This document shows positions 1-64,000 of a DNA stretch of 64,000 nt, one piece after another; the first letter of the stretch is position 1, and each line of letters begins with the position of its first letter. The stretch lies in the NCBI RefSeq assembly GCF_900465355.1, contig NZ_LS483254.1, positions 1,240,001-1,304,000 of the forward strand, in the 5' to 3' direction. The notes under the pieces were generated by a model, which was not told where the DNA came from, did not search any database, and saw only the letters and a program-made list of their open reading frames with translations. The stretch comes from Candidatus Bipolaricaulis anaerobius (GTDB lineage: Bacteria; Bipolaricaulota; Bipolaricaulia; Bipolaricaulales; Bipolaricaulaceae). The translations under genes and the position numbers were made by a program.

Positions 1-1109
1 TCCTTCACGTACAGCCCACCCTGACAGAGGATCTCGACCTCCGCTTCCGTGGGGGAGAGGAGGCGGCCCGTGGCCGCGAGGACCCTCCGCCGGCGGACGA
101 GGTCAGCCCGCCGATGACGGACCCGCTCCGGGGTCCGCTGCTCGATCTCCCCCACAAGCGCCCCCACGGCCCGCGTGAAGGCCTCCTCGTCCACCGGCCG
201 TGCAAGCTCGATCCGCGCCCGGTACCTTTTGTCGGCCCGTTCCTCCTTCACCTGGGCCACGAGGTCCGCCGTGCCCGGTCGGAGGTCGAGGACCTCCACC
301 TTCCCCGCGGCGGCAGCGTTCACCTCGCGGGCAATCGCCTCCAGGTCGAGGGTGCGGATCGTGGGCTCCTTGACCTCGATCACGAACGGCCGACCCCGGC
401 CGAGCATCCGCGCGTCGATGTCCTCCCGCCCTGCCCCGTGGAGGTGGCCTCCCGTGCCGCCGCTGGCGGCGAGGAACGCGGGGAGCACGAGCTCCTCGAC
501 CGAGGTCGGGTACTGCTTCCCCGTCCCCCCGCAGCTCACGCAGCCCCGGCCACGGCAGCTCCGGCACGGCCAGTGGGTTTGGGGGATCCCCCGCGCGAGC
601 TTCCGGTACCGGCCGTAGAAGAAGGCCGGGGCGACGGTGAGCGCGATCGCCCCCGTGTCGAGGTCCACCGTGAACTGTACGTCCGGGCGGGCGAAGTCCA
701 CCGTCGCCTCCCGCCCCGCCAGTTCCCGCTCGAACGCCTTCCCCAGCTCCCGATTCACATCGCGCCTGAACGGTTCGGCCCACGGGGAGGGGAACCGCTC
801 AGCGAGGAACTCCTCCACCGCCTCGTGGCGGGGGGAGAGGCGCACGCCGAAGAGGAACGTGGCGAACTCCCGATCCCGAACGAGTTCGGCCGCCTCGCGG
901 GCCCGCGCAGCGAGGGTCGGCCACAGGCCTTGGCAGACCCAGCACCGTCCCTCGGGGACCGACGCCCCGCCGCCGGCTGCGGCACGGAGGATCCTCCCCC
1001 GCTCCGCATTGGGGACACCGGAGCCCAGCCCAGCGAAGCGACGCCCGAGGCACCGATCGCAGATCGGCCCCGCGGAGGCAAGAGAGGCGGCGAGTTCGAG
1101 CGGGTCCAC
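1..1109 (-). CDS. pus10: Archaeal-type tRNA pseudouridine synthase Pus10 (3' end outside window)
   Basis: About 369 codons are visible from a GTG at 1109; the frame runs off the left edge, so the C-terminus is missing. Pus10 makes pseudouridine at tRNA positions 54/55 in Archaea and some eukaryotes. Seen here: N-terminal zinc-knuckle pairs (CDRCLGRRFAGLG at residues 17-29, CWVCQG near 56), the signature block THWPCRSC..GRGCVSCGGTGKQYPTSVEEL, and the catalytic-Asp motif GREDIDARMLGRGRPFVIEV. These are the diagnostic Pus10 motifs in the right order. The start is chosen because a TATAAT hexamer lies 7 nt upstream and there is no Shine-Dalgarno sequence, which fits a leaderless mRNA. The neighbours are ordinary bacterial genes, so a Pus10 here is unusual. 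Family assignment is strong; activity on positions 54/55 is inferred. Confidence 0.9.
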   Translation of the reverse strand, partial: MDPLELAASLASAGPICDRCLGRRFAGLGSGVPNAERGRILRAAAGGGASVPEGRCWVCQGLWPTLAARAREAAELVRDREFATFLFGVRLSPRHEAVEEFLAERFPSPWAEPFRRDVNRELGKAFERELAGREATVDFARPDVQFTVDLDTGAIALTVAPAFFYGRYRKLARGIPQTHWPCRSCRGRGCVSCGGTGKQYPTSVEELVLPAFLAASGGTGGHLHGAGREDIDARMLGRGRPFVIEVKEPTIRTLDLEAIAREVNAAAAGKVEVLDLRPGTADLVAQVKEERADKRYRARIELARPVDEEAFTRAVGALVGEIEQRTPERVRHRRADLVRRRRVLAATGRLLSPTEAEVEILCQGGLYVK

Positions 1110-1116
1110 GAAGGAG

Positions 1117-1122
1117 ATTATA
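1117..1122 (-). promoter_or_regulatory. -10 box TATAAT for leaderless pus10
   Basis: On the minus strand TATAAT ends 7 nt before the GTG of pus10, so transcription would begin at or next to the start codon. No clear TTGACA is visible 16-18 bp upstream. The same arrangement recurs at several other genes in the window. Confidence 0.5.
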
Positions 1123-1180
1123 GGGGGTAAGGCGCGTATACTGATCCCCTATGCCCCTCGTACGGGGCGAGGAGGATCCG

Positions 1181-2293
1181 ATGACGATGCGTGAGGTGGT
1201 GCGGAGGGTCGGGGCATGGGTCGCCGTTCTGACCGCAGTTTTGGGGGCAACCGCCGTCGCGGCAGGGGATGTGGTGGCCTGGATCCCCTACGCGCGGATC
1301 ACCCCCGAGTACGACAACGTGGTTGCCATCCTCGGGTTCCGCCCGACGGAGACGACGACGACCGACCCGGCGGAGCTCGACCTCCTGCTCGCGGGCCGGC
1401 CGGTGCTCCTCATCCCCGAGCAATCGGAGGCCGAAGAGAGGGCCCTCGAGGAGCTGGGCCTCGCCACGGCAACCGTCCTGACCGGGTTCCTCGCCCAAGG
1501 AGGCCGGATCGTGGGCCTGACCTACTCCCAGGGGGCCGAGGACATCCTGCGCGGGGCCGGGCTATGGGCTGTGACGGATGACTACAACGTCACGGGCGGT
1601 GACATCGCGATCGCCCTTCCCACTGACCCCTTGGCGCGGGACGTCCCCGCGCGCTACGAGGGTCCGGACGGGAGCACCGACTTCGCGAACCTGCCCCGGG
1701 ACGCGGTGGTGGTCGCCTGGGACACGGTGGACGAGGCGCCGGTCGTCTTCCGCTGGGAGACACGGGGGGGAACGGTGGTCATGCTCGGGTTCGACTGCTA
1801 CGAGTACAACGACGCGACGGCGCAACTCCTCACGAACGCGGTTGAGGTTGCGCTTGGGACGCCCGTCGAACCAGCCGCGGACAACGTGGTGCAGGACCTG
1901 GGCCCAGCCGATATCGAGGACATCCTCATCCAGCTTGGCTACACGTTCGACAGGAGGACCGACGACTACGGCGATCCGGCCTGGGTGATCTACCTCAACG
2001 TGGCCACGGTGGCGCTGTTCGTGGACGACCCGGTGGAGGATGCCCCGGGCCGGTACCAGTACCTTCAACTCTATGCGGGGTGGCTCACCGGCGGCGCGAC
2101 CCCGTGCGAGGTCGTCAACGCGTGGAACCAGGCCAAGCGGGGCTCGCGCGCCTACCTCGACGAGGACGGTGACGTGGCGCTCGAGGCCGATCTCTACCTG
2201 CGGGGCGGGGTGACGCGGGACACGATCGCCGAGTTCCTGGAACGATTCGAGCGGATCCTGCCCATCTTCCTCGACCACCTGCACGAGGGCTAG
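1181..2293 (+). CDS. Secreted protein: GATase/ThuA-like domain plus YbjN-like domain
   Basis: The protein has 370 residues from ATG 1181, which follows GAGGAGG by five bases. It begins with a clear signal peptide (MTMREVVRRVGAWVAVLTAVLGATAVAA). Residues about 30-240 look like a class-I glutamine-amidotransferase/ThuA-type alpha-beta fold (strand VLLIPEQS, turn GGRIVGLTYSQGAEDILRGAG, strand GGTVVMLGFD). No catalytic Cys/His pair is evident, so it is probably non-enzymatic. Residues about 250-370 resemble the YbjN fold (repeated beta strands, then CEVVNAWN and a C-terminal helix), known as a chaperone-like domain. An alternative leaderless ATG at 1151 follows TATACT at 1137-1142 by 8 nt, but it would put ten residues before the signal peptide. 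Function unknown. Confidence 0.75.
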   Translation: MTMREVVRRVGAWVAVLTAVLGATAVAAGDVVAWIPYARITPEYDNVVAILGFRPTETTTTDPAELDLLLAGRPVLLIPEQSEAEERALEELGLATATVLTGFLAQGGRIVGLTYSQGAEDILRGAGLWAVTDDYNVTGGDIAIALPTDPLARDVPARYEGPDGSTDFANLPRDAVVVAWDTVDEAPVVFRWETRGGTVVMLGFDCYEYNDATAQLLTNAVEVALGTPVEPAADNVVQDLGPADIEDILIQLGYTFDRRTDDYGDPAWVIYLNVATVALFVDDPVEDAPGRYQYLQLYAGWLTGGATPCEVVNAWNQAKRGSRAYLDEDGDVALEADLYLRGGVTRDTIAEFLERFERILPIFLDHLHEG

Positions 2294-2372
2294 CGAGCGC
2301 CTCGTTCGTCATGGGTTCGCCCGGGGCCGGGAGGTCGTTGCCCCGCCCCGGGCGAGCGTCCATTGCGATCCG

Positions 2373-2877
2373 CTACAGCCGGCCTCCCATCGTAAGGGCG
2401 AGGACCGCCTTTGGGGCATGAAGCCGGTTCTCCGCCTGGTCGTACAGCCACGCCAGCTCGGGGTCATCGCACAGCTCAACGTCGGCCTCGTTGCCGCGGT
2501 CGATGGGCATCACGTGCATGAGGTACCCGGGCTTCGCCAGTCCCCTGTGCCTCTTACGGGTGTACTTCCAATCCTTGAACCTCTCCGCGTTCTTGATCTC
2601 CGCCTCTTTGCCGATCTCGTAGCGGCGGGCTCATCCACCCCCGGGGGAACACGACCGTCGCCCCCTTCACGGCATCGTCAAGCTCAGTGGTGACCTCGAA
2701 CTTCCCCCCGCCCTGTTGGGCGAACTTCTGAGCCAAGTTCAAGGCCGCGGGGTCGAGCTCGTAGCCCATCTCCGCGAGCACCCTCGCCACGCCGGAGACC
2801 CGCTCGGTGGAATAGACCACCTCCTCCCCTTCCGTGGCGGAGCACCGCACCGCTTTCTCGTAAACATCCGGGGCAGG
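2373..2877 (-). pseudogene. Decayed YgeW-like carbamoyltransferase fragment (truncated, frameshifted)
   Basis: Two reading frames together give the C-terminal half of a carbamoyltransferase. The first frame holds VARVLAEMGYELDPAALNLAQ and FEVTTELDDAVKGATVVFPR. After a frame change near 2640 the second frame continues with [38 protein letters not shown] and [18 protein letters not shown]. The tail closely matches the neighbouring intact gene (AENRLHTAKAVMALTMGG). The N-terminal carbamoyl-phosphate domain is absent and an in-frame stop lies upstream. It looks like a broken tandem duplicate. A sequencing error could explain the frameshift but not the missing half. Confidence 0.8.
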
Positions 2878-2896
2878 GTGTTACGCCCTGCCCCGG
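2868..2896. terminator. Perfect 11-bp stem-loop between ygeW-like gene and its broken copy
   Basis: Arms CCGGGGCAGGG (2868-2878) and CCCTGCCCCGG (2886-2896) flank a 7-nt loop. It lies just past the 3' end of the minus-strand carbamoyltransferase and at the broken edge of the duplicate. There is no T-tract, so it may be a processing or termination hairpin, or a scar of the event that truncated the copy. Confidence 0.45.
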
Positions 2897-2920
2897 ACGC
2901 AGCTCGGGCAGGGCGAATAC

Positions 2921-3910
2921 CTATGGTCTCCCGCCCATCGTGAGCGCCATGACCGCCTTCGCCGTGTGGAGCCGGTTCTCCGCCTCGTCGTACACCACCG
3001 ACTGCGGCCCGTCGATCACCGCATCCGTGACCTCCTTGCCGCGGTCAGCGGGAAGGGCATGCATGTAGATCGCGTGACGCCGCGTCAGCTTCATCCGCCG
3101 CTCGTCGCAGATCCAGTCCCGATGCTTCTTCGTCTCGGCGACGATCCCCTCCGGGGTCGAGGCGGCGAAAAAGCCGCCCCAGTTCTTCGGGATCACGACA
3201 TCGGCCTTGTCGAACGCTTCGTCCATATCGTGGGTCACCGTGATCTTGCCCCCGTGGTGGGCCGCGTTCTCCCGGGCCTGGGCCATGATCTCCGGGCTGA
3301 GATCGAACTTCTCCGGGTAGGCAAGGGTGATGTCCATCCCGTACCGCGCGAAGAGGAGGATCTGCGATTGCGGGACAGACAGGGGCTTGAGGTGCGATTC
3401 AGCGTAGGCCCAGCTGATCCCGACCTTCACTCCGTGGAGATCCGTCCCGAATCGCTCCCGAATCGTCATGATGTCGGCGAGAACCTGCATCGGGTGGTAC
3501 ACGTCATCCTGCAGGTTGAGGACAGGGACCCGCGACCGGGCAGCGGTCCGGCGCAGGTACTCGTTCCCCTTCCCGTACTCGCAGGCGCGGATCGCGATCG
3601 CGTGCCCGAGACGCGACAGGACCTCCGCCGTGTCCTCCGGGGTCTCGCCATGGGAGAGCTGGAGCTTGTCTGGGGTGAGAAAATGCGCATGTCCGCCGAG
3701 CTGGGTGATCCCGGCCTCGATCGAATTCCGCGTCCGGGTGGAGCTGTCGTAGAAGATCATGAACACCGTCTTGTAGAGGAGCCATGGGGTTGGCTCATCG
3801 TGAGCGAACTTCAGTTTCAGCTCCCGCGCCACGTCCAGAAAGACGTCGATCTCGTCGCGGGTGTAGTCCTGGCACGTGATGAAGTGCCGCCCTCGGAAGA
3901 AACTGGACAT
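2921..3910 (-). CDS. YgeW-like aspartate/ornithine-type carbamoyltransferase
   Basis: The protein has 329 residues; AGGAGGG precedes ATG 3910. The carbamoyl-phosphate site is SSTRTRNS (about residues 55-62), with HPMQVLADI near 138-146 and the YMHALPADRG motif near 284. The stretch GISWAYAESHLKPLSVPQ... ARYGMDITLAYPEKFDLSPE matches E. coli YgeW better than classical ornithine transcarbamylase; YgeW-family substrates are unknown. The usual HCLP cysteine is alanine here. It is the last gene of a minus-strand unit after a YgeY-like hydrolase and carbamate kinase, mirroring E. coli ygeW-ygeX-ygeY-hyuA-yqeA. The likely direction is phosphorolysis of a carbamoylated compound to carbamoyl phosphate, which carbamate kinase converts to ATP. 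The substrate is not determinable here. Confidence 0.85.
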   Translation of the reverse strand: MSSFFRGRHFITCQDYTRDEIDVFLDVARELKLKFAHDEPTPWLLYKTVFMIFYDSSTRTRNSIEAGITQLGGHAHFLTPDKLQLSHGETPEDTAEVLSRLGHAIAIRACEYGKGNEYLRRTAARSRVPVLNLQDDVYHPMQVLADIMTIRERFGTDLHGVKVGISWAYAESHLKPLSVPQSQILLFARYGMDITLAYPEKFDLSPEIMAQARENAAHHGGKITVTHDMDEAFDKADVVIPKNWGGFFAASTPEGIVAETKKHRDWICDERRMKLTRRHAIYMHALPADRGKEVTDAVIDGPQSVVYDEAENRLHTAKAVMALTMGGRP

Positions 3911-3914
3911 ACGG

Positions 3915-5138
3915 TTACCCTCCTTTTATTTGCGAAACTTGGGCCAGCTCGGTGAGGAGCGTGGCCGGAAACGCAGCGTAAAACGCTGCGCTGAACACAA
4001 GGTCTTCGGTCTTCACTCGTTCGTTCGGGGCATGGGCGAGCGCCTCCGCCCCTGGACCGAATCCTACCGTGGGGATGTGGTACACGCCCGCGGTAACCGT
4101 GCCGTTCGTGCTGAAGTTCCAGTGCGCGATCTCGGGGTCCCGTCCAAAAACGCGGCGATAGGTCTTCGCCGCCGCGCGGGTGATGAGGGCATCCTCCGCC
4201 TCGAGCCACACCGGGAAGTACTTCTCGGTGGGATAGCGCAGCCCGGTATAACTCGGCTCGTCGAACACGAGCTCACGCACCGTTCCCGCGATCCCCGCTC
4301 GCCGGAGGGCGTCCTCCAGCTCGCGAAACACCTGGTCCTTGGACTCGCCAACGGTCAGGCGGCGATCGAGGTGGACCTCGCACACATCGGGGACGGCGTT
4401 CAGAGACGGCGACTGGGAGCTGATCTCCGTGACAGCGATCGTCCCCTTGCCGAGCACTGGCCTCACGGGGAGCCGCTCGTTCAGGCATTCGAGCTCGGCC
4501 ACGACGCGTGCCATCTTGTAGACCGCGTTGTCCCCGAGCTCGGGGGAGCTGGCGTGGGCCGAGCGGCCGGCGACGCGCAGCCGCACCTCGATCCGTCCCC
4601 GCTGTCCGCGGTTCACCCTCATCTCTGTCGGCTCGGTGATGAGGACGAAATCTGGGCGCAGCCCGGACTCCTCGATGATGTACCGCCAGCAGAGGCCGTC
4701 GCAGTCCTCCTCGAGGACCGAGCCCACGACGTACACCGTGAAGGCATCGAGAGCCCCGAGTTCTCTCATGATCTTCATCCCGTAAATCATCGCCGCCATC
4801 GCGGCCTTCTGGTCCGACGCCCCGCGCCCGTAGAGCCAGGTGCCGTCGGTGTCGCCACTGTAGGGATCTCGCTCCCAGAGGTCACGGTTCCCCGGCTCGA
4901 CGGTGTCGATGTGGGCGTCGATCGCGATCTTCACCGGGCCATCGCCGACCTGGCCGATGACGTTCCCGAACGGATCGGTCCACACCTTGGCGAACCCGGC
5001 GGCTTGCATCTCCGACGCGATCAGCTGGACGATCTCTCCCTCTCGTCCCGACGGGCTCGGCGTCTGGATGATGCGCCGGCCCAGGCCGACGATCTCTGCG
5101 CGATAGGCCTCTGCCCGAGCGAGGAACTCGCTCCTCAT
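3915..5138 (-). CDS. ygeY: YgeY-like M20-family metallohydrolase
   Basis: The product has 407 residues, starting at MRSEFLARAE because AAAGGAGG sits just upstream of ATG 5138. It carries the M20/ArgE-DapE zinc ligands: IDAHIDTV (His-x-Asp, near residue 81), GRGASDQKAAMAAM (bridging Asp), VLEEDCDG (catalytic Glu pair) and ITEPTE. The dimerisation-domain motif GRSAHAS is present. The sequence matches the YgeY subgroup often annotated as selenium-metabolism-linked hydrolase, whose substrate is unknown. It lies 4 nt from the YgeW-like gene and 36 nt from carbamate kinase. In this setting it probably removes an acyl or carbamoyl group from an amino-acid-like intermediate; that is an inference. Confidence 0.88.
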   Translation of the reverse strand: MRSEFLARAEAYRAEIVGLGRRIIQTPSPSGREGEIVQLIASEMQAAGFAKVWTDPFGNVIGQVGDGPVKIAIDAHIDTVEPGNRDLWERDPYSGDTDGTWLYGRGASDQKAAMAAMIYGMKIMRELGALDAFTVYVVGSVLEEDCDGLCWRYIIEESGLRPDFVLITEPTEMRVNRGQRGRIEVRLRVAGRSAHASSPELGDNAVYKMARVVAELECLNERLPVRPVLGKGTIAVTEISSQSPSLNAVPDVCEVHLDRRLTVGESKDQVFRELEDALRRAGIAGTVRELVFDEPSYTGLRYPTEKYFPVWLEAEDALITRAAAKTYRRVFGRDPEIAHWNFSTNGTVTAGVYHIPTVGFGPGAEALAHAPNERVKTEDLVFSAAFYAAFPATLLTELAQVSQIKGG

Positions 5139-5174
5139 CGTTCCTCCTTTCCGATAGGCGAGCAAGTGGCGGCA

Positions 5175-6125
5175 CTACCCCCGCACGACCTGTGTCCCCG
5201 CGCGGCCCTCCGCGGCCTCCACCGCCTGGGCGAGGGAGGCGATCACAGCTCGCTCCCCTCCAGCCTCGATGAACCGCACACAAGCCTTGACCTTCGGCTC
5301 CATCGAGCCCTTGGCGAAGTGCCCCTGTTGCGCGTACCCCTTCGCCTCGGCGACCGTCAACCGGTCGAGGACCTTCTCCCCAGGCCTCTTGTAGTTCAGG
5401 CGCACCCGGTCCACATCGGTGAGGATGAGGAACACCGCCGCTCCCACATCCTCGGCGAGCCTTTCCCCAGCGAGGTCCTTGTCGATCACCGCCTCCACGC
5501 CCCGATAGGTCCCATCCTCCTTGATCACCGGGATCCCCCCACCGCCGGAGGCGACGACGATCGCCCGGTTCTCGACCAATAGACGGATCGCCTCCCGCTC
5601 CACGATCGCCTTGGGGTCTGGAGAGGGGACGACCCGCCGCCAGCCGCGCCCGGCGTCCTCAACGACGTGCCACCCCTTCTCCGCCTGGAGGCGCTTCGCC
5701 TCCTCGGCAGAATAGAACGGGCCCACCGGCTTGGTGGGATTCTCGAAGGCGGGGTCGGCCTTGTCCACCAGGACCTGGGTGACGATCGTCGCCACGGGGA
5801 TATCGCCCCGCCCCGCGTGGGCGAGCACATTATGGAACGCCTGTTGGATCATGTACCCGATGAACCCCTGCGACTCCGCCCCGCAGACGTCCATCGGCAT
5901 CGGGGGGACCACCGCCTTCGCCGCATCCTGCTGGAGGAGGATGTTCCCCACCTGGGGGCCGTTGCCGTGGGTGATCACGAGGCGCCATTTTCCCGAGAGG
6001 ACCATCGCCGCCAGCTGCTCCACCGTGCGCTGGACGTTGCCGTACTGCTCCTCGAACGTCCCCTTTTGCCCCGGCTGGAGGATCGCGTTACCCCCCAGGG
6101 CCACCACGACCGTCTTCTTCGTCAC
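5175..6125 (-). CDS. arcC: Carbamate kinase
   Basis: The enzyme has 316 residues from GTG 6125; AAGGAG lies 10 nt upstream. It converts carbamoyl phosphate plus ADP to ATP, ammonia and CO2. Amino-acid-kinase motifs are clear: VVALGGNAI at the N-terminus, [11 protein letters not shown] (about residues 53-63), GGGGIPV (about 209) and the C-terminal segment [14 protein letters not shown]. Length is normal for the family. It is the ATP-harvesting step of the island and lies 23 nt after the gntR-type gene, so the two are probably cotranscribed from the 6871-6919 promoter. E. coli YqeA is the contextual counterpart. Confidence 0.95.
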
Positions 6126-6148
6126 CTGAGCACACTCCTTCGTGGGTT

Positions 6149-6868
6149 CTAGCCAGTTGCCTCGTCGCTGGGGACGAGGCGCCACATCCGCATCCAGTGC
6201 GCGCGCATCGCCGCGCGGGCCTGGGCCGGATGGCGGGCGCGCACCGCCGCCGCCACACTCCGGTGCAGCCCCGCCACCTCGCCGATGTCCCCCGCGTCCT
6301 TCAGGTAGTACTCCCGGGTGAACTCCCGGTACAGCCGTTCGTCCATCGTGTGGATGAGGGGGACGAGCACCGCACTGAGGAGGCTGTTCCCGGTCGCCTC
6401 CACCAGGGCGAGGTGGAATCCCTTGTCGGCGGAAAAGTAGGCATCGAAGGTCGTCGGATCAGCGAGCGAACCGAGCTCGGCACCGATCGCCTCCAGCCGC
6501 TCCGCCTGGGCCTCCGTCCTCTTCCGCGCTGCGAGCTCCGCCAGCGGCGGCTCCAAGACCGTCCGCGCCTCCATGATCTCCAGACAGCTCGCCTCGCTCT
6601 CCAGAAGGAGCAACGCCTGGCGGGCAAGCGGCTCCGTGGGCGGGCGCACGAAATTTCCGATCCCGACGCGCGGCTCGATCAGGCCCACCGCGGCGAGGCC
6701 GGACAGGGCCTCGCGGACGGTGGGCCGGCTCACCCCCATCATCTGGGCGAGCTCGGCCTCCGAGGGGAGTCTGGCCTCCGGGGCGAACGCGCCGCGGCGG
6801 ATGGCCTCCAGGATCTGTTCAGCCACCTCCGTCGAGGCCTTCGTGGATCGGACTCTATGGAACTCCAT
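6149..6868 (-). CDS. FadR-subfamily GntR transcriptional regulator
   Basis: The protein has 239 residues from ATG 6868 ([10 protein letters not shown]). An upstream in-frame start at 6919 is rejected because it would place the promoter and operator inside the gene. The winged helix covers residues about 10-75 ([40 protein letters not shown]). An all-helical FCD effector domain follows, with D and H residues of the metal/ligand site ([25 protein letters not shown]). It heads the operon with carbamate kinase and the YgeY- and YgeW-like genes and diverges from the PLP enzyme. An operator-like palindrome of the FadR type lies within the shared promoter, so autoregulation and control of both arms are likely. 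The effector is probably an organic-acid or amino-acid metabolite. Confidence 0.9.
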
Positions 6869-6870
6869 GC

Positions 6871-6919
6871 TTGTCAACCTGTCAGACAGTATGCTAGCAT
6901 TATCACCTACACCGGTCAA
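6871..6919. promoter_or_regulatory. Overlapping divergent promoters sharing one palindromic -10, with FadR-type operator
   Basis: Rightward promoter: -35 TTGTCA (6871-6876), 18-bp spacer, -10 TAGCAT (6895-6900), serving the PLP enzyme. Leftward promoter: -35 TTGACC (complement of 6914-6919), 17-bp spacer, -10 TAGCAT (complement of 6891-6896), serving gntR and its operon. Both -10 boxes are halves of the palindrome ATGCTAGCAT (6891-6900). The operator CTGTC-A-GACAG (6879-6889) matches the TnGTnnnACnA pattern of FadR-subfamily regulators. It sits in the rightward spacer and near the leftward start point, so one bound dimer could silence both promoters. Confidence 0.65.
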
Positions 6920-6933
6920 TAAAGAGGAGGACC

Positions 6934-8397
6934 ATGATCGATCTTTCCAAGCGTGAAAAAGGGCGCATGCGGGCGGCGAAGCGGGCGCGGGAGCGGGGCA
7001 TCGTCGTCCCCACGTTCGCGGAGATGCGCGACCCGGAGAAGATTCGTCCGGAGATCCGCGCTGAGCTCAAGGAGATTGGGCTATGGGATGCCCATCCCCG
7101 CAACCTGTTCCGCATCACGTGGAAGAACGAGCCCGTCAAGCAGGGCGGCGGGTTCGGCGGCGTGAACCACATCGAGTTCCCGCCCGCTCTCACCGGGGTC
7201 CGGGCGCGGGTGATCGCCCTCGTCGGGAAGTGGTTCCCCACCGGATCCCACAAAGTGGGAGCCACCTTCGGGTGCCTCGTGCCGCGCCTCGTGACCGGGC
7301 AGTTCGACCCCACGGTCCACAAGGCGGCATGGCCGTCCACCGGGAACTACTGCCGGGGGGGGGCGTACAACTCCGCCCTTCTTGGGTGCGAGTCCATCGC
7401 CATCCTCCCCGAGGGGATGAGCCGGGAGCGGTTCGAATGGCTGCGCCAAATCGCGGGTGAGGTCATCGCCACTCCCGGGAGCGAATCCAACGTGTGGGAG
7501 ATCTTCCAGAAGTGCAAGGAGCTCCAGGTGACGCGGGACGACGTCATGATCTTCAACCAGTTTGATGAATTCGGTAACCACCTCTGGCACTACGCGGTGA
7601 CCGGCCCGGCGATGGAGGAGGTCCTCGCCGCCGAGCTCAGGGCGGGCGAGCGGTACGCTGGCGTGGTCCTCACTTCTGGCTCGGCGGGCACCTTGGCGAG
7701 CGGGGACTACCTCAAGGAGGCCCATCCCCAAAGCAGGATCGCCGTCGGGGAGTCCCTCCAGTGCCCAACCCTCCTCCAGGCCGGGTTCGGGAGCCACCGC
7801 ATTGAGGGGATCGGGGACAAGCACGTCCCGTGGATCCACAACGTGCGGAACACGGATCTCGTCATCGCTCTCGATGACGAGGGACCTCTTTCCCTCATCC
7901 GGCTCTTCAACGAGCCCGAGGGCCGCAACCACCTCCTCCGCCAGGGCGTCCCGGCATCGCTCGTGGATCAGCTCGACCTCGTGGGGATCTCCGGCGCGGC
8001 GAACCTCCTTTTGGCGGTGAAGTTCGCCCGCTACTATGAGCTCACGGAGCGCGATGTCGTCCTCACCGTGCTCACCGACTCGATGGAGCTCTACCGGAGC
8101 CGGATCGCGGAGCTGCGCGAGGAGCGGGGGCCGTACACGGCGCTCCACGCCGCCGCGGACCACGGGCGATGGCTCCTCGGGGCGACGACCGACCACCTGC
8201 TCGAGCTCACCTACACCGAGCGGAAGCGGATCCATAACCAGAAGTACTTCACGTGGGTCGAGCAGATGGGGAAGTCGGTCGAGGAGCTCAACGCCCAGTG
8301 GTACGACTGGCCAGAGTACTGGGATCGCATCCACCGTCAGGCGGACGCGATCGACGAGCTGATCGTGGAGTTCAACCGCGCTGTGGCGCAGGGGTAG
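6934..8397 (+). CDS. PLP-dependent fold-type II enzyme (lyase/synthase-like), substrate unknown
   Basis: The protein has 487 residues and a strong AGAGGAGG before ATG 6934. The PLP lysine is probably Lys107 in PTGSHKVGATFG. STGNYCRGGAYNSALLG corresponds to the asparagine-containing substrate loop of cysteine-synthase/threonine-dehydratase relatives, and TSGSAGTLASGDYLK to the phosphate-binding glycine loop. It is longer than diaminopropionate ammonia-lyase YgeX (about 400 residues), and the C-terminal 90 residues (ERKRIHNQKYFTWVEQMGKS) are extra. Its place opposite the YgeW/YgeY/carbamate-kinase operon, under the same operator, suggests it fills the slot that ygeX holds in E. coli, perhaps releasing ammonia. 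XdhC follows by one nucleotide, so the two are translationally linked. Confidence 0.8.
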   Translation: MIDLSKREKGRMRAAKRARERGIVVPTFAEMRDPEKIRPEIRAELKEIGLWDAHPRNLFRITWKNEPVKQGGGFGGVNHIEFPPALTGVRARVIALVGKWFPTGSHKVGATFGCLVPRLVTGQFDPTVHKAAWPSTGNYCRGGAYNSALLGCESIAILPEGMSRERFEWLRQIAGEVIATPGSESNVWEIFQKCKELQVTRDDVMIFNQFDEFGNHLWHYAVTGPAMEEVLAAELRAGERYAGVVLTSGSAGTLASGDYLKEAHPQSRIAVGESLQCPTLLQAGFGSHRIEGIGDKHVPWIHNVRNTDLVIALDDEGPLSLIRLFNEPEGRNHLLRQGVPASLVDQLDLVGISGAANLLLAVKFARYYELTERDVVLTVLTDSMELYRSRIAELREERGPYTALHAAADHGRWLLGATTDHLLELTYTERKRIHNQKYFTWVEQMGKSVEELNAQWYDWPEYWDRIHRQADAIDELIVEFNRAVAQG

Positions 8398-8398
8398 C

Positions 8399-9190
8399 GT
8401 GGAGAGCCGCATCCTCGCTCGGGCGAGCGACGCCGCTTCCCGCGGGGAGCGAGCCGTCTTGGTGACGCTCGTCGGCGTGGAGGGGCCGGCCCCCCGCGCG
8501 CCGGGGGCGCGGATGCTCGTGTTCGCCGATGGGAGGAGCGAAGGGACGATCGGCGGCGGGTCGCTCGAGGCGCACGCGATCGAACGGGCCCAAGGCCTCC
8601 TCCTGACGGGCGGCACCGAGCTCGAGACCCTCGACCTGACCGACCGCGGGCTCAAGTGCGGGCGGGGGAAGGCGACCCTGTTCTACGAGGTCCTCTCCCC
8701 TGAGCCAGAGCTCGCCATCTTCGGCGCTGGCCATGTCGGCCGGGCCCTCGCCCGGCTCGCCCAGGAGGTGGCCGCCTTCCCGGTGACCGTATACGCGGGG
8801 CGCGGCGAGGAGAGCACGGAGTTCGCCGCGGTGCGCCCGGTGCCGGGGTTCAAGGGGATCCCCGCTCTCCCTTCCCCGAGCTACGCCGTCATCTGTACCG
8901 ATTCCCATGCCACGGACCTCGACGTCGCCCGACAGGTCCTCCGTCAGGACCCGGGCCCGGCCTACGTGGGCATGCTCGGGTCGCAGGCGAAGTCGGCCGA
9001 GATCCGGACCCAGCTCGAACGGGACGGGATCCCACCCCAGCGGATCGCCGACCTGCACTGTCCGGTCGGACTCCCCCTGGGCGGCCGCTCCCCGGGCCTC
9101 GTCGCGCTCTCGATCCTCGCGGAGGTGGTGGCGTTCCACCACAGCCAGCTCGCCGCTGCCCAGGCGCGGCTCACGGGGCGAGGACCTTGA
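8399..9190 (+). CDS. xdhC: XdhC/CoxI-family molybdoenzyme maturation factor
   Basis: The protein has 263 residues from GTG 8399, immediately after the PLP-enzyme stop. The N-terminal XdhC_CoxI domain shows VEGPAPRAPGARMLVF, GTIGGGSLEAHAI and LKCGRGKATLFYE. The C-terminal Rossmann domain shows ELAIFGAGHVGRALARLA, then YVGMLGSQAKSAEIRTQL and CPVGLPLGGRSPGLVALSI. XdhC-type proteins bind and sulfurate molybdenum cofactor for xanthine-dehydrogenase-like hydroxylases. No molybdenum hydroxylase is in the window, so the client lies elsewhere. Its position suggests the client enzyme belongs to the same nitrogen-compound pathway, as in E. coli where the ygeW cluster adjoins molybdenum-hydroxylase genes. 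The stop overlaps the TTG start of the next gene. Confidence 0.92.
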   Translation: MESRILARASDAASRGERAVLVTLVGVEGPAPRAPGARMLVFADGRSEGTIGGGSLEAHAIERAQGLLLTGGTELETLDLTDRGLKCGRGKATLFYEVLSPEPELAIFGAGHVGRALARLAQEVAAFPVTVYAGRGEESTEFAAVRPVPGFKGIPALPSPSYAVICTDSHATDLDVARQVLRQDPGPAYVGMLGSQAKSAEIRTQLERDGIPPQRIADLHCPVGLPLGGRSPGLVALSILAEVVAFHHSQLAAAQARLTGRGP

Positions 9191-10374
9191 GCGGGGACCT
9201 CCTCGGGGCCGCCCTCGCCGCCCGGGCGGGAGCGCGGGCGATGGTCCTCACTGGGGGAATCGGCGTCGGGAAGACCCGTGCCGTCCTCACGCTCGCTGGC
9301 GACCTCCGGCGCCAGCACCTCCGCGTGGGGGGCGTCGCCTCGCCGTGGGCCCTCGTCGGTGGGGAGACGGTCGGGTACCGGGTGCGCGACCTCACCACGG
9401 GAGAGGAGCACCCCCTGTGCTCGCGCCCGGCCCCGGGGCTCCCGTCCTGTCGGTTCACCTTCTCCCCGGAGGGGCTCGCCTTCGCCAACGCCGTGCTTGC
9501 GCGGGCGACACGGGAGGCCGAGGTGATCGTGGTGGATGAGGTCGGTCCCCTCGAGCTCTCCGGAGGAGGGTTCACCCCTGGACTGCGGGCCGCCCTCGGA
9601 TCACCGGCGTTCCTCATCCTCACCACGCGGCCCGCGCTTGTGGACGAGGTCCGGGCCTGGGCCGGCCTGGCAGGAGTCCCGACGATCGAGCTGGGCGAGC
9701 GCCCCCCCGCGCTGCGCACGCTGGCGGAGACGCAACACCTGTTCGATGCCGCGGCTGAACACTGCGCCCGCCCCACGGGGAGCACAGGCCCCCTCACCGG
9801 CTACGCGGATTCACTTGCCCGGGCGGCGACGCTTGTCACCATCGCGCCTGGGGAGAGGATCCTCGACATCGGAATCGGGACCGGTGCCTTCGCGTGCCGG
9901 GTCGCTGTGCCTGGGGTCGAGGTGTGGGGCGTGGATCCGTCCCCCACAATGCTCACCCGGTGCCAGAAGGAGCATCCCGACTACCACCTCCGCGAGGGCC
10001 ACTTCCTCGCCCTCCCCGTCCCGGACGGGGCGTTCCACGCCGTCCTCTCCAGCTTCGCCTTCCACCACCTCGCGCCCACGGAGTACGAACCAGCGTTCGC
10101 CGAGATCACGCGCGTGCTAGAGCCCGGCAGGCGGTTTGCCCTCCTCGATATCCTGTTCACGACCGAACAGGCAAGAGAGGAGGCCCGCGTCATCCTCGGC
10201 GATCTATGGGACGACGAAGAGACCTATCCCCTCACTGCCGAAGTCGTCCAGGCGGCAGAGAGCGCCGGCGCGGTGGATGTCGCCCCCCATCGCGTGGGCC
10301 GGCTCCACTGGGCCATCACCGGTACAAGGCCCCATAGCCCCGTGAGCCGGGCCCGTCGGTCCCCCGCGGCGTAG
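9187..10374 (+). CDS. Fusion: THEP1-like nucleoside triphosphatase + SAM methyltransferase
   Basis: The protein has 395 residues if the TTG at 9187, which overlaps the xdhC stop, is used; ATG 9241 is an alternative that removes 18 residues. Residues about 19-175 form a P-loop NTPase: Walker A GGIGVGKT, Walker B VIVVDEVGPLEL, and LTTRP, as in the THEP1/NTPase_1 family. Residues about 190-380 form a class I methyltransferase: ILDIGIGTGAFACRV (SAM motif I), VWGVDPSPTML, and ALLDILFTT. The methyltransferase resembles small-molecule enzymes of the UbiE/YrrT type. XdhC partners often include an NTPase or nucleotidyltransferase, so a cofactor-maturation role is plausible. The fusion itself is unusual. 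Confidence 0.75.
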   Translation: MSGDLLGAALAARAGARAMVLTGGIGVGKTRAVLTLAGDLRRQHLRVGGVASPWALVGGETVGYRVRDLTTGEEHPLCSRPAPGLPSCRFTFSPEGLAFANAVLARATREAEVIVVDEVGPLELSGGGFTPGLRAALGSPAFLILTTRPALVDEVRAWAGLAGVPTIELGERPPALRTLAETQHLFDAAAEHCARPTGSTGPLTGYADSLARAATLVTIAPGERILDIGIGTGAFACRVAVPGVEVWGVDPSPTMLTRCQKEHPDYHLREGHFLALPVPDGAFHAVLSSFAFHHLAPTEYEPAFAEITRVLEPGRRFALLDILFTTEQAREEARVILGDLWDDEETYPLTAEVVQAAESAGAVDVAPHRVGRLHWAITGTRPHSPVSRARRSPAA

Positions 10375-10404
10375 CGGGGAGGGTTTCCCCGGTGGTCCCA
10401 GCTA

Positions 10405-10420
10405 CCGGGGCGAGCCCCGG
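10405..10420. other. Small perfect GC hairpin in the intergenic region
   Basis: Arms CCGGGGC and GCCCCGG with a GA loop lie 30 nt after the fusion gene and 70 nt before the next start. There is no T-tract. It may mark the end of the xdhC operon. Confidence 0.3.
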
Positions 10421-10490
10421 GCGGGGAGGCCGTGTGGGCAGGGGCGGCGGTCCCGGGTATCCTCCCCGGTCTGATCCCGAAGGAGGGTCC

Positions 10491-10913
10491 ATGGACGAAG
10501 AAGCGGAGGGCAAGCTGTGGGAGATCGTCGAGGAGAGCGAGATCGGCCTCCTCATCACGAATGCCGAGGGCTATCCGCGCATGCGGCCGATGACGGTCAT
10601 CGCCTATGATGAGGACGGGAACGTCTGGTTCGCCACGAGCAGGTCGTCGCATAAGGTGGAGGAGATCGCGCGCAACCCCCGGGCGACGGCGTGCTTCCTC
10701 AACCTGGAGGGGGGAGCCCATGCCCAGATCTTCGGCGAGGCCGAGATCGTGGATGACCCAGATCTCAAGAAGGAGCTGTGGGACGAGGAGTGGGGCGAGT
10801 ACTGGGAGGGGCCGTCCGACCCTGACTACGCCCTCCTCGCCCTGCACGGGAAGCGCGCCGAGTACTACCTCCTCGACGAAGACGAGCTGTGGGTGGTGGA
10901 GTTTGAGGGCTAG
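10491..10913 (+). CDS. Pyridoxamine 5'-phosphate oxidase-fold flavin/F420-type protein
   Basis: The protein has 140 residues; AAGGAGGG precedes ATG 10491. The split-barrel fold is visible: EESEIGLLITNAEGYPRMRPMTV, DGNVWFATSRSSHKVEEIARNPRATACF, AQIFGEAEIVDD. General stress protein 26-type members (about 140 residues) have this layout and bind FMN, FAD or F420. The acidic C-terminus (YYLLDEDELWVVEFEG) is typical. It probably catalyses or senses a cytoplasmic redox reaction; the substrate is unknown. No neighbour defines its pathway. Confidence 0.8.
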   Translation: MDEEAEGKLWEIVEESEIGLLITNAEGYPRMRPMTVIAYDEDGNVWFATSRSSHKVEEIARNPRATACFLNLEGGAHAQIFGEAEIVDDPDLKKELWDEEWGEYWEGPSDPDYALLALHGKRAEYYLLDEDELWVVEFEG

Positions 10914-10940
10914 ATCCGAGGCAGCCGGCGGCTCGTCCCC

Positions 10941-10968
10941 TTGACCTAGCGCCCCGCCCGTGTAGCAT
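10941..10968 (+). promoter_or_regulatory. Promoter TTGACC-16-TAGCAT for the PadR operon
   Basis: A -35 TTGACC (10941-10946) and -10 TAGCAT (10963-10968) with a 16-bp spacer end 2 nt before ATG 10971 and 8 nt before ATG 10977. No Shine-Dalgarno sequence is present, so the transcript is probably leaderless and ATG 10977 may be the true start. Confidence 0.6.
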
Positions 10969-10970
10969 CT

Positions 10971-11405
10971 ATGTGCATGAGTCACTTAGAAGCGGAGGAC
11001 ACTCCTCCGGGCTGCTGCAGCGGGTCCCGCGACGGGCACGAGTGCTGCCCTCCCGGGGGAGCACGGGTGCGCGGGTTCACCCATTGCTGGCTCCTCCTCC
11101 AACTCGCGCGGGGCCCTGCCCACGGGTACGAGCTCCTGGAACGGATGGCCGCGGACGCCCCCGGAACCGATCCGGGGTACCTCTACCGGACCCTGCGCGG
11201 GTTCGAGGATGAGGGCCTGGTTCGCTCGTCGTGGGACACCAGTGGCAGCGGGCCCGCCCGACGGATATACGCGATCACCGATCAGGGCTGGGACTACCTC
11301 CGCGCCTGGTCCGTCCACATCCGCCGCACCCGCGACCAGCTCGATCGTTTCCTGAACGACTACGCGGCCCTCACCCATGGGCAAGGAGGTGAGAACGATG
11401 TGTGA
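10971..11405 (+). CDS. PadR-family regulator with cysteine-rich N-terminus
   Basis: The protein has up to 144 residues (142 if it starts at ATG 10977). A Cys-rich extension (CCSGSRDGHECC, residues about 15-26) precedes a PadR winged helix: LLLQLARGPAHGYELLERMA, DPGYLYRTLRGFEDEGLV, and PARRIYAITDQGWDYL. The C-terminal helix dimerises. The extra cysteines could bind metal or sense redox state, which is unusual for PadR. Its stop overlaps the start of a His/Cys-rich small protein, and it seems to be the first gene of a two-gene unit. Confidence 0.85.
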   Translation: MCMSHLEAEDTPPGCCSGSRDGHECCPPGGARVRGFTHCWLLLQLARGPAHGYELLERMAADAPGTDPGYLYRTLRGFEDEGLVRSSWDTSGSGPARRIYAITDQGWDYLRAWSVHIRRTRDQLDRFLNDYAALTHGQGGENDV

Positions 11406-11661
11406 ACCGCATCCCCACGCTAGGGCGCAGGCGTTCAGCCATGCCTGCTGCGAGCCCATGCCGCACCCGATGCGCGGTTGCTGCGAACCGATGCCGGCTC
11501 CCCACCATGGGACCGGGTGTTGCGACCCCAATATCGGGTTCCGTCGCCGGTTTGTGAACCGCGAGGAGAAGATCGCCCAGCTCGAGGCCTACCTCGCTGA
11601 CCTCCGGGCTGAGGCGAAGGCAGTGGAGGAGAAGCTGGCCAAGCTCCGCCGAGCGGAGTAA
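11398..11661 (+). CDS. Small Cys/His-rich protein with C-terminal coiled coil (DUF5320-like)
   Basis: The protein has 87 residues; AAGGAGGTGAG precedes ATG 11398, and the gene overlaps padR by 8 nt. The first 45 residues are rich in Cys, His, Met and Pro, with three CCEPM/CCDP-type units (HACCEPMPHP, GCCEPMPAP, GCCDPN). Residues 55-87 form a charged coiled coil (EEKIAQLEAYLADLRAEAKAVEEKL). The layout resembles DUF5320-type proteins often found beside PadR and dinitrogenase-cofactor-like genes. It is probably a metal-binding partner of the PadR protein; no enzymatic motif is visible. Confidence 0.7.
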   Translation: MCEPHPHARAQAFSHACCEPMPHPMRGCCEPMPAPHHGTGCCDPNIGFRRRFVNREEKIAQLEAYLADLRAEAKAVEEKLAKLRRAE

Positions 11662-11700
11662 GGCACCGTGATCCTCCTCGGGTAGTTCAGGGGAGAGAGA

Positions 11701-11728
11701 AAGGGGGCGACCGGGCGGCCGCCCCCTT
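11701..11728. terminator. Stem-loop between convergent genes
   Basis: Arms AAGGGGGCG (11701-11709) and CGCCCCCTT (11720-11728) form a 9-bp stem whose loop can pair further. It separates the DUF5320-like gene from the convergent zinc-ribbon gene and could end transcription in both directions. The T-tract is weak. Confidence 0.5.
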
Positions 11729-11738
11729 GATGAACAGC

Positions 11739-11909
11739 TTACCGCAGGGCGCGCGGATTATCGCGTCGACGATTGCGAGCACACTTCTGGCAGTAAACCG
11801 GGCGATCGGTCTTGGGCTCGAAGGGGAGCTCCTCGATCTTCGCACCGCAGTCCGCACAGGTGAGCCCCAAATGGCTCACGTTGTACATCTTGCGCCGCTC
11901 GTAGGTCAT
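11739..11909 (-). CDS. Small CxxC...CxxC zinc-ribbon protein
   Basis: The 56-residue protein starts at ATG 11909, preceded by AAGGAGGCGA. It contains CADCG, then IEELPFEPKTDRPVYC and CQKC, so two CxxC pairs are separated by 18 residues, close to the CxxC-x17-CxxC family. The Arg-rich tail (ARNRRRDNPRALR) suggests nucleic-acid contact. Related small proteins are common in Bacteria with unknown roles. The two knuckles predict one structural zinc. Confidence 0.82.
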   Translation of the reverse strand: MTYERRKMYNVSHLGLTCADCGAKIEELPFEPKTDRPVYCQKCARNRRRDNPRALR

Positions 11910-11962
11910 GTCGCCTCCTTACCGTGGGCCGATAGAGAACTCCTCGAACCAACGATGGCGGG

Positions 11963-11972
11963 AGTGTACACT
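11963..11972. promoter_or_regulatory. 10-bp palindrome AGTGTACACT upstream of the zinc-ribbon gene
   Basis: A perfect palindrome lies 54 nt before the minus-strand start in the 254-nt gap shared with fakA (11910-12163). It is a possible operator. Nothing else in the gap is clear except a TACACT hexamer at 12108-12113. Confidence 0.3.
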
Positions 11973-12163
11973 GTTTCCGCCCATGTGCCAGGACTTACGT
12001 CCCACCCCCCCCGCGCCGCGGGGCCGGGGCGAGCGGGGGTGGATGATGGCCGAAGCCTGCGCCAACCGCGGCCCACGGTCCGCCAAGCCACCCCGCCGCT
12101 CACCGGCTACACTCTCCCCCGCGGGGCAACCCCACTTCAGCGAACACGCGCGAGGTGAGAACC

Positions 12164-13822
12164 ATGAGCCGTCCACGCGGGGTTAGGGGGGAGGCCAGGC
12201 GGGCAACGATCACCGGGCCGTGCGTCCGCGAGGCGATGGAGCGCGCCGTTCGGCACCTCGCGGAGCACGAGGAGCTCATCAATGCCCTCAACGTGTTCCC
12301 CGTGCCCGATGGGGATACGGGGACGAACATGGTGCTCACCGTGCAGTCGGCGGTGGACGGGCTGCGGGAGCTGGGGGACGCTTCCCTCGGGAAGACCCTG
12401 GAGGTGATGGCGTCCCGGGCCCTCCTCGGGGCGCGGGGCAACTCCGGGGTGATCCTGGCCCAGTACCTGGTCGGGCTGAGCCAGGGGGTTGATTCCCACC
12501 GCGCCAGCTGGCAGACGTGGGCGGAGGCGCTCGCCCGGGCGACCGACGAGGCGTACCGGGCGGTGGCCGAGCCGAAAGAGGGGACGATCCTCACCCTGAT
12601 GCGCGCCGTGGCGGAGGAGGCGAAGCGCCTCCAGGGTAAGCCCCTCCCTGCGGCGGCCCTCGCCCTCCTCTCCCGGGCCAATGAGGCCCTCGCCCAGACC
12701 CAGGAGATGCTGCCCGAGCTCGCCGAGGCGGGGGTGGTCGACTCCGGTGGCCTCGGGTACCTGTTCGCGCTCCGGGGGTTCGTGGAGCAGGTGGTGGGGG
12801 AGACCGAGATGGCGGAGCCCCTGCGAGCCCTGTTGGAGGAGAACCGCGAGAGGATGGAGGCCTACACCGCGGCCCGCCGGGAACCCGCCCCGGATGCTCC
12901 CGCCCTGCGGGATACCCCCTCCACCCGGTTCTGCCTCCAGTTCATCCTCCAGGGAGAGGACCTCCCCCTGGGGGAGATCCGGGAGCGCTTGAGCCGGGAG
13001 ACGGCGTCGGTGGTGGTGGTCGGGGGGCCGACCATGGCCCATGTCCACGTCCATACCAACGATCCGGACAGTGCCCTCGGGATCGGCGCCACCTATGGGG
13101 AGGTGGGCCGGGTGAAACTGGACGATATCCACCGCCAGTACCACGATTTCGTGTTCGGGACCAAGGGTGAGGTCACGGGCCCCGTAGCCCTGATCGCGGT
13201 GGTCAATGGGGAGGGGCTGGCGGAGATCGCCCGGGGGTTGGGGGCAACGGAGGTCATCGTGGCGGACAAGATGAACCCCGCGGTGGGGGAGCTGTTGGAG
13301 GCGATCGGGCGAGTCCCCCAGGCCCAGGTGGTGATCCTGCCCAATAACGAGAACGGCATCCTGGTGGCCCAACATGCGGCCCAGCTCTCGGAGAAAGAGG
13401 TGCGGGTGGTTCCCACGACGACGATCCCCCAGGGGCTGGCCGCTCTCCTCGCCGCCGAGGGGGACCTGGCCTCCACCGTGGCCAAGATAGAGGGGGCGAT
13501 GGGACGGGTGAGGACCGGGGAGGTGACCACGTCCATCCGCCGCACCAACCTCAACGGGCTTCCGATCCAGGCCGGGGAGTATCTCGCCATCTGGGACTCT
13601 TCCCCCATGTCCACCGGGAAAACCCCGGAGGAGGCGCTCCTCCGGTCCTTGCCCCAGGTGCTCGGGCAAGAGTCCCTCCTCACCCTGTTCTACGGGCGGG
13701 AGGTCACCAACGCCCAGGCGATGGGGCTTGCCGATGCGATCCGGGGCCAGTTCCCCAACCTCGAGGTCCAGATCTACTACGGGGGGCAGCCCTACCATCA
13801 CTACATCGTTGCCCTGGAGTGA
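12164..13822 (+). CDS. fakA: Fatty acid kinase catalytic subunit FakA (DhaL/YloV family)
   Basis: The 552-residue protein phosphorylates fatty acids carried by FakB/DegV proteins. The N-terminal DhaL nucleotide domain shows NVFPVPDGDTGTNM (residues about 43-56), with Asp residues binding Mg-ATP, then ALLGARGNSGVILAQYL and VVDSGGLGYL. The middle domain shows FCLQFILQGEDLPL and MAHVHVHTNDP. The C-terminal DegV-like domain shows VILPNNENGILVAQHAA and YYGGQPYHHYIVALE. Size matches the family. ATG 12164 follows AGGTGAG; a GTG nine bases earlier is less likely. It is followed by plsY and a degV gene, so acyl phosphate can pass directly to the acyltransferase. Confidence 0.95.
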   Translation: MSRPRGVRGEARRATITGPCVREAMERAVRHLAEHEELINALNVFPVPDGDTGTNMVLTVQSAVDGLRELGDASLGKTLEVMASRALLGARGNSGVILAQYLVGLSQGVDSHRASWQTWAEALARATDEAYRAVAEPKEGTILTLMRAVAEEAKRLQGKPLPAAALALLSRANEALAQTQEMLPELAEAGVVDSGGLGYLFALRGFVEQVVGETEMAEPLRALLEENRERMEAYTAARREPAPDAPALRDTPSTRFCLQFILQGEDLPLGEIRERLSRETASVVVVGGPTMAHVHVHTNDPDSALGIGATYGEVGRVKLDDIHRQYHDFVFGTKGEVTGPVALIAVVNGEGLAEIARGLGATEVIVADKMNPAVGELLEAIGRVPQAQVVILPNNENGILVAQHAAQLSEKEVRVVPTTTIPQGLAALLAAEGDLASTVAKIEGAMGRVRTGEVTTSIRRTNLNGLPIQAGEYLAIWDSSPMSTGKTPEEALLRSLPQVLGQESLLTLFYGREVTNAQAMGLADAIRGQFPNLEVQIYYGGQPYHHYIVALE

Positions 13823-13832
13823 GGAGGGAGAC

Positions 13833-14447
13833 ATGGAAGCAAGCTTAGGGGTGGGGGCGGTGGTGCTCGGGTACCTGTTGGGCTCGCTCCCGGGGGCCCT
13901 CATCGTGGGAAAGCTTCGGGGGGTGAACCCGCGCACGGTGGGGACAGGGAACCCGGGGGCGGCGAACGTGTACCGGAAGCTCGGCCGGGGCTGGGGAATC
14001 CTCGTCGGCTGTTGGGATGCGGTGAAGGGGATTTTGCCGGTGTGGATCGCCAGGGCCCTGGGGGTAGGGCCATGGTGGGCCGCGGCGGCGGCCGCCGCGG
14101 CTGTGGCTGGCCACAACTGGCCCCTCTTCTTCCACTTCCGAGGTGGAAAGGGAGTGGCAACGACGCTCGGGGCTGCACTGGCGTTGGATCCCCTGGCCTT
14201 CGCCATCGCCTTCTCCGCGTTCGCCGGGGTCTTCATCCTCCTCGCCCTCACCCCCGCCGCTCCGCTGAAGGTCCCCTGGGGGGCGGGGGCGTTCTCCGTA
14301 GCGTTCCTCATCCTGGAGGCGCTTACGGGTGGCTCGGCCCTCCTGTTCGCCGTTGCGGCCCCCACCATGATGCTCGCGGCCCAACGTCACGCCATCCGCA
14401 GGTCGTTCGCCGCTGTCCGCCAGCGTCGGCGGGAGAGGAGGGAATGA
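13833..14447 (+). CDS. plsY: Acyl-phosphate:glycerol-3-phosphate acyltransferase PlsY
   Basis: The 204-residue inner-membrane enzyme transfers acyl groups from acyl phosphate to glycerol 3-phosphate, starting phospholipid synthesis. Family motifs are present: GSLPGALIVGKLRG, VGTGNPGAANVYR (residues about 35-47), and GHNWPLFFHFRGGKGVATTLG (about 94-114). Several hydrophobic segments fit the multi-pass fold. GAGGAGGGAG precedes ATG 13833, 10 nt after fakA. The 3' end abuts fakB with no gap (stop 14445-14447, ATG 14448), showing tight coupling. Confidence 0.96.
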   Translation: MEASLGVGAVVLGYLLGSLPGALIVGKLRGVNPRTVGTGNPGAANVYRKLGRGWGILVGCWDAVKGILPVWIARALGVGPWWAAAAAAAAVAGHNWPLFFHFRGGKGVATTLGAALALDPLAFAIAFSAFAGVFILLALTPAAPLKVPWGAGAFSVAFLILEALTGGSALLFAVAAPTMMLAAQRHAIRRSFAAVRQRRRERRE

Positions 14448-15308
14448 ATGGCCAAGGTGCTCACGGGAAGCGTGAGCGGCGTCCCCGCGGAGGTGGCCGA
14501 GCGGTTTGGGCTCGGTCTCGTCCCCTACTACGTCACCTATGCCGGGAAGACGTGGAATGAGCTCGAGATGGACAGGGTGGACCTCTACCGCTGGATGCGG
14601 GAGTCAACTGGTTTTCCCACCACCTCTCAGCCCACCCGCGAGGACTTCCTCGCGGCGTTTGAGCGGGCGGCCCAGGAATCCCCGGCCGTCATCTACATCT
14701 GCCTCTCCTCCCGCTACTCCAAGGCCTATGCCGTGGCCACGGGGGTGAAGGAGGAACTCCGGACGAGGCTCCCCGAGCTCGCTGTGGACATCATCGACTC
14801 CCGGACCGGAGCCGCTGGGCATGGCCTGGTGGCCCTGGAGATGGCCCGCCTGGCCCAACAGGGCCTCTCCCGGGAGGAGCTCCTCGGGCGGTGGGAGGAG
14901 GTCCGGGCCCGGAGCAGGTGCTTCGCGGTCCTCGACACGCTCAAGTACCTGGCCCGCGGCGGCCGGATCCACCACGCCCAGGCCTGGCTGGGCTCCATCC
15001 TCCGGGTGAAGCCGGTCCTCACTTACTCCGACGAGGGGGAGACGATCCCCGTGACCCGGGTCCGCACCGCGGCCCAGGGGCTGGAGTTCATCGTGGAGGA
15101 GGCCCGCCGCCACCTCGAGGAGAGGAAGGCGACCGGGGTGCGGTTCGTCGTCGATGACGCCGACAACGCGGAGTGGACGGAGGAGGTCCGGGAGCGGCTC
15201 GAGCGGGAGTTCGCCCCGGAGGAGATCCTGCGGTGGACCATGAGCCCGGTGGTGGGGGCGCACACCGGCCCGGGGAGCTGGGGCGTGGCCTGGTACCCGG
15301 TGCCCTGA
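14448..15308 (+). CDS. fakB: DegV-family fatty-acid-binding protein (FakB)
   Basis: The 286-residue protein has the DegV fold that shields a fatty acid for FakA. Motifs: GLGLVPYYVTYAGKTW (domain 1), TGFPTTSQPTREDFLAAF (ligand-carboxylate loop), IYICLSSRYSKAYAVA, and VDIIDSRTGAAGHGLVALEMA (domain 2). The C-terminus has PVVGAHTGPGSWGVAWYP, the family-typical GxHxGPGxxG motif. It ends the fakA-plsY-fakB unit, so the organism probably scavenges or recycles exogenous fatty acids. Confidence 0.93.
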   Translation: MAKVLTGSVSGVPAEVAERFGLGLVPYYVTYAGKTWNELEMDRVDLYRWMRESTGFPTTSQPTREDFLAAFERAAQESPAVIYICLSSRYSKAYAVATGVKEELRTRLPELAVDIIDSRTGAAGHGLVALEMARLAQQGLSREELLGRWEEVRARSRCFAVLDTLKYLARGGRIHHAQAWLGSILRVKPVLTYSDEGETIPVTRVRTAAQGLEFIVEEARRHLEERKATGVRFVVDDADNAEWTEEVRERLEREFAPEEILRWTMSPVVGAHTGPGSWGVAWYPVP

Positions 15309-15316
15309 CCCGTGGC

Positions 15317-15616
15317 CTACGAGCGGTTCATCTCCTCTTCCACTTCCCTTTCTCCCGCGGCGTAGAACCCCTCCTCGTCGGGGGCCAGCTCCCGCAGGAG
15401 CCGCAGGAACTCGCCCGCGTGGACGCGCTCCTCATCAGCGATGTCCCTCAGCACCGCGATCGCAAGCTCGTGGTCGGTGGACTCGGCGAGCTGCGTGTAC
15501 AGCTGGATCGCCTCGTACTCCGCCGCGATCATGAACCGGATCGCACGGACAAGCTCCGCCTGCGTCAGCTTCCTCGCGCTCGCTAACCCTGAAAACGACG
15601 ATCCAAATTCAGGCAT
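15317..15616 (-). CDS. Small ferritin-like di-iron protein
   Basis: The 99-residue protein starts at ATG 15616 (MPEFGSSFSGLA). It folds as helices with the ferritin-type motifs FMIAAEYEAIQLYTQLAES (Glu ligands near 33-36) and IADEERVHAGEFLRLL (ExxH near 62-65), followed by an acidic tail. Length and sequence resemble encapsulated-ferritin-like proteins, which oxidise iron inside encapsulin shells. No encapsulin gene is visible here, so cargo status is uncertain. A TAGGAT hexamer lies about 40 nt upstream. The gene converges on fakB and diverges from copA. Confidence 0.8.
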   Translation of the reverse strand: MPEFGSSFSGLASARKLTQAELVRAIRFMIAAEYEAIQLYTQLAESTDHELAIAVLRDIADEERVHAGEFLRLLRELAPDEEGFYAAGEREVEEEMNRS

Positions 15617-15769
15617 GATCTTCCCCCTTCCTCGCGGCCGCATCGGCCACGGTCATCCATCCTACGGCAAGGCGCGCGACCGTTCACGCGCCCATCGGGA
15701 CAGCCCCCTCCACGGGCCTTCCACGTAGGATCCACGGCCGATCCTCGCCGAGGAAGGAGGGGATGGGCG

Positions 15770-15829
15770 ATGGCGGAGTATCATCGGCCCGCGCGGACTA
15801 CTGCGTGGTGGTCGCACCCCTCGTGGTGA
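15770..15829 (+). CDS. Possible 19-residue leader peptide upstream of copA
   Basis: ATG 15770 follows AAGGAGG by nine bases, a better Shine-Dalgarno context than the copA start itself. The product [19 protein letters not shown] is rich in Trp and His and ends 65 nt before copA. It could be a regulatory leader peptide or merely an extended leader. There is no homology to support it; only the ribosome-binding site and position do. Confidence 0.3.
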
Positions 15830-15894
15830 GGGCAGTGCGGCCGAAGCCAGAGCCGACCATGGTGTGGAAGAAGAACTACACGAGGAGAACCACG

Positions 15895-18321
15895 ATGCCC
15901 CACTCTCGCCTCTCTCTCCCCATCCGGGGGATGACCTGCGCCTCGTGCGCGGCCCACGTGGAGCGGGCCCTCGCACGCGTCCCCGGCGTCGCCTCCGCCG
16001 AGGTGAACTTGGCCACAGAGCGGGCCACGGTGGACCTCGGGGAGGACGTGCCCCTCTCCTCCCTCGTCCGGGCGGTCCGGGACGCTGGCTACGACGTGCC
16101 GGTGGAGACGCTCACCCTCGCCATCAGCGGGATGACCTGTGCCTCGTGCGCGGCCCACGTGGAGGCGGCCTTGGCCGGGGTCGCGGGGGTCGTCGCGGCG
16201 ACCGTGAACCTGACCACGGGGCGGGCCACCGTGGCGTTCCTCCCTGGACTCGCCGAGCCAAGCGACCTCATCTCCGCCGTGGCCGCGGCGGGATACGAGG
16301 CCCATCCAGCGGATGCGGTGGCCCCACCGGATGAAGCGGAGCGCAGGACGAGAGAAAGCCGGCTCCGAATGCGCCTCGCGTGGGCCCTGACCGTCCCCAT
16401 CATCCTGTGGATGATCCCCGACATGTTCTGGGGCGTGATGTGGCCCACCCCGGCTGCCTTCAACGCGGGGATGATCCTCCTCGCGCTGCCCGCCTTGGCA
16501 GTGGGCCACCGTACCTACCGCTCTGCCCTCGCCGCGGTGCGGCACCGCTCCGCGAACATGGACACCCTCATCGCCCTCGGCACGACCGTCTCGTTCCTCA
16601 CCGGCCCGGCGTCGTTCTTCACCCCGCTCGCCAACTACGCCGGCGTGGCGGCGATGATCATGGCGTTCCACCTCACCGGCCGTCACGTGGAGGAGACGGC
16701 CAAGGGCCGCGCCTCCCGGGCGATCCGGAGGCTGGTGGAGCTTGGGGCGAACACGGCCCGCGTCCTCCGCGAGGGAGCGGAGGTCGAGGTGCCGATCGAA
16801 GCCGTCCAGGTCGGGGACATGATCGTCGTCCGCCCCGGGGAGAAGATCCCCACCGATGGGGTCGTGATCGAGGGCGAGAGCGCAGTGGACGAATCCATGG
16901 CCACCGGCGAGTCCATGCCCGTGGAGAAGAGGCCTGGGCAGGAGGTCATCGGGGCCACGGTGAACCAAGACGGTCTCCTCACGATCCGGGCGACGCGGGT
17001 GGGGAGGGAGACGTTCCTCTCCCAGGTGATCCGGCTCGTGGAGGAGGCGCAGGGCTCGAAGGTCCCCATCCAGGAGCTCGCCGATCGGGTGACCGCCATA
17101 TTCGTCCCCCTGATCCTCGCACTTGCCCTGCTCACCATCCTCCTGTGGATCGTCGCCCCGGGGGCGATGCGGCCCCTCGTGACAGCCGGGTCCTTCCTGC
17201 CGTGGGTGAACCCCGACCTCGGACCCATCCCGCTCGCCCTCCTGTCAGCGGTGGCCGTGCTCGTCATCGCTTGCCCGTGCGCCCTTGGCCTCGCCACTCC
17301 CACCGCGCTGATGGTGGGAAGCGGGATCGGGGCTGAGCGGGGCATCCTCATCCGCTCTGGGGAAGCCCTCCAGGCCCTCCGTGCCGTGCGCGTGGTGGCG
17401 TTCGATAAGACGGGGACGATCACAAAGGGCCAGCCGGAGGTGACGGACCTCGTCCCCGCCGCGGGCGTGGCGACGGCGGACCTCCTGCGGATGGCGGCCG
17501 CGGCCGAGCAGGGGAGCGAGCACCCGCTGGGGAAGGCGATCGTGCGGCGAGCCGGCGCCGAAGGAATGACGATCCCCCGGGCACGGGAGTTCCAAGCCGT
17601 GCGGGGGAAGGGCGTGATCGCCCAGGTGGATGGGCAGGAGGTGGTCGTGGGATCGCGGTACCTCCTCGCGGAGCGGGGCGTGGACCCGTCTCCCCTCGCC
17701 GAGGCGCTGCGCCAGCTGGAGGGGGAGGCGAAGACGGCGGTCCTGGTGGCAGCGGGCGGGCGCCCCCTCGGCGCGATCGCCGTGGCGGACACGCCGAAAG
17801 AGGACGCTTCACGTGCCATAGAAGAACTGCGCCGAATGGGCCTCCACACGGTGATCGTGACCGGAGACAACCGCCGCACCGCCGCAGCGATCGCGCGCGA
17901 GGTGGGGATCGCGGAGGTGCGGGCGGAGGTCCTGCCCGACGGCAAGGCGGGCGAGGTGCGTCGGCTCCAGGAGGCGTTCGGCCTGGTGGCGTTCGTCGGG
18001 GACGGGATCAACGATGCCCCCGCCCTCGCCCAGGCCGATGTGGGGATCGCCATCGGCACCGGCACCGACATCGCCATCGAGGCAAGCGACGTGACCCTCG
18101 TGCGCGGTGAGCTGACCTCCGTCGTCCAGGCGATCCGCCTCTCCCGCGCTACGTTCCGCGTGATCCGCCAGAACCTGTTCTGGGCGCTTGCCTACAATGT
18201 GGTGATGATCCCACTGGCGCTGATCGGCTGGATGCACCCCATCCTGGCGGAGGCCACGATGGCAACCTCTTCGGTATCCGTGGTGACGAACTCCATCCGC
18301 CTCCGCCGGGCCCGGATCTAG
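15895..18321 (+). CDS. copA: Cu+-exporting P1B-type ATPase CopA
   Basis: The 808-residue membrane pump exports Cu(I) using ATP. Start ATG 15895 follows CGAGGAG; longer in-frame starts add an unconserved leader. Two N-terminal heavy-metal domains each carry GMTCASC (near residues 13 and 79). The CPC ion-site motif is [17 protein letters not shown], the phosphorylation site DKTGTITKG, the histidine motif SEHPLGKAI, and the hinge [11 protein letters not shown]. The C-terminal helices contain [10 protein letters not shown] and [15 protein letters not shown], which are Cu(I)-type signatures. Copper resistance or homeostasis is the likely role; no CsoR/CopY-type regulator is adjacent. Confidence 0.97.
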
Positions 18322-18419
18322 GAGCACGCCCGATTCCCGTCCGGATCGCATCCCTTCGTCCGAACGCCCTAGATCGGCAGGCGCACCTTTCCCGGGCACT
18401 TGTAGGGCCGCGTCGGGCG

Positions 18420-21400
18420 CTGTTCCGCCACTACCTCGCCGAGCTCACCTCCGTCGCCGCCCAGGACGACGCGCGGGAGGAGAGCTTCTATCCGGCGCTC
18501 GCTGCCTTCTTCGACGCCTACGCCCGCGAGGCGGGCCTCGCCCAAGTGCGCACCACCGCCCAGCCGAAACCCACCGAGGCCGGGAACCCCGACTTCCGCG
18601 TGTGGGACGGCCGCCAGCATATCGTCGGCTACATCGAAGCCAAGCCGCCTACCGTGGAAAACCTTGAACCAGTGGCCGAAACAGAGCAGCTCCGGCGCTA
18701 CCGCAAGTTCCCCAACCTGATCCTGACCAACTTCTTCGAGTTCCGGCTTTATCGAAACGGGGAACTCGTGGCCAAGGCCCGGTTGGCGCGGCCGTTCATA
18801 GCCACTAAGTTGGGCGAGCGGCCTCCCCTGGAACAGGTGGACGAACTCGTGGCACTCCTCGAACAGTTCTTCGCCTTTTCCCTTCCCAGGGTTTACTCTG
18901 CGGAGTCACTCGCAGTGGAACTGGCCTGGAGGACACGGTTCTTGCGAGACCAAGTAGTGGCCGAAGAACTCGCCCAGGAACAAGCCAGCGGCGCTGGCCC
19001 TCTTTTGGGCTTCTACGAGGCGTTCAACGATTTCCTCATCGCCGGCCTCACATTGGAAAGCTTCGCTGACCTCTACGCTCAAACCATCACTTATGGTCTT
19101 TTTGCCGCCCGGGTCCGGGCCGGCGAGGAGTTCAACCGCCGGGCCGCGTTCGACGCCATCCCCCACACCATCGGCGTCCTCCGTGATCTCTTCCGGTTTA
19201 TCTCCCTGGGGGAGCTTCCTCGCCAGTTGGAGTGCAGCGTAGATGGCATCGCCGAAGTGCTCTCTATGGCTGACGTGCGCGGTATCCTCCACCAGTTCTT
19301 CCATGAGGGCAAGGGCGCTGATCCCATCGTCCACTTCTACGAGACTTTTTTGACTAAATACGATCCGGAAGAGCGGGAGCGCCGCGGCGTCTACTACACC
19401 CCCGAGCCGGTAGTCTCGTACATCGTCCGCTCCCTTCACCAGATCCTGCAAGGAAAATTCGGGAAAGCCGATGGACTCGCCTCGTCGGGGGTGACCCTTC
19501 TTGACCCAGCCGCCGGCACCATGACCTTCGTCGCTCAGGCGGCGAAGCTTGCCGTAGAGGAGTTCGTGGGCAAATACGGTGAAGCCGGCCGGAAAGATTT
19601 CATCCGCGACCACATCCTGGAAAACTTCTACGCGTTTGAGCTCATGATGGCCCCCTACGCCGTCGGGCACCTCAAAATGGGATTTTCCCTAGAGGAGCTT
19701 GGCTACCAACTCTCCGAGGACGAGCGGTTCAAGCTCTATCTCACCAATTCGCTAGAAATGGAGGAGCTCGCCGAAAGCCAACTCCCGGGTTTTTCCTCCT
19801 TGGCCCAGGAATCCCACCAGGCCGGCGCGGTCAAGCGCGAAGTGCCCATCCTGGTGATCCTCGGGAATCCCCCGTATTCCGTCAGTTCGGCCAACAAGTC
19901 CGAGTTCATCGAACGAGAGATGGAAGCTTACAAAGAGACTGTACGCGATGAGCGAAACCTCATGCCTCTCTCTGATGACTATGTGAAGTTCATCCGGTTT
20001 GCCGAGTGGAAGATCGCCCAAGCCGGCCAAGGCGTAGTGGGCATGATCACCAACCATTCCTACCTTGATAGCCCAACGTTCCGGGGTATGCGTTGGCACT
20101 TGATGCAGACGTTCGACGAGATCTACGTGCTTGATCTGCACGGAAACTCTCTCAAGAAGGAGCGCTGCCCCGACGGCTCTCCAGATGAAAACGTGTTCGA
20201 TATCCGCCAAGGGGTAGCGATCGCCCTTTTCATCTGCAGGGGCACGGCATGCCGTGCCCCGACCCATTCGGCCCGCACGTTCCGTGCCGATCTTTGGGGC
20301 TTGCGGGACAAGAAATACGCCTGGCTCTCCGAACACGATTGGCAGAACACTGACTGGCAAGAGGTCCATCCCCGTCCGGAGTTCCACCCATTCGTCCCCC
20401 GTGATGAGGCGGAGTTCGAACACTACAGCAAGTTCGCTAAGCTCACCGACATCTTTCCGGTAAATAGCACGGGCATAAAGACCCATCGCGACCACTTCGT
20501 ATTTGACTCCGACCGCGAGGCGCTCAAGCGCCGCATCCGCACCTTTCTCGATCCCAACCTTCCCGATGAGCTGGTGCGGGAGACGTTCGGCCTCAAGGAC
20601 ACCCATACTTGGACGATGGCCACCAAGCGTAAGCTCCTCCAACAGGATGGGGAGTGGGAGAAGAAAATAGTTCCTTGTCTATATCGACCCTTCGACATCC
20701 GTTGGCTCTTTTACCATCCTCATGCCCTTGACCGAAGCCGTGAGGAGGTCATGCGCCACATGCTGGCCGGGGAAAATCTAGCGCTCGTTCTAATGAGGCA
20801 AGTTTCACTTGATGAGCCTTATACTCATATGCTCGCAACGAACATGATCGTGGACAACAGAACTTTTGTCAGCGCGAGGGGAATAACTCTCCATTTTCCC
20901 CTCTACCTCTACCCCGACCGGCGTGACCTACTCTCAACACATGAGCCCACGGAGCGGCAGCCCAACTTAAATCCCGATGTGGTGGCCGCTCTGGCAGCCG
21001 CGTACGGCCAAGAGCCATCGTCCGAAGAAATCTTCTACTACGTCTACGCGGTGCTCTATGCCCCAACCTACCGCGAAAAGTACGCTGAGTTTTTGCGGCT
21101 GGACTTTCCCCGGATCCCGTTCACATCCGACTACGAGCTTTTCAAGCAAATGGCCGAGCTGGGAAAGCGCCTTGTGGAACTTCACCTTCTTCAGTCGCCG
21201 GAGCTTGATCCGCCCATCGCCCGGTTCCAGGGCGAGGGTGACGGCAAAGTTCAAACTGGCAAGAAGGGCCTCCGCTACGATGCCGAGCGGGAGCGCGTTT
21301 ACATCAACGAAGGCCAGTACTTCGAGGGTGTACCGCCCGCGGTGTGGGAATATCAGATCGGCGGGTACCAGGTGTGCCAAAAATGGCTCAACGACCGAGC

Positions 21401-21563
21401 CGATCGCCAACTTTCCCTCGACGACATCCGCACCTACTGCCGCCTCACCACCGCCCTTTCCAAAACCATCGAGACCCAAATTGAGATAGACGGGCTGTAC
21501 CAAACAGTTGAGAGAAGCCCGTTGCTTGGCAGTAGGAACAAAATGAATGGGGGAGATGTCTGA
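18420..21563 (+). CDS. Type ISP-like DNA adenine methyltransferase, start lost or non-canonical
   Basis: The product has about 1047 residues from CTG 18420. The first normal start is GTG 18546, yet the frame upstream is clearly protein-like (HYLAELTSVAAQ, SFYPALAAFFDAYAR) and has no ATG, GTG or TTG back to copA. The 5' end is therefore either truncated by recombination or uses CTG. An endonuclease-like N-domain (GYIEAKP) precedes the N6-adenine methylase: LLDPAAGTMTFVAQA (SAM motif) and ILGNPPYSVS (NPPY catalytic motif). The C-terminal specificity-like domain has FPRIPFTSDYELFKQMAELG. A small in-frame palindrome inserts GTACRAP-type residues. The downstream partner gene is destroyed by an IS, so restriction activity is doubtful. 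Confidence 0.82.
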   Translation: MFRHYLAELTSVAAQDDAREESFYPALAAFFDAYAREAGLAQVRTTAQPKPTEAGNPDFRVWDGRQHIVGYIEAKPPTVENLEPVAETEQLRRYRKFPNLILTNFFEFRLYRNGELVAKARLARPFIATKLGERPPLEQVDELVALLEQFFAFSLPRVYSAESLAVELAWRTRFLRDQVVAEELAQEQASGAGPLLGFYEAFNDFLIAGLTLESFADLYAQTITYGLFAARVRAGEEFNRRAAFDAIPHTIGVLRDLFRFISLGELPRQLECSVDGIAEVLSMADVRGILHQFFHEGKGADPIVHFYETFLTKYDPEERERRGVYYTPEPVVSYIVRSLHQILQGKFGKADGLASSGVTLLDPAAGTMTFVAQAAKLAVEEFVGKYGEAGRKDFIRDHILENFYAFELMMAPYAVGHLKMGFSLEELGYQLSEDERFKLYLTNSLEMEELAESQLPGFSSLAQESHQAGAVKREVPILVILGNPPYSVSSANKSEFIEREMEAYKETVRDERNLMPLSDDYVKFIRFAEWKIAQAGQGVVGMITNHSYLDSPTFRGMRWHLMQTFDEIYVLDLHGNSLKKERCPDGSPDENVFDIRQGVAIALFICRGTACRAPTHSARTFRADLWGLRDKKYAWLSEHDWQNTDWQEVHPRPEFHPFVPRDEAEFEHYSKFAKLTDIFPVNSTGIKTHRDHFVFDSDREALKRRIRTFLDPNLPDELVRETFGLKDTHTWTMATKRKLLQQDGEWEKKIVPCLYRPFDIRWLFYHPHALDRSREEVMRHMLAGENLALVLMRQVSLDEPYTHMLATNMIVDNRTFVSARGITLHFPLYLYPDRRDLLSTHEPTERQPNLNPDVVAALAAAYGQEPSSEEIFYYVYAVLYAPTYREKYAEFLRLDFPRIPFTSDYELFKQMAELGKRLVELHLLQSPELDPPIARFQGEGDGKVQTGKKGLRYDAERERVYINEGQYFEGVPPAVWEYQIGGYQVCQKWLNDRADRQLSLDDIRTYCRLTTALSKTIETQIEIDGLYQTVERSPLLGSRNKMNGGDV
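20239..20260. repeat. Perfect 22-bp palindrome inserted in frame in the methylase gene
   Basis: Arms GGGGCACGGCA and TGCCGTGCCCC meet without a spacer. It adds RGTACRAP to the protein between the conserved-looking segments GVAIALFIC and FRADLWGLRDKKY. Coding palindromes of this kind occur as dispersed mobile repeats in several bacterial genomes, where they leave GTACRAP-like peptides. Confidence 0.6.
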
Positions 21564-21652
21564 TGGCTAAACAAGACAGCGTTGGCAAAGTGCTCTCGCT
21601 CCCGGAAGAACTCAGCGCCGATCAGGTTGAGCACCTCGGGGTGCGCCCCTGA
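21563..21652 (+). pseudogene. 5' stub of the gene after the methylase, cut by the IS
   Basis: ATG 21563 overlaps the methylase stop (TGATG), so this was the next operon gene. Only about 26 codons (MAKQDSVGKVLSLPEELSAD...) remain before the IS left end at 21642, after which the frame stops within the inverted repeat. I do not recognise the fragment. Confidence 0.65.
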
Positions 21653-22955
21653 AGCGGGACCACCAGGACGACTAACGACCGACGACCGACCTTCGGGTGT
21701 ATTCTCCCCTGGGAAGAGAGGAGGGGTGAGGTGAGCACGCAGAACGGCAGGTACAGTTCGGCGTTCAAGTTCCAGGTGGTGTTGGAATCCCTGAAGGCTG
21801 AAGGAAAAGGCGGGGAGGCTCAGGTGGCCCGGGCGTACGGGATCCACCCAGTGACGCTGTCCAACTGGAAGAGGCAGTTCCTCCAGCGTGGACCGGAGGT
21901 GTTCGGGGGCACAGAGGAGGTCAAGGGGTACGAGAAGAGGATTGCGGATCTGGAGCGGGTAGTCGGCCAGAAGGAAGTGGAGATTGCGCTTCTCACAAAT
22001 TTCTTGAAGGGGCGCTGACGGTGGACAAGAAGATCGAGCTGGTGGAGGTGCACCGTGGGAAGCACGGGCTCAACCGATGCCTGCGTGCCCTGGGGGTATC
22101 GAAGGGGACCTGGCATCGCCACCAGTGCCGTCCGGCAGTGCCCGCAGCGGACGAGAAGCTGAAAGCGGAGGTGCTATCCGTGGTGCGGGAGCATCCGGCG
22201 TACGGGTACCGGAGGATCCAGGTCGAGCTGCGGGAGCGGACCGGGGAGCGGGTGAACCACAAGCGGCTGCGGAGGCTGCTTGGCACCTGGGATCTGGCTC
22301 TGCCTCGGAAGGTGGCCCGCCCCTGGCCGAGCGGGGTGCGGCAGATCCTCAGGACGGGCCGAGGGAAGCTCGATCTGGTACAGGGAAGGGAGATGGAGCC
22401 GCTGGAGGCACTGTCGACGGACTTCACGGAGATCCGGTACGCTGGGGGAACGAAGAAGGCGCACCTGATGGCGATGGTGGATGTGGGGAGTGCGTGGGTG
22501 CCGGGGTGGGCGGTGGGGTCCTCGGCAGACCGCAGCCTGGCCCTGCGCTGCTGGGAAACGGTGAAGGAAGCGTTGGCTCACGTCGGCCGGGGAACGGAGG
22601 GGGTGATCGTGCACCACGACCACGACGCGGTGTACACAAGCTACGACTGGTTGCAGACGCTCCTCATCCGGGACCGAGCGCGGGTGTCCTACGCTGAGCG
22701 GGGTGCGCGGGACAACCCGTGGATCGAGTCGTTGTGGGGCCACTTCAAGGTGGAGAACGGTTCACTCCTCTCCGAGGCGGCGACCCTGGAGGAGCTGGAG
22801 TGGGTCATTGACCGGCAGATGCTGTACTACAACCAGGAACGGCGGCACTCGGGACTTGGCTACCGAGCGCCGATGGCGTACCTGGAAGACGAGGGGATCC
22901 ACCCAAAGGTCTTAGTCGAAATCGGCCCTCGAAGTGGTTCCGTTTTAGGGGCGCA
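21642..22955 (+). mobile_element. IS3-family insertion sequence (about 1.31 kb)
   Basis: Imperfect terminal inverted repeats are visible: left TGCGCCCCTGAAGCGGGACC at 21642 and, as its complement, right TGCGCCCCTAAAACGGAACC ending at 22955. Ends are TG...CA, as usual for IS3. It carries orfA and orfB. No 3-5 bp target duplication is visible, and the flanking halves do not rejoin into one gene. This fits a deletion or recombination between copies rather than a simple insertion. Confidence 0.8.
21731..22018 (+). CDS. IS3-family OrfA (helix-turn-helix transposase subunit)
   Basis: The 95-residue protein starts at GTG 21731. It has a typical IS3 OrfA helix-turn-helix (YSSAFKFQVVLESL, VARAYGIHPVTLSNWKRQFL) and a C-terminal leucine-zipper-like coil (RIADLERVVGQKEVEIALLTNFL). 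It would bind the terminal repeats and dimerise with OrfB. No obvious A6G-type slippery site lies at the junction with orfB. Confidence 0.93.
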   Translation: MSTQNGRYSSAFKFQVVLESLKAEGKGGEAQVARAYGIHPVTLSNWKRQFLQRGPEVFGGTEEVKGYEKRIADLERVVGQKEVEIALLTNFLKGR

Positions 22956-23049
22956 GGTCCCCTCGGTGCTGCTGTCCTCGCTGCTGGTGGTCTATTTGTG
23001 GAGAAGAACATCACCGAGAAAGCAGCCAACCGGGAAGTACATGAAATAG
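22021..23049 (+). CDS. IS3-family OrfB transposase (DDE), frame runs past the IS end
   Basis: The 342-residue reading starts at GTG 22021, 2 nt after the orfA stop and in another frame. DDE residues are visible in STDFTEIRYAG, IVHHDHDAVYTSYDW and NPWIESLWGHFKVE; the IS3 end motif NQERRHSGLGYRAPMAYLED follows. The frame stays open through the right inverted repeat and stops at 23049 in flanking DNA, so the last 31 residues or so are not IS sequence. The native stop may have been lost, or the element ends depend on host codons. Confidence 0.92.
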   Translation: MDKKIELVEVHRGKHGLNRCLRALGVSKGTWHRHQCRPAVPAADEKLKAEVLSVVREHPAYGYRRIQVELRERTGERVNHKRLRRLLGTWDLALPRKVARPWPSGVRQILRTGRGKLDLVQGREMEPLEALSTDFTEIRYAGGTKKAHLMAMVDVGSAWVPGWAVGSSADRSLALRCWETVKEALAHVGRGTEGVIVHHDHDAVYTSYDWLQTLLIRDRARVSYAERGARDNPWIESLWGHFKVENGSLLSEAATLEELEWVIDRQMLYYNQERRHSGLGYRAPMAYLEDEGIHPKVLVEIGPRSGSVLGAQVPSVLLSSLLVVYLWRRTSPRKQPTGKYMK

Positions 23050-24236
23050 ACGCGTTCGGCACTGCATGGAAAGAAGGACGTCTCTACCGTGTGCTAGTCG
23101 AGGCTAAGTCTGGAGGAGGGGGGACGCGCGACTTGTTCGCCCTACTTGGGAGGAAGGTGTATCTAGACGCAGGTCTTGCTGTTCTACTTCACTCAACCCA
23201 GGAAAACCCGGAAGAGAAAGACCTGTTGCTGGCTCGTTTCGAGAAACGAGGCCATGCGGTGAAATCTTGTAGCGTCGACGATATTTCCAGTCCCCAACTG
23301 ATCGCCAAGCTTTGCGAAGTCGACAATAGAACCGTCTCTGAGCGCATGAATATGATTCACAGCCTGCAAACTTGGCGATATGCATTCTGGACGGAGCGGG
23401 CCTTGTTGCATCATCTTACCCGTGAGGCTAAGTCCCTTGGTGACCGTGTGTCAAACTTGCTCACTGCTCGGAAGTTGCTTGAGAGGCTCAATGAGTGCTT
23501 TTTCCTTTTCGATTGCCGGGATCAAGCCCGACATTTATATGACTTCTACTCTAAACACCCTAAGTTGACGGTACAGATGATCGAGGAGCGACGGAAAATG
23601 GCTCCTGGAGATGAACTCAGGAGGCTATCGGCCGAGGAAGCCTTCAAAGCGTGCGTGTATGATGGCAGGGTTCCGGAAGTTCAGGCTTGCATGTACTTGG
23701 AGCATAGGGCTCGTTGTCTCCTGTTGAAGGCCGCAGTGGACATGGCCATGATTGCGAGAGTGCCAACAACGGGCTTCACCCTTATGGATAAGCTTGTTCC
23801 GCCTTCCTTCACGTCGTTTGCAGCACAGGTTGCTAGAATTCCCGATCCGGAGAGGCTTCCGCAGCTCTGGCAAGCATACATTCTCGGTTGGGGTGGCTTT
23901 ATTGTCACAGCCAGAGCGGAAGAGGAGTACGAGTACATTGGCCTCGAGGCAGGGCTCAAACCCGAGCAGGTACACGTGGGCTTGAAGGCGTTTGACAAGC
24001 TGTTCCCCGTAGATGGGCGGGCCTGGCATTATAAGCAGGATGACAATACCGGGATAACCCTTCTGAAGATGGTGCCAAACGTCTTCCGATGGCTTGGCGT
24101 CCAAAGACGGCGCTGGATCTACGGTGACAAGGAATTCTTCAGAGGCCTTCCGTCCTTAGGTCGTGAAGACTGCGTGAAATGGGCCACATGTGGGTACGAA
24201 TTACTGAGCGCTGATATTCAGCAGGCCCGAGCCTGA
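22956..24236 (+). pseudogene. 5'-truncated restriction-nuclease-like gene (PD-(D/E)XK-type remnant)
   Basis: The frame continues upstream of GTG 22998 straight to the IS boundary, so the N-terminus is missing. The first recognisable block, LFVEKNITEKAAN, REVHEIDAF and YRVLVEAKSGGGGT, fits the E...D...ExK pattern of a PD-(D/E)XK nuclease. The remaining 330 residues (KVYLDAGLAVLL, TWRYAFWTERALLHHL, WQAYILGWGGFIV) match nothing I know. Base composition is visibly lower in GC than neighbouring chromosome genes, suggesting transfer. It may have been a partner of the methylase at 18420. It could still be translated from GTG 22998. Confidence 0.6.
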
Positions 24237-24348
24237 GATGAAACCGCCAACAGGTCTACCAATCGCGGAATTGCAACCTATACCACGACACATTGGAGGC
24301 TTCGATTGATCACTGTGATACTGTAACAAGTACACGGGCTGGAAGCGC

Positions 24349-24507
24349 GGGGTCAGACCTTCATTTTCAGGCTGGTGCTTAGCTGGGAGACGATAGGGAG
24401 AAGTCATCTAGCCCTACGCGAGACCGGGGGAGCCCTGTCGCCTGACGACATCAGCTAGGCTCCCGAATCAGTTGATCTCAAGATCCTAAAAGTAAAGGTC
24501 TGACCCC
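24349..24507. repeat. 159-bp element bounded by 13-bp inverted repeats
   Basis: GGGGTCAGACCTT (24349-24361) and its exact complement AAGGTCTGACCCC (24495-24507) enclose 133 bp without a credible ORF. This motif pair resembles short repeats mobilised by REP-type Y1 transposases. It occupies most of the 281-bp gene-free stretch 24237-24517; the rest shows nothing recognisable. Confidence 0.6.
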
Positions 24508-24517
24508 CCGACTCGGC

Positions 24518-24871
24518 CTAGATGGGCACTAGGCCTAGGCTGATCTTGAGGGCTTCATCCACCTTCTCCATCGTCTGTGAGGTGAGTTCACCCCAGTGCT
24601 CAATCAGCCTCCGCTTATCGATCGTGCGGATCTGGTTGAGCAGGATGACCGAATCCCGCTTCAGCCCACCCTCTTGAGCTTGCACGCGCACCTCGGTTGG
24701 GTATTCCTTGGGCCCGCCGGCCGTAGTGATGGCGGCTACGATCACCACTGGGCTATACTCATTGGCCACATCGTTCTGGATGATCACGACGGGCCGTGTC
24801 TTACCCTGCTCCGAGCCGACGACAGGGTCTAGATTGGTGAGCCAGATGTCGCCGCGCCTATATTTGGGCAA
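24518..24871 (-). CDS. mazF: MazF/PemK-type mRNA interferase toxin
   Basis: The 117-residue protein has the MazF/PemK fold: YRRGDIWLTNLDPVVGSEQGKTRPVVIIQND at the N-terminus with the conserved Arg-Pro active-site edge, PVVIVAAITT, and the SVILLNQIRTIDKRRL segment. It should cleave mRNA at short motifs when free of antitoxin. It follows its antitoxin by 12 nt in one operon. The position beside a broken restriction locus is typical of defence or mobile DNA. Confidence 0.93.
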   Translation of the reverse strand: MPKYRRGDIWLTNLDPVVGSEQGKTRPVVIIQNDVANEYSPVVIVAAITTAGGPKEYPTEVRVQAQEGGLKRDSVILLNQIRTIDKRRLIEHWGELTSQTMEKVDEALKISLGLVPI

Positions 24872-24883
24872 GCCATTCTCCTC

Positions 24884-25138
24884 TCAGGGTTCAATCTGGT
24901 CCGAGACTTCTTGCTCGGCAGCGAAGAACACTTCTGCCAGCTCACGATCTTGGGCCGCACGGGCCAGATACTGCTCCTTGAGGCGCTCTCGGAGCTGTGC
25001 CCGCTCCTCCTCGGCCAGGCGGGCCGCGGCCGCCTCGGCAACATACTGGCTGAGCTTGCGCTCCGGGACGCGGGCCCGTAGCTTGGCCCACAACTCCTCA
25101 GGCAAGGTCAGGTTCACCTTGCGCTTGGCCATTTTCAT
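24884..25138 (-). CDS. Ribbon-helix-helix antitoxin for MazF
   Basis: The 84-residue protein has an N-terminal ribbon (KRKVNLTLPEELWAKLRARV) for DNA binding and dimerisation, a helical linker (LSQYVAEAAAARLAEEE), and an acidic C-terminus (LAEVFFAAEQEVSDQIEP) that would wrap MazF. AGGAGGT precedes ATG 25138; ATG 25132 is a close alternative. It probably autorepresses through the palindrome at 25162-25180. Confidence 0.85.
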   Translation of the reverse strand: MKMAKRKVNLTLPEELWAKLRARVPERKLSQYVAEAAAARLAEEERAQLRERLKEQYLARAAQDRELAEVFFAAEQEVSDQIEP

Positions 25139-25158
25139 ACCTCCTTATGGAGGCATAA

Positions 25159-25186
25159 TTTATACGCCCATGGGGCGTATTGTCAA
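25159..25186 (-). promoter_or_regulatory. mazEF promoter with palindromic operator in the spacer
   Basis: On the minus strand, -35 TTGACA (complement of 25181-25186) and -10 TATAAA (complement of 25159-25164) are separated by 16 bp. The spacer is the palindrome ATACGCCC-ATG-GGGCGTAT (25162-25180). A ribbon-helix-helix antitoxin bound here would block RNA polymerase directly. Confidence 0.7.
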
Positions 25187-25279
25187 GCCAAACAGTTAGT
25201 CTTCGAGCATGGGAGTGAGGCGGTGCGGATGGTCGCAGCATGACATCAAGGGTTTGGTGAACCTTCCGACTGGGCCGCC

Positions 25280-26146
25280 TCACGCCTCGATCCCGAGGGC
25301 GACCCGCAGGAGCCAGCCAATCAGGAACGACAAAAGCGCCACTCCCATGCTGATGGCCACCATCTCCACCAGGGTCCTCCGGTACCCAAGGTCCCGCACC
25401 ACCGCCATGAAGAAGGTGAAGGCGGCGATCACCACCAGCGCGTCGGCCAGGGCCAACCCCAGGGCGGCGTAGGGGCTTGAGAACAGGAAGAACGGGAACA
25501 CCAACAGGATCACGGTGAACACATAGGCGACCCCGGTGTAGAGGGCCGCCCGCAGGGGCGCTTTCGGTCCCCGTTCGGACTTGGCGGACAGGTACTCCGA
25601 GGCCGCCATGGAGAGCGATGCCGCCACCCCGGTAATCAGCCCGGACAGCCCCACCAGGCGCGAGCTCTGCAGGGCGAAGGTGAACCCGGCCAGGGCCCCG
25701 GTCAGCTCCACCAAGGCATCGTTGACCCCCAACACCATGGAGCTCAGGTAGCCCAGCCGTTCCTCGTCGATCAGCTCAACCAGGCTCGCCTCGTGTCCGG
25801 TCTCGTCGGCCATGATCCTCTCCAGTTCCGGGATCTTCCCGGCCACCTCGGCATAGGCACCCTCGGCCCCCCGCTCCCCTGCCTCCATGAGCTTGATGGC
25901 GAACGTGAGGCCGAATACCCGGGCGGCAAGGCGGTACAGGAAGATGCGCCACCGGCGGGGCTTCACCTCCCGGTGGGTGTAGCTGGCCAGGGACCGGTAG
26001 TGCCCCAGCTCCTCCTCGGCCAGCCGCTCCAGGACCGCGGCATTCTGCCCCTCGGCCAGCCGGGCGAGCCCCCGGTACACGTGGTGCTCGGTGATTTCGT
26101 TCCGCTGGAAGACCACCAGCTTCTCAACTAGCGATGGGTCGAGCAT
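25280..26146 (-). CDS. MbfA-like ferritin domain + VIT1/CCC1 membrane transporter
   Basis: The 288-residue protein joins a ferritin-like domain (residues about 1-130: RNEITEHHVYRGLARL, LAEEELGHYRSLA, ADETGHEASLVELIDEE) to a VIT1/CCC1 membrane domain (residues about 135-288: SSMVLGVNDALVELTGALAGFTFALQ, GVAASLSMAASEYLSAKSE, then three hydrophobic spans). This is the architecture of MbfA, which exports Fe2+ or Mn2+ and limits iron overload. The Glu/His residues in the first domain would sense or bind iron. With the ferritin-like protein at 15317 it suggests attention to iron stress. No Fur/Irr-type box is obvious upstream. Confidence 0.85.
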   Translation of the reverse strand: MLDPSLVEKLVVFQRNEITEHHVYRGLARLAEGQNAAVLERLAEEELGHYRSLASYTHREVKPRRWRIFLYRLAARVFGLTFAIKLMEAGERGAEGAYAEVAGKIPELERIMADETGHEASLVELIDEERLGYLSSMVLGVNDALVELTGALAGFTFALQSSRLVGLSGLITGVAASLSMAASEYLSAKSERGPKAPLRAALYTGVAYVFTVILLVFPFFLFSSPYAALGLALADALVVIAAFTFFMAVVRDLGYRRTLVEMVAISMGVALLSFLIGWLLRVALGIEA

Positions 26147-26280
26147 GGGACGGATTCTAAAGCACGGCAGGCAGAGGGTGAAGTCCCACCGCGTGACGTG
26201 GGCAAAGAAGACGACCCCCGACCGCAGGAGCCCGCCGTCCAGGGGTCGTTCACCGCTTCGCGATCAGGCGGTCGCGCCGT

Positions 26281-26880
26281 TCACCTCCCCGTGCCCGTCA
26301 TGTAGAACGGGTAGAGACAGCACGGGTCACAGCACGGATCGCAACACGGCCCACAGGTCGGAATCGGAGAGAGCTTCAGGTGGATATTGCAAATGGGGAC
26401 TCCACAGGGTTTGGACGGCCGCGTGCAGAGAAGAGAGCGGCAATCCGCCCTGTCCACAAGCTTAATGTAGGTCTGCACGTCACCTTGATCGGTGGTGCTC
26501 ACCACGATCCGGTAGAACCCCGCCGCCGCTTGGCTCCCCGCGGAGGTCTTCTGGTCCCACACGATCTTCGTATCCACGCTCACCGGGTTGGGATAGGTGT
26601 GCTCGTACACCACGCCCCCCAGAAACGCTTCCACCCTCCACCCGCTGATCTGGGTTGTGATCGGACAGCAACAGGAGCAGAGCCGGCCTTGCGGGACGAT
26701 CACCTCGATGAGAATCGCCTCCCCCAACCAGAACCCCTCGTAACAGGAGGGCTCAGGGGAAGGAGAAGGGCAACATGGGGGCGGAGGGCAACACGAAGGC
26801 GGAGGACAACAGGACTGCCCCCACGCCAGCCCGGCCCCCAGCACCAGGACCGCCGCAATCATGACCGCCACCCGCTTCAT
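26281..26880 (-). CDS. Secreted Cys/Pro-rich protein with FlgD/Ig-like domain
   Basis: The 199-residue protein starts at ATG 26880 after GGAGGT, with a signal peptide (MKRVAVMIAAVLVLGAGLAWG). Next comes a CCPPP repeat stretch (QSCCPPPSCCPPPPCC), a middle beta domain (residues about 90-150; IVWDQKTSAG, AAAGFYRIVVST, as in FlgD-type Ig folds), and a C-terminal CCDPCCDPCC repeat. More than twenty cysteines imply disulfide cross-linking or metal binding outside the cytoplasm. A long antisense-like frame reaching 27960 shares its C-terminus but covers other genes and is not real. Role unknown; a surface or envelope protein is likely. Confidence 0.7.
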   Translation of the reverse strand: MKRVAVMIAAVLVLGAGLAWGQSCCPPPSCCPPPPCCPSPSPEPSCYEGFWLGEAILIEVIVPQGRLCSCCCPITTQISGWRVEAFLGGVVYEHTYPNPVSVDTKIVWDQKTSAGSQAAAGFYRIVVSTTDQGDVQTYIKLVDRADCRSLLCTRPSKPCGVPICNIHLKLSPIPTCGPCCDPCCDPCCLYPFYMTGTGR

Positions 26881-26987
26881 AGGACCACCTCCGCGGCATT
26901 GTACAGCGGCGCGGTGTCGCCGCCTGACCCTCGCCCACCGGACCGCGCGGATAGGCTGCCAGCCACTCCTCCGGTAGGATTGGGGCC

Positions 26988-27782
26988 ATGGCCGTGGAGA
27001 TGAGTCGGGACAGGTTCGAGCGGCTGGTGCAGGACGCCCTGGCCGAGCTCCCCCCGGAGTTCCAGCGGTACCTGAATGGCCTCGAGGTGCGGGTCGAGGA
27101 CTACCCGGACGACGAGCTGATGGCGGAGTGGGGCCTCGTCCCCCCCGACTACCCGTTTGGGATGTACGAGGGGCCATCGCTCCCTGACGTGGACACGCCG
27201 CGCGACTTCCCGGGGACGATCGTCCTCTACCAGCGCCCGCTCGAGACGTGGTGCCACAACGTGGCCGAACTCCGCGATCAGGTGCGACGGACGGTGTACC
27301 ACGAGCTCGGGCACCGATTTGGGTTCTCCGACGAGGGGATGCTCGACGAGCTCCGCGGTGGGGCGGGCACACCCTGGTCGGAGGGTGCACGCCAGGCGGA
27401 GGCCGAGCGCCACCTTCGTCAGGCGGAGCACGACCTGGGGGCAGCCGAAGCACTGCTCGCGGCGGGGAGCCTCGACTGGGCGCTCGATGCCGCCCTCGTC
27501 GCCGCCGACCGCAGCCTGCGGGCCCTCCTCCTCTCTCGCGGAGAGGACCCGGAGGCGATCGCCCACGATGGGATCCCCGACCTCCTCGCCCGCGCTGTCC
27601 GCCACGTCCCCGAGCTGCGCTCGCTTCGGCCCCTCCTCCGCTTAGATGGGATCGCGCTCGACATGGGCGACGCCGGCGCCCCACCCCCGGCGGAACGGGT
27701 CCGACCGCGGACCGCGCACGATGCGGTGGCCTATGCGCGAGAGCTTCTCGCGGCGGCCCGCCACGCGCGGGGGGGAGGATGA
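26988..27782 (+). CDS. Zincin-like metallopeptidase fused to a HEPN domain
   Basis: The 264-residue protein starts at ATG 26988, 7 nt after TAGGAT, without a Shine-Dalgarno sequence. Residues 1-125 are a minimal zincin (MMP-like, TTHA0227 type): DFPGTIVLYQRPLE and HELGHRFGFSDEGMLDEL with HExxH-like HELGH at 105-109. Residues about 137-260 are a HEPN domain (AERHLRQAEHDLGAAEALL, GSLDWALDAALVAADRSLRALL, TAHDAVAYARELLAAAR). HEPN domains are often RNases or nucleotidyltransferase partners; the canonical RxxxxH is not evident, and DRSLRALL takes its place. The combination is unusual and its function unknown. Confidence 0.78.
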   Translation: MAVEMSRDRFERLVQDALAELPPEFQRYLNGLEVRVEDYPDDELMAEWGLVPPDYPFGMYEGPSLPDVDTPRDFPGTIVLYQRPLETWCHNVAELRDQVRRTVYHELGHRFGFSDEGMLDELRGGAGTPWSEGARQAEAERHLRQAEHDLGAAEALLAAGSLDWALDAALVAADRSLRALLLSRGEDPEAIAHDGIPDLLARAVRHVPELRSLRPLLRLDGIALDMGDAGAPPPAERVRPRTAHDAVAYARELLAAARHARGGG

Positions 27783-27853
27783 ACGAGCGGCTCGCCCCCC
27801 TCCGCTGGGAGGGATCCCCCGACGAGGCTCGATCCCATGGGGCCTCGGGCTGA
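27779..27853 (+). CDS. Possible 24-residue ORF coupled to the metallopeptidase-HEPN gene
   Basis: ATG 27779 overlaps the previous stop as ATGA and is preceded by GGGGAGG. The product MNERLAPLRWEGSPDEARSH... is short and unrecognised. It could be the 5' stub of a lost gene. Supported only by position and ribosome-binding site. Confidence 0.25.
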   Translation: MNERLAPLRWEGSPDEARSHGASG

Positions 27854-27964
27854 ACGTCGCCACTTCCATAGCTCCCCTCGCAGGATGTGCGGGAATACGA
27901 GGCCCGGGCTCCTCGTAGTGCGCCGAGTTCGCGGTGAGCGACGCGCGAGATACATGGCAAAACG

Positions 27965-28017
27965 CCCCCTCACCCATCCTCTCCCCCAGAGGGGAAGAGG
28001 GATTGCGGGTGAGGGGG
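27965..28017. repeat. Cruciform-type intergenic repeat
   Basis: Outer arms CCCCCTCACCC (27965-27975) and GGGTGAGGGGG (28007-28017) are perfect complements. An inner hairpin (CTCTCCCCC / GGGGAAGAGG) lies between. Such CCCTCACCC...GGGTGAGGG elements are dispersed repeats in many genomes. It fills the 282-bp gene-free stretch 27854-28135 with the next promoter. Confidence 0.55.
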
Positions 28018-28135
28018 AGGCTGAGGGGAGAGCAGCTCCCTATCCTGCTAGGATCGGTGAGCGCGATCCTCACACCACTCCGCGCCGCCCGCTGGCAAGG
28101 GGAGAAAGGAGAGGATGGGGGTACAATCCTGGCCT

Positions 28136-29860
28136 ATGGCCGCGGTTCGTCCGACCAAGCGTCGCGAGACAGTCCAGGCGATCTTCCCTGATGAGCGGGC
28201 GTTCGAGGGACCAGCGGGAACCGCACTCGCCGATTTCGTCCAGGCGGCATACCCCGATCCCCGGGTCCCGGCGATGGCCGCGATCGTCGGCGGCGAGCTT
28301 CGTGAGTTATCGTTCCCGCTTCGCGAGGACGCCTCAGTCCAGCCGGTGTTCCTCACCGACTCGGAGGGAATCCGCATCTACACCCGCTCGTTGAGCTTCC
28401 TCCTCGCGGGCGCGGTCCACACCCTGTTCCCGGAGGCGCGCCTGATCATCGACCACTCCGCACCGTTCGGGGGGTACTACTGCCGGGTGGTCCAGCGCCC
28501 GCTCTTCACCGCGGATGAACTGGAGCGGATCGAAGCGCACATGCGCGCCCTCGTCCGGGCGAACGTCCCCATCGTCCGGGAGGAGGTCCCCCTCGCGGAG
28601 GCCCAGGCCCGGCTCCGGGCGCGGGGCCTCTCCAACAAGGCCGACCTCCTCGCCCAGGGGGCAAGCGGGGAGACGATCCCCCTCTATCGGCTCGGCCAAT
28701 TCGAGGACTACCTGTTCGGGCCGATGGTCCCTTCCACCGGCCTCCTTTCCCAGTTCGCCCTCACCCCCTATCCGCGCGGGTTCGTCCTCCGCTTCCCCCG
28801 CCGGGAGAGGCCGAACGAGCTCGCCCCGGCCGAGGATTACTCCGCGCTCCTCCAGGTGTTCGAGGAGTACGGACATTGGCTCGAGCTTCTTGGTGTGTAC
28901 GACGCGTACACGGTCAACGAGGCGGTTCGCACCGGCCGCATGACGGAGGTGATCCTCGTCTCGGAGGCCTTTCACGATCAGCGGATCGCGCAGATCGCTG
29001 CCACGATCGCCCGCCACCCCTCCGCCCCGCGGCTGATCCTCATCGCCGGCCCGACTTCGTCGGGCAAGACGACGTTCACCAAGCGGCTGGCGGTCCAGCT
29101 TCTCGCCCTCGGCCTCCGACCGTACCCGGTGTCCATGGACGACTACTTCCTGTCCCGCGACGAGATGGCCCGCCGCGGCCTCACCGATTTCGACGACATC
29201 TCGGCGGTCGAGGTGCCCCTCTTCCAGCGCCAGATGGAGGACCTGTTGGCGGGGAAGGCGGTGCGGCTGCCACGGTTCGAGTTCGCCACGGGGCGACGCG
29301 AGACGGGGAGCGAGCTCAAGCTGGAGGAGGATGGGATCCTCCTCGTAGAGGGGCTGCACTGCCTGAACCCTGGACTCCTCCCCTCGGGGCTGGAGGAACA
29401 GTCGTTCCGCATCTACGCCTCCGCCCTCACCCAGCTCAACCTCGACGACCACGTGCGGATGTCCACCACCGACAACCGCCTCCTGCGGCGCGTGGTGCGG
29501 GACGCCGCCTACCGCGGCTACACCGCCGAGAACACGCTGCGGATGTGGGACAACGTGCGGCGGGGCGAGAAGCGGTTCGTGTTCCCCCACCAGGGGCGGG
29601 CCGATGTCATGTTCAACTCCGCCCTCGTCTACGAGTGGAACGTCCTCCGGCCCCGCGCGGAGCCGCTCCTCCTCCAGGTGCGGCACCCCCGGTTGCGGCT
29701 GAGGGCGGAGCGGCTCCTGGAGGAACTGCGCTGGTACGCCCCCTACCCGGGGGACGAGGTCCCGGCGACGTCCATCCTCCGCGAGTTCATCGGGGGAGGG
29801 ATCCTCGCCGCGTACTACCCGAGCCCGTTCGAGCGGGCCAGCTGGAGGAGAGGACCATGA
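28136..29860 (+). CDS. Uridine-kinase-like protein with N-terminal threonyl-tRNA-synthetase-like domain
   Basis: The 574-residue protein starts at ATG 28136, 8 nt after TACAAT (28122-28127). Residues 1-270 hold a TGS-like segment (FEGPAGTALADFVQ) and a ThrRS second-additional-domain-like part (FLLAGAVHTLFPEARLIIDHSAPFGGYYC). Residues 285-560 are a P-loop kinase: LILIAGPTSSGKTTFTKRL, SMDDYFLSRDEM, and ILLVEGLHCLNP. It belongs to the conserved nucleoside-kinase family combining these parts; activity is probably phosphorylation of a nucleoside or related small molecule. Its stop overlaps the next gene's ATG. ATG 28115 is an alternative preceded by AAAGGAGAGG. Confidence 0.85.
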   Translation: MAAVRPTKRRETVQAIFPDERAFEGPAGTALADFVQAAYPDPRVPAMAAIVGGELRELSFPLREDASVQPVFLTDSEGIRIYTRSLSFLLAGAVHTLFPEARLIIDHSAPFGGYYCRVVQRPLFTADELERIEAHMRALVRANVPIVREEVPLAEAQARLRARGLSNKADLLAQGASGETIPLYRLGQFEDYLFGPMVPSTGLLSQFALTPYPRGFVLRFPRRERPNELAPAEDYSALLQVFEEYGHWLELLGVYDAYTVNEAVRTGRMTEVILVSEAFHDQRIAQIAATIARHPSAPRLILIAGPTSSGKTTFTKRLAVQLLALGLRPYPVSMDDYFLSRDEMARRGLTDFDDISAVEVPLFQRQMEDLLAGKAVRLPRFEFATGRRETGSELKLEEDGILLVEGLHCLNPGLLPSGLEEQSFRIYASALTQLNLDDHVRMSTTDNRLLRRVVRDAAYRGYTAENTLRMWDNVRRGEKRFVFPHQGRADVMFNSALVYEWNVLRPRAEPLLLQVRHPRLRLRAERLLEELRWYAPYPGDEVPATSILREFIGGGILAAYYPSPFERASWRRGP

Positions 29861-30372
29861 CGGAGATCGCCCCCTGGAAGCGATTCGACGAGGTTCAGGA
29901 GCAGGTCTTGCACGGCGACGGGGCGTTCCTGGTCGCGATGGACAGGGACGGTCGCCCGAACGCGATGACGATCGGGTGGCTCCAGCTCGGGACGGTGTGG
30001 GGACGGCCGGTCTGCCTCGTCCTCGTCCGGCCGTCGCGTTACACCCACGGCTGTATCGAACACAGCGGGGCGTTCACGGTGAACGTGCCCTTGGGGACGA
30101 TGGCAAAAGAACTCGCGTTCTGCGGGGGCCGCTCCGGACGGGACACCGACAAGTTCGCCGAGCTCGGACTACGGACCATACCCGGGAAGAAGGTCCCCTT
30201 GCCCGTTCTCGCGGGATGCGCCGTGGCGTACGAGTGCCGGGTCGTAGCCCAGGCAAAGCTCCTCCCGGAGGGGATCCGCGACGCGGGGATCCGCGCCAAG
30301 TACTACCCCCGGGGCGACTTCCACACCCTGTTCTTCGGGGAGATCGCCGCCGCGTGGGAGATCGCTCCCTGA
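29857..30372 (+). CDS. Flavin-reductase-like FMN-binding protein
   Basis: The 171-residue protein overlaps the kinase gene by 4 nt. It has the flavin-reductase split-barrel: DGAFLVAMDRDGRPNAMTIGWLQLGTVWGRPVCLVLVRPSRYTHGCIEHSGAFTVNVP and ELAFCGGRSGRDTDKFAELGL. It lacks the extra domains of diiron flavodoxin-type proteins. FMN binding is well supported; the electron acceptor is unknown. The coupling to the kinase may be operon convenience only. Confidence 0.85.
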   Translation: MTEIAPWKRFDEVQEQVLHGDGAFLVAMDRDGRPNAMTIGWLQLGTVWGRPVCLVLVRPSRYTHGCIEHSGAFTVNVPLGTMAKELAFCGGRSGRDTDKFAELGLRTIPGKKVPLPVLAGCAVAYECRVVAQAKLLPEGIRDAGIRAKYYPRGDFHTLFFGEIAAAWEIAP

Positions 30373-30380
30373 CGGCCTCG

Positions 30381-31703
30381 TCATCGCCAGGGGATGAACT
30401 CCCCCCATCCCAGCTGGGCGAGGAGCTCCCCGTCCCGCACGAGCCACTCTCCCCGCGAGAGGACGCCCACGATCCGGCCCCGCACCGGGAACCCTTGGTA
30501 GGGCGAGAAGTCCGTGGCCATGTGGAGCTTCCCCGCCTCGATCGTCGAGGAGCCGTGGGGATCCACAAGGACAAGGTCAGCATCCGCACCGACCCGGATC
30601 CCCCCCTTCCGCGGCCAGAGCCCGAACGCCCGTGCCGGCCCCTCGCCGAGGTACCAGGCGACGTCGCGGAGGGTGATCCGGCCTTGCGCCACGCCCTCCG
30701 AGTAGAGGAGGGGAAGGAGGGTCTCCACCCCAGGGAGGCCGGACGGAAGCTGGGTCGGCTCGTCCCGCCACGCGTCCTTCTGCGCGTTCGTGAACGGGCA
30801 GTGGTCGGTGGACACCGCCTGCAACCCGCGGCGGGCAACGGCCCGCCACAGGGCGTCCCGGTCCGCTGCGGTGCGGAGCGGAGGAGTCACGGAGAACCGG
30901 TGGCCATCCGGCCGCGCGTAGACGGCCTCGTCGAGGAGGAGGTAGTGGGGGCAGGTCTCGCCCACGAGCGGGGCTCCCGCCCACCGGGCCGCCTGCAGGG
31001 CGACAAGGCCCTGGGCCGTGGAGACGTGGGCGATGTAGGTCGGGCAGCCCGTATCCCGAGCGAGGATCCCCACCTCGGCGATCGCCACCTCCTCCGCGAG
31101 CGGTGGCCGCGCTCGGGGGAATGGGCCGCCGTGGGGATCCACGAGCTCCTCGGCCTCGGCGTGGACCATCGCCACGCCCCCAAGCTTTCGAATCGCCACC
31201 ATCGCGTCGCGTAGGATCCCAAGCGGGGTCCGCCGGCCGCTCGCCGCGTAGGCGAGGAAGAACTTGAACGACCGGACCCCGAGCTCCGCCGCCGCGGCAA
31301 GTTCGTCCCCGCGGTCTGGGGTCCACCCCACCATCTCCGCCCGGAGGGCGAAGTCCACCACCGCCTCCCGGGCCTGAGCGAGCCGCCGCTCGATCTGGTC
31401 AGGAAGGGGTACCCCAGGTTCGCCGACCGTGAAATCGAGCACGGTCGTCACCCCCCCGGCCGCGGCGGCGCGGGTCCCCGACGCGAAGTCGTCGGCGGAG
31501 CGGGTGCCCGCTACGGGAAGGGAGAGGTGGACATGGGCATCGATCGCCCCGGGGAGGACGAGGAGGCCCTGCGCCGAGACCGTCTCACAACGGGCAGGGA
31601 CTCTCCCCACCCCCGCGATCCGGCCCCCCCGAACGAGGACAGCGGCCTCCCGCACGCCCCGGGGCGTGACGACCTTCCCGCCGACGACCGCGAAGCCGTC
31701 CAC
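30381..31703 (-). CDS. Dihydropyrimidinase/hydantoinase/allantoinase-family amidohydrolase
   Basis: The protein has 440 residues from GTG 31703; a longer frame to 31772 would overlap rlmN. Metal ligands are visible: DAHVHLSLP (HxH near 60), the carboxylated-lysine region SFKFFLAY (about 147), MVHAEAEEL, AHVSTAQG, and STDHCPFTNAQ (Asp). The family opens cyclic ureides such as dihydropyrimidines, hydantoins and allantoin. E. coli hyuA (ygeZ) belongs to the same cluster as ygeW, ygeY and yqeA. This enzyme, although 20 kb away, could therefore supply the N-carbamoyl compound used by the island at 2921-6125. A TATCGT hexamer 6 nt upstream suggests a leaderless transcript. Confidence 0.85.
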   Translation of the reverse strand: MDGFAVVGGKVVTPRGVREAAVLVRGGRIAGVGRVPARCETVSAQGLLVLPGAIDAHVHLSLPVAGTRSADDFASGTRAAAAGGVTTVLDFTVGEPGVPLPDQIERRLAQAREAVVDFALRAEMVGWTPDRGDELAAAAELGVRSFKFFLAYAASGRRTPLGILRDAMVAIRKLGGVAMVHAEAEELVDPHGGPFPRARPPLAEEVAIAEVGILARDTGCPTYIAHVSTAQGLVALQAARWAGAPLVGETCPHYLLLDEAVYARPDGHRFSVTPPLRTAADRDALWRAVARRGLQAVSTDHCPFTNAQKDAWRDEPTQLPSGLPGVETLLPLLYSEGVAQGRITLRDVAWYLGEGPARAFGLWPRKGGIRVGADADLVLVDPHGSSTIEAGKLHMATDFSPYQGFPVRGRIVGVLSRGEWLVRDGELLAQLGWGEFIPWR

Positions 31704-31709
31704 GGGGGC

Positions 31710-31751
31710 ACGATAGCCCGCCGGGGGGCGGGCGGCAACGGGGGCTACAAT
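31710..31751. promoter_or_regulatory. Divergent -10 boxes for two leaderless genes
   Basis: TATCGT on the minus strand (31710-31715) lies 6 nt before the hydrolase GTG. TACAAT on the plus strand (31746-31751) lies 7 nt before the rlmN ATG. Start codons are only 55 bp apart, and neither gene has a Shine-Dalgarno sequence. No clear -35 boxes are visible. Confidence 0.5.
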
Positions 31752-31758
31752 CAGCGCG

Positions 31759-32817
31759 ATGGCCAAGCCCAACCTCCTCGACCTCGCCTACCCCGACCTC
31801 GCCGCCGAGCTTGCAGCGTGGGGCGAGCCTGCGTACCGGGCGGACCAGGTGTGGGGCTGGGCCTGGGGGGAGCTCGCCACGGACTTCGGGGCGATGACGA
31901 ACCTCCCTCGGGATCTGCGCGCGCGGCTCGGCGAGGCATTCACCCTGGCCGGCCCGGTTCCGATCGCCCGCCAGGGCGACGGGGAGGGGACAGAGAAGGT
32001 CCTCCTCTCCCTCCGCGATGGACAGGCGATCGAGGCGGTGCTCATCCGGGAGGATGGCCGGCGCACGGTGTGCATCTCCACCCAGGTCGGGTGCCCGGTG
32101 GGGTGCCCGTTTTGCGCCACGGGGAGGATGGGCTACGTGCGGGACCTCACCGCGGGGGAGATCGCGTCCCAGGTCCTCCACTTCGCCCGCGAACTCCGCG
32201 GCGCGGGGGAGCGGGTGACCCATGTCGTGGTGATGGGGATGGGCGAGCCCCTGCTCAACTACGACGCCACCCTCCAGGCGCTCCGCAACCTGAACGACCC
32301 GCGCGGGTTCGCCCTCGGGGCGCGGAGGGTCACGGTCTCCACCGTCGGGGTCGTGCCGGGGATCGTCCGCCTCGCGGGGGAGGGGCTGCAGGTAAACCTC
32401 GCCGTCTCCCTTCACGCCCCCACCGACGCACTGCGCCGCGAGCTCGTTCCGCTCGCGGAGCGGTGGCCGCTCGCGGACGTCCTCGCCGCCGCTGACCGCT
32501 ACGCCTCCGCCACCGGGCGGCGGGTTTCCTACGAATACGTCCTCCTCCGCGGCGTCAACGACCGGCTTGACCACGCGCGCGGTCTGGCGCGCCTCCTCCG
32601 GGGGAGGCTCGCCCATGTGAACCTCATTCCGTTCAACCCAGCTCCAGGCCTCCCGTACCAGCCGCCCGATCCGGACGCGGTGGACGCGTTCCGCCGGGAA
32701 CTCGTCCTCCACAGCGTGGACGCGACCGTGCGCCGCTCCCGTGGGGTCGCGATCGAAGCCGGCTGCGGCCAACTCCGCGGCCAACGTGCTGATGGGGCAC
32801 TCGAACAACCCAGCTAG
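31759..32817 (+). CDS. rlmN: Dual-specificity 23S rRNA/tRNA adenine C2-methyltransferase RlmN
   Basis: The 352-residue radical-SAM enzyme methylates A2503 of 23S rRNA and A37 of tRNAs. The 4Fe-4S motif is VGCPVGCPFCATG (CxxxCxxC near residues 114-121). Other RlmN motifs are GMGEPLLNY, SLHAPTDALRRELVP, VLLRGVND, VNLIPFNPAPG, and the C-terminal methyl-accepting Cys in GVAIEAGCGQL. Size is normal. It starts leaderless, 7 nt from TACAAT. Confidence 0.96.
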   Translation: MAKPNLLDLAYPDLAAELAAWGEPAYRADQVWGWAWGELATDFGAMTNLPRDLRARLGEAFTLAGPVPIARQGDGEGTEKVLLSLRDGQAIEAVLIREDGRRTVCISTQVGCPVGCPFCATGRMGYVRDLTAGEIASQVLHFARELRGAGERVTHVVVMGMGEPLLNYDATLQALRNLNDPRGFALGARRVTVSTVGVVPGIVRLAGEGLQVNLAVSLHAPTDALRRELVPLAERWPLADVLAAADRYASATGRRVSYEYVLLRGVNDRLDHARGLARLLRGRLAHVNLIPFNPAPGLPYQPPDPDAVDAFRRELVLHSVDATVRRSRGVAIEAGCGQLRGQRADGALEQPS

Positions 32818-32854
32818 AATGCCCCCCTTCCTTGGAGGTCCTTCAGGAGAGCAG

Positions 32855-34066
32855 CTAGGGCAGAATCGTGAGGCCGACCACGAACCCGCGCCGACTGTGG
32901 AGGGAGAGGTACAGCCTCCAGCCGGAGCCCTCTACGCCGAACCCCGCGCCCCCCGTGAGGTGAACGTCGGCCCTCGTCTCGGGTTCGATGTCCACCAGCG
33001 GAGCGAGGGCCGCGGAGGGCGACCACGGCGGCACCCATGCCATCTCCTGGAGGGAAACCCCGACCAGGACGACAAATCCAGCGCGACCAACCGGCAGCCA
33101 GCCAGCGATGTACCCCTCAACCTCCGGCCCCCCCGCGAACCACCCCCCGGGCCCCGGCTCACTCAGGTCGGGGAGGGGCGGCGCCAGCTGGAACGAGATG
33201 CCGAACCCGAACCCCTCGAGCCAGAGGTCTGTCGAGATGGAGCGGGTGGTCAGGCCCACGGCGAGGCCGAACCCGACCGCCGATAGCTCCGCGTCCACCG
33301 TCCACGAGGGAGGGGAGACGGGGGGCCACAGGGAAGGCCGGGCAGGGGAGAGACTCACGACGAGGGAGACCTCTTCCCCATCCCCTACCACGAGGTCCAC
33401 GGACTTCGCTTCGTAGCCATCCTTCTCGACCTGAACGCGGATCCGCCCCGGGGCAACGCTGGTGGACAGGGGCGACGTACCGACGTAGGTCCCGCCCACC
33501 CACACCGCGGCCCCGCTCGGGCTCGTCGCCACGGAGAGGGTGGCCTGGGGCCGATGTACGCGGTAGGAGGCCCACGCCGTGCCCCACGTCCCAGGCAGGA
33601 GCGCGGTGATCTGGGACGCGAACGCAGCTGGGTTCGTGTACACGAGGAATGCGTCCGCCTCGAACGCCTTCGCCTCGTAGAACGAAAGGGGGGAAGCGCT
33701 CGCCACGAGCTGGAGGTACTCGATCCCTTCGGGCGCGGTGACCCGGAGGACCCACCCCTGCGTGGGGAGGGTATGGGTCCCCGCTGGAAACAGCGGGTCC
33801 TGGAGAAAGCGGTTCGGGACGAGGAGTTTCACCTTCCCGTCCGCGGTCAGGTTGTAGAGGTAGACGTAGGCGTCGTGGTTGAGGGTGAACGTGAGCCGGA
33901 GAGGATCGCCAGGGGCGTAGGTCGCCTTGTCGGTCTTCACGGAGACGACGATCGGGGGCTCGTCGGGGACGGGGATGATCCCCTGCGGAAGGACGGGCGC
34001 TTCCCCGAACGCAAGGAGCCCGAACGCGAGCAGGGCCACCCACGCCGCGAGGAGCTTCGCCTTCAT
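32855..34066 (-). CDS. Secreted DUF4384-type + PEGA-domain envelope protein
   Basis: The 403-residue protein starts at ATG 34066 after GGAGGTGATG and has a signal peptide (MKAKLLAAWVALLAFGLLAFG). Residues about 38-165 fit DUF4384 (DKATYAPGDPLRLTFTLNHDAYVYLYNLTADGKVKLLVPNRF). Residues about 175-245 are a PEGA domain (LSVATSPSGAAVWVGGTYVGTSPL). The last 150 residues are amphipathic strands ending in VGLTILP, which suggests an outer-membrane barrel. It probably sits in the outer envelope; no enzymatic motif is seen. Confidence 0.8.
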   Translation of the reverse strand: MKAKLLAAWVALLAFGLLAFGEAPVLPQGIIPVPDEPPIVVSVKTDKATYAPGDPLRLTFTLNHDAYVYLYNLTADGKVKLLVPNRFLQDPLFPAGTHTLPTQGWVLRVTAPEGIEYLQLVASASPLSFYEAKAFEADAFLVYTNPAAFASQITALLPGTWGTAWASYRVHRPQATLSVATSPSGAAVWVGGTYVGTSPLSTSVAPGRIRVQVEKDGYEAKSVDLVVGDGEEVSLVVSLSPARPSLWPPVSPPSWTVDAELSAVGFGLAVGLTTRSISTDLWLEGFGFGISFQLAPPLPDLSEPGPGGWFAGGPEVEGYIAGWLPVGRAGFVVLVGVSLQEMAWVPPWSPSAALAPLVDIEPETRADVHLTGGAGFGVEGSGWRLYLSLHSRRGFVVGLTILP

Positions 34067-34089
34067 CGGGGCATCACCTCCGACCGGAT

Positions 34090-34485
34090 CTACACCTCGT
34101 CCGGGGGACCGGTTCGCTGGCCTTGGCCTCCCGCGGCGAGGGCCTTCCGCAGGGCGCGCAGCGGCAGAAGGGCGCAGGAGAGGCGCGTCCTGACGACGCC
34201 CCCAAGGGCGGAGAGGAGGTCCTCATCCTGCATCCTCTCCACCTCGGCCACGGGCTTCCCCACGATGAGCTCGGTGAGGAGGGACGCCGCGGCCTGAGAG
34301 ATCGCGCACCCCTCGCCGCTGAATCGGGCATCGGCGATCGTCCCCCCCTCCACCCGGATCTCCAGCCGCACGACGTCCCCGCACAGGGGATTCGCCTCGA
34401 TCGCGGAACCGGTGGCGTCGGGGAGGCGCCCCTTGTGGCGGGGGTGGCGCCAGTGGTCGAGGATGACCTCCTCGTACCCGGTCAT
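34090..34485 (-). CDS. sufU: SufU/IscU-type Fe-S scaffold or sulfur-relay protein
   Basis: The 131-residue protein starts at ATG 34485, overlapping the sufS stop as ATGA. Three conserved cysteines are in place: NPLCGD (Cys near 37), SGEGCAISQAAASLL (near 62) and RTRLSCALLPLRAL (near 108). SufU proteins move persulfide sulfur from SufS to SufBCD or scaffold clusters. It is the last gene of sufCBSU. Confidence 0.92.
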   Translation of the reverse strand: MTGYEEVILDHWRHPRHKGRLPDATGSAIEANPLCGDVVRLEIRVEGGTIADARFSGEGCAISQAAASLLTELIVGKPVAEVERMQDEDLLSALGGVVRTRLSCALLPLRALRKALAAGGQGQRTGPPDEV

Positions 34486-35696
34486 CGCAGCGCCTCCCAA
34501 ACCCGATCGAGGGCGGCGAGGAACCGCTCCACTTCGTCAGGCGTGGTGTACACATAGAACGACGCCCGGCACGAGGCGGGGATCCCGAACCGGCGGTGGA
34601 GCGGCTGGGCGCAGTGATGCCCGGCACGGATCGCGATCCCCTCCTGATCGAGGAGGGTCGCCACGTCGTGGGGGTGGATCCCGGCGACGGAGAACGAGAC
34701 AAGCGACCCCCGCAGTGCCGGATCGCGGGGCCCGTACACGGTCACATAGGGCCGGCCGAGGAGCCCGTCCAGGGCGAGCGCGGTCAGCTCCTCCCCGTGG
34801 CGGCGGACCTCGTCCATCCCGATCGCCCGCAGGTAGTCCGCCGCCGCGCCGAGCCCGATCGCCTGGGCGATGGGGGGGGTCCCCCCCTCGAACCGGGCCG
34901 GCGGACTATCCCACGTCGCCCAGTTGAGCCACACCTCGCGCACCATCTCCCCCCCGGTGAGGAGGGGAGGGAGCTCGGAAAGGAGGTCATTCCGCCCCCA
35001 CAGGATGCCGATCCCGGTCGGGCCGAGCATCTTGTGCCCGGAGAACGCGACGAGATCGGCCCCCAGTTCGCGGACGTCCACCGGCAGGTGGGGCACGGAC
35101 TGGGCAGCGTCCACGACCACCCTTGTCCCCGCCCGATGAGCCTCCGCCGCGACCTCCGCCACCGGGTTCACCGTCCCCAGGACATTCGACACGTGCGCAA
35201 GGGCGAGGACCTTCGTCCGCGGGGAGAGCTTCCTCCGCAGGTCGTCCCGGTCCAGCTCCCCGTCCTGGGTCACGGCAGCCGCGCGGAGGTGCGCTCCCTG
35301 CCGGCGGGCCATCTCCTGCCACGGGAGGAGGTTCGCGTGGTGCTCCATCTCCGTCACCAGGACCTCGTCCCCCGGATCAACGTACGTCTCGCCGAGCCCC
35401 CACGCCGCGAGGTTGAGGGCCTCCGTCGTCCCGCGGGTGAACACGACCTCGTCCGGCCTCGCCCCGATGAACGACGCAACCTTGGCCCGCGCCCCCTCGT
35501 AAAGATCGGTCGCCTCGGCGGCGAGCTCGTACACGCCGCGCCGCACGTTGGCGTAGGACTTCCGGTAGAAGTCGGCCTCGGCCTCGATCACCGCGCCCGG
35601 CTTCATGCTCGTGGCGGCGGAATCGAGGTACACGAGGGGCTTCCCATGCTCGTGGCGGCGGAGGATCGGGAAGTCGTCCCGGATGCGCTCGTCCAT
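34482..35696 (-). CDS. sufS: Group II cysteine desulfurase SufS
   Basis: The 404-residue PLP enzyme releases sulfur from cysteine. PLP-site motifs are HHANLLPW, VVDAAQSVPHLPVDV and AFSGHKMLGPTGIGILWG (Lys). The catalytic-loop segment is PASCRASFYVYTTPDEVERFL, with the cysteine in the group II (R-A-G-HHCAQP) context. ATG 35696 shares one base with the sufB stop (TGATG). SufS feeds SufU and then SufB. Confidence 0.96.
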   Translation of the reverse strand: MDERIRDDFPILRRHEHGKPLVYLDSAATSMKPGAVIEAEADFYRKSYANVRRGVYELAAEATDLYEGARAKVASFIGARPDEVVFTRGTTEALNLAAWGLGETYVDPGDEVLVTEMEHHANLLPWQEMARRQGAHLRAAAVTQDGELDRDDLRRKLSPRTKVLALAHVSNVLGTVNPVAEVAAEAHRAGTRVVVDAAQSVPHLPVDVRELGADLVAFSGHKMLGPTGIGILWGRNDLLSELPPLLTGGEMVREVWLNWATWDSPPARFEGGTPPIAQAIGLGAAADYLRAIGMDEVRRHGEELTALALDGLLGRPYVTVYGPRDPALRGSLVSFSVAGIHPHDVATLLDQEGIAIRAGHHCAQPLHRRFGIPASCRASFYVYTTPDEVERFLAALDRVWEALR

Positions 35697-37012
35697 CACC
35701 CGATCGCCCTCTCGAAGCTCATCTCGAGGAGTCCCTTCAGCTCGACCGAGTATTCCAAGGGGATCTCCTTCAAGATCGGGGACACAAACCCATTCACGAT
35801 GAGGCTCATCGCCTGGGCCTCGGACAGCCCGCGGCTCATCAGGTAGAAGAGCTGATCCTGGGATACCCGGCCCACCGTGGCCTCGTGCCCCAGCTCCACA
35901 TCGTCCGTCTCCGCGTTGAGGGTGGGGATCGTCTCCGTCCGCGCGTCCGGGGTGAGCAGGAGCGTCGAGCACTCGACGTGGGCCTTCGCCCCCCGGGCGA
36001 GGGGGGAGACGTGGACCGTGCCCCGGAACACGGACTTCCCATTCCCCTGAACGACGGACCGCGAGATGAGCCGCGACGTTGTGTCCGGCGCGCGGTGAAG
36101 GGCCCGGGCACCGCTATCGAGCCACATCCCGTCCTGGGAGAACGTGAACGCGAGGTTCTCCGTGCGCGCCCCGGGGCCGAGGAGGACCGTCGTTGGGTAG
36201 AGCATCGTCACCTTGCTCCCGAGCGACGCCGATACCCAGTCCACCGCCGCCCCGGCATGGGCCAGCGCCCGCTTGTTGTTCAGGTTGTACACGTTCTTCG
36301 ACCAGTTCTGGATGGTCGTGAACCGAACCTTCGCCCCCTCCTTGGCGAAGATCTCCACCATCCCCGAGTGGAGCGCGGACCGCGCGTACCGGGGAGCGGA
36401 ACAGCCCTCGATGTAGTGGACCGACGACCCGGGCTCGGCGACGATGAGGGTGTGCTCGAACTGGCCGACGGCCTCGGTCTGCATCCGGTAGTAGGCTTGC
36501 AGCGGGACGGCCACCTCCACCCCCGGCGGGATCCAGATGAACGTGCCCCCGCTCCACACCGCGCCGTGGAGGGCGGCGAACTTGTTGTCCTCGGGGGGGA
36601 TAACCTTCATGAAGTACCCCTCGACCCACGGGTACTCGCGGACCGCGGTGTCCATGCTCGTGAAGATGACCCCTTGGGCGCGGACCGTGTCGAGGAGGGA
36701 CCGGTACACGACCTCGGAGTCGACCTGGGCCCCCAGCCCGGCGAGAGCCTTCTGCTCCGCCTCGGGAAGGCGCAGGGCGGCGAACGTGCGGCGGATCTCG
36801 TCGGGAAGATCCTCCCAGCGTTTGACGGGGTCCACCGGGCGGGCGTAGTAGGCGAGGTCAGAGAAGTCGAGCTCGGAAAGATCGGGACCGAATCGGGGCA
36901 GAGGCGCTCTCCCGAACACCTCTAGGCAGCGCGCGCGGTGGGCCCTCATCCAGGCGGGCTCGTTCTTCTCCGCCGACAGCCCGTCCACGAATTCCCGGGT
37001 CAGGGCGTTCAT
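35696..37012 (-). CDS. sufB: Fe-S cluster assembly scaffold SufB
   Basis: The 438-residue protein is the Fe-S scaffold of the SUF complex. SufB signatures include IPPGVEVAVPLQAYYRMQTEAVGQFEHTLIV, YIEGCSAPRYARSALHSGMVEIF, TIQNWSKNVYNLNNKRA and the C-terminal SRGLSEAQAMSLIVNGFVSPI. Cys in EGCSAP and the conserved Glu/His region are retained. No sufD is present, so SufB probably forms a homodimer with SufC, as in minimal SUF systems. The start overlaps the sufC stop by 4 nt. Confidence 0.96.
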   Translation of the reverse strand: MNALTREFVDGLSAEKNEPAWMRAHRARCLEVFGRAPLPRFGPDLSELDFSDLAYYARPVDPVKRWEDLPDEIRRTFAALRLPEAEQKALAGLGAQVDSEVVYRSLLDTVRAQGVIFTSMDTAVREYPWVEGYFMKVIPPEDNKFAALHGAVWSGGTFIWIPPGVEVAVPLQAYYRMQTEAVGQFEHTLIVAEPGSSVHYIEGCSAPRYARSALHSGMVEIFAKEGAKVRFTTIQNWSKNVYNLNNKRALAHAGAAVDWVSASLGSKVTMLYPTTVLLGPGARTENLAFTFSQDGMWLDSGARALHRAPDTTSRLISRSVVQGNGKSVFRGTVHVSPLARGAKAHVECSTLLLTPDARTETIPTLNAETDDVELGHEATVGRVSQDQLFYLMSRGLSEAQAMSLIVNGFVSPILKEIPLEYSVELKGLLEMSFERAIG

Positions 37013-37740
37013 CCGCGCACCACCTCGAACCCCTCCTCCCCGATCCTCCGCGCCAGCTCGGGCCCCCCTCGCTCCACGATCCGGCCCCCGTCGAGGATGA
37101 ATACCTCCGCGGGCGGGACGTGGTCGAGGATCCGCGGGTAGTGGGTGATGATGAGAACCGCTGCCCCGCCGTCAGCCAGGTCGCGGATCGCGCCCGCGAT
37201 GAGGCGCAATGCATCCACATCCACCCCCGAGTCCGGCTCGTCGAGGAGGGCGACCTTCGGCTTGAGGAGGTACAGCTGGAGGAGCTCCGCCCTCTTCTTC
37301 TCCCCCCCGGAGAACCCGACGTTCAGCTCGCGACCATCGAACGCCTCCATCCTCAGGCGGGCGATCGCCTGAGGGTAGTTGCGCTGGAATTCACAGAACC
37401 CCTGCCCCCGCTCGGCGCACGCCAGACGCAGGAACTCCCGCAGCGACACCCCTTCGATCTCCGGCGGGTACTGGAACGCGAGGAACAACCCCCGCCGGGC
37501 GCGCTCGAACGGGGGCAGGGAGAGGAGGTCCTCCCCCTCAAGCCGGGCCCGACCGCCCGTCACCTCGTACCCCGGCCCCCCCGCCAGGCTGAGGGCGAGG
37601 GTGGACTTCCCTGAACCGTTGGGGCCCATCAGGGCGTGGACCCGGCCCGGCTCGAGGGCGAGGTCCACCCCCTGCAGGATCGGCTTCCCCTCCACCGATA
37701 CGTGAAGATCGTCTACAACCAGAACGGGCATACGAAACAT
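37009..37740 (-). CDS. sufC: Fe-S cluster assembly ATPase SufC
   Basis: The 243-residue cytoplasmic ABC ATPase drives SufB. Walker A is GPNGSGKSTLA, the Q-loop AFQYPPEIEGVSLREFLRLA, signature VGFSGGEKKRAELLQ, Walker B VALLDEPDSGVDVDAL, and the His switch THYPR, all SufC-specific. Start MFRMPVLVVDDL at ATG 37740 is chosen; ATG 37731 is possible. It lies 36 nt after the transporter-binding-protein gene, so it may share its transcript. Confidence 0.95.
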   Translation of the reverse strand: MFRMPVLVVDDLHVSVEGKPILQGVDLALEPGRVHALMGPNGSGKSTLALSLAGGPGYEVTGGRARLEGEDLLSLPPFERARRGLFLAFQYPPEIEGVSLREFLRLACAERGQGFCEFQRNYPQAIARLRMEAFDGRELNVGFSGGEKKRAELLQLYLLKPKVALLDEPDSGVDVDALRLIAGAIRDLADGGAAVLIITHYPRILDHVPPAEVFILDGGRIVERGGPELARRIGEEGFEVVRG

Positions 37741-37776
37741 GAGGCTACCCCCCGTGCGGAAGGGCCGCAACCTGGC

Positions 37777-38709
37777 TCAAGGGAGAAGGTCGGTGGTGAA
37801 GAGCTCCTCGCTCGGGTACGCGCGCGGCATGAGGCCATGGGCGACGAGGAACGCCTGCATCGCCTCCCAGCGCGTGGCGTCGTCGTGCCGGGCCCCGGCG
37901 GCGTAGAACGGGAGCGTGGCCTCAAACGAGCGGCGGGTGAGGTCCTCCCCAGCGAGCTCGGGGACCGCGGCCTCGAACAGGGCGAGCGCCGCGTCGGGAC
38001 GGTCGCGGGTGAACTCAATCGCCCTCGCGAGCGCATGGAGGAACCCGCGCACCTCCTCCGGCCGTTCCCGGAGGAGCGCGGGATGGGCGACCACAACCAG
38101 CTCATAGGTCGCCGGGATCCCGTACTCCTCTTGGGGGAAGAACACAGGCCGGTAGCCGAAATCCTCCACCGCGAGGGCCTCGTAGTTCCGGAACGCCCCG
38201 ATCGCATCCACCCGCCGCGCAAGGAGGGCGAACAGGGTGTTCATCCCCACGTAGACGAGCTCGTACTCGTTCGGTGCCAACCCGGCGGTCCGAAGCATCG
38301 TTTGCCATAGAACCGGCTCCAGGGGCTCCAGGGCGTACCCGATCCGCTTCCCCCGCAACTCATCCAGTCCCACGATGCCGGATCCGGCGAGGGCGAGGAG
38401 CCCGCCGAGGGAACCCTCGATGAGCGCCCCCACCGCAACGAGGGGGAGGCCCGCCCCGCGGGCGATGAGGTAGTTCATCTGGGGGGTGAGGGCGAGGTCC
38501 ACCGCCCGCGCCGCAGCGAGCTTGGCGGGATCGCTGGGATCCGCGGGCGCGCTGAGCTCGACCTCGATCCCGGCGGAGGCGAATAGCCCCAACCCCTGCG
38601 CCACGTAGAGGGGGACATGGTTCGGGTTCGGGTAAAAATCGAGCATCACCCGCAGCGGCGCCCCGTGGCCGAGGACGAACGGGAGGAGGAGAAGCCACCA
38701 CCGCTTCAT
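37777..38709 (-). CDS. NMT1/THI5-like ABC transporter substrate-binding protein
   Basis: The 310-residue protein has a signal peptide (MKRWWLLLLPFVLGHGA) and the NMT1 fold: MLDFYPNPNHVPLYVAQGLGLFASAGIEVEL, SDPAKLAAARAVDLALTPQ, GIVGLDELRGKRIGYALEP. Proteins of this group bind thiamine pyrimidine precursors (ThiY) or riboflavin. The ligand cannot be settled from sequence. It overlaps the permease gene by 4 nt. Confidence 0.88.
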   Translation of the reverse strand: MKRWWLLLLPFVLGHGAPLRVMLDFYPNPNHVPLYVAQGLGLFASAGIEVELSAPADPSDPAKLAAARAVDLALTPQMNYLIARGAGLPLVAVGALIEGSLGGLLALAGSGIVGLDELRGKRIGYALEPLEPVLWQTMLRTAGLAPNEYELVYVGMNTLFALLARRVDAIGAFRNYEALAVEDFGYRPVFFPQEEYGIPATYELVVVAHPALLRERPEEVRGFLHALARAIEFTRDRPDAALALFEAAVPELAGEDLTRRSFEATLPFYAAGARHDDATRWEAMQAFLVAHGLMPRAYPSEELFTTDLLP

Positions 38710-39485
38710 CGCACCCCGATCCTGCTCGGGGAGGGGTTGGGGCGCCAGCGGAGGAGGTACCGTTCGAGGAGGGAGAGGGAGGCGAACAGTCCAACCCCGA
38801 GGAGGGTGAGGACGAAGAGGGCGGCGAACAGCCGGTCCGCCCGAAGGAGGGCGTTGGCCTGGATCATGATGTACCCCAGGCCTCCAGTGCCCCCGATCCA
38901 CTCCCCGATGATCGCACCGGCGAGGGCCAGCGTGGCCCCGACCTTGAGTCCAGCCAAGGCGAACGGTGTAGCGGCCGGAAGACGCACCAGGCGGAGGATC
39001 TTCCCCTCCCCGGCCCCCAGCGTGCGGAGGAGGTCCACGAGGTCCTCCCCGACCGCGCCCAGCCCCTCCCCAAGGCTGACCGCGATGGGGAAGAAGGAGA
39101 TCAGGCCAACCACGATTACCTTCGGCCCCCGCCCGTACCCGAACCATAGGACGAGGAGGGGGGCGATCGCGAACACGGGGACGACCTGGGAGGCGAGGAG
39201 GAACGGACGGAGGGCGCGGCCGATCGCCGGGACGTAGAACCCGACGAGGGCCACCGCGATCCCGCCCGCTGCCCCAAGGAGCAAGCCCAGCCCGACCTCG
39301 CTCAGCGTGATCCCGGCATGGTGAAGGAGGAGCGGGAGGTCCGCGACGAGCGTCGCCAGGATGTGGCTGGGAGGGGGAAGGAGGTATGGCGGGACGTGTG
39401 CCAGCCGAACGCCCCCCTCCCACAGGGCGAGGGCAGCGAGGAGAAGGCCGGCGCTCGTCAGGCCCTGACGCATCGGGTTAGGCAT
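38706..39485 (-). CDS. ABC transporter permease (ThiX/TauC-like)
   Basis: The 259-residue protein has about six membrane spans and the EAA-type cytoplasmic loop (GEDLVDLLRTLGAGEGKILRLVRLPAATPFALAGLKVG). It belongs to the SsuC/TauC/ThiX group. ATG 39485 overlaps the ATPase gene by 8 nt; ATG 39473 is an alternative. Permease of the tripartite importer with its neighbours. Confidence 0.88.
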   Translation of the reverse strand: MPNPMRQGLTSAGLLLAALALWEGGVRLAHVPPYLLPPPSHILATLVADLPLLLHHAGITLSEVGLGLLLGAAGGIAVALVGFYVPAIGRALRPFLLASQVVPVFAIAPLLVLWFGYGRGPKVIVVGLISFFPIAVSLGEGLGAVGEDLVDLLRTLGAGEGKILRLVRLPAATPFALAGLKVGATLALAGAIIGEWIGGTGGLGYIMIQANALLRADRLFAALFVLTLLGVGLFASLSLLERYLLRWRPNPSPSRIGVR

Positions 39486-40218
39486 GGAGGGAGAGGTGGC
39501 CCAGCACCTCGCCCCGCGCCCCCGCAATCCGCGGGTCGGTGCGGAGGCGGGGGCGGGGGAGGACGACGGGGTACGTAGCGACGACGCGGGCGGGGCGTGG
39601 ACTGAGGACGTGGACCTGGTCCGAGAGGAGGACCGCCTCCTCCACATCGTGGGTCACGAACAGGATCGTCTTCCGGTGGGACATCCACACCGTAGCGATC
39701 CACTCCTGGAGGGAGGCCCGGGTGAGGGCGTCGAGGCCCCCGAACGGCTCATCGAGGAGGAGGACATCGCGGTGGGAGAGGAGGGTCCGCATGAGGGCGA
39801 GGCGCCGCCGCATGCCACCGGAGAGCTCGTGGGGGTAGGCCCGCTCGAACCCAGCCAGCCCGAACTCGTCGAACAAGGCCCGCGCCTCCGCCCGCGCGGG
39901 CCCGAGGGGTCGCCCCGCCACCGCGGCGGGGAGGAGGGCGTTGGCGAGTGCATCCCGCCATGGGAGGAGGGTGTCCGCCTGCGGCATGTAGGCAGGGCTC
40001 CCGCCCGCGATCGAGACCGCGCCTGCGTCGGGGGAGATGAGCCCCGCCCCGATTTTGAGGAGCGTTGTCTTCCCGCACCCGGATGGACCGATGACGGTCG
40101 CCCACCTCCCCGGCGGGACGGCGAGGGACACCTCGTCGAGGACGGGCAAAGACCCCCTCCGACTGGGGTAGGAGAACGAGACCCCTCGGAACTCCACCGC
40201 AACCCCCTCCCCCGCCAT
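39478..40218 (-). CDS. ABC transporter ATP-binding protein (ThiZ/SsuB-like)
   Basis: The 246-residue ATPase starts at ATG 40218 (MAGEGVAVEFRG). Walker A is GPSGCGKTTLLK, Q-loop AYMPQADTLLPWRDALANA, signature LSGGMRRRLALMRTLL, Walker B VLLLDEPFGGLDALTR, and switch THDVEEAVLLSD. It powers the importer and lies 5 nt after tdk. Confidence 0.92.
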   Translation of the reverse strand: MAGEGVAVEFRGVSFSYPSRRGSLPVLDEVSLAVPPGRWATVIGPSGCGKTTLLKIGAGLISPDAGAVSIAGGSPAYMPQADTLLPWRDALANALLPAAVAGRPLGPARAEARALFDEFGLAGFERAYPHELSGGMRRRLALMRTLLSHRDVLLLDEPFGGLDALTRASLQEWIATVWMSHRKTILFVTHDVEEAVLLSDQVHVLSPRPARVVATYPVVLPRPRLRTDPRIAGARGEVLGHLSLHA

Positions 40219-40222
40219 CGGC

Positions 40223-40804
40223 CTAGCGGGAGGGAGGGATGAAGTGCTCCCGGCAGCGGGGTTCGTAGCTCTCCAGCCCCCCAATCAGGACCTCCGGCCC
40301 CCCGGTGGCCGGCTTCCCAGCCACGAGGCGCTGGGAGCGGGTCGCCGGCTGGCCGCACACCGTGCATACGGCTGCCAGCTTCACCGCCTCGTCGGCGAGG
40401 GCGAGGAGCTCCGGCATCGGCCCGAACGGCTCTCCGCGGAAGTTGAGATCGAGCCCAGCGACGATGACCCGCTTCCCGAGGCCGACCAACCGCTCGGCAA
40501 GCTCGGGGAACGAGGGGCCAAAGAAGTGCGCCTCGTCGAACGCGAACACGTCCGTGCTCGCGACGGGATGATCCGCGATCAGGCCCGAGAAGCCATCCCA
40601 GGAGATGTCCGTGGGCAATCGGCAACAGGGAAGCGCCCGTCCGTGGTGGGTGACCACGTGTTCCATCGCGTAGCGGGTATCGAGCTCGGGCTTGAAGAGG
40701 AGGACCTCCTTCTTGGCGATCCGCGCCCGCTCCACCCGCCGCAGGAGCTCCTCCGTCTTCCCAGAGAACATGCACCCTGTGACGGCCTCCAATCGTCCCG
40801 CCAT
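40223..40804 (-). CDS. tdk: Thymidine kinase (type II)
   Basis: The 193-residue enzyme phosphorylates thymidine and deoxyuridine. Walker A GCMFSGKTEELLRR, VFAFDEAHFFG (Walker B and catalytic Glu), IVAGLDLNFRGEPF (lasso) and the zinc ribbon (CTVCGQPAT, CREHF) are typical. TACCAT (40811-40816) lies 6 nt before ATG, with no Shine-Dalgarno sequence, so the transcript is probably leaderless. It heads the minus-strand unit that runs into the ABC and suf genes. Confidence 0.95.
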   Translation of the reverse strand: MAGRLEAVTGCMFSGKTEELLRRVERARIAKKEVLLFKPELDTRYAMEHVVTHHGRALPCCRLPTDISWDGFSGLIADHPVASTDVFAFDEAHFFGPSFPELAERLVGLGKRVIVAGLDLNFRGEPFGPMPELLALADEAVKLAAVCTVCGQPATRSQRLVAGKPATGGPEVLIGGLESYEPRCREHFIPPSR

Positions 40805-40853
40805 GGGCGGATGGTAGTCGGTGAGGGGGGCGGAGGCGAGGGGCAGCCGCAGC

Positions 40854-42143
40854 CTAGCGCCGGAGGCAGAGGAGCGCCCAGACCACGGCCACGAAGAGGG
40901 AGAAGGCGGCGATCACGGCCTCCGGCGTGCTTGGAACACCGGAGCCCGGACGGGGCGGGGCGCGCAGGGTGAACGAGTCGAGCAGCTCGCCGGGCGTGGG
41001 GTGGAATGACTCCTCCGTGGCCTCGGCCACGGAGACGATCTCCACCGCAACCTGCGCCGGCGTCACCGCGACGCGCGCGTAGAAGTTGCGTCCCTCGACC
41101 GCCGCTACCGAACCCTCGACGCGGGCCGGGGCGAGCTCCCGCGGCACGGCTCCGCCGCCGCCGAGGACGAGGTACGTGACCCCGTCCCTCTCGATCCGCT
41201 CGTAGTTGTGGGCATGTCCGTTGAACACGAGATCCACCCCCGCCTCGACGAAGATCGGGTGGTAGATGAGGTCGTACCCGTAGCCGCTCCCATGGTAGGC
41301 GTCCGATGAGAACACCGGATGGTGGAAGATGACGAACTTCCACCGCTCGGGCCCCGCGAGCTCGGCCCGGGCATAGGCCTGTTGCTCGAGGATCTGGTCG
41401 GCGCGGGTGACGCTCGTGTCAAGGCCCACCACCAGGAGATCGCCCCACCGCAGCGTCCACCAGCGCTCGCCGTTCTGGCCAGCTCCGGGAGGGTGGGCAA
41501 ACGCCTTGTAGTAGGAAACGCTGTTCTTCTCGTGGTTCCCGAGCACGGGGATGAACGGGGCAGTGAGGAGCATCGGCGCAAACGCATCGAACCACGGCTC
41601 CCAGTAGTAGGCGTTCGGCGTCTCGACGATGTCCCCGGCATGGAGGACGAAGTCGAACCCCCCGGAGCGGGCGGCGTCGTAGGCGATGGCGCCCGCGATC
41701 ACGGCCAACCGGTCCCCCCCCTCCCACTGCCACTGCGTATCGGCGAGGACGGCGAACGTGACCGGCTGTCCCGGAAGCGGGGCCGTCCTGAAGTGACCGA
41801 TTGGGCTCGACGTGATCTCAGATCCGTCCTCGATGACCACGCGGTACACGTACTCCGTCGCCGGGTCGAGCCCCTCCACCACCACCTCGACCTGGCCGTT
41901 CGTGCCTTCCGGGGGTGCGGGGACAGCGATGGTGCGCACCGGAACCGGGCGCGCGGCGTGGGGAACCACCGGCGCAACCTCAAGCTGCGCCGGGAGCGGC
42001 GGCACGACCACCCAGGAGATCACCACCGACTCCGCGCTCGGCGCACCGGAGTACGGACCGCGGGCGAGGGGCGTCCCCGAGCCCAGCCCCAGAACAGGGG
42101 ATAGGGCGAGAGAGACGAGCGCCAAAGCGAGAAAGAGCTTCAC
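40854..42143 (-). CDS. Secreted, C-terminally anchored metallophosphatase (purple acid phosphatase-like)
   Basis: The 429-residue protein starts at GTG 42143 after GGAGGAAG; a longer frame to 42194 has no ribosome-binding site. It has a signal peptide, a fibronectin-like N-domain (ESVVISWVVVPPLPAQLEV, LDPATEYVYRVVIEDGS) and a calcineurin-like phosphoesterase core: VLADTQW, VLHAGDIVETPNAYYWEPWF, VLGNHEKNS, FHHPVFSSDAYHG, FNGHAHNYERIERDG. A single hydrophobic helix (VIAAFSLFVAVVWALLCL) ends the protein, so it is membrane-anchored outside. Likely hydrolyses phosphate esters. Confidence 0.88.
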   Translation of the reverse strand: MKLFLALALVSLALSPVLGLGSGTPLARGPYSGAPSAESVVISWVVVPPLPAQLEVAPVVPHAARPVPVRTIAVPAPPEGTNGQVEVVVEGLDPATEYVYRVVIEDGSEITSSPIGHFRTAPLPGQPVTFAVLADTQWQWEGGDRLAVIAGAIAYDAARSGGFDFVLHAGDIVETPNAYYWEPWFDAFAPMLLTAPFIPVLGNHEKNSVSYYKAFAHPPGAGQNGERWWTLRWGDLLVVGLDTSVTRADQILEQQAYARAELAGPERWKFVIFHHPVFSSDAYHGSGYGYDLIYHPIFVEAGVDLVFNGHAHNYERIERDGVTYLVLGGGGAVPRELAPARVEGSVAAVEGRNFYARVAVTPAQVAVEIVSVAEATEESFHPTPGELLDSFTLRAPPRPGSGVPSTPEAVIAAFSLFVAVVWALLCLRR

Positions 42144-42222
42144 CGGCTTCCTCCAGCCCGAGGGAAGGGTACCCTCTGCCGCGCCGACGGACAACAGGGT
42201 CCGGAGCAGTAGGCCTCCCCGC

Positions 42223-43008
42223 CTAAGGCGAACCCGCCTCGACGTCCGTTGCGAGAACGATCTGGGTTGGATCCTCGATCAGGATGCGCGGCCCGTCTTT
42301 GAGCGACGCGTACTCGACCACCCCCGTAGCGAGGATCTCCGTGCCCGGCCCAAGGCTGACCGGCGGACACGTCGCCACGAGGAAGAGGTGGAACCCAAAC
42401 CTCGTTTCACTTGGATCAACGCGCCGGCCATTCCCGGCGGCCAGCACCGCGGCCACCGTGAGCCGCACGGTCACGACCTGATTCACGACCTCGCTGATCC
42501 TCGCCTCAAGCTCGGATACCGTGAGGACCTCGCCCACCGTCCCCCAGAGGCCGCGATGGTGGATCATCGCCTCGAGCTGCGCCGCCTCGAACTGGGCGCG
42601 GTACTTCCCGTTCGGGGGGATGATGAGGAGCCGTGCCAAACCAGCGCGCACGATCTCGAGGTTCGCCATCACCCATCCCTCGTCCGTCTCGACGTAGGCA
42701 TAGGCGAGGAGCCGATCGTAGACGTCGCGCTCCTTCACGTCGAGCTCTAGGCGCACGGTCTTGAAGAGAAGAAGGCGCTTCGTGAACGCGATCGCCTCCT
42801 CCGAGTACGGTTCCCCAAGCTCGGGGGTGTCAATGCCGAGCAGGCGAACGCGCTGGCTCCCACGGATGTCCACCGTGTCGCCGTCGATGACCCGGAGCAC
42901 GCGGCTCGTGATCGTCGCCCGGCTCGGATCGGGGGCCTCGGCCTCTCCCACCCCGATGATGGCGAGGGCCAACACCCCCGCGAAAGCCAGGACGCCAGCC
43001 CGCCTCAT
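42223..43008 (-). CDS. Secreted thermonuclease-like (SNase) protein with C-terminal OB-like domain
   Basis: The 261-residue protein has a signal peptide (MRRAGVLAFAGVLALAIIGVG). The SNase core is seen in RVIDGDTVDIRGSQRVRLLGIDTPEL and DVYDRLLAYAYVE, with the catalytic Arg/Glu/Arg set in place. Residues about 165-261 look like an OB-fold (VVTVRLTVAAVLAAG, ILATGVVEYASL). Its start overlaps the permease stop (ATGA), so it is translated with a sugar transporter, an odd pairing. It may degrade extracellular DNA for nutrients. Confidence 0.87.
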   Translation of the reverse strand: MRRAGVLAFAGVLALAIIGVGEAEAPDPSRATITSRVLRVIDGDTVDIRGSQRVRLLGIDTPELGEPYSEEAIAFTKRLLLFKTVRLELDVKERDVYDRLLAYAYVETDEGWVMANLEIVRAGLARLLIIPPNGKYRAQFEAAQLEAMIHHRGLWGTVGEVLTVSELEARISEVVNQVVTVRLTVAAVLAAGNGRRVDPSETRFGFHLFLVATCPPVSLGPGTEILATGVVEYASLKDGPRILIEDPTQIVLATDVEAGSP

Positions 43009-44009
43009 TGGTAGTGCACCCGCCGCTGCGTGACCGTCATCTGGAAGATGGTGAGGACGAAGATGATGCCGAACAGGACCACCGAACCGGCGGCAGCGCG
43101 CCCAAGGTGCATCGTCGCGCTGTCGATGCGCCCCGACATCCGCAGGATGTAGTACACGATCGTCTCCGCGCTGCGGAGCGGCCCCGGTCCGTTGAAGAGG
43201 GTAATCACCTCCGTGAACACCTTGAACGAGCCGATGAGCGACATGATCAGTACGAAGAAGAGCTGCGGTGTCAAGAGGGGGACCGTCACATGAAGCCACG
43301 TCTGAAAACCGCTCGCCCCATCTACCTTCGCGGCATCGTAGTACTGCTGCTCGATATTCTGCATCCCGGCGAGGAGGATGATCGCGTGGTAGCCAACATA
43401 GTGCCACACGCTGAGGATGATGAGCGCCGGAATAGAATATCTCGGATCGTTAAGCCAGGCGATAGGATCGATGTGCACGAACGGCAACTTGTTGAGAAGC
43501 GACAGAAGGTAGTTGATGAGGCCGTAGTCCGCATTGTACATCCACCGCCACACCATGGCGATCGCCACGATCGGGCTGATGTAGGACAGGAAGAACGACG
43601 TCCGCGCGAACGATAGGAACCGCAGCCCCTTATTCAGGAGCGTCGCGACAAGGATCGCCAGGAACAACGTGACCGGGACGGTGATGATGACGTAGTAGAA
43701 CGTGTGCCACATGGCGCGCCAAAAGTACTTGTCGTTGAAGATGTAGCTGTAGTTAGCGAACCCGACGTAAGGTCGCGGCGGCAGAAGGCCCCACTTGAAC
43801 AAGCTGATGTAGAACGCGGAGAAGAAGGGATAGAAAACGAAAACGCCGAGGATGATCAGCGCAGGGAGGAGGTAGAGGTACGCCGTGCCGGACTCCCGCC
43901 ACAGGGCGGGATCCTTCCGGTACCAGCTGACCGGGTTCAGTGTCCCCCCCACCCGCTGCCAGAAGGGGAGCACCGGGCCCGCCCTCTCTTGTCCACTTCG
44001 ATCCGCCAT
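43005..44009 (-). CDS. Sugar ABC transporter permease (UgpA/MalF-like)
   Basis: The 334-residue membrane protein starts at ATG 44009. Six hydrophobic spans are visible (LYLLPALIILGVFVFYPFF first), and the EAA loop is YYDAAKVDGASGFQTWLHVTVPLLTP. It pairs with the permease at 45380 and the binding protein at 44077 to import an unknown sugar or glycerol-phosphate-like substrate. No ATPase is near; a shared MsmK/MalK-type ATPase is likely. Confidence 0.9.
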   Translation of the reverse strand: MADRSGQERAGPVLPFWQRVGGTLNPVSWYRKDPALWRESGTAYLYLLPALIILGVFVFYPFFSAFYISLFKWGLLPPRPYVGFANYSYIFNDKYFWRAMWHTFYYVIITVPVTLFLAILVATLLNKGLRFLSFARTSFFLSYISPIVAIAMVWRWMYNADYGLINYLLSLLNKLPFVHIDPIAWLNDPRYSIPALIILSVWHYVGYHAIILLAGMQNIEQQYYDAAKVDGASGFQTWLHVTVPLLTPQLFFVLIMSLIGSFKVFTEVITLFNGPGPLRSAETIVYYILRMSGRIDSATMHLGRAAAGSVVLFGIIFVLTIFQMTVTQRRVHYQ

Positions 44010-44076
44010 CGGTTCACCGTCCACCGCCAGCTCGCGAGGGGGACATGATCCCCCTCGCGAGCCAGCTCTTCCGTGG

Positions 44077-45300
44077 TTAGTACTCGAGCAAGGCCTCGAT
44101 CTCCTCGCACATCGCCCGCAGGCCGTCGAGGGGCGATACGGCGCCGCGCATGATCTCATCGAACTTGGTCGAGAGGACGGTGCGCATGTCGCCGTAGTTC
44201 GGGTGAAGGATCTGCGAGAACCCAAGGAGCATTTGGTCCGACATCGCTTGCTGGTACGGGTTCGCCGCCACGAACTCCTTCCACGCCGGGAGCTGGTACG
44301 CCGACTTGGTGACCGGCTGGTAGCCGCTCTTCATCGCCCAGTACGCGGTATTCTCCGGACGAAGGAGGAAGCGGGCGAGGAGCACCGCCGCATCCTTCTG
44401 GGCCTGGGTCTGGTTCGGGGTGTTGAAGACGGCAAGGTTCGTGCCCTGGATCATCGAACTGCGGTTGACCGGCCCAGCGGGGAGCATCGCCACGCCGAGC
44501 GTGTACCCAGCGTTCGTAGCCGCCTTGCTGTTGTAGGGGTACCCCGCTGAGGTGTCGATGAACATCGCGACCTTGCCCATGTGGTCGCTGATGTATTCGG
44601 CGGTGACGAATGTGTAGGGAATGAGCCGTCCGCAGAACTCAACCGCCGTTATGCCCGGCTCCTCACAGAGCGTGACCGCCGTCCAGTCGTCGTTCAGGAT
44701 CGAGCCGCCGGCCTGGTCGAGGAACACCAGGAACTGCTCGGGGTTCGCCGCTGGGCGCAGCGCCGTCCCGTACCGATCGATCTTCCCATCCCCGTCCAGA
44801 TCCACGGTGAGCGCCTTCGCGAGGTCGTAGAACTCCCCCCACGTCGTGGGCGGGTTCGGGATAAGATCAGCGTTGTAGTACAGGACCATGATCGACTTGT
44901 TGAACGGGACCGTCGTCAGGACACCGTTGTACGTGTTGCTCGGGACGAGTCCGTCAATGATGTCGGCGATCTCCTCCGCCGTCATGTGGGGCCCGATCGG
45001 ATAAAGAAGGGACTGGATCGGGGTAACCCAGTTCTCGTAGACCTGGGCGATCGTCGGCAGGTTGCCGGCGGCGACCGCCGCGTTGATCTTGCCCTGCAGC
45101 GCGCTGTAGGACCCCTGATAGGTCAAGTTCACCGTGATGTACGGGTACTCCGCCATGAAATCATCCACCAGTTTCTGGAGGTTGGGCTGGTGGCCCGAGC
45201 TCATCGCGTGCCAGAAATCAATGGTGACCGGCTCGTTCGCCGCGAGGGCGACCGTGCCGAGAAGGAGACCCAACAAACCTACAACCATCTTGCGCAGCAT
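44077..45300 (-). CDS. Sugar ABC transporter substrate-binding protein (UgpB-like)
   Basis: The 407-residue protein has a signal peptide (MLRKMVVGLLGLLLGTVALA) and the family 1 solute-binding fold: VTIDFWHAMSSGHQPNLQKLVDDF, YENWVTPIQSLLYPIG, NKSIMVLYYNADLI, WGEFYDLAKALT. The layout resembles glycerol-3-phosphate or oligosaccharide binders. No lipobox is seen. It sits between the two permease genes, an unusual order. Confidence 0.9.
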   Translation of the reverse strand: MLRKMVVGLLGLLLGTVALAANEPVTIDFWHAMSSGHQPNLQKLVDDFMAEYPYITVNLTYQGSYSALQGKINAAVAAGNLPTIAQVYENWVTPIQSLLYPIGPHMTAEEIADIIDGLVPSNTYNGVLTTVPFNKSIMVLYYNADLIPNPPTTWGEFYDLAKALTVDLDGDGKIDRYGTALRPAANPEQFLVFLDQAGGSILNDDWTAVTLCEEPGITAVEFCGRLIPYTFVTAEYISDHMGKVAMFIDTSAGYPYNSKAATNAGYTLGVAMLPAGPVNRSSMIQGTNLAVFNTPNQTQAQKDAAVLLARFLLRPENTAYWAMKSGYQPVTKSAYQLPAWKEFVAANPYQQAMSDQMLLGFSQILHPNYGDMRTVLSTKFDEIMRGAVSPLDGLRAMCEEIEALLEY

Positions 45301-45379
45301 GTTCCCTCCTTGGTTACGTGCGGTCCATCACCGAATCCACGATCTGACCTTTGGAGATCACCTCCTTTGTTCGCAGCCA

Positions 45380-46159
45380 TCACTTGATCCCCGTCCTCGC
45401 CACGCCCTGGATGAACTGCTTCTGGGTGAAGAAAAACAGGATGAGAATCGGAACGATGGCCATCACCGAGGCAGCCATGAGAAGGTGGTAGGCCGTCCCG
45501 ATGTCGCTGCTGAACGTCATCAACCCGACCGGGACCGTGCGCATGGACGCCGAGTTCGTCATCAAGAGCACCCACTGGAAGGAGTTCCAGCTCCCGAGGA
45601 ACTTGAACAGGGCCACCGTGAGGATCGCGGGCTTGGAAAGGGGCACGATGACGCGCCACAGGTAGCGGAGGCGCGAGCAGCCATCGATGCGCGCCGCGTC
45701 CCATAGCTCGTCCGGGATCGACCGGAAGAACTGACGGAGGAGGAAGATCCCGAACACGGACACAATCCAGGGGATGATCAACCCTTCGTACCGATCGAGC
45801 CAGCCGAGCCGCGTCAGCGTAACGTAGTTCGGCACGAGGAGCATCTCCCCCGGGATCATCAGCGTACCGAGGAAGATCGCGAACAGGACGTCCTTCCCGA
45901 TGAAACGCATCTTCGCAAACGCGTAGGCAGCGAGGATCGTCGTGATGACCTCGCCGATCGTGCACATGATGGCGATGAAGAAGCTGTTGAAGAAGTAGCG
46001 GCCGAACGGCGCCATATTCCAGGCCACAACGTAGTTCTCCCACTGAGGCTCGGGGGGGATCCACTGGGGCGGCATCCGCATCGCGCCCGCCTCCGTCTTG
46101 AGCGAGGTCGTCACCATCCAGAAGAACGGCAAGAGCATGATGGCGCAGCCCACCGCCAT
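45380..46159 (-). CDS. Sugar ABC transporter permease (UgpE/MalG-like), start possibly at CTG 46231
   Basis: The 259-residue reading begins in the middle of transmembrane helix 1 (MAVGCAIMLLPFFWMV), so the true start is upstream. The frame is open to a CTG at 46231, preceded by AGGAGG; that adds LAPKGSDTRYLVRRGAYRGLLYFL, a normal MalG-type N-terminus. The EAA loop is LWDAARIDGCSRLRYLWRVIVPLSKP. First gene of the transporter unit. Confidence 0.88.
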   Translation of the reverse strand: MAVGCAIMLLPFFWMVTTSLKTEAGAMRMPPQWIPPEPQWENYVVAWNMAPFGRYFFNSFFIAIMCTIGEVITTILAAYAFAKMRFIGKDVLFAIFLGTLMIPGEMLLVPNYVTLTRLGWLDRYEGLIIPWIVSVFGIFLLRQFFRSIPDELWDAARIDGCSRLRYLWRVIVPLSKPAILTVALFKFLGSWNSFQWVLLMTNSASMRTVPVGLMTFSSDIGTAYHLLMAASVMAIVPILILFFFTQKQFIQGVARTGIK

Positions 46160-46351
46160 GAGGAAGTAGAGGAGCCCCCGGTAGGCTCCCCGGCGGACCA
46201 GGTAGCGGGTGTCGGACCCCTTGGGTGCCAGCGTTCCTCCTCTGCCTCGCCCCGATACGCGGGACGGGAGTATAGCGAGGGGGGTCGTGATCGGTCAACG
46301 GAGGGTGCAGCACATGCGGGCTCGCGGTAAACTCGGAATCGGAGGTGGACG

Positions 46352-49237
46352 ATGCGCGTCGTGATGACCGTGAGTGCCCTACTCCTTGCTGTAACCCTGG
46401 TTGGCTTGCCCAAAGGACCCCTCAACGTGGCGATCGTGTGGCATCAGCACCAGCCCTTGTACTGGAACCGCCTCACCGGCGAGTACGAGCTCCCCTGGGT
46501 GCGGGTCCACGGGGTCCAAGAGTACCTCGACTCCCCGCGGATCCTCCGCGAGCACCCCGGGGTCGAGGTCACCTACAACCTCCAGCCGAGCCTCCTCTGG
46601 CAGCTTTCGGACTACGTGGAGATCACCGAGGAGGAGCGGGAGAAGGGGGGCCTCTACCAGTACATCGGGGCGGTGGATAACCACCTCAACTGGACCTGGA
46701 AGCTCGTCACCGACCCGGGGTCGATCACCCCTGAGGAGCGGGCGGCGATGCAGGACCAGTTCTTCTGGATCAACGGGTACATGCTCCGTCCCGGCGGGAA
46801 GTATTACGACCCCCGCTATGCCGAGCTCAACCAGCTCAAGGGGGAGCGAACCCTCACCGACGAGGAGCTCCTCGATGCAGCGGGGCTGTTCCTCCTGTGG
46901 CAGATCTCCCCTGAGCTCCACGACGAGCTCGGGCTTCCGGACCTCCGGGGGAAGTCCGGGTTCACCCAAGAGGACGTCGTCCGGTTGATCCAAGCCCAGC
47001 ACGAGGTGCTCACCCGGGTGGTGGAGGCCTACCGGGAGGCGCGAGAACTCGGAGCCGAGCTCATCACGAGCCCGTTCTACCACCCGATCCTCCCCCTCTT
47101 GGCGGAACGGGGGTGGGAAGAAGACATCCTCGGCCAGCTCGCCCGGGCCCAAGCCCAGCACCAAGCTCTGTTCGGCGCGAAGGCGGTGGGGGTGTGGCCG
47201 CCGGAACAAGCCGTCTCGGAGCGGGCGGTGGAGCTCCTCGGGGAGGCGGGGTTCACCTGGACTGTGGCCGACGAGTGGACGCTCGCCGCGGCGCTCGGTC
47301 GCACCCCCAACCGGGACGAGCTCACCCGGCCGTGGCGGTTCGGGAACATGACGATCCTGTTCCGGGACCACGACATCTCCGACAAGATCAGCTTCGCCTA
47401 CGGGAACAAGCCGACCGCTGAGGCGGTCTCGGACCTCCTGGCCGAGATCCGCAGCTACTGGGAGGCCCTCGCCTCACCGGAGGAGCACGTCCTCGTGATC
47501 GCCCTCGACGGGGAGAACTGGATGTTCATGGCCGGGTACCCGGACAACGGCCGGGAGTTCCTTCGTTCTCTCTACCAGTCGTTCCGCGAGGCGGAGTGGA
47601 TCAACACCGTGACCCCGGGAGGGTTCGTGGCCTGCCACCCCGCCGTTGCGGAGATCCCTTCCGTTCCCACCGGGTCCTGGGCCGGCGACCTCTCCACCTG
47701 GCGCGGGGAGCCGGAGGAGGACGAGGCGTGGGAGCGGTTGGGCCAAGCCAGGGAGGCGGTGTTCGCCGATGATCCCAACCCCGCCGCCCTAGACGCCCTG
47801 TATGCCGCTGAGGGGTCGGACTGGTTCTGGTGGTATGGGGCAGATCAGGACTCCGGAACGGATGACCTCTACGACTGGCTCATGAAGGCCCACCTCGTGG
47901 GCGCCTACCGGGCGGTGGGGTACGCGGATGCGGACATCCCCACCGTCCTCTCCCTCCGGTTGAGGATCCCGATCACGGCGAGCCTGGGGGAGGCCAAGCC
48001 GGCGGTGGACGGCCGCGTCACGGACCCCGGCGAGTGGGCGGAGGCAGTGGCGGTGCCCGGGCAGGGTTCAATCCGCGCCGCCGCGTTCGCGTACGGGGAA
48101 TCCTCCCTCTACGTGCGCGCCGATCTCGATCCTTCCCCGCGGGATCTCTCCGGAACCGAGACCAAGCTCGTCCTCTACGCCACGGGGAAGCCGGGGGAGA
48201 AGGCAAACGTCGTCACTCGCCACAGCGGCGAACCCCTCGGGTTCCCCCTCGTCTCGGCCGTCGAGCTCGACCTGGCCAAGGTGAAGGCGGACGGCTCGGG
48301 GTACGTGTTCCGCTACGCTGCGGACGGGATGGGGCGCTGGCGGCTCGCCTCGCCCGTGCGCACCCTCACCTCCCGCGTCGCTCACCTGGACGAGGTCATC
48401 GAGTTTCAGATCCCGTTCGAGGAGCTGGGGGTGGAGCCGGGACAGGGCTTGGTCCTCGCCCTCGCGCTCGAGCAAGCAGGGGAGCTCCTCGGGATCGCTC
48501 CGGAACGGCCCCTCGAGGCACGGATCCCGACCCTCGTCCAGGGGGTCGAGGTGTGGGCGATGGAGGACCCGGCAGGCGATGACCACGGGATAGGGACGTA
48601 CGTCTACCCCCTCAACAGCGTCTTCGCCGAGCCCGGGCTGTTCGACCTCCTCCGCTACGCAATCTACGACGCGGCCGATCGCTGGCAGCTTACGTTCGAG
48701 TTCCCCACCCTCCCCAACCCGTGGAACGGGCCGCATGGCTTCTCCCACCCCATCCTCTACCTGTACCTCGACGTCGCCCCTGGCGGCCGGACCGATGCCC
48801 ACGAGGAGGGGAAGGCCGCCCAGGTGGCGTTCGACCCCGATCATCCGTGGGACTGTTTTGTGAAGGTAGCGGGGTGGCCCGCCTACGGTCGGCACCTGTG
48901 GCTGTCGAGCGGGGAGGGACCGTTCCTCATCGAGGTGGCGAGCGACCCCAAGCGGGGACGGATCATCGTCACCATCCCCAAGACGCTCCTTCCCGAGATC
49001 CGGGGCTGGCATTATGTCCTCGTCGGCTCCCAGGACGGCTACGGCGCCAACCACCTCCGCCCGATCAGGGTGGCGGCCGGGGAGTGGACCGGCGGCGGCT
49101 GTCCGGATCCCCTGTGGGCGCCCCAGATCTACGATTACCTCGCCCCAGCGGGGACCTCCCAAGAGGTCCTCCTCGCCGGGTACGATGGGGCCGAGCAGAG
49201 GTACACTGTGCTTCGACCTATTGCCGTCGCGTTCTAA
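46352..49237 (+). CDS. Secreted GH57 alpha-glucan hydrolase with C-terminal glucodextranase-type modules
   Basis: The 961-residue protein starts at ATG 46352 after GGAGGTGG and has a signal peptide. The GH57 core shows VAIVWHQHQPLY (HQHQP motif), AVGVWPPEQAVS (nucleophile Glu), and VLVIALDGENWM (acid/base region), followed by SDWFWWYGADQDS. Residues about 560-960 hold two beta modules (DGRVTDPGEWAEAV, PLNSVFAEPGLFDLLRYAIYDAADRWQLTFEF), like the C-terminal sugar-binding modules of glucodextranase and amylopullulanase. It lies upstream of malEFG, fitting starch or glycogen breakdown outside the cytoplasm. Confidence 0.92.
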   Translation: MRVVMTVSALLLAVTLVGLPKGPLNVAIVWHQHQPLYWNRLTGEYELPWVRVHGVQEYLDSPRILREHPGVEVTYNLQPSLLWQLSDYVEITEEEREKGGLYQYIGAVDNHLNWTWKLVTDPGSITPEERAAMQDQFFWINGYMLRPGGKYYDPRYAELNQLKGERTLTDEELLDAAGLFLLWQISPELHDELGLPDLRGKSGFTQEDVVRLIQAQHEVLTRVVEAYREARELGAELITSPFYHPILPLLAERGWEEDILGQLARAQAQHQALFGAKAVGVWPPEQAVSERAVELLGEAGFTWTVADEWTLAAALGRTPNRDELTRPWRFGNMTILFRDHDISDKISFAYGNKPTAEAVSDLLAEIRSYWEALASPEEHVLVIALDGENWMFMAGYPDNGREFLRSLYQSFREAEWINTVTPGGFVACHPAVAEIPSVPTGSWAGDLSTWRGEPEEDEAWERLGQAREAVFADDPNPAALDALYAAEGSDWFWWYGADQDSGTDDLYDWLMKAHLVGAYRAVGYADADIPTVLSLRLRIPITASLGEAKPAVDGRVTDPGEWAEAVAVPGQGSIRAAAFAYGESSLYVRADLDPSPRDLSGTETKLVLYATGKPGEKANVVTRHSGEPLGFPLVSAVELDLAKVKADGSGYVFRYAADGMGRWRLASPVRTLTSRVAHLDEVIEFQIPFEELGVEPGQGLVLALALEQAGELLGIAPERPLEARIPTLVQGVEVWAMEDPAGDDHGIGTYVYPLNSVFAEPGLFDLLRYAIYDAADRWQLTFEFPTLPNPWNGPHGFSHPILYLYLDVAPGGRTDAHEEGKAAQVAFDPDHPWDCFVKVAGWPAYGRHLWLSSGEGPFLIEVASDPKRGRIIVTIPKTLLPEIRGWHYVLVGSQDGYGANHLRPIRVAAGEWTGGGCPDPLWAPQIYDYLAPAGTSQEVLLAGYDGAEQRYTVLRPIAVAF

Positions 49238-49316
49238 GGAGGTGAGACCGGAACCGACATCGTGGTTCGACAACGGTGATCCATCAAGCTAGATCGAGTG
49301 AACAAAGGAGGTCAAC

Positions 49317-50519
49317 ATGCGGAAACTTGTAGGGATACTGATGGCACTGACGGTGGGGCTGGTAGCGTTCGCCCAGGCCCCGAAGCTTGTGATCTGGGCC
49401 GACGACACGCGGGCCCCCGTGCTGCGGGACATCGCGGGGGAGTTCGCGGCGACGACCGGGGTTGAGGTCGAGGTCGTCGAGATCGCGTACGACCAGATCC
49501 GAGGCCAGTTCATCACCGCAGCACCGACGGGGCAGGGCCCCGACATCATCGTCGGCGCCCACGACTGGGTGGGGGAGCTCGCCGCGAACGGGCTCCTGGA
49601 GCCGATCAACTTCGGACCGAAGCTCGCCGAGTTCAGCGCGCCGGCCGTCCAGGCGTTCTCCTACGGCGGGCAGAACTACGGCGTCCCCCAGGGGACGGAG
49701 AACATCGCCATCATCTACAACAAGGCCCTCGTTCCGGAGATGCCGGAGACGTGGGATGAGCTCCTAGAGTTCGCGCGCGAGATCACAGACCCGACGAAGC
49801 CGATGTACGCGCTTGTCTTCCAGAACGGGCCGGATCCGTACCACTGGTTCCCGATGCTGTCCGCGTGCGGGGGCTACGTGTTCGGGACGAACCCCGATGG
49901 TTCCCTCAACCCGTGCGACGTCGGGCTGGCCAACGAAGGGGCCCTGCGCGGGGCGCAGCTGTTCGCGGACATGATCGCCGAGGGGCTCCTCCCGTCCGGC
50001 GTCAGCTGGGACACGATGCGCGCCCTGTTCTTCGGCGGGAACGCGGCGATGGTCATCTCCGGACCGTGGCTCGTGGCGGACACGGTGGCAGCAGGGATCG
50101 ACTATGGCATCGCCATGATCCCCTCCATTCGCTGCGCGGATGGGAGCTACGGGGTGCCCAAGCCGTTCATCGGCGTGCAGGGGTTCATGGTGAGCTCGTT
50201 CAGCCAGAACAAGATCCTCGCCCTTGACTTCCTCCTCAACTACGTGGCGACCACGGACACGATGCTCGCCCTCTACGAGCGGAACCCGCGGCCGCCGGCC
50301 CATCTGCCGACGTTCGAGATCGTGTCGAGCGATCCGGACATCGCCGCGTGGGGCCTACAAGGTCAGTACGGGGTCCCCATGCCGAACATCCCGGAGATGG
50401 CGTCGGTGTGGGGAGCATGGTCCGATGCTCAGAGCCTGATCGCCAACGGCCAGGCCACACCTGAGCAAGCGTTGCAGGAAGCGGTCGCGAAGATCAAGGC
50501 CGCCCTCAAGTGTGAGTAG
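49317..50519 (+). CDS. malE: Maltose/maltodextrin-binding protein MalE
   Basis: The 400-residue protein starts at ATG 49317 after AAAGGAGGT and has a signal peptide (MRKLVGILMALTVGLVAFA). The fold is MalE-like: LVIWADDTRAPVLRDIAGEFAATTGVEVEV, GPDIIVGAHDWVGELAANGLLEPI, YGVPQGTENIAIIYNKALVPEMPETWDEL, WGAWSDAQSLIANGQATPEQAL. It delivers maltodextrins to MalFG. Confidence 0.94.
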   Translation: MRKLVGILMALTVGLVAFAQAPKLVIWADDTRAPVLRDIAGEFAATTGVEVEVVEIAYDQIRGQFITAAPTGQGPDIIVGAHDWVGELAANGLLEPINFGPKLAEFSAPAVQAFSYGGQNYGVPQGTENIAIIYNKALVPEMPETWDELLEFAREITDPTKPMYALVFQNGPDPYHWFPMLSACGGYVFGTNPDGSLNPCDVGLANEGALRGAQLFADMIAEGLLPSGVSWDTMRALFFGGNAAMVISGPWLVADTVAAGIDYGIAMIPSIRCADGSYGVPKPFIGVQGFMVSSFSQNKILALDFLLNYVATTDTMLALYERNPRPPAHLPTFEIVSSDPDIAAWGLQGQYGVPMPNIPEMASVWGAWSDAQSLIANGQATPEQALQEAVAKIKAALKCE

Positions 50520-50529
50520 GTGAACCCAC

Positions 50530-50554
50530 GGGGGGCAGCCCGGGGCTGCCCCCC
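50530..50554 (+). terminator. Strong hairpin between malE and malF
   Basis: Arms GGGGGGCAGCC (50530-50540) and GGCTGCCCCCC (50544-50554) with a CGG loop form an 11-bp stem. There is no T-tract. It is well placed to protect malE mRNA 3' ends and attenuate malFG, keeping binding protein in excess. Confidence 0.6.
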
Positions 50555-50563
50555 GCTTCCCCC

Positions 50564-52114
50564 ATGAACGGGCGGTCCCTCCTCACCCAGGGGCTCAAGT
50601 ACGGGTTCGTCGCCCTCCTCGACGCGGCCGCTCTATGGGCCGTGATCGCCCTCCTCTTCCGCGGCGATTACATCCTCCTCGCCGTCCTCGGGATCGGCAC
50701 CCTCGTCCTCAACTTCGTCATCCTTTCCCGCCGGGCGTACCCGCTGCGGTTCCTCCTCCCCGGGCTCGTATTCCTGTTCGCGATGGTCGTGTACCCGATC
50801 GGGTACACGGTGAACGTCTCCCTGACCAACCTCCAGACGGGAAACCTCCTCACCAAAGCCCAGGTCATCGCCCAGCTCGAGGGCCGCTACTACCTCCCCC
50901 CTCAGCCGGAGACGTTCACGTTCTGGGCGTTCCGCAACGCGCAGGGGGAGCTCGCGCTGCTCCTCACGTCAAGCGATGGCCGCACGTTCCTCTCTCAGGG
51001 GAACGAGCTCGTCCCAGTGGACCTCTCCGACCCGCGGTTCGTGCGGGGAGAGGACGGGACGGTGATCTCGTTCGATGGCTACACGCGGCTCACCCTCCCC
51101 GAGGTTTACCAGTCCCTGGGCGCCTTGGAGGCGCTCGACCTGCGGTGGGGGGAGGCACACGTGCGGCTGACGAGCGTCCGGGAGTTCGGGACGTTCCTGC
51201 GGAAGTACCAGTACCTTCCCGACCAGGATGCGATACTGGACCTGGAAACGAACGCCACGTACTACACCAAGGAGGGGTACTTCACCTCGCCCGAGGGGGT
51301 TCGCATCGAGCCCGGGTTCCAGATCTACGTGGGGTTCCGGAACTACCTCGACGTCCTCACCAACCCCGGCATCCGTGCCGACTTCACCCGTGTGTTCGGC
51401 TGGACGTTGGCGTGGTCGTTCCTGAGCGTGTTCTTCAGCTTCGCGGTCGGCCTCGGGCTCGCCTACCTCCTCAACGACCCCTACGTGCGGGGCCGGTTTG
51501 TCTACCGCTCGCTCCTCATCATCCCCTATGCGATGCCCGCGTTCATCTCCGCCCTCGTGTGGGCGGGGCTGTTCAACACCGACCTCGGGGTCATCAACCG
51601 CGTCCTCGGGGACCTGTTTGGGGTGAAGGTGCGCTGGTTGCAGGACCCGATGTGGGCTCGGACGGCGCTGATCTTCATCAACGTCTGGTTGACTTACCCG
51701 TACATGATGATCGTCTCGCTGGGGGCGTTGCAGAGCATCTCCCAGGAGCTGTTCGAAGCGGCGCGGGTGGATGGAGCCACGAGCTGGCAGAGGTTCTGGC
51801 GGATCACGATGCCCCTCCTCTGGGTGAGCGTAGCCCCGCTCCTCATCGGTTCCTTCGCGTTCACGTTCAACAATTTCACCATCATCTGGCTTGTCACCGC
51901 GGGACGACCGGCCGTGCTCGGCGCGGCCACCCCTGCCGGGGCCACGGACATCCTCATCTCCTGGACCTACCGCCTCGCGTTCGAGGGGGAGCGCGGGAAC
52001 CAGCTGGGGCTGGCATCGGCGGTGTCGATCATCATCTTCATCATCATCGCCGTGATCAGCGCAGTGAACTTCCGGTTCACCCGCGCGCTGGAGGATGTGA
52101 GCCGCAGTGTATAG
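50564..52114 (+). CDS. malF: Maltodextrin ABC transporter permease MalF
   Basis: The 516-residue protein has an N-terminal set of spans, a large non-cytoplasmic insertion (residues about 85-265, compare the MalF P2 loop), then the core spans and EAA loop LFEAARVDGATSWQRFWRITMPLL. No Shine-Dalgarno sequence is evident before ATG 50564, just after the hairpin. Overlaps malG by 8 nt. Confidence 0.94.
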   Translation: MNGRSLLTQGLKYGFVALLDAAALWAVIALLFRGDYILLAVLGIGTLVLNFVILSRRAYPLRFLLPGLVFLFAMVVYPIGYTVNVSLTNLQTGNLLTKAQVIAQLEGRYYLPPQPETFTFWAFRNAQGELALLLTSSDGRTFLSQGNELVPVDLSDPRFVRGEDGTVISFDGYTRLTLPEVYQSLGALEALDLRWGEAHVRLTSVREFGTFLRKYQYLPDQDAILDLETNATYYTKEGYFTSPEGVRIEPGFQIYVGFRNYLDVLTNPGIRADFTRVFGWTLAWSFLSVFFSFAVGLGLAYLLNDPYVRGRFVYRSLLIIPYAMPAFISALVWAGLFNTDLGVINRVLGDLFGVKVRWLQDPMWARTALIFINVWLTYPYMMIVSLGALQSISQELFEAARVDGATSWQRFWRITMPLLWVSVAPLLIGSFAFTFNNFTIIWLVTAGRPAVLGAATPAGATDILISWTYRLAFEGERGNQLGLASAVSIIIFIIIAVISAVNFRFTRALEDVSRSV

Positions 52115-52964
52115 CCGTCCAAGCCGGATCGGCCTCATCGTGCGCCACGCCCTGATCTGGATTGGGGTGATCTACGCCCTGTTCCCGATCCTGTGGATCC
52201 TGTCCGCCTCGTTCAACCCCACGAACAACCTCCTCGAGCAGAAGCTCCTCCCGGCGAATCCAACGCTCGAGCACTACCGGCGGCTGTTCACCGATCCCAC
52301 GATCCCGTTCCCCAGGTGGGTCCTGAACACGGTCATCGTGTCGGGGACTACAGCCGCGATCACGGTTTTCCTGTGCGCGCTCGGCGCGTACGCGTTCTCC
52401 CGGTTCCGGTTCCGCGGCCGCCGGGCAGGGCTCCTCGCCCTCCTCCTCGTCCAGATGTTCCCCCAGATGCTGGCGATGGTGGCGATCTACCTCCTCCTCA
52501 TCAAGATCAAGGAGTTCGTCCCCTGGCTGGGGTACAACACCCATCCTGGGCTGATCATGGTCTACCTGGGGGGAGCGATGGGGTTCAACACCTGGTTCAT
52601 GAAGGGGTACTTCGACACGATCCCGCGCTCGGTGGAGGAATCGGCCCTCGTGGACGGGGCAACGCCGTTCCAGGCCTTCCTGCGGATCGTGCTTCCGCTC
52701 GCCCGACCGATCCTCGCTGTGGTGCTCATCATCCAGTTCATCACCACCTACTCGGAGTACGTCCTGGCGAGCATCCTCCTCAAGGGGACGGAGATGTACA
52801 CCCTCGCCGTTGGCCTGCGGTTTTTCATCCAACAGGCTTACGATCGGCGGTGGGGCGTGTTCTCGGCGGCGGCGATCCTCGGGGCCCTCCTCATCCTCGC
52901 GATCTTCCTCCCCCTGCAGAAGCTCATCATCTCCGGCCTCACCGGCGGCGCGGTGAAGGAATAG
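52107..52964 (+). CDS. malG: Maltodextrin ABC transporter permease MalG
   Basis: The 285-residue protein starts at GTG 52107. The EAA loop is VEESALVDGATPFQAFLRIVLPLARP; N-terminal FPILWILSASFNPTNNL and six spans are typical MalG. It completes MalEFG; the ATPase MalK is not in the window. Its stop abuts the convergent GH13 stop without a gap. Confidence 0.94.
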   Translation: MYSRPSRIGLIVRHALIWIGVIYALFPILWILSASFNPTNNLLEQKLLPANPTLEHYRRLFTDPTIPFPRWVLNTVIVSGTTAAITVFLCALGAYAFSRFRFRGRRAGLLALLLVQMFPQMLAMVAIYLLLIKIKEFVPWLGYNTHPGLIMVYLGGAMGFNTWFMKGYFDTIPRSVEESALVDGATPFQAFLRIVLPLARPILAVVLIIQFITTYSEYVLASILLKGTEMYTLAVGLRFFIQQAYDRRWGVFSAAAILGALLILAIFLPLQKLIISGLTGGAVKE

Positions 52965-54323
52965 CTAACCCTCTCCCCGCTTCAGGTAGCGGAACCCCAT
53001 CCCCGGCACGCCCACCTTCCCCGCAACGCGCTCCGCGGTGAGGAGGTCGGTCCACCGCCCGCCCATGGGGAGATCCACGACCGTCTCCTCTTCCCCAGCG
53101 TTGAGGGCGAAGGCGACCTCGGCCGGGGGCAGGTCCCGCACCAAGAGGAGGGACCTTCCGTGGGCATCGGCCCACCGCACGCCCCCCCGCCGGAGCACGG
53201 GCTCCTCCCGCCGCAGGCGAACGAGGGTCCGGAAGGCATCAAGGAGATCACGATCCCACTTCTGCTCGTCCCAGGAGAACGTGCGGCGACAATCGGGATC
53301 CTCCCCTCCCTCGACCCCGACCTCGTCTCCATAGTAGATGGCCGGCGCGCCGGGGAACGCGACCAGGAACGCCGCCCCCAGCACGAGCTTCCGCCTGTCG
53401 CCACGGCATAGGGTGAGGAACCGCGGCACGTCGTGGCTCCCAAGCAGGGTGTAGCAGGCGTAGTTCGCCGCGGGAGGGTAGCTCGCCCAAAGGCCGTGCA
53501 CGTAGCGAGCGAACCGCGGCGCATCCCACGCTCCTTCCGCCAGGAAGCGGACCAGGCCCTCGCGGAGCTTGTAGTGCATCACCCCATCCAGGGCCCCGTG
53601 GCGAAACCACGACGTGGCAAGGCCCATCACCTCTCCGAGGACGTACGCGTCGGGGTTCACCGCCTTGCTCTCCCGGTACACGTCGCGCACGAAGTCGGGG
53701 GGGAGGTACTCCACCGTGTCCAGCCGCCACCCATCCCCACCGCGCTCATCGAGCCAATGGCGCACCACGGAGAGGAGGTAGTCGCGCACGGGGGGGTGGT
53801 CGTGGTTCCACTCCGGAAGCTGGGCATGTCCGGCCCAACACGCGTAGTTGGGATGAGGCGTGGCATAGGGCCGATCGCCGCGGATCCGAAACCAATCCCA
53901 GTACGGGGAACTCCGACCCCGCTCCACCACGTCCTGAAAGAAGGGGTGCCCCACCCCACAGTGGTTGAATACGCCATCGAGGACGACCCGCATCCCCCGG
54001 CCATGGGCCGCGGCGAGGAGAGACTGGAACGCGCGATCGCCCCCGAAGGCGGGATCCACCCGGAAGTAATCCTCCCCATCGTACTTGTGGTTCGTCGCCC
54101 CGGTGAAGATCGGCGTGAGGTAGAGGGCGTTCACCCCGAGGGCCTCCAGGTACGGGAGCTTGGCGAGGATCCCCACGAGGTCTCCCCCCGCGAACGAGCC
54201 ATGGGTCGGTCGCTCGTCCCACGGGACCGTGCCGGGAGGGTCGTTCCCGGGGTCCCCGTTGCAGAACCGGTCCGGGAAGATCTGGTAGAACACGGCATCC
54301 CGGACCCACGCCGGGGGGCGCAT
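52965..54323 (-). CDS. GH13 alpha-amylase-family enzyme (neopullulanase/cyclomaltodextrinase-like)
   Basis: The 452-residue protein starts at ATG 54323, overlapping the preceding stop. GH13 regions: VVLDGVFNHCG (I), GWRLDTVEYLP (II, nucleophile Asp), YVLGEVMG (III, acid/base Glu) and LLGSHDVPRFL (IV). YQIFPDRFCNGDPGNDP and TNHKYDGEDYF are typical of cyclomaltodextrinase and neopullulanase relatives. There is no signal peptide, so it is probably cytoplasmic and acts on imported maltodextrins. Confidence 0.93.
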   Translation of the reverse strand: MRPPAWVRDAVFYQIFPDRFCNGDPGNDPPGTVPWDERPTHGSFAGGDLVGILAKLPYLEALGVNALYLTPIFTGATNHKYDGEDYFRVDPAFGGDRAFQSLLAAAHGRGMRVVLDGVFNHCGVGHPFFQDVVERGRSSPYWDWFRIRGDRPYATPHPNYACWAGHAQLPEWNHDHPPVRDYLLSVVRHWLDERGGDGWRLDTVEYLPPDFVRDVYRESKAVNPDAYVLGEVMGLATSWFRHGALDGVMHYKLREGLVRFLAEGAWDAPRFARYVHGLWASYPPAANYACYTLLGSHDVPRFLTLCRGDRRKLVLGAAFLVAFPGAPAIYYGDEVGVEGGEDPDCRRTFSWDEQKWDRDLLDAFRTLVRLRREEPVLRRGGVRWADAHGRSLLLVRDLPPAEVAFALNAGEEETVVDLPMGGRWTDLLTAERVAGKVGVPGMGFRYLKRGEG

Positions 54324-55036
54324 CACTTCCACCGGGTGAGGATCTCCTCGCGGCGGAACAGCTTCACCGCCAGATAGAGGAGGACCCCATCGAGGACGAC
54401 GAGGATCCCCCCCTCCAGGATCACGAGGAGGAGGTTCACCGCGGTCATCTGCACGGAGTAGACGATGAGGGGGATCAGGGTAGGAATCACGGCCAACCCC
54501 GAAAACTGGTAGGCGGCGCGCGGGTCGCTCGTCCGCGACGAGACGAGCATGGACACGAGCACTCCGAACACGGCGAGCAGCGGCGACAGGGCGAAGATCG
54601 AGACGAGCCACGGGACCGAGAGCACACCAGCCGGGATCCCACCGAGCATGATGTGGGCGGCCGCGAGGAAGAGGAGGAACACCCCCCACGTGAGGCCGAC
54701 CGAGGGGAGCACCGCCACCAGGGCCTTCCCCACGAAGATCTCCCAGTCCGTGAGCGGGGTGGCGAGGAGGGGTTCCAGGGTCCCCTGCTCCTTCTCCCCG
54801 ACGATCGAGTACACGGCGAGCGTGACCGGGATCATCACCGGGAGGATGAGGAAGTACATGAGCGCCGTGTTGAACAGGGTCGCCTGCGCCTCGGGTGGGA
54901 GCCCCTGGCCCTGCCACACCATAAACCCCGCCAACCCGCCCATGAACAAGGGGAGGAACAGGGCCCCGTAGAGGACCATCTTGATCTTCGCGAGCTCCTC
55001 CCACTCCTTGACCATGAGCGCCCTAAGCCGAGGCAT
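54323..55036 (-). CDS. ABC-2-type exporter permease
   Basis: The 237-residue protein has six hydrophobic spans (LYGALFLPLFMGGLAGFMVW first) and the typical ABC-2 segment VYSIVGEKEQGTLEPLLATPLTDWEIFVGKAL. ATG 55036 overlaps the ATPase gene by 14 nt; ATG 55015 is an alternative. It forms an exporter with the ATPase; cargo unknown. Confidence 0.9.
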   Translation of the reverse strand: MPRLRALMVKEWEELAKIKMVLYGALFLPLFMGGLAGFMVWQGQGLPPEAQATLFNTALMYFLILPVMIPVTLAVYSIVGEKEQGTLEPLLATPLTDWEIFVGKALVAVLPSVGLTWGVFLLFLAAAHIMLGGIPAGVLSVPWLVSIFALSPLLAVFGVLVSMLVSSRTSDPRAAYQFSGLAVIPTLIPLIVYSVQMTAVNLLLVILEGGILVVLDGVLLYLAVKLFRREEILTRWK

Positions 55037-55940
55037 CGTCCCCCCCCACGAGCTCAAGGTACACGTCCTCGAGCGTCCGCTCATCGCGCTGTACGGAACG
55101 GATCTCCGCCCCCAGCTCCACCAACCGGCGGACGAGGGCCGGGACGTCCCGCTCCGGGTCCGCCACCTCGACCGCGAGGGCGGTGCCGTCGAGGGATGCC
55201 GCCCGCACGAACGGCAGCTGAACCCCCGTCGCGAACTCCGCCCGCGGGTTCGCGAGCTCCACGATGACCCGCGATCCCGACATCCGTTCCTTGAGGGCCT
55301 CCGGGCGATCGAGGGCGATGAGGCGGGTGCGGAGCACGGCGATCCGGCCGCACAGCTCCTCCGCCTCGGGGAGGTTGTGCGTGCACAGGAGGACGGTCCG
55401 CCGCTCGCTCGCCAGTTCCCCGATGAACCGGCGCACGTCGCGGGCGCTCTCCGGGTCGAGGCCGGAGGTCGGCTCGTCGAGGAACAGGACCGGCGGCTCA
55501 TGGACGAGGGCCCGCGCGAGGGCCAACCGCTGCCGGAGGCCCTTGGAGAGGGTCGCCACCGCGTCACCTGATCGATCGGCCAGTCCAAGCCGTGCCAGGT
55601 AGTGCTGAACGCGGCGGCGGGGATCGCTCACCCCATAGAGCTCAGCGAAGTACCGCAGGTTGCGCTCGACAGAGAGGCGCTTGTAGAACCCCGGCGCCTC
55701 GGTGAGGATCCCCACCTGGGATCGGATCGCTTGCTCCTCCTTCCCCACCTCGTGCCCGGCGACCCATGCCCGGCCGCTCGTCGGGGAGAGGAGGCAGGCG
55801 AGCATGCGCACCGTGGTCGTCTTCCCCGCCCCGTTGGGGCCGAGGAGCCCCACGATCTCCCCCTCCCGCACGTCGAGGTCCAGCCCGTCCACGGCCGTGC
55901 GGCTGCCGAACGTCCGGGTCAGGGCTTCGGTGTGGATCAT
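55023..55940 (-). CDS. ABC-2 exporter ATP-binding protein
   Basis: The 305-residue ATPase shows Walker A GPNGAGKTTTVRML, Q-loop GILTEAPGFYKRLSV, signature TLSKGLRQRLALARAL (Lys in place of a Gly), Walker B VLFLDEPTSGLDPESA and switch CTHNLPEAEELC. The C-terminal 80 residues (VIVELANPRAEF... TLEDVYLELVGG) are the exporter-type extension. Overlaps the acetyltransferase gene by 4 nt. Confidence 0.92.
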   Translation of the reverse strand: MIHTEALTRTFGSRTAVDGLDLDVREGEIVGLLGPNGAGKTTTVRMLACLLSPTSGRAWVAGHEVGKEEQAIRSQVGILTEAPGFYKRLSVERNLRYFAELYGVSDPRRRVQHYLARLGLADRSGDAVATLSKGLRQRLALARALVHEPPVLFLDEPTSGLDPESARDVRRFIGELASERRTVLLCTHNLPEAEELCGRIAVLRTRLIALDRPEALKERMSGSRVIVELANPRAEFATGVQLPFVRAASLDGTALAVEVADPERDVPALVRRLVELGAEIRSVQRDERTLEDVYLELVGGDDASA

Positions 55941-56446
55941 CTCTCCCCCCCCTCCGCTTCGCGTCCCGGGGCGCACGAGGTCATGATGAGGTAGTCCACC
56001 CCCTGGCCGAACAACCATCGTCCCAAGGTCAGATGCTGCTCCACAGTGAACCCCACCTTCTCGTAGGCGCGGATCGCCCGGGCGTTTGTGGCGTGGACAC
56101 AGAGGGAGACCCCCCGCAACCCGAGATCGCTGTAGGCATAGCGGAGGAGGAGCCGCAGCGCCTCCGGTCCGTACCCATGCCCCCAGCTGTCCCTCTCCCC
56201 GAGGAGGATCCCGACCTCCGCCGTCCCCTCCTCCGGCGCGATCCCATAGAGCCCGCACAGCCCGATCGGGCGGCGTTCCTCCCCCAGGAGGATGAGGAAC
56301 TGCACATCGTGGGGCGTCTCCCCTCTCCACGGCAGGGCCCGGCGGCCGGTGAACCGCCTCAGCTCCCGGTCGGTGAGCCAACCCGCGATGAGGGAGCGGT
56401 CCTCCGCCCGGACCGGCCGCAGCCCCACCCCCCAGGTCTCACCCAT
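55937..56446 (-). CDS. GNAT acetyltransferase (RimJ/RimL-like)
   Basis: The 169-residue protein has GNAT motifs: LRPVRAEDRSLIAGWL, GLCGLYGIAPEEGTAEVGILLGERDSWGHGYGPEALRLLLRYA (acetyl-CoA loop) and NARAIRAYEKVGFTVEQHL. The acceptor may be a protein N-terminus or small molecule. First gene of the exporter unit. Confidence 0.9.
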   Translation of the reverse strand: MGETWGVGLRPVRAEDRSLIAGWLTDRELRRFTGRRALPWRGETPHDVQFLILLGEERRPIGLCGLYGIAPEEGTAEVGILLGERDSWGHGYGPEALRLLLRYAYSDLGLRGVSLCVHATNARAIRAYEKVGFTVEQHLTLGRWLFGQGVDYLIMTSCAPGREAEGGER

Positions 56447-56762
56447 GGCCCCCTACCGCATGGAGGACGCGCTGCTTCGTCCTGGCCAGCGTCCAGCCGG
56501 CGTTCCCGCGGTAGAGAACCGCCCCTCCATGACTCCCGCCTCCTTGGGTTAGGGCAATAGAACTGCGAACAGGCGCAACTCTACCCCCGATAAGGGGGAC
56601 CCTCAACCGCGGACGGGCCCGCCGCCGGAGAGGGGACCGGTGTCCGGCAGCGCGGCGACGAACATGGCCTCCCGGGGACCCACGGGGTGCTGCCACCACG
56701 GGCGTGGTCGGCTAGGGTGCGGATGGGATCGCACCGAAATGCAAGAAAGGAGGGCACGCGTG
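56447..56762. other. 316-bp intergenic region before the coiled-coil genes
   Basis: No convincing ORF is seen. A short CCCCC-gataa-GGGGG hairpin lies near 56585-56600. AAAGGAGGG 8 nt before ATG 56763 is the ribosome-binding site of the next gene. The promoter is not clear. Confidence 0.4.
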
Positions 56763-57464
56763 ATGGCCAAACGACTTGTAGGTGGACTGCTGGTGGGAGC
56801 GCTCCTCTCCTGTGCAGGGGGCATCGCCCAACAGGCGGTCGTGCTTCCCCCGGCCGAAGAGGAAGTGACGGTGCTCGAGGAGGCCTTCTCCCAGGTGGAG
56901 GACTTCTTCCGGGGATTCATCGTCGAGATGAAGACCTCGCTAGCGACGCTCGGCGCACGCGTCGAGGAACTGGGGAGGACGTCCCTCGTCTTCCAGATGG
57001 GCCTCGAGGAATTGGCGGAGCGGCTCCTCGATCAGGACAGGCAGATCACCGAGCTGGGCAGCCGCCTCACGGCGGTCGAACAGGCGATCGAGGGCGGGAT
57101 CGGCCCCAAGATCATGGACCTCGACGGACGACTGAGCGCCCTGGAGGGATACGACTTCGCATCGTTCGAGCGACGGTTGGGGGCACTGGACAAGGCGTAC
57201 GAGGCCCTGTCGGTGCGGATCGACAACAACCGGGCGAAGATCGAGGGCCTCGAGGCGGCGTTCGCGGCCACGAGTGCCAGCCTCGACGAGCGTCTGGCGG
57301 TGGTGGAGGAGGTCCAGATCGAGGCGGCGAGCCAGCGCCAGGAGATCGAGGCCCTGAAGACCGAGCTCGCGCAGTTGGCGGAGGCCGAGCAGGCCCAGTG
57401 GTCCGCGATCTTCCTTGTGCCCATCGTGGTGGGGGGGCTCCTGTTCCTCCTCCTCTCCTCCTAG
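56763..57464 (+). CDS. Secreted coiled-coil protein with C-terminal membrane anchor (copy 1)
   Basis: The 233-residue protein has a signal peptide (MAKRLVGGLLVGALLSCAGGIAQ), then LPPAEEEVTVLEEAFSQVEDFF, a heptad-rich coiled coil (residues about 60-205) and a C-terminal hydrophobic helix (IFLVPIVVGGLLFLLLSS). It is paralogous to the gene at 57654: same signal-peptide core GGLLVGA, the LPPAEEE motif and the RIDNNRAKIEGLE/KIENNREKIAYLE block. The layout resembles Thermotoga Omp-alpha, a rod-like periplasmic spacer, but no SLH domain is present. Confidence 0.8.
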   Translation: MAKRLVGGLLVGALLSCAGGIAQQAVVLPPAEEEVTVLEEAFSQVEDFFRGFIVEMKTSLATLGARVEELGRTSLVFQMGLEELAERLLDQDRQITELGSRLTAVEQAIEGGIGPKIMDLDGRLSALEGYDFASFERRLGALDKAYEALSVRIDNNRAKIEGLEAAFAATSASLDERLAVVEEVQIEAASQRQEIEALKTELAQLAEAEQAQWSAIFLVPIVVGGLLFLLLSS

Positions 57465-57486
57465 GGCCTGACCCGGAACCAAAGTG

Positions 57487-57518
57487 GGACGGTGGGGCTG
57501 AGCCCCACCGTCCTTTTT
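57487..57518 (+). terminator. Rho-independent terminator after coiled-coil copy 1
   Basis: Arms GGACGGTGGGGCT and AGCCCCACCGTCC (13 bp) are followed directly by TTTTT. It lies 23 nt after the stop codon. Confidence 0.9.
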
Positions 57519-57545
57519 CTTGCCCCCGCCCGGGGACGGCTGTCC

Positions 57546-57559
57546 GTCACGAGCGTGAC
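57546..57559. promoter_or_regulatory. Palindrome GTCACG-AG-CGTGAC upstream of coiled-coil copy 2
   Basis: Six-base arms are exact complements. The palindrome GTAACG-AA-CGTTAC upstream of smc (58760-58773) shares its pattern, which suggests one regulator may bind both. Confidence 0.35.
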
Positions 57560-57653
57560 AAACCCCACCGCGGGCGGACCCAGCGGCCATCCGGTGGCCC
57601 AGCCCCGTCCGCTACCCTAGCCCCTGGATGCCGAACCGAAGGAGGTCGTTCCG

Positions 57654-58703
57654 ATGATGAGAAGGGTGATGGGAGGGCTGCTTGTGGGAGCGGTGCTCTT
57701 TGGAGGGGTCGCGCTGGCCCAACAAACGGGAGTCCAGCTCCCCCCAGCCGAAGAGGAGATCGCCGCTATGGAGAGTGCGTTCAACCAGGTGAGCCAGTTC
57801 TTCACCGGGTTGATCACGGAACTGAAGGGGGCCGTGGCCACCTTAAGCGCGGTGGACGCCGACTTTGCGGCCCAACAGCGGGCCATCGCGGCCCAGCTCG
57901 CAGACGCGGAGGGCAAGATCCGCGAGCTCCAGGAGGTCTGTGCCCACGTCCCGGGGCTCCTGTCCCGGGTGGATGGCCTCGCGGCTCGCCTCGATGAGGC
58001 AGGGGCCCAGATCGCTGAACTGCGCACCGTCGCTGAGGGCCTGACGAAGACGGACCAGGAGCTCGCCTCGGGCCTCACTTCCCTCGCTACGAGCCTCGAG
58101 AAGACCCGCCAGGACTTCGCCACCGCGATCGCCACGCTCGGGGACCAGGTCTCCGACCTCACCAAGCAGGGCACCGTACACGGCAACCGGATCACCGCCC
58201 TCGAGGGTGCGGTCCTCGCCCTGAAGTCCTCGATCGAAACATGCGAGGCTGCGCTGCGGGCGGAGATCGAGGCGATCAGCACCAACCTCGATGAGCAGGT
58301 GTTGGCGCTGCAGAGCTCGATCGCCGACGTGAACCACCAGCTCGCGGATCACGCAACCCGGATCGCGGCCCTCGAGGCCCAGGACATCGGCTCGATGCAG
58401 AGGCGGATCCTCGCCCTCGAGCAGTCAATTCAGGCGTTGAACATCAAGATCGAGAATAACCGAGAGAAGATCGCATACCTGGAGAAGGCGATCGGTGGGT
58501 TCACGTCCGACCTACAGACGACGATCGGGACCCTCCAGGCCCGGGTGGACGACCACGAGGCGCGGCTGGCGACGGTGGAGACGACCGTGGTCGGCCTGGA
58601 CGTCACGGCGCTCCAGGATGCGGTGACCATGGCCCAGGGAATGGCGATCGTCGCCCTGGTGGCGGGACTCGCGGGCCTCGTACTCGGCCTCCTCGGTGGA
58701 TAG
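57654..58703 (+). CDS. Secreted coiled-coil protein with C-terminal membrane anchor (copy 2)
   Basis: The 349-residue protein starts at ATG 57654 after AAGGAGGT. It has a signal peptide (VMGGLLVGAVLFGGVALAQ), LPPAEEEIAAMESAFNQVSQFF, a long coiled coil (residues about 60-325, with repeated RIAALEAQ/RITALEGA units) and a C-terminal hydrophobic helix (GMAIVALVAGLAGLVLGLLGG). It is a longer paralogue of the 56763 gene. The tandem pair, each with its own terminator, suggests abundant envelope proteins bridging a periplasmic space. Confidence 0.8.
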   Translation: MMRRVMGGLLVGAVLFGGVALAQQTGVQLPPAEEEIAAMESAFNQVSQFFTGLITELKGAVATLSAVDADFAAQQRAIAAQLADAEGKIRELQEVCAHVPGLLSRVDGLAARLDEAGAQIAELRTVAEGLTKTDQELASGLTSLATSLEKTRQDFATAIATLGDQVSDLTKQGTVHGNRITALEGAVLALKSSIETCEAALRAEIEAISTNLDEQVLALQSSIADVNHQLADHATRIAALEAQDIGSMQRRILALEQSIQALNIKIENNREKIAYLEKAIGGFTSDLQTTIGTLQARVDDHEARLATVETTVVGLDVTALQDAVTMAQGMAIVALVAGLAGLVLGLLGG

Positions 58704-58716
58704 ACAGGCAGGGGAT

Positions 58717-58749
58717 GGGCGCGGCGAGCGGGCCGCGCCCTCTTTCTTT
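58717..58749 (+). terminator. Terminator after coiled-coil copy 2
   Basis: Arms GGGCGCGGC and GCCGCGCCC (9 bp) enclose a 6-nt loop and are followed by the T-rich TCTTTCTTT. It lies 14 nt after the stop. Confidence 0.8.
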
Positions 58750-58759
58750 GCCGTTGTGC

Positions 58760-58776
58760 GTAACGAACGTTACACT
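58760..58776 (+). promoter_or_regulatory. smc promoter region: palindrome overlapping -10 TACACT
   Basis: GTAACG-AA-CGTTAC (58760-58773) overlaps TACACT (58771-58776). A bound protein would cover the -10. The downstream transcript would carry the small ORF at 58800 before smc. Confidence 0.4.
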
Positions 58777-58799
58777 AGCCGCGTGGTCGGGGAGGGGCA

Positions 58800-58910
58800 A
58801 TGGGACAGGTCGGAGAGCGGCTGAGGGAGCGAAGGTTCCGTTACAGACTGAGCAAGCGCACCTCGCCGTTCAGCAACTCCAGCCGGGAGCGGGGGGGCTC
58901 CCGCCCATGA
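58800..58910 (+). CDS. Possible 36-residue ORF coupled to smc (HTH-like N-terminus)
   Basis: ATG 58800 opens a frame ending in ATGA overlap with smc. The start MGQVGERLRERRFRYRLS recalls the first helix of RodZ-type helix-turn-helix domains. A +1 shift near 58855 would continue with EQAHLAVQQLQ, so it may be a decayed fragment. Low confidence; coupling is the main evidence. Confidence 0.3.
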   Translation: MGQVGERLRERRFRYRLSKRTSPFSNSSRERGGSRP

Positions 58911-61372
58911 CGGCCATCGTCCGCCTCACCGTCCACGGGTTCAAGTCGTTCCGGCGGCGGGTGACGCTCGACTTCTACCCCGGGTTCACCGCCATCATCG
59001 GCGAGAACGGGACCGGGAAATCGAACCTCCTCGATGCCCTCACGTTCGTGATGGGCCGTCGCTCCCGGTCTCTGCGCGCGGAGCGGATCGAGCACCTCCT
59101 CCACTCCCCGGCGAATGGGGACCCAGTGGACGAGGCAGAGGTGATCCTGACCCTCGACAACCGCGCGGGCACGTTCCACGAGCTCCTCCCCGACGCGGGC
59201 GACGAGGTCCAGCTCGCGCGCCGGATCAACCGCACCTCGTCCACCTACCGCATCCAGGGCCGCGTCGTTGCCGCCCGGGATGTGGAGGCCCTCCTCGATC
59301 TGGCGGGGATCGAGGCCGATGGGTACCACATCGTGGAGCAGGGGATGGTGATTGACGTCCTGGAGCGATCACCGCGCGAGCGGCGGGAGATCCTGGACGA
59401 GGTGGCGGGGATCGCTGCCTACGAGGAACGCAAGGCCCGGGCGATCGAGGAACTGGGGGAGGTCAAGGAGCGGCTGAACACGAGCCGGATCCTCCTCGCC
59501 GAGCGGCGGCAGCGGCTGGCCGCCCTGTACCGCGAGCGCGAGGCGGCCCTCGAGTACCAGGCGCTCGCTGCGGAGCGGGAGCGGATCGCGGCAACGCTCG
59601 CCTGGCGCCGGTTTTTGGGCCGCAAGATGGCCCTGGACAAGGCCCACGCCCAGGCGGCCCGCCTCCGGGACGCGGTGGCTGACCTGGCGGCCGAGGTCGA
59701 GCGCCTGGACCGGGAGATCGAGGCCCGCGAGCGAAGGGGCGGGGAGCAGCCGGGGGATAACGGGCTGGCGGACCTCGTGCGGGGGGTGGAGCGGCTGCGA
59801 GGGGCGCTCGCGACGAAGGAGGCCGAGGCCCGCCTCACCGAACGGGAGATCGCCTCCCTGAAGGAGACGATCCGCGACATGCGCGACCTCGCCTCCCGGC
59901 CGGACCGGCCGCCGGAGGCCGTCGAGTCCCTGCTCGCCCTGCGCTGGAACGGGGTGAAGGGGACCCTCAGCCAGCTCGCCACCCCCAAGGAGGGGATGGA
60001 GGTCGCGTTCGCCACGGCGGTGGGGGGCCACGCCCATGACCTCGTCGTCGAGACCCGCGACCTCGCCTTGAAGGCGGTGCAGCACCTCAAAGAGCACAAG
60101 GCGGGGCGGGCGCGGTTCCTGCCCCTCGACCGGCTCGCAGTGCCCCCCGTATCCCCCAAGGCCCGCGCCGCGGCCCGGCTCCCGGGGGTCCTCGGGCTCG
60201 CCGCTGATTTCGTGACCTGTCCCCCGGACGTACGTCCGGCCCTCCTCTACGTGGTGGGGGACACCCTCATCGCGGAGTCGCTCGAGGCGGTGCGGGATGT
60301 CCTCGGGGTGCGGGTGGTGACGGTGGATGGGGACCTCCTCGAACGGGGCGGGGCGATCCTCGGCGGTTCCCAGGCCCGGCGATCGGGCGTGGATCTCGCC
60401 CCCCGTCAGGCCCAGCTCCGCTCCCGCGAGCAGGCCTTGGCCCAGCTACGGGCGGAGATGGAGAAGCTCTCCGCCGAGCTCGCCACAGCTGAAGCGACCC
60501 TCGCCGCGCGGGCGAAGTCGGCAGCCAACGCCCAGACCGCGCGGGCGAGCGAGGAAAGCGATCTTCAACTCCGACGCGACCGGCGGCGGGAGGCATACCG
60601 GGAGCTCGAGCGGCAGCGGGCGAACCTCGCCCGCTACGAGCGCGAGGCCGCGGAGATCGAGGGCGAGCTCGCGGCGCTGGGGGGGATCGCTGAGCCCGCG
60701 GGCGGTGGCGAACAGGGATCGCTGGAGGTCCTCCAGGCCCGCCTCCGCCAGGCCGAGCGGCGCCAGGCCGAGCTGGGGACGGTCAACCTGCGGGCGATCA
60801 CCGACTACGACGCCTTCCTCGCCGAGTTCCAGGACCTGAAGGACCGGGTCGCGACCCTCGACGCAGAGAAACACGAGATCGAGCGGTTCATCGGGGAGAT
60901 CGAGGCCAAGAAGAAGGAAAAGTTCCTCGCCACGATGGAAACAGTATCCGCTGAGCTTGACCGACTCTTCCAGGTCCTGTTCGGCGGCGGGGAGGCCCAC
61001 CTCGCCCTCGCCGAACCGGGGAACATCGCGTCCGGGCTCCTCATCGCGGCCCGCCCACCGGGGAAGGAGCCGCGGCTGCTGGACGCGCTATCGGGGGGGG
61101 AGAAGACCCTCGTCGCGATCGCGTTCGTGCTCGCGTTGGCGGCTGGAAGGCCGGCCCCGTTCTACTTCCTCGACGAGGTGGATGCGGCCCTGGACCGGGC
61201 CAACTCCGAGCGGTTGGCGCGCCTCCTGCGGGAGTTCGCGCACCAGGCCCAGGTGGTCATGATCTCCCACAACGAGGAGGTCGTCCGCTACGCCGACCGG
61301 GTGTACGGGGTCCTCCTACGGGACGGGTCCTCGGCGGTGGTGGGGATGGAGCTAGAGCATGCCCGAGCTTGA
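58907..61372 (+). CDS. smc: Chromosome condensin SMC with short coiled-coil arms
   Basis: The 821-residue protein starts at ATG 58907 (MTAIVRLTVHGFKSF). Walker A GENGTGKSNLLDAL (residues 32-45), hinge about residues 345-505 (GTLSQLATPKEGMEVAFATAVGGHAHD to ERGGAILGGSQ), signature LSGGEKTLVAIAF and Walker B FYFLDEVDAALD are all present. Typical bacterial SMC has about 1,150-1,200 residues. Here each arm has only about 165 residues instead of about 330, while heads and hinge look complete. No frame disruption is seen, so the shortening seems natural. scpA and scpB follow directly, confirming condensin identity. Confidence 0.95.
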   Translation: MTAIVRLTVHGFKSFRRRVTLDFYPGFTAIIGENGTGKSNLLDALTFVMGRRSRSLRAERIEHLLHSPANGDPVDEAEVILTLDNRAGTFHELLPDAGDEVQLARRINRTSSTYRIQGRVVAARDVEALLDLAGIEADGYHIVEQGMVIDVLERSPRERREILDEVAGIAAYEERKARAIEELGEVKERLNTSRILLAERRQRLAALYREREAALEYQALAAERERIAATLAWRRFLGRKMALDKAHAQAARLRDAVADLAAEVERLDREIEARERRGGEQPGDNGLADLVRGVERLRGALATKEAEARLTEREIASLKETIRDMRDLASRPDRPPEAVESLLALRWNGVKGTLSQLATPKEGMEVAFATAVGGHAHDLVVETRDLALKAVQHLKEHKAGRARFLPLDRLAVPPVSPKARAAARLPGVLGLAADFVTCPPDVRPALLYVVGDTLIAESLEAVRDVLGVRVVTVDGDLLERGGAILGGSQARRSGVDLAPRQAQLRSREQALAQLRAEMEKLSAELATAEATLAARAKSAANAQTARASEESDLQLRRDRRREAYRELERQRANLARYEREAAEIEGELAALGGIAEPAGGGEQGSLEVLQARLRQAERRQAELGTVNLRAITDYDAFLAEFQDLKDRVATLDAEKHEIERFIGEIEAKKKEKFLATMETVSAELDRLFQVLFGGGEAHLALAEPGNIASGLLIAARPPGKEPRLLDALSGGEKTLVAIAFVLALAAGRPAPFYFLDEVDAALDRANSERLARLLREFAHQAQVVMISHNEEVVRYADRVYGVLLRDGSSAVVGMELEHARA

Positions 61373-62057
61373 GATCCTGGAGCCGCAGTCGTTTTCGAAG
61401 GCCGATTGGGAAAGCCTCTTTCGCGGCCTGATCGTGGACCTCGATCCATGGGCGTTCGACCTCGTGGACCTCATCGGCCGGTTCCGCGCCTACATGGCCG
61501 AGCGGGACCTCGCGTTTGCCGTGCCAGGGCGGATGGTGCTCGCGAGCTCGGTCCTTCTGCGGATGAAGTCGGAGTGGGTGAAGGAGGGAGGAGCTCCCCC
61601 CACGGTGGAGGAGGCGGTCGAGGAGGTGGCCGCCGAGCTCGCGGCGGAAGAAGCGCCCGTGTACATCGCCCCCGAGCTCAGGCTCCCCCTGCGGCGGGGG
61701 CCGCGGGGGCGGGTCACGGTAGGGGACCTCGGACGCGCCCTGCGGGCCGCCCTCGCGGCCGAACGGCGCCGGATCTCGGCCGAGCCCGAGTTCTCCCCTG
61801 ACGACCTCGGGTTCGACCTCAACGAGGAGGCGTTCACCGACCGCGCCCAGAAGCTCCTCCGGGCCCTCCTTTCTCTTGTGAACGGGAACCGGGTGATCCC
61901 GTTCCACGCCGTGGCTGGCGGGGAACCCCGCGAGAAGGTGGCGCGGCTGATGGAGCTCCTCCACCTCGACGCGGAGGGCAAGGTGCGGCTGGTCCAGGAG
62001 GAGTTCCTCGGGGAGATCCTCATCGAGGTCCCGGATGGAAGCCAAAGCCCTCGTTGA
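61359..62057 (+). CDS. scpA: Segregation and condensation protein ScpA (kleisin)
   Basis: The 232-residue protein overlaps smc by 14 nt. The N-terminal helical kleisin part includes WESLFRGLIVDLDPWAFDLVDLIGRFRAYMAERD, then VLASSVLLRMKSEWV. The C-terminal winged helix includes DRAQKLLRALLSLVNGNRVIPFHAV, EKVARLMELLHLDAEGKVRL. It links the SMC heads and binds ScpB. Confidence 0.93.
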   Translation: MPELEILEPQSFSKADWESLFRGLIVDLDPWAFDLVDLIGRFRAYMAERDLAFAVPGRMVLASSVLLRMKSEWVKEGGAPPTVEEAVEEVAAELAAEEAPVYIAPELRLPLRRGPRGRVTVGDLGRALRAALAAERRRISAEPEFSPDDLGFDLNEEAFTDRAQKLLRALLSLVNGNRVIPFHAVAGGEPREKVARLMELLHLDAEGKVRLVQEEFLGEILIEVPDGSQSPR

Positions 62058-62532
62058 GGCGGCCCTGTTCGTGGCCGACCGGCCGCTATCCCTTGCGCGG
62101 CTGGCGGAGGCGCTGCGCCTCTCCGAGGAAGCGGTGGGCCGGCTGATCCAGACCCTGGCCGACGAGTACGCCGCCCCGGATCGGGGGATGGAGCTCGGGC
62201 ACGAGGGCGGGGGGTACGTGCTGCGGGTGAAGGGCGAGCTCGCCTCCATCGTCCGGCCGTTCGCTCCCCACCAGGACATCCCCGAACAAACCCTGCGCAC
62301 CCTCGCCGTGATCGCCTACCATGCGCCGGTGCTCCAGTCCCAGGTCGTCAAGATGCGCGGCCAGCGCGCCTACGGCCACATCGGGGAGCTCGTTGCCCGC
62401 GGGTTCGTGGAGGCGCGGGACCAGGGGCCGACAAAGCTCCTCACCGTGACCCCCACGCTCTTGTCCTACTTCGGCGCCTCCTCCCTCGACGAGCTGCGGG
62501 CCCAACTCGGCCCGGCTCCTTCCCCCGACTAA
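62035..62532 (+). CDS. scpB: Segregation and condensation protein ScpB
   Basis: The 165-residue protein has two winged helices: ALVEAALFVADRPLSLARLAEAL and LRTLAVIAYHAPVLQSQVVKMRGQRAYGHIGELVARGFVE, and TPTLLSYFGASSLDEL at the end. It overlaps scpA by 23 nt and completes the condensin operon. Slightly shorter than usual. Confidence 0.95.
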   Translation: MEAKALVEAALFVADRPLSLARLAEALRLSEEAVGRLIQTLADEYAAPDRGMELGHEGGGYVLRVKGELASIVRPFAPHQDIPEQTLRTLAVIAYHAPVLQSQVVKMRGQRAYGHIGELVARGFVEARDQGPTKLLTVTPTLLSYFGASSLDELRAQLGPAPSPD

Positions 62533-62590
62533 CGCCTTCCTAACGGTCGAAGATCCTCATCCCGTGCCACGCAGGGCGAGTTCACCCCTC

Positions 62591-62618
62591 TTGACCTGCA
62601 GGAGTGTGGGGATATATT
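62591..62618 (+). promoter_or_regulatory. Promoter TTGACC-16-TATATT
   Basis: A -35 TTGACC (62591-62596) and -10 TATATT (62613-62618) precede a GGAGGGG ribosome-binding site and ATG 62640. It should drive the thioredoxin-like and Cys-rich genes. Confidence 0.7.
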
Positions 62619-62639
62619 GGAATACGTCCGGAGGGGCGT

Positions 62640-63272
62640 ATGGGAGTCCTCACCGTGATCTCAGGTTTGCTCTTGGTTCCCGCGCTTCCCGGGTACACCG
62701 CATCGATCGAGGCTTCGCCTGCTACAACCATCACTCCGGCCGAGCTCACCCGGGGGCGATGGGGCGCCCTCTTCGTGGTAGTCCCTGGTTGCCCGGCGTG
62801 TGTGGAGGCCGTGGCCTGGTTGGGAGAAGCCCAACGGGTGTTTCCTGATCTCGATCTCCTCCTCGTGGGTCCGTGGCGCACCGAGGGACTCGAGGCCCTC
62901 TCCTCTGAGGCTGGACTGGCGTTGCTGGTGGACGAGGGTGGGCGGGTGGGGGTGGCGTGGGGCGTGCGGCGGGCCCCCGCCCTGGTGCTCCTCCTCGACG
63001 GCCGGCCCCAAGGCAGACTCGATTGGCCGTTCACCGAAGACGAGATTGTGCGAGGTCTTGAGGTGCTGGCGGCCGCGCCGCGGGAGGGGCCATGGCAGTT
63101 TCTCGGAGCCGCGGTCCCGTCGGGCGAGGCGCGGATGCTCGCGGGCGACCCCGTCAACCTGGACGAACTCCCGCGACCCCTGCTCGTTCTGTTCTTCAAC
63201 CCGGACTGCCCGCCCTGCTGGGATGCGCTGCCGGGGCTTACCGAGCTGGGCGAGGGCGGAACCGATGAGTGA
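62640..63272 (+). CDS. Exported thioredoxin-fold protein with CPAC and CPPC motifs
   Basis: The 210-residue protein has a signal peptide or anchor (MGVLTVISGLLLVPALPGYTA). Residues about 30-140 form a thioredoxin-like domain: ALFVVVPGCPACVEAVAWL with CPAC near 55-58 and a strand-Pro-strand APALVLLLDG. A second half-domain (RPLLVLFFNPDCPPCWDALPGL, CPPC near 193) ends within 15 residues, so it looks truncated. It precedes a 16-cysteine secreted peptide, suggesting disulfide formation or isomerisation for that peptide. Confidence 0.78.
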   Translation: MGVLTVISGLLLVPALPGYTASIEASPATTITPAELTRGRWGALFVVVPGCPACVEAVAWLGEAQRVFPDLDLLLVGPWRTEGLEALSSEAGLALLVDEGGRVGVAWGVRRAPALVLLLDGRPQGRLDWPFTEDEIVRGLEVLAAAPREGPWQFLGAAVPSGEARMLAGDPVNLDELPRPLLVLFFNPDCPPCWDALPGLTELGEGGTDE

Positions 63273-63293
63273 GAACCTGTGAGGAGGTGCGTG

Positions 63294-63749
63294 ATGCGAG
63301 CGCCGTTGTGGGTGTTGGCGGTGGTGCTGGTCCTCGGGGTCGTTGGTCTGGCGGGTGACGGGAGCGTGCCGTGGCCGGGCACTGCAGGCGGAGGGAAGGG
63401 GGCATTCCAGCCCACCTCAAACATAGAACCGATAGGGCCGATCGAGACTCCCCTGTGGTGGAACTTCGGCTGCTCCTGGCAGTGGCTTGGATCTTGGACC
63501 TACTGCTACTGCTGTTGGGAATGCGAGAGATACGAGGCGTCTCTGCTCTGCACGGCGATTGTCGGGGCAGCCTGCTCAACAGTATGCACCGGTGCTACAG
63601 GGAGCTACGGAGGCTTCCCATGCAGTCTGGGTTGTGCCTTCATCGCCTACGAGCTCTGTAAGGATTGTGTCTCTTGGCGGGAGTGGTGCCCTTACTGCAT
63701 GGACTGCCGCGTGACCGCGTGTCCGACAGGGGCCGCTGTACCGCTCTAG
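63294..63749 (+). CDS. Secreted 16-cysteine peptide precursor (bacteriocin-like?)
   Basis: The 151-residue protein starts at ATG 63294 after GAGGAGGT, with a signal peptide (MRAPLWVLAVVLVLGVVGLAG). A Pro/Gly-rich middle is followed by a Cys-dense C-terminus: CYCCWECERY, LLCTAIVGAACSTVC, FPCSLGCAFIAYELCKDC, CPYCMDC. The pattern recalls halocin-C8-like or other disulfide-rich secreted peptides, but I cannot confirm a family. It lies 21 nt after the thioredoxin-like gene, probably cotranscribed. Confidence 0.7.
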   Translation: MRAPLWVLAVVLVLGVVGLAGDGSVPWPGTAGGGKGAFQPTSNIEPIGPIETPLWWNFGCSWQWLGSWTYCYCCWECERYEASLLCTAIVGAACSTVCTGATGSYGGFPCSLGCAFIAYELCKDCVSWREWCPYCMDCRVTACPTGAAVPL

Positions 63750-63801
63750 GCTTCCATCTCAAGGATCAACAGGAAGGAGATGGGTCTCGGGAGAGGACAA
63801 G

Positions 63802-64000
63802 ATGGCACGTAGGCGAATCGCCGAGTTCGCGATTTGGACAGCCGGCGCAGCTACGCTAGGACTTCTTCCTTCGTTTGCGCTGCCAAGCCGTCTTGGACAG
63901 ACTTTCCTGGTCTGCCTCGGGGTCGAAGGCTGTATCAGCGCTTACCGCACGATTCGCGCTGTCAGAGGCTACTGGCGACCTGCAGCCACCGTGATCTTAG
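63802..64000 (+). CDS. Start of a membrane protein (3' end outside window)
   Basis: From ATG 63802, 66 codons are visible (MARRRIAEFAIWTAGAATLG...). Two hydrophobic stretches (TAGAATLGLLPSFAL, TFLVCLGVEGCISAY) suggest membrane helices after a basic N-terminus. GGGAGAGG precedes it. It may be the transport or immunity partner of the Cys-rich peptide. Not recognised. Confidence 0.45.
   Translation, partial: MARRRIAEFAIWTAGAATLGLLPSFALPSRLGQTFLVCLGVEGCISAYRTIRAVRGYWRPAATVIL

Follow-up and report, generated by a model that had tools for sequence, protein, structure and literature searches.

A shared leader cassette, exchangeable cysteine-rich bodies and a tandem thioredoxin in one family of Bipolaricaulota: a possible modular system of secreted proteins

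Conotoxin superfamilies combine a conserved signal sequence with a hypervariable, cysteine-rich mature part. The bacteriocin operons of pediocin PA-1 and sublancin include a dedicated thiol-disulfide oxidoreductase, PedC and BdbB, respectively (PMC4919988, PMC6391423). Polymorphic toxins and orphan immunity arrays are represented by the T6SS arrays of Vibrio cholerae (PMC5361080) and by T7SS immunity genes (PMC9484751). The VARTIG modules of Thermococcales are lineage-restricted, recombining, hypervariable, exported and built from Ig domains (PMC8416519). The system analyzed here works somewhat like dedicated-oxidoreductase bacteriocins, polymorphic toxins and VARTIG, and meets the full definition of none of them. 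It was studied from one of its loci, which lies at the end of a stretch of 64,000 nucleotides (the window; positions 1240001-1304000 of a 1.32-Mb single-contig genome, G000). We propose that the window carries one unit of a modular system of secreted proteins that belongs to a single family of Bipolaricaulota, and for this reading, including export, cystine formation and antagonism as set out below, we estimate a probability of about 0.45.

Three open reading frames that had been reported in a first-pass annotation of the window were recovered, i.e. an exported thioredoxin-like protein, an exported protein with 16 cysteines and a small hydrophobic protein. For the TlpA-like exported protein (62640-63272, plus strand, 210 aa), the open reading frame list starts at a GTG at 62604, whereas alignment with relatives places the homologous and best start at the ATG at 62640, with the stop at 63272. 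The promoter claimed for the unit was located by a consensus scan as a sigma-70-like site, TTGACC-N16-TATATT (62591-62618, plus strand), upstream of this gene; two promoter-like sites were found in the stretch versus 0.3 expected, and G001 has a TTGACA promoter-like site at the corresponding place. The cysteine-rich gene (63294-63749, plus strand) starts at an ATG at 63294, 21 bp past the thioredoxin stop (GTG 63279 is an alternative), and encodes 151 aa. It is preceded by an AGGAGG ribosome-binding site, in line with the good ribosome-binding sites described before. After residue 28 the protein contains 16 Cys, 8 Trp and 6 Tyr, and all 16 Cys lie within the last 92 residues, in agreement with the clustering near the C-terminus of a secreted precursor that had been noticed earlier. 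The third gene encodes an 84-aa hydrophobic, probably membrane protein (63802-64056, plus strand) and crosses the window edge at 64000; reading the sequence past this edge, as had been suggested, completed it. Its matches elsewhere are weak and partial (best other E=0.0019), and it is tied to the unit by position alone and is without a clear homologue. Throughout, signal peptides and membrane spans were assigned by reading the sequence, without a dedicated predictor. An Rfam scan of the window returned no RNA families. A phage origin was rejected on a search of viral_contigs, which gave no relatives of the thioredoxin-like protein.

Full-length relatives of the thioredoxin-like protein comprise about 290-313 aa and contain two thioredoxin modules, each of which has a cis-Pro. 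The cysteine motif is GCPAC in the first module (SCPVC in G001) and CPPC or CAPC in the second. The window protein had been described as an exported thioredoxin-fold protein with CPAC and CPPC, and both motifs as well as an N-terminal hydrophobic segment are indeed present. Its domain 1 is complete, with GCPAC and the RAP cis-Pro aligning with the full-length relatives (the fold is assigned from sequence alone). Domain 2, with CPPC, is truncated; it stops after the first helix, the cis-Pro region is gone and about 90 residues are missing. The protein ends with GEGGTDE, an ending of the kind present in the relatives' cassettes, and a recombination event, or a deletion, in the repeated cassette appears to be the best explanation for the damage to domain 2. 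The Pfam AhpC-TSA score is 23.3 bits in the window protein (cut-off 26) versus 34.2 bits in a full-length relative. Over 205 residues the window protein is 84% identical to the G001 thioredoxin, with a dN/dS of 0.34. Genes of the GCPAC type are followed by a leader-bearing cysteine-rich gene in all eight readable cases; no such gene lies behind tandem thioredoxins that are more distantly related, among them those whose first CXXC is broken. The conserved gene order supports the earlier idea of a disulfide-rich system served by a thioredoxin-like factor of its own, whereas the 16-Cys body is not conserved. The complete genome G009 contains two open cysteine-rich genes and no GCPAC-type thioredoxin gene, and thus, the thioredoxin helper is not obligatory.

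A profile built from residues 1-28 was searched in 100 genomes of the class. It yielded 19 clear matches (E<=2.4e-6) in nine of the 100 genomes, all in the window's own family and distributed over four genera, and one additional, divergent match in G022. About 20 genes share a predicted signal peptide and the DGSVxWP motif; in the clear members, the signal peptide is followed by DGSV or a close variant and usually by WP. The conserved 5' cassette of the window (63234-63377, plus strand) spans the end of the TlpA-like gene (GEGGTDE), the ribosome-binding site, the signal peptide and DGSVPWP, and matches the profile with E=2.8e-13. Attached to this one leader are about 13 unrelated Cys/Trp/Tyr-rich body types, between which, outside types A and B, matches are weak. 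Type A was found in G001, G003, G005, G010 and, with a frameshift, G009, type B in G001, G003, G005 and G009, and the remaining types, including the 16-Cys body of the window, are singletons. Within types A and B, dN/dS between species ranges from 0.14 to 0.57, the near-identical G001-G003 pair apart, which argues that both are real proteins under purifying selection. The type-B bodies of G003 (L066 8987-9334) and G001 (L063 1746-2093) differ at three residues, and each difference replaces a Cys. Direct homologues of the 16-Cys body were not found, and whole-protein matches are mainly due to the leader. The first-pass annotation had made its proposal depend on conservation of the cysteine-rich gene; it is the leader and the architecture that are conserved, whereas the 16-Cys body is not.

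The extent of the cassette is clearest in the G001 array behind tgt. Its four cysteine-rich genes have 5' cassettes of 173-286 bp that are up to 96-98% identical and include remnants of the 3' end of the thioredoxin-like gene, the ribosome-binding site and the leader. When the DNA was anchored at the start codons, identity was 79-100% per comparison window across codons 1-28 and dropped to 17-40%, the level of chance, in the next 30 bases, so that the homology ends right after codon 28. A WD40 gene in this array carries a diverged copy of the cassette's upstream part. G009 contains two cassettes that are separated by about 586 kb and have the same altered start and different bodies. The arrays of G001 (L063 1-7100) and G003 (L066, L114) are 98-99% identical versus 86% in the tgt-side flank, which points to a recent exchange; bin contamination or a misplaced contig is the alternative.

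The composition of the bodies sets them apart from the other proteins of the window. Well-scored window genes have a mean of 0.68% Cys, and their richest 100-aa stretch contains only 5 Cys, showing that 16 Cys is far above chance; 2,000 base shuffles of the cysteine-rich gene gave a mean of 6 Cys and a maximum of 14. The bodies contain 11.6% Cys, 6.4% Trp and 6.0% Tyr, compared to 0.7%, 1.7% and 2.8% in the window genes. No Cys spacing is common to all bodies; the spacing itself varies from body to body. The bodies that were compared with Pfam, NCBIfam, PADLOC and PDB sequences gave no family match. A known defence protein was rejected, as PADLOC gave no significant matches. The predicted structure of body type A (pLDDT 62) had no fold match. 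Searches for a toxin domain, a transporter or a protease in the system found none, and a search of the available literature on Cys-rich proteins in Bipolaricaulota found nothing. The window encodes a further exported Cys-rich protein (26281-26880, minus strand; 199 aa, 22 Cys in CC and CCPPP repeats), which does not have the DGSV leader.

The genes downstream of the bodies are not uniform; types A and B each keep a partner of their own across loci. Behind type A lies ExpY, which is exported and has about 255 aa (G003, G005, G009, G010, G007), and ExpY adjoins type A in five of five cases in the genus. Type B is followed by ExpX of about 269 aa (G001, G003, G005, G009), and with the type-B remnants near ExpX in G000 and G006, ExpX is present in six of six genomes with type B or a remnant of it. 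Downstream of other bodies, the genes often encode exported WD40 propellers (G001, G010, G027, G009). Several of these propellers (L029 7870-8958, L030 2521-3570, L063 ~3240 on the minus strand) start with a CPPxxPxxYC-like motif that is similar to the start of type A, CPPGTxYHC. Behind the cysteine-rich gene of L115 (G019) lies the frame of an exported beta-propeller, BNR-like as judged by eye. Both cysteine-rich loci of G009 (L060 12117-12521, L061 6666-7070) include a small hydrophobic protein of about 134 aa, possibly a counterpart of the 84-aa protein of the window. Pfam gave no match for the bodies searched and ExpY, and nothing but sub-cut-off noise for ExpX; a LolA/LolB-like fold of ExpX was considered and dropped (pLDDT 46, best fold matches E ~0.03, TM ~0.2). 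An open partner stands next to a body that is broken or doubtful in G000, G007, G009 and G005, while in G006 both genes are broken. Such open partners resemble orphan immunity genes, and by analogy, the downstream partner, i.e. the 84-aa protein here and other exported proteins elsewhere, could be a putative immunity protein. With about 250-360 aa, ExpX, ExpY and the propellers are large for immunity proteins.

Several features can be read directly from the sequences: the order of the genes, one leader attached to bodies that are not related to each other, duplication in arrays, the sharing of cassettes, purifying selection (types A and B), and the co-occurrence of partners and bodies. The best reading is that of secreted, probably cystine-stabilised proteins that are diversified by recombination at the leader cassette and perhaps form toxin/partner pairs. 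We propose that the promoter would drive the exported tandem-thioredoxin (TlpA-like) protein, and that the conserved cassette, with its ribosome-binding site, Sec-type signal peptide and DGSVxWP at the predicted mature N-terminus, would be fused to a changeable body, with the partner behind it. The body would be exported, and its cysteines would probably form disulfides, aided by the thioredoxin-like protein. Recombination at the leader cassette would attach new bodies, which may target other cells or surfaces, with antagonism among relatives as the most likely role, and the partner may act as an immunity or binding protein. The decay of several units counts against this explanation, as do the missing toxin domain, transporter and protease, the G009 genes without a helper, the size of the partners and a VKOR search of G000-G008 that gave no match. 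A bolder version, to which we give slightly less credence, is that of a venom-style bacterial family, in which a leader cassette recombines with open-ended cystine-rich effectors that have their own partners and a dedicated tandem thioredoxin, and which spreads between relatives as small islands.

The window unit belongs to an island of 3.17 kb that is flanked by scpB and rpsI, begins at 62509 (62509-64000 in the window) and runs to about 65682. G007 does not contain this island, and its flanks, 96% identical to those of G000 (blastn), are nearly adjacent. Among 12 congeners, genes are present at the intact scpB-rpsI site in G000 and G001 only, and the copies examined in G002-G011 have none; in G005, a further, separate fragment of scpB on contig 157 adjoins a unit. 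The G001 island at the same site contains a transposase, the 84% identical thioredoxin-like gene, a different body and WD40 partners, so that the two islands have similar thioredoxins and unlike bodies and partners. In a simple pairwise estimate between G000 and G001, dS is 0.26 for the thioredoxin-like gene versus 0.62 for scpB, and the lower value of the former fits horizontal exchange. The island's open reading frames include no transporter, neither of the ABC type nor of another kind as envisaged for the unit. The absence of the genes from most congeners, with clean empty sites, would be odd for a structural part, and it speaks against the view that the bodies are structural or adhesive components of the envelope (e.g. 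a cystine-crosslinked coat or a prostheca surface), varied under pressure by phages or grazers, with the partners as envelope binders. Exported Cys/Trp/Tyr-rich proteins and exported beta-propellers would suit surface assembly, and a relative, Ca. Bipolaricaulis, has bipolar prosthecae, with pili and adhesins searched for and not found (PMC6092417). Nevertheless, body and partner are replaced jointly, and the bodies are small and present in few copies, so that we regard an envelope role as unlikely.

The state of the window copy raises the question of whether it is a dying remnant, with a broken thioredoxin-like gene, a leaderless fragment of a second unit and a 16-Cys frame without function. 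Besides the truncated domain 2, several findings agree with this. Just past 64000, all that is left of a second unit is a type-B fragment that has no leader and is fused to the terminal part of another TlpA-like gene, with an open ExpX behind it; L003 3136-3420, which had been considered a second cysteine-rich gene, is this fusion. Behind tgt in G000 (L004 4646-5758), a second copy is decayed: its TlpA-like gene is frameshifted, and its ExpY has decayed as well. This ExpY accounts for L004 5402-5758, a rejected candidate for a leader-bearing remnant. Codon usage is atypical. The window copy thus looks partly decayed. However, its 16-Cys frame is intact, i.e. open and equipped with the leader, the ribosome-binding site and all Cys, and the low dN/dS of the remaining thioredoxin part versus G001 argues against loss of function. 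We consider a functionless remnant rather improbable, and it would concern the window genome alone and not the family. Least plausible is a role of the bodies in metal binding or in electron transport outside the membrane, with the thioredoxin-like protein keeping their thiols reduced: the CXXC, CC and CXC spacings of the window protein, the anaerobic lineage and a search of G000-G008 that found no VKOR while DsbD_TM-like proteins exist in these genomes (some just under the family cut-off) would fit, but the missing common Cys spacing, the scarcity of His (1.3%), the high Trp and Tyr content and the lack of a library family match make this very doubtful.

If the reading as recombining, secreted cystine-rich proteins is true, such proteins would be made and reshuffled, together with a thioredoxin dedicated to them, in an anaerobic lineage of a phylum that is dominated by uncultured members and has very small genomes. 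The defined leader could be used to find further members, ready body/partner pairs would be at hand, and the family would be a natural example, in bacteria, of domain swapping at the signal peptide.

The comparison with known systems shows both likenesses and differences. As in the dedicated-oxidoreductase bacteriocins, a small Cys-containing product, here predicted to be secreted, is encoded next to a thioredoxin-like protein and to what may be an immunity protein. In contrast to them, a Sec-type signal peptide is predicted, the island has no ABC transporter, the products comprise 90-150 aa with 6-16 Cys, many unrelated bodies use one leader, and the exported partners are large. The thioredoxin-like protein is related to TlpA/ResA/DsbE-type periplasmic thioredoxins in that domain 2 of its full-length relatives matches ResA- and DsbE-type PDB chains; it differs from them by two tandem domains, the first with GCPAC, and by its link to a Cys-rich gene. 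The pattern of a shared signal and a variable Cys-rich part recalls conotoxins by analogy only, as the proteins are bacterial, not homologous, and differ in Cys spacing between bodies. In polymorphic toxins, too, a constant N-terminus is joined to a variable C-terminus, partners track the variable part and are left behind next to broken bodies; here, however, the constant part is only a signal peptide and a seven-residue motif, Pfam, NCBIfam and PADLOC revealed no toxin domain, and there is no known secretion machinery. VARTIG differs from the present system, which has Cys-rich bodies without a Pfam Ig match and a thioredoxin-like helper, and yet both are lineage-restricted, recombining, hypervariable exported modules.
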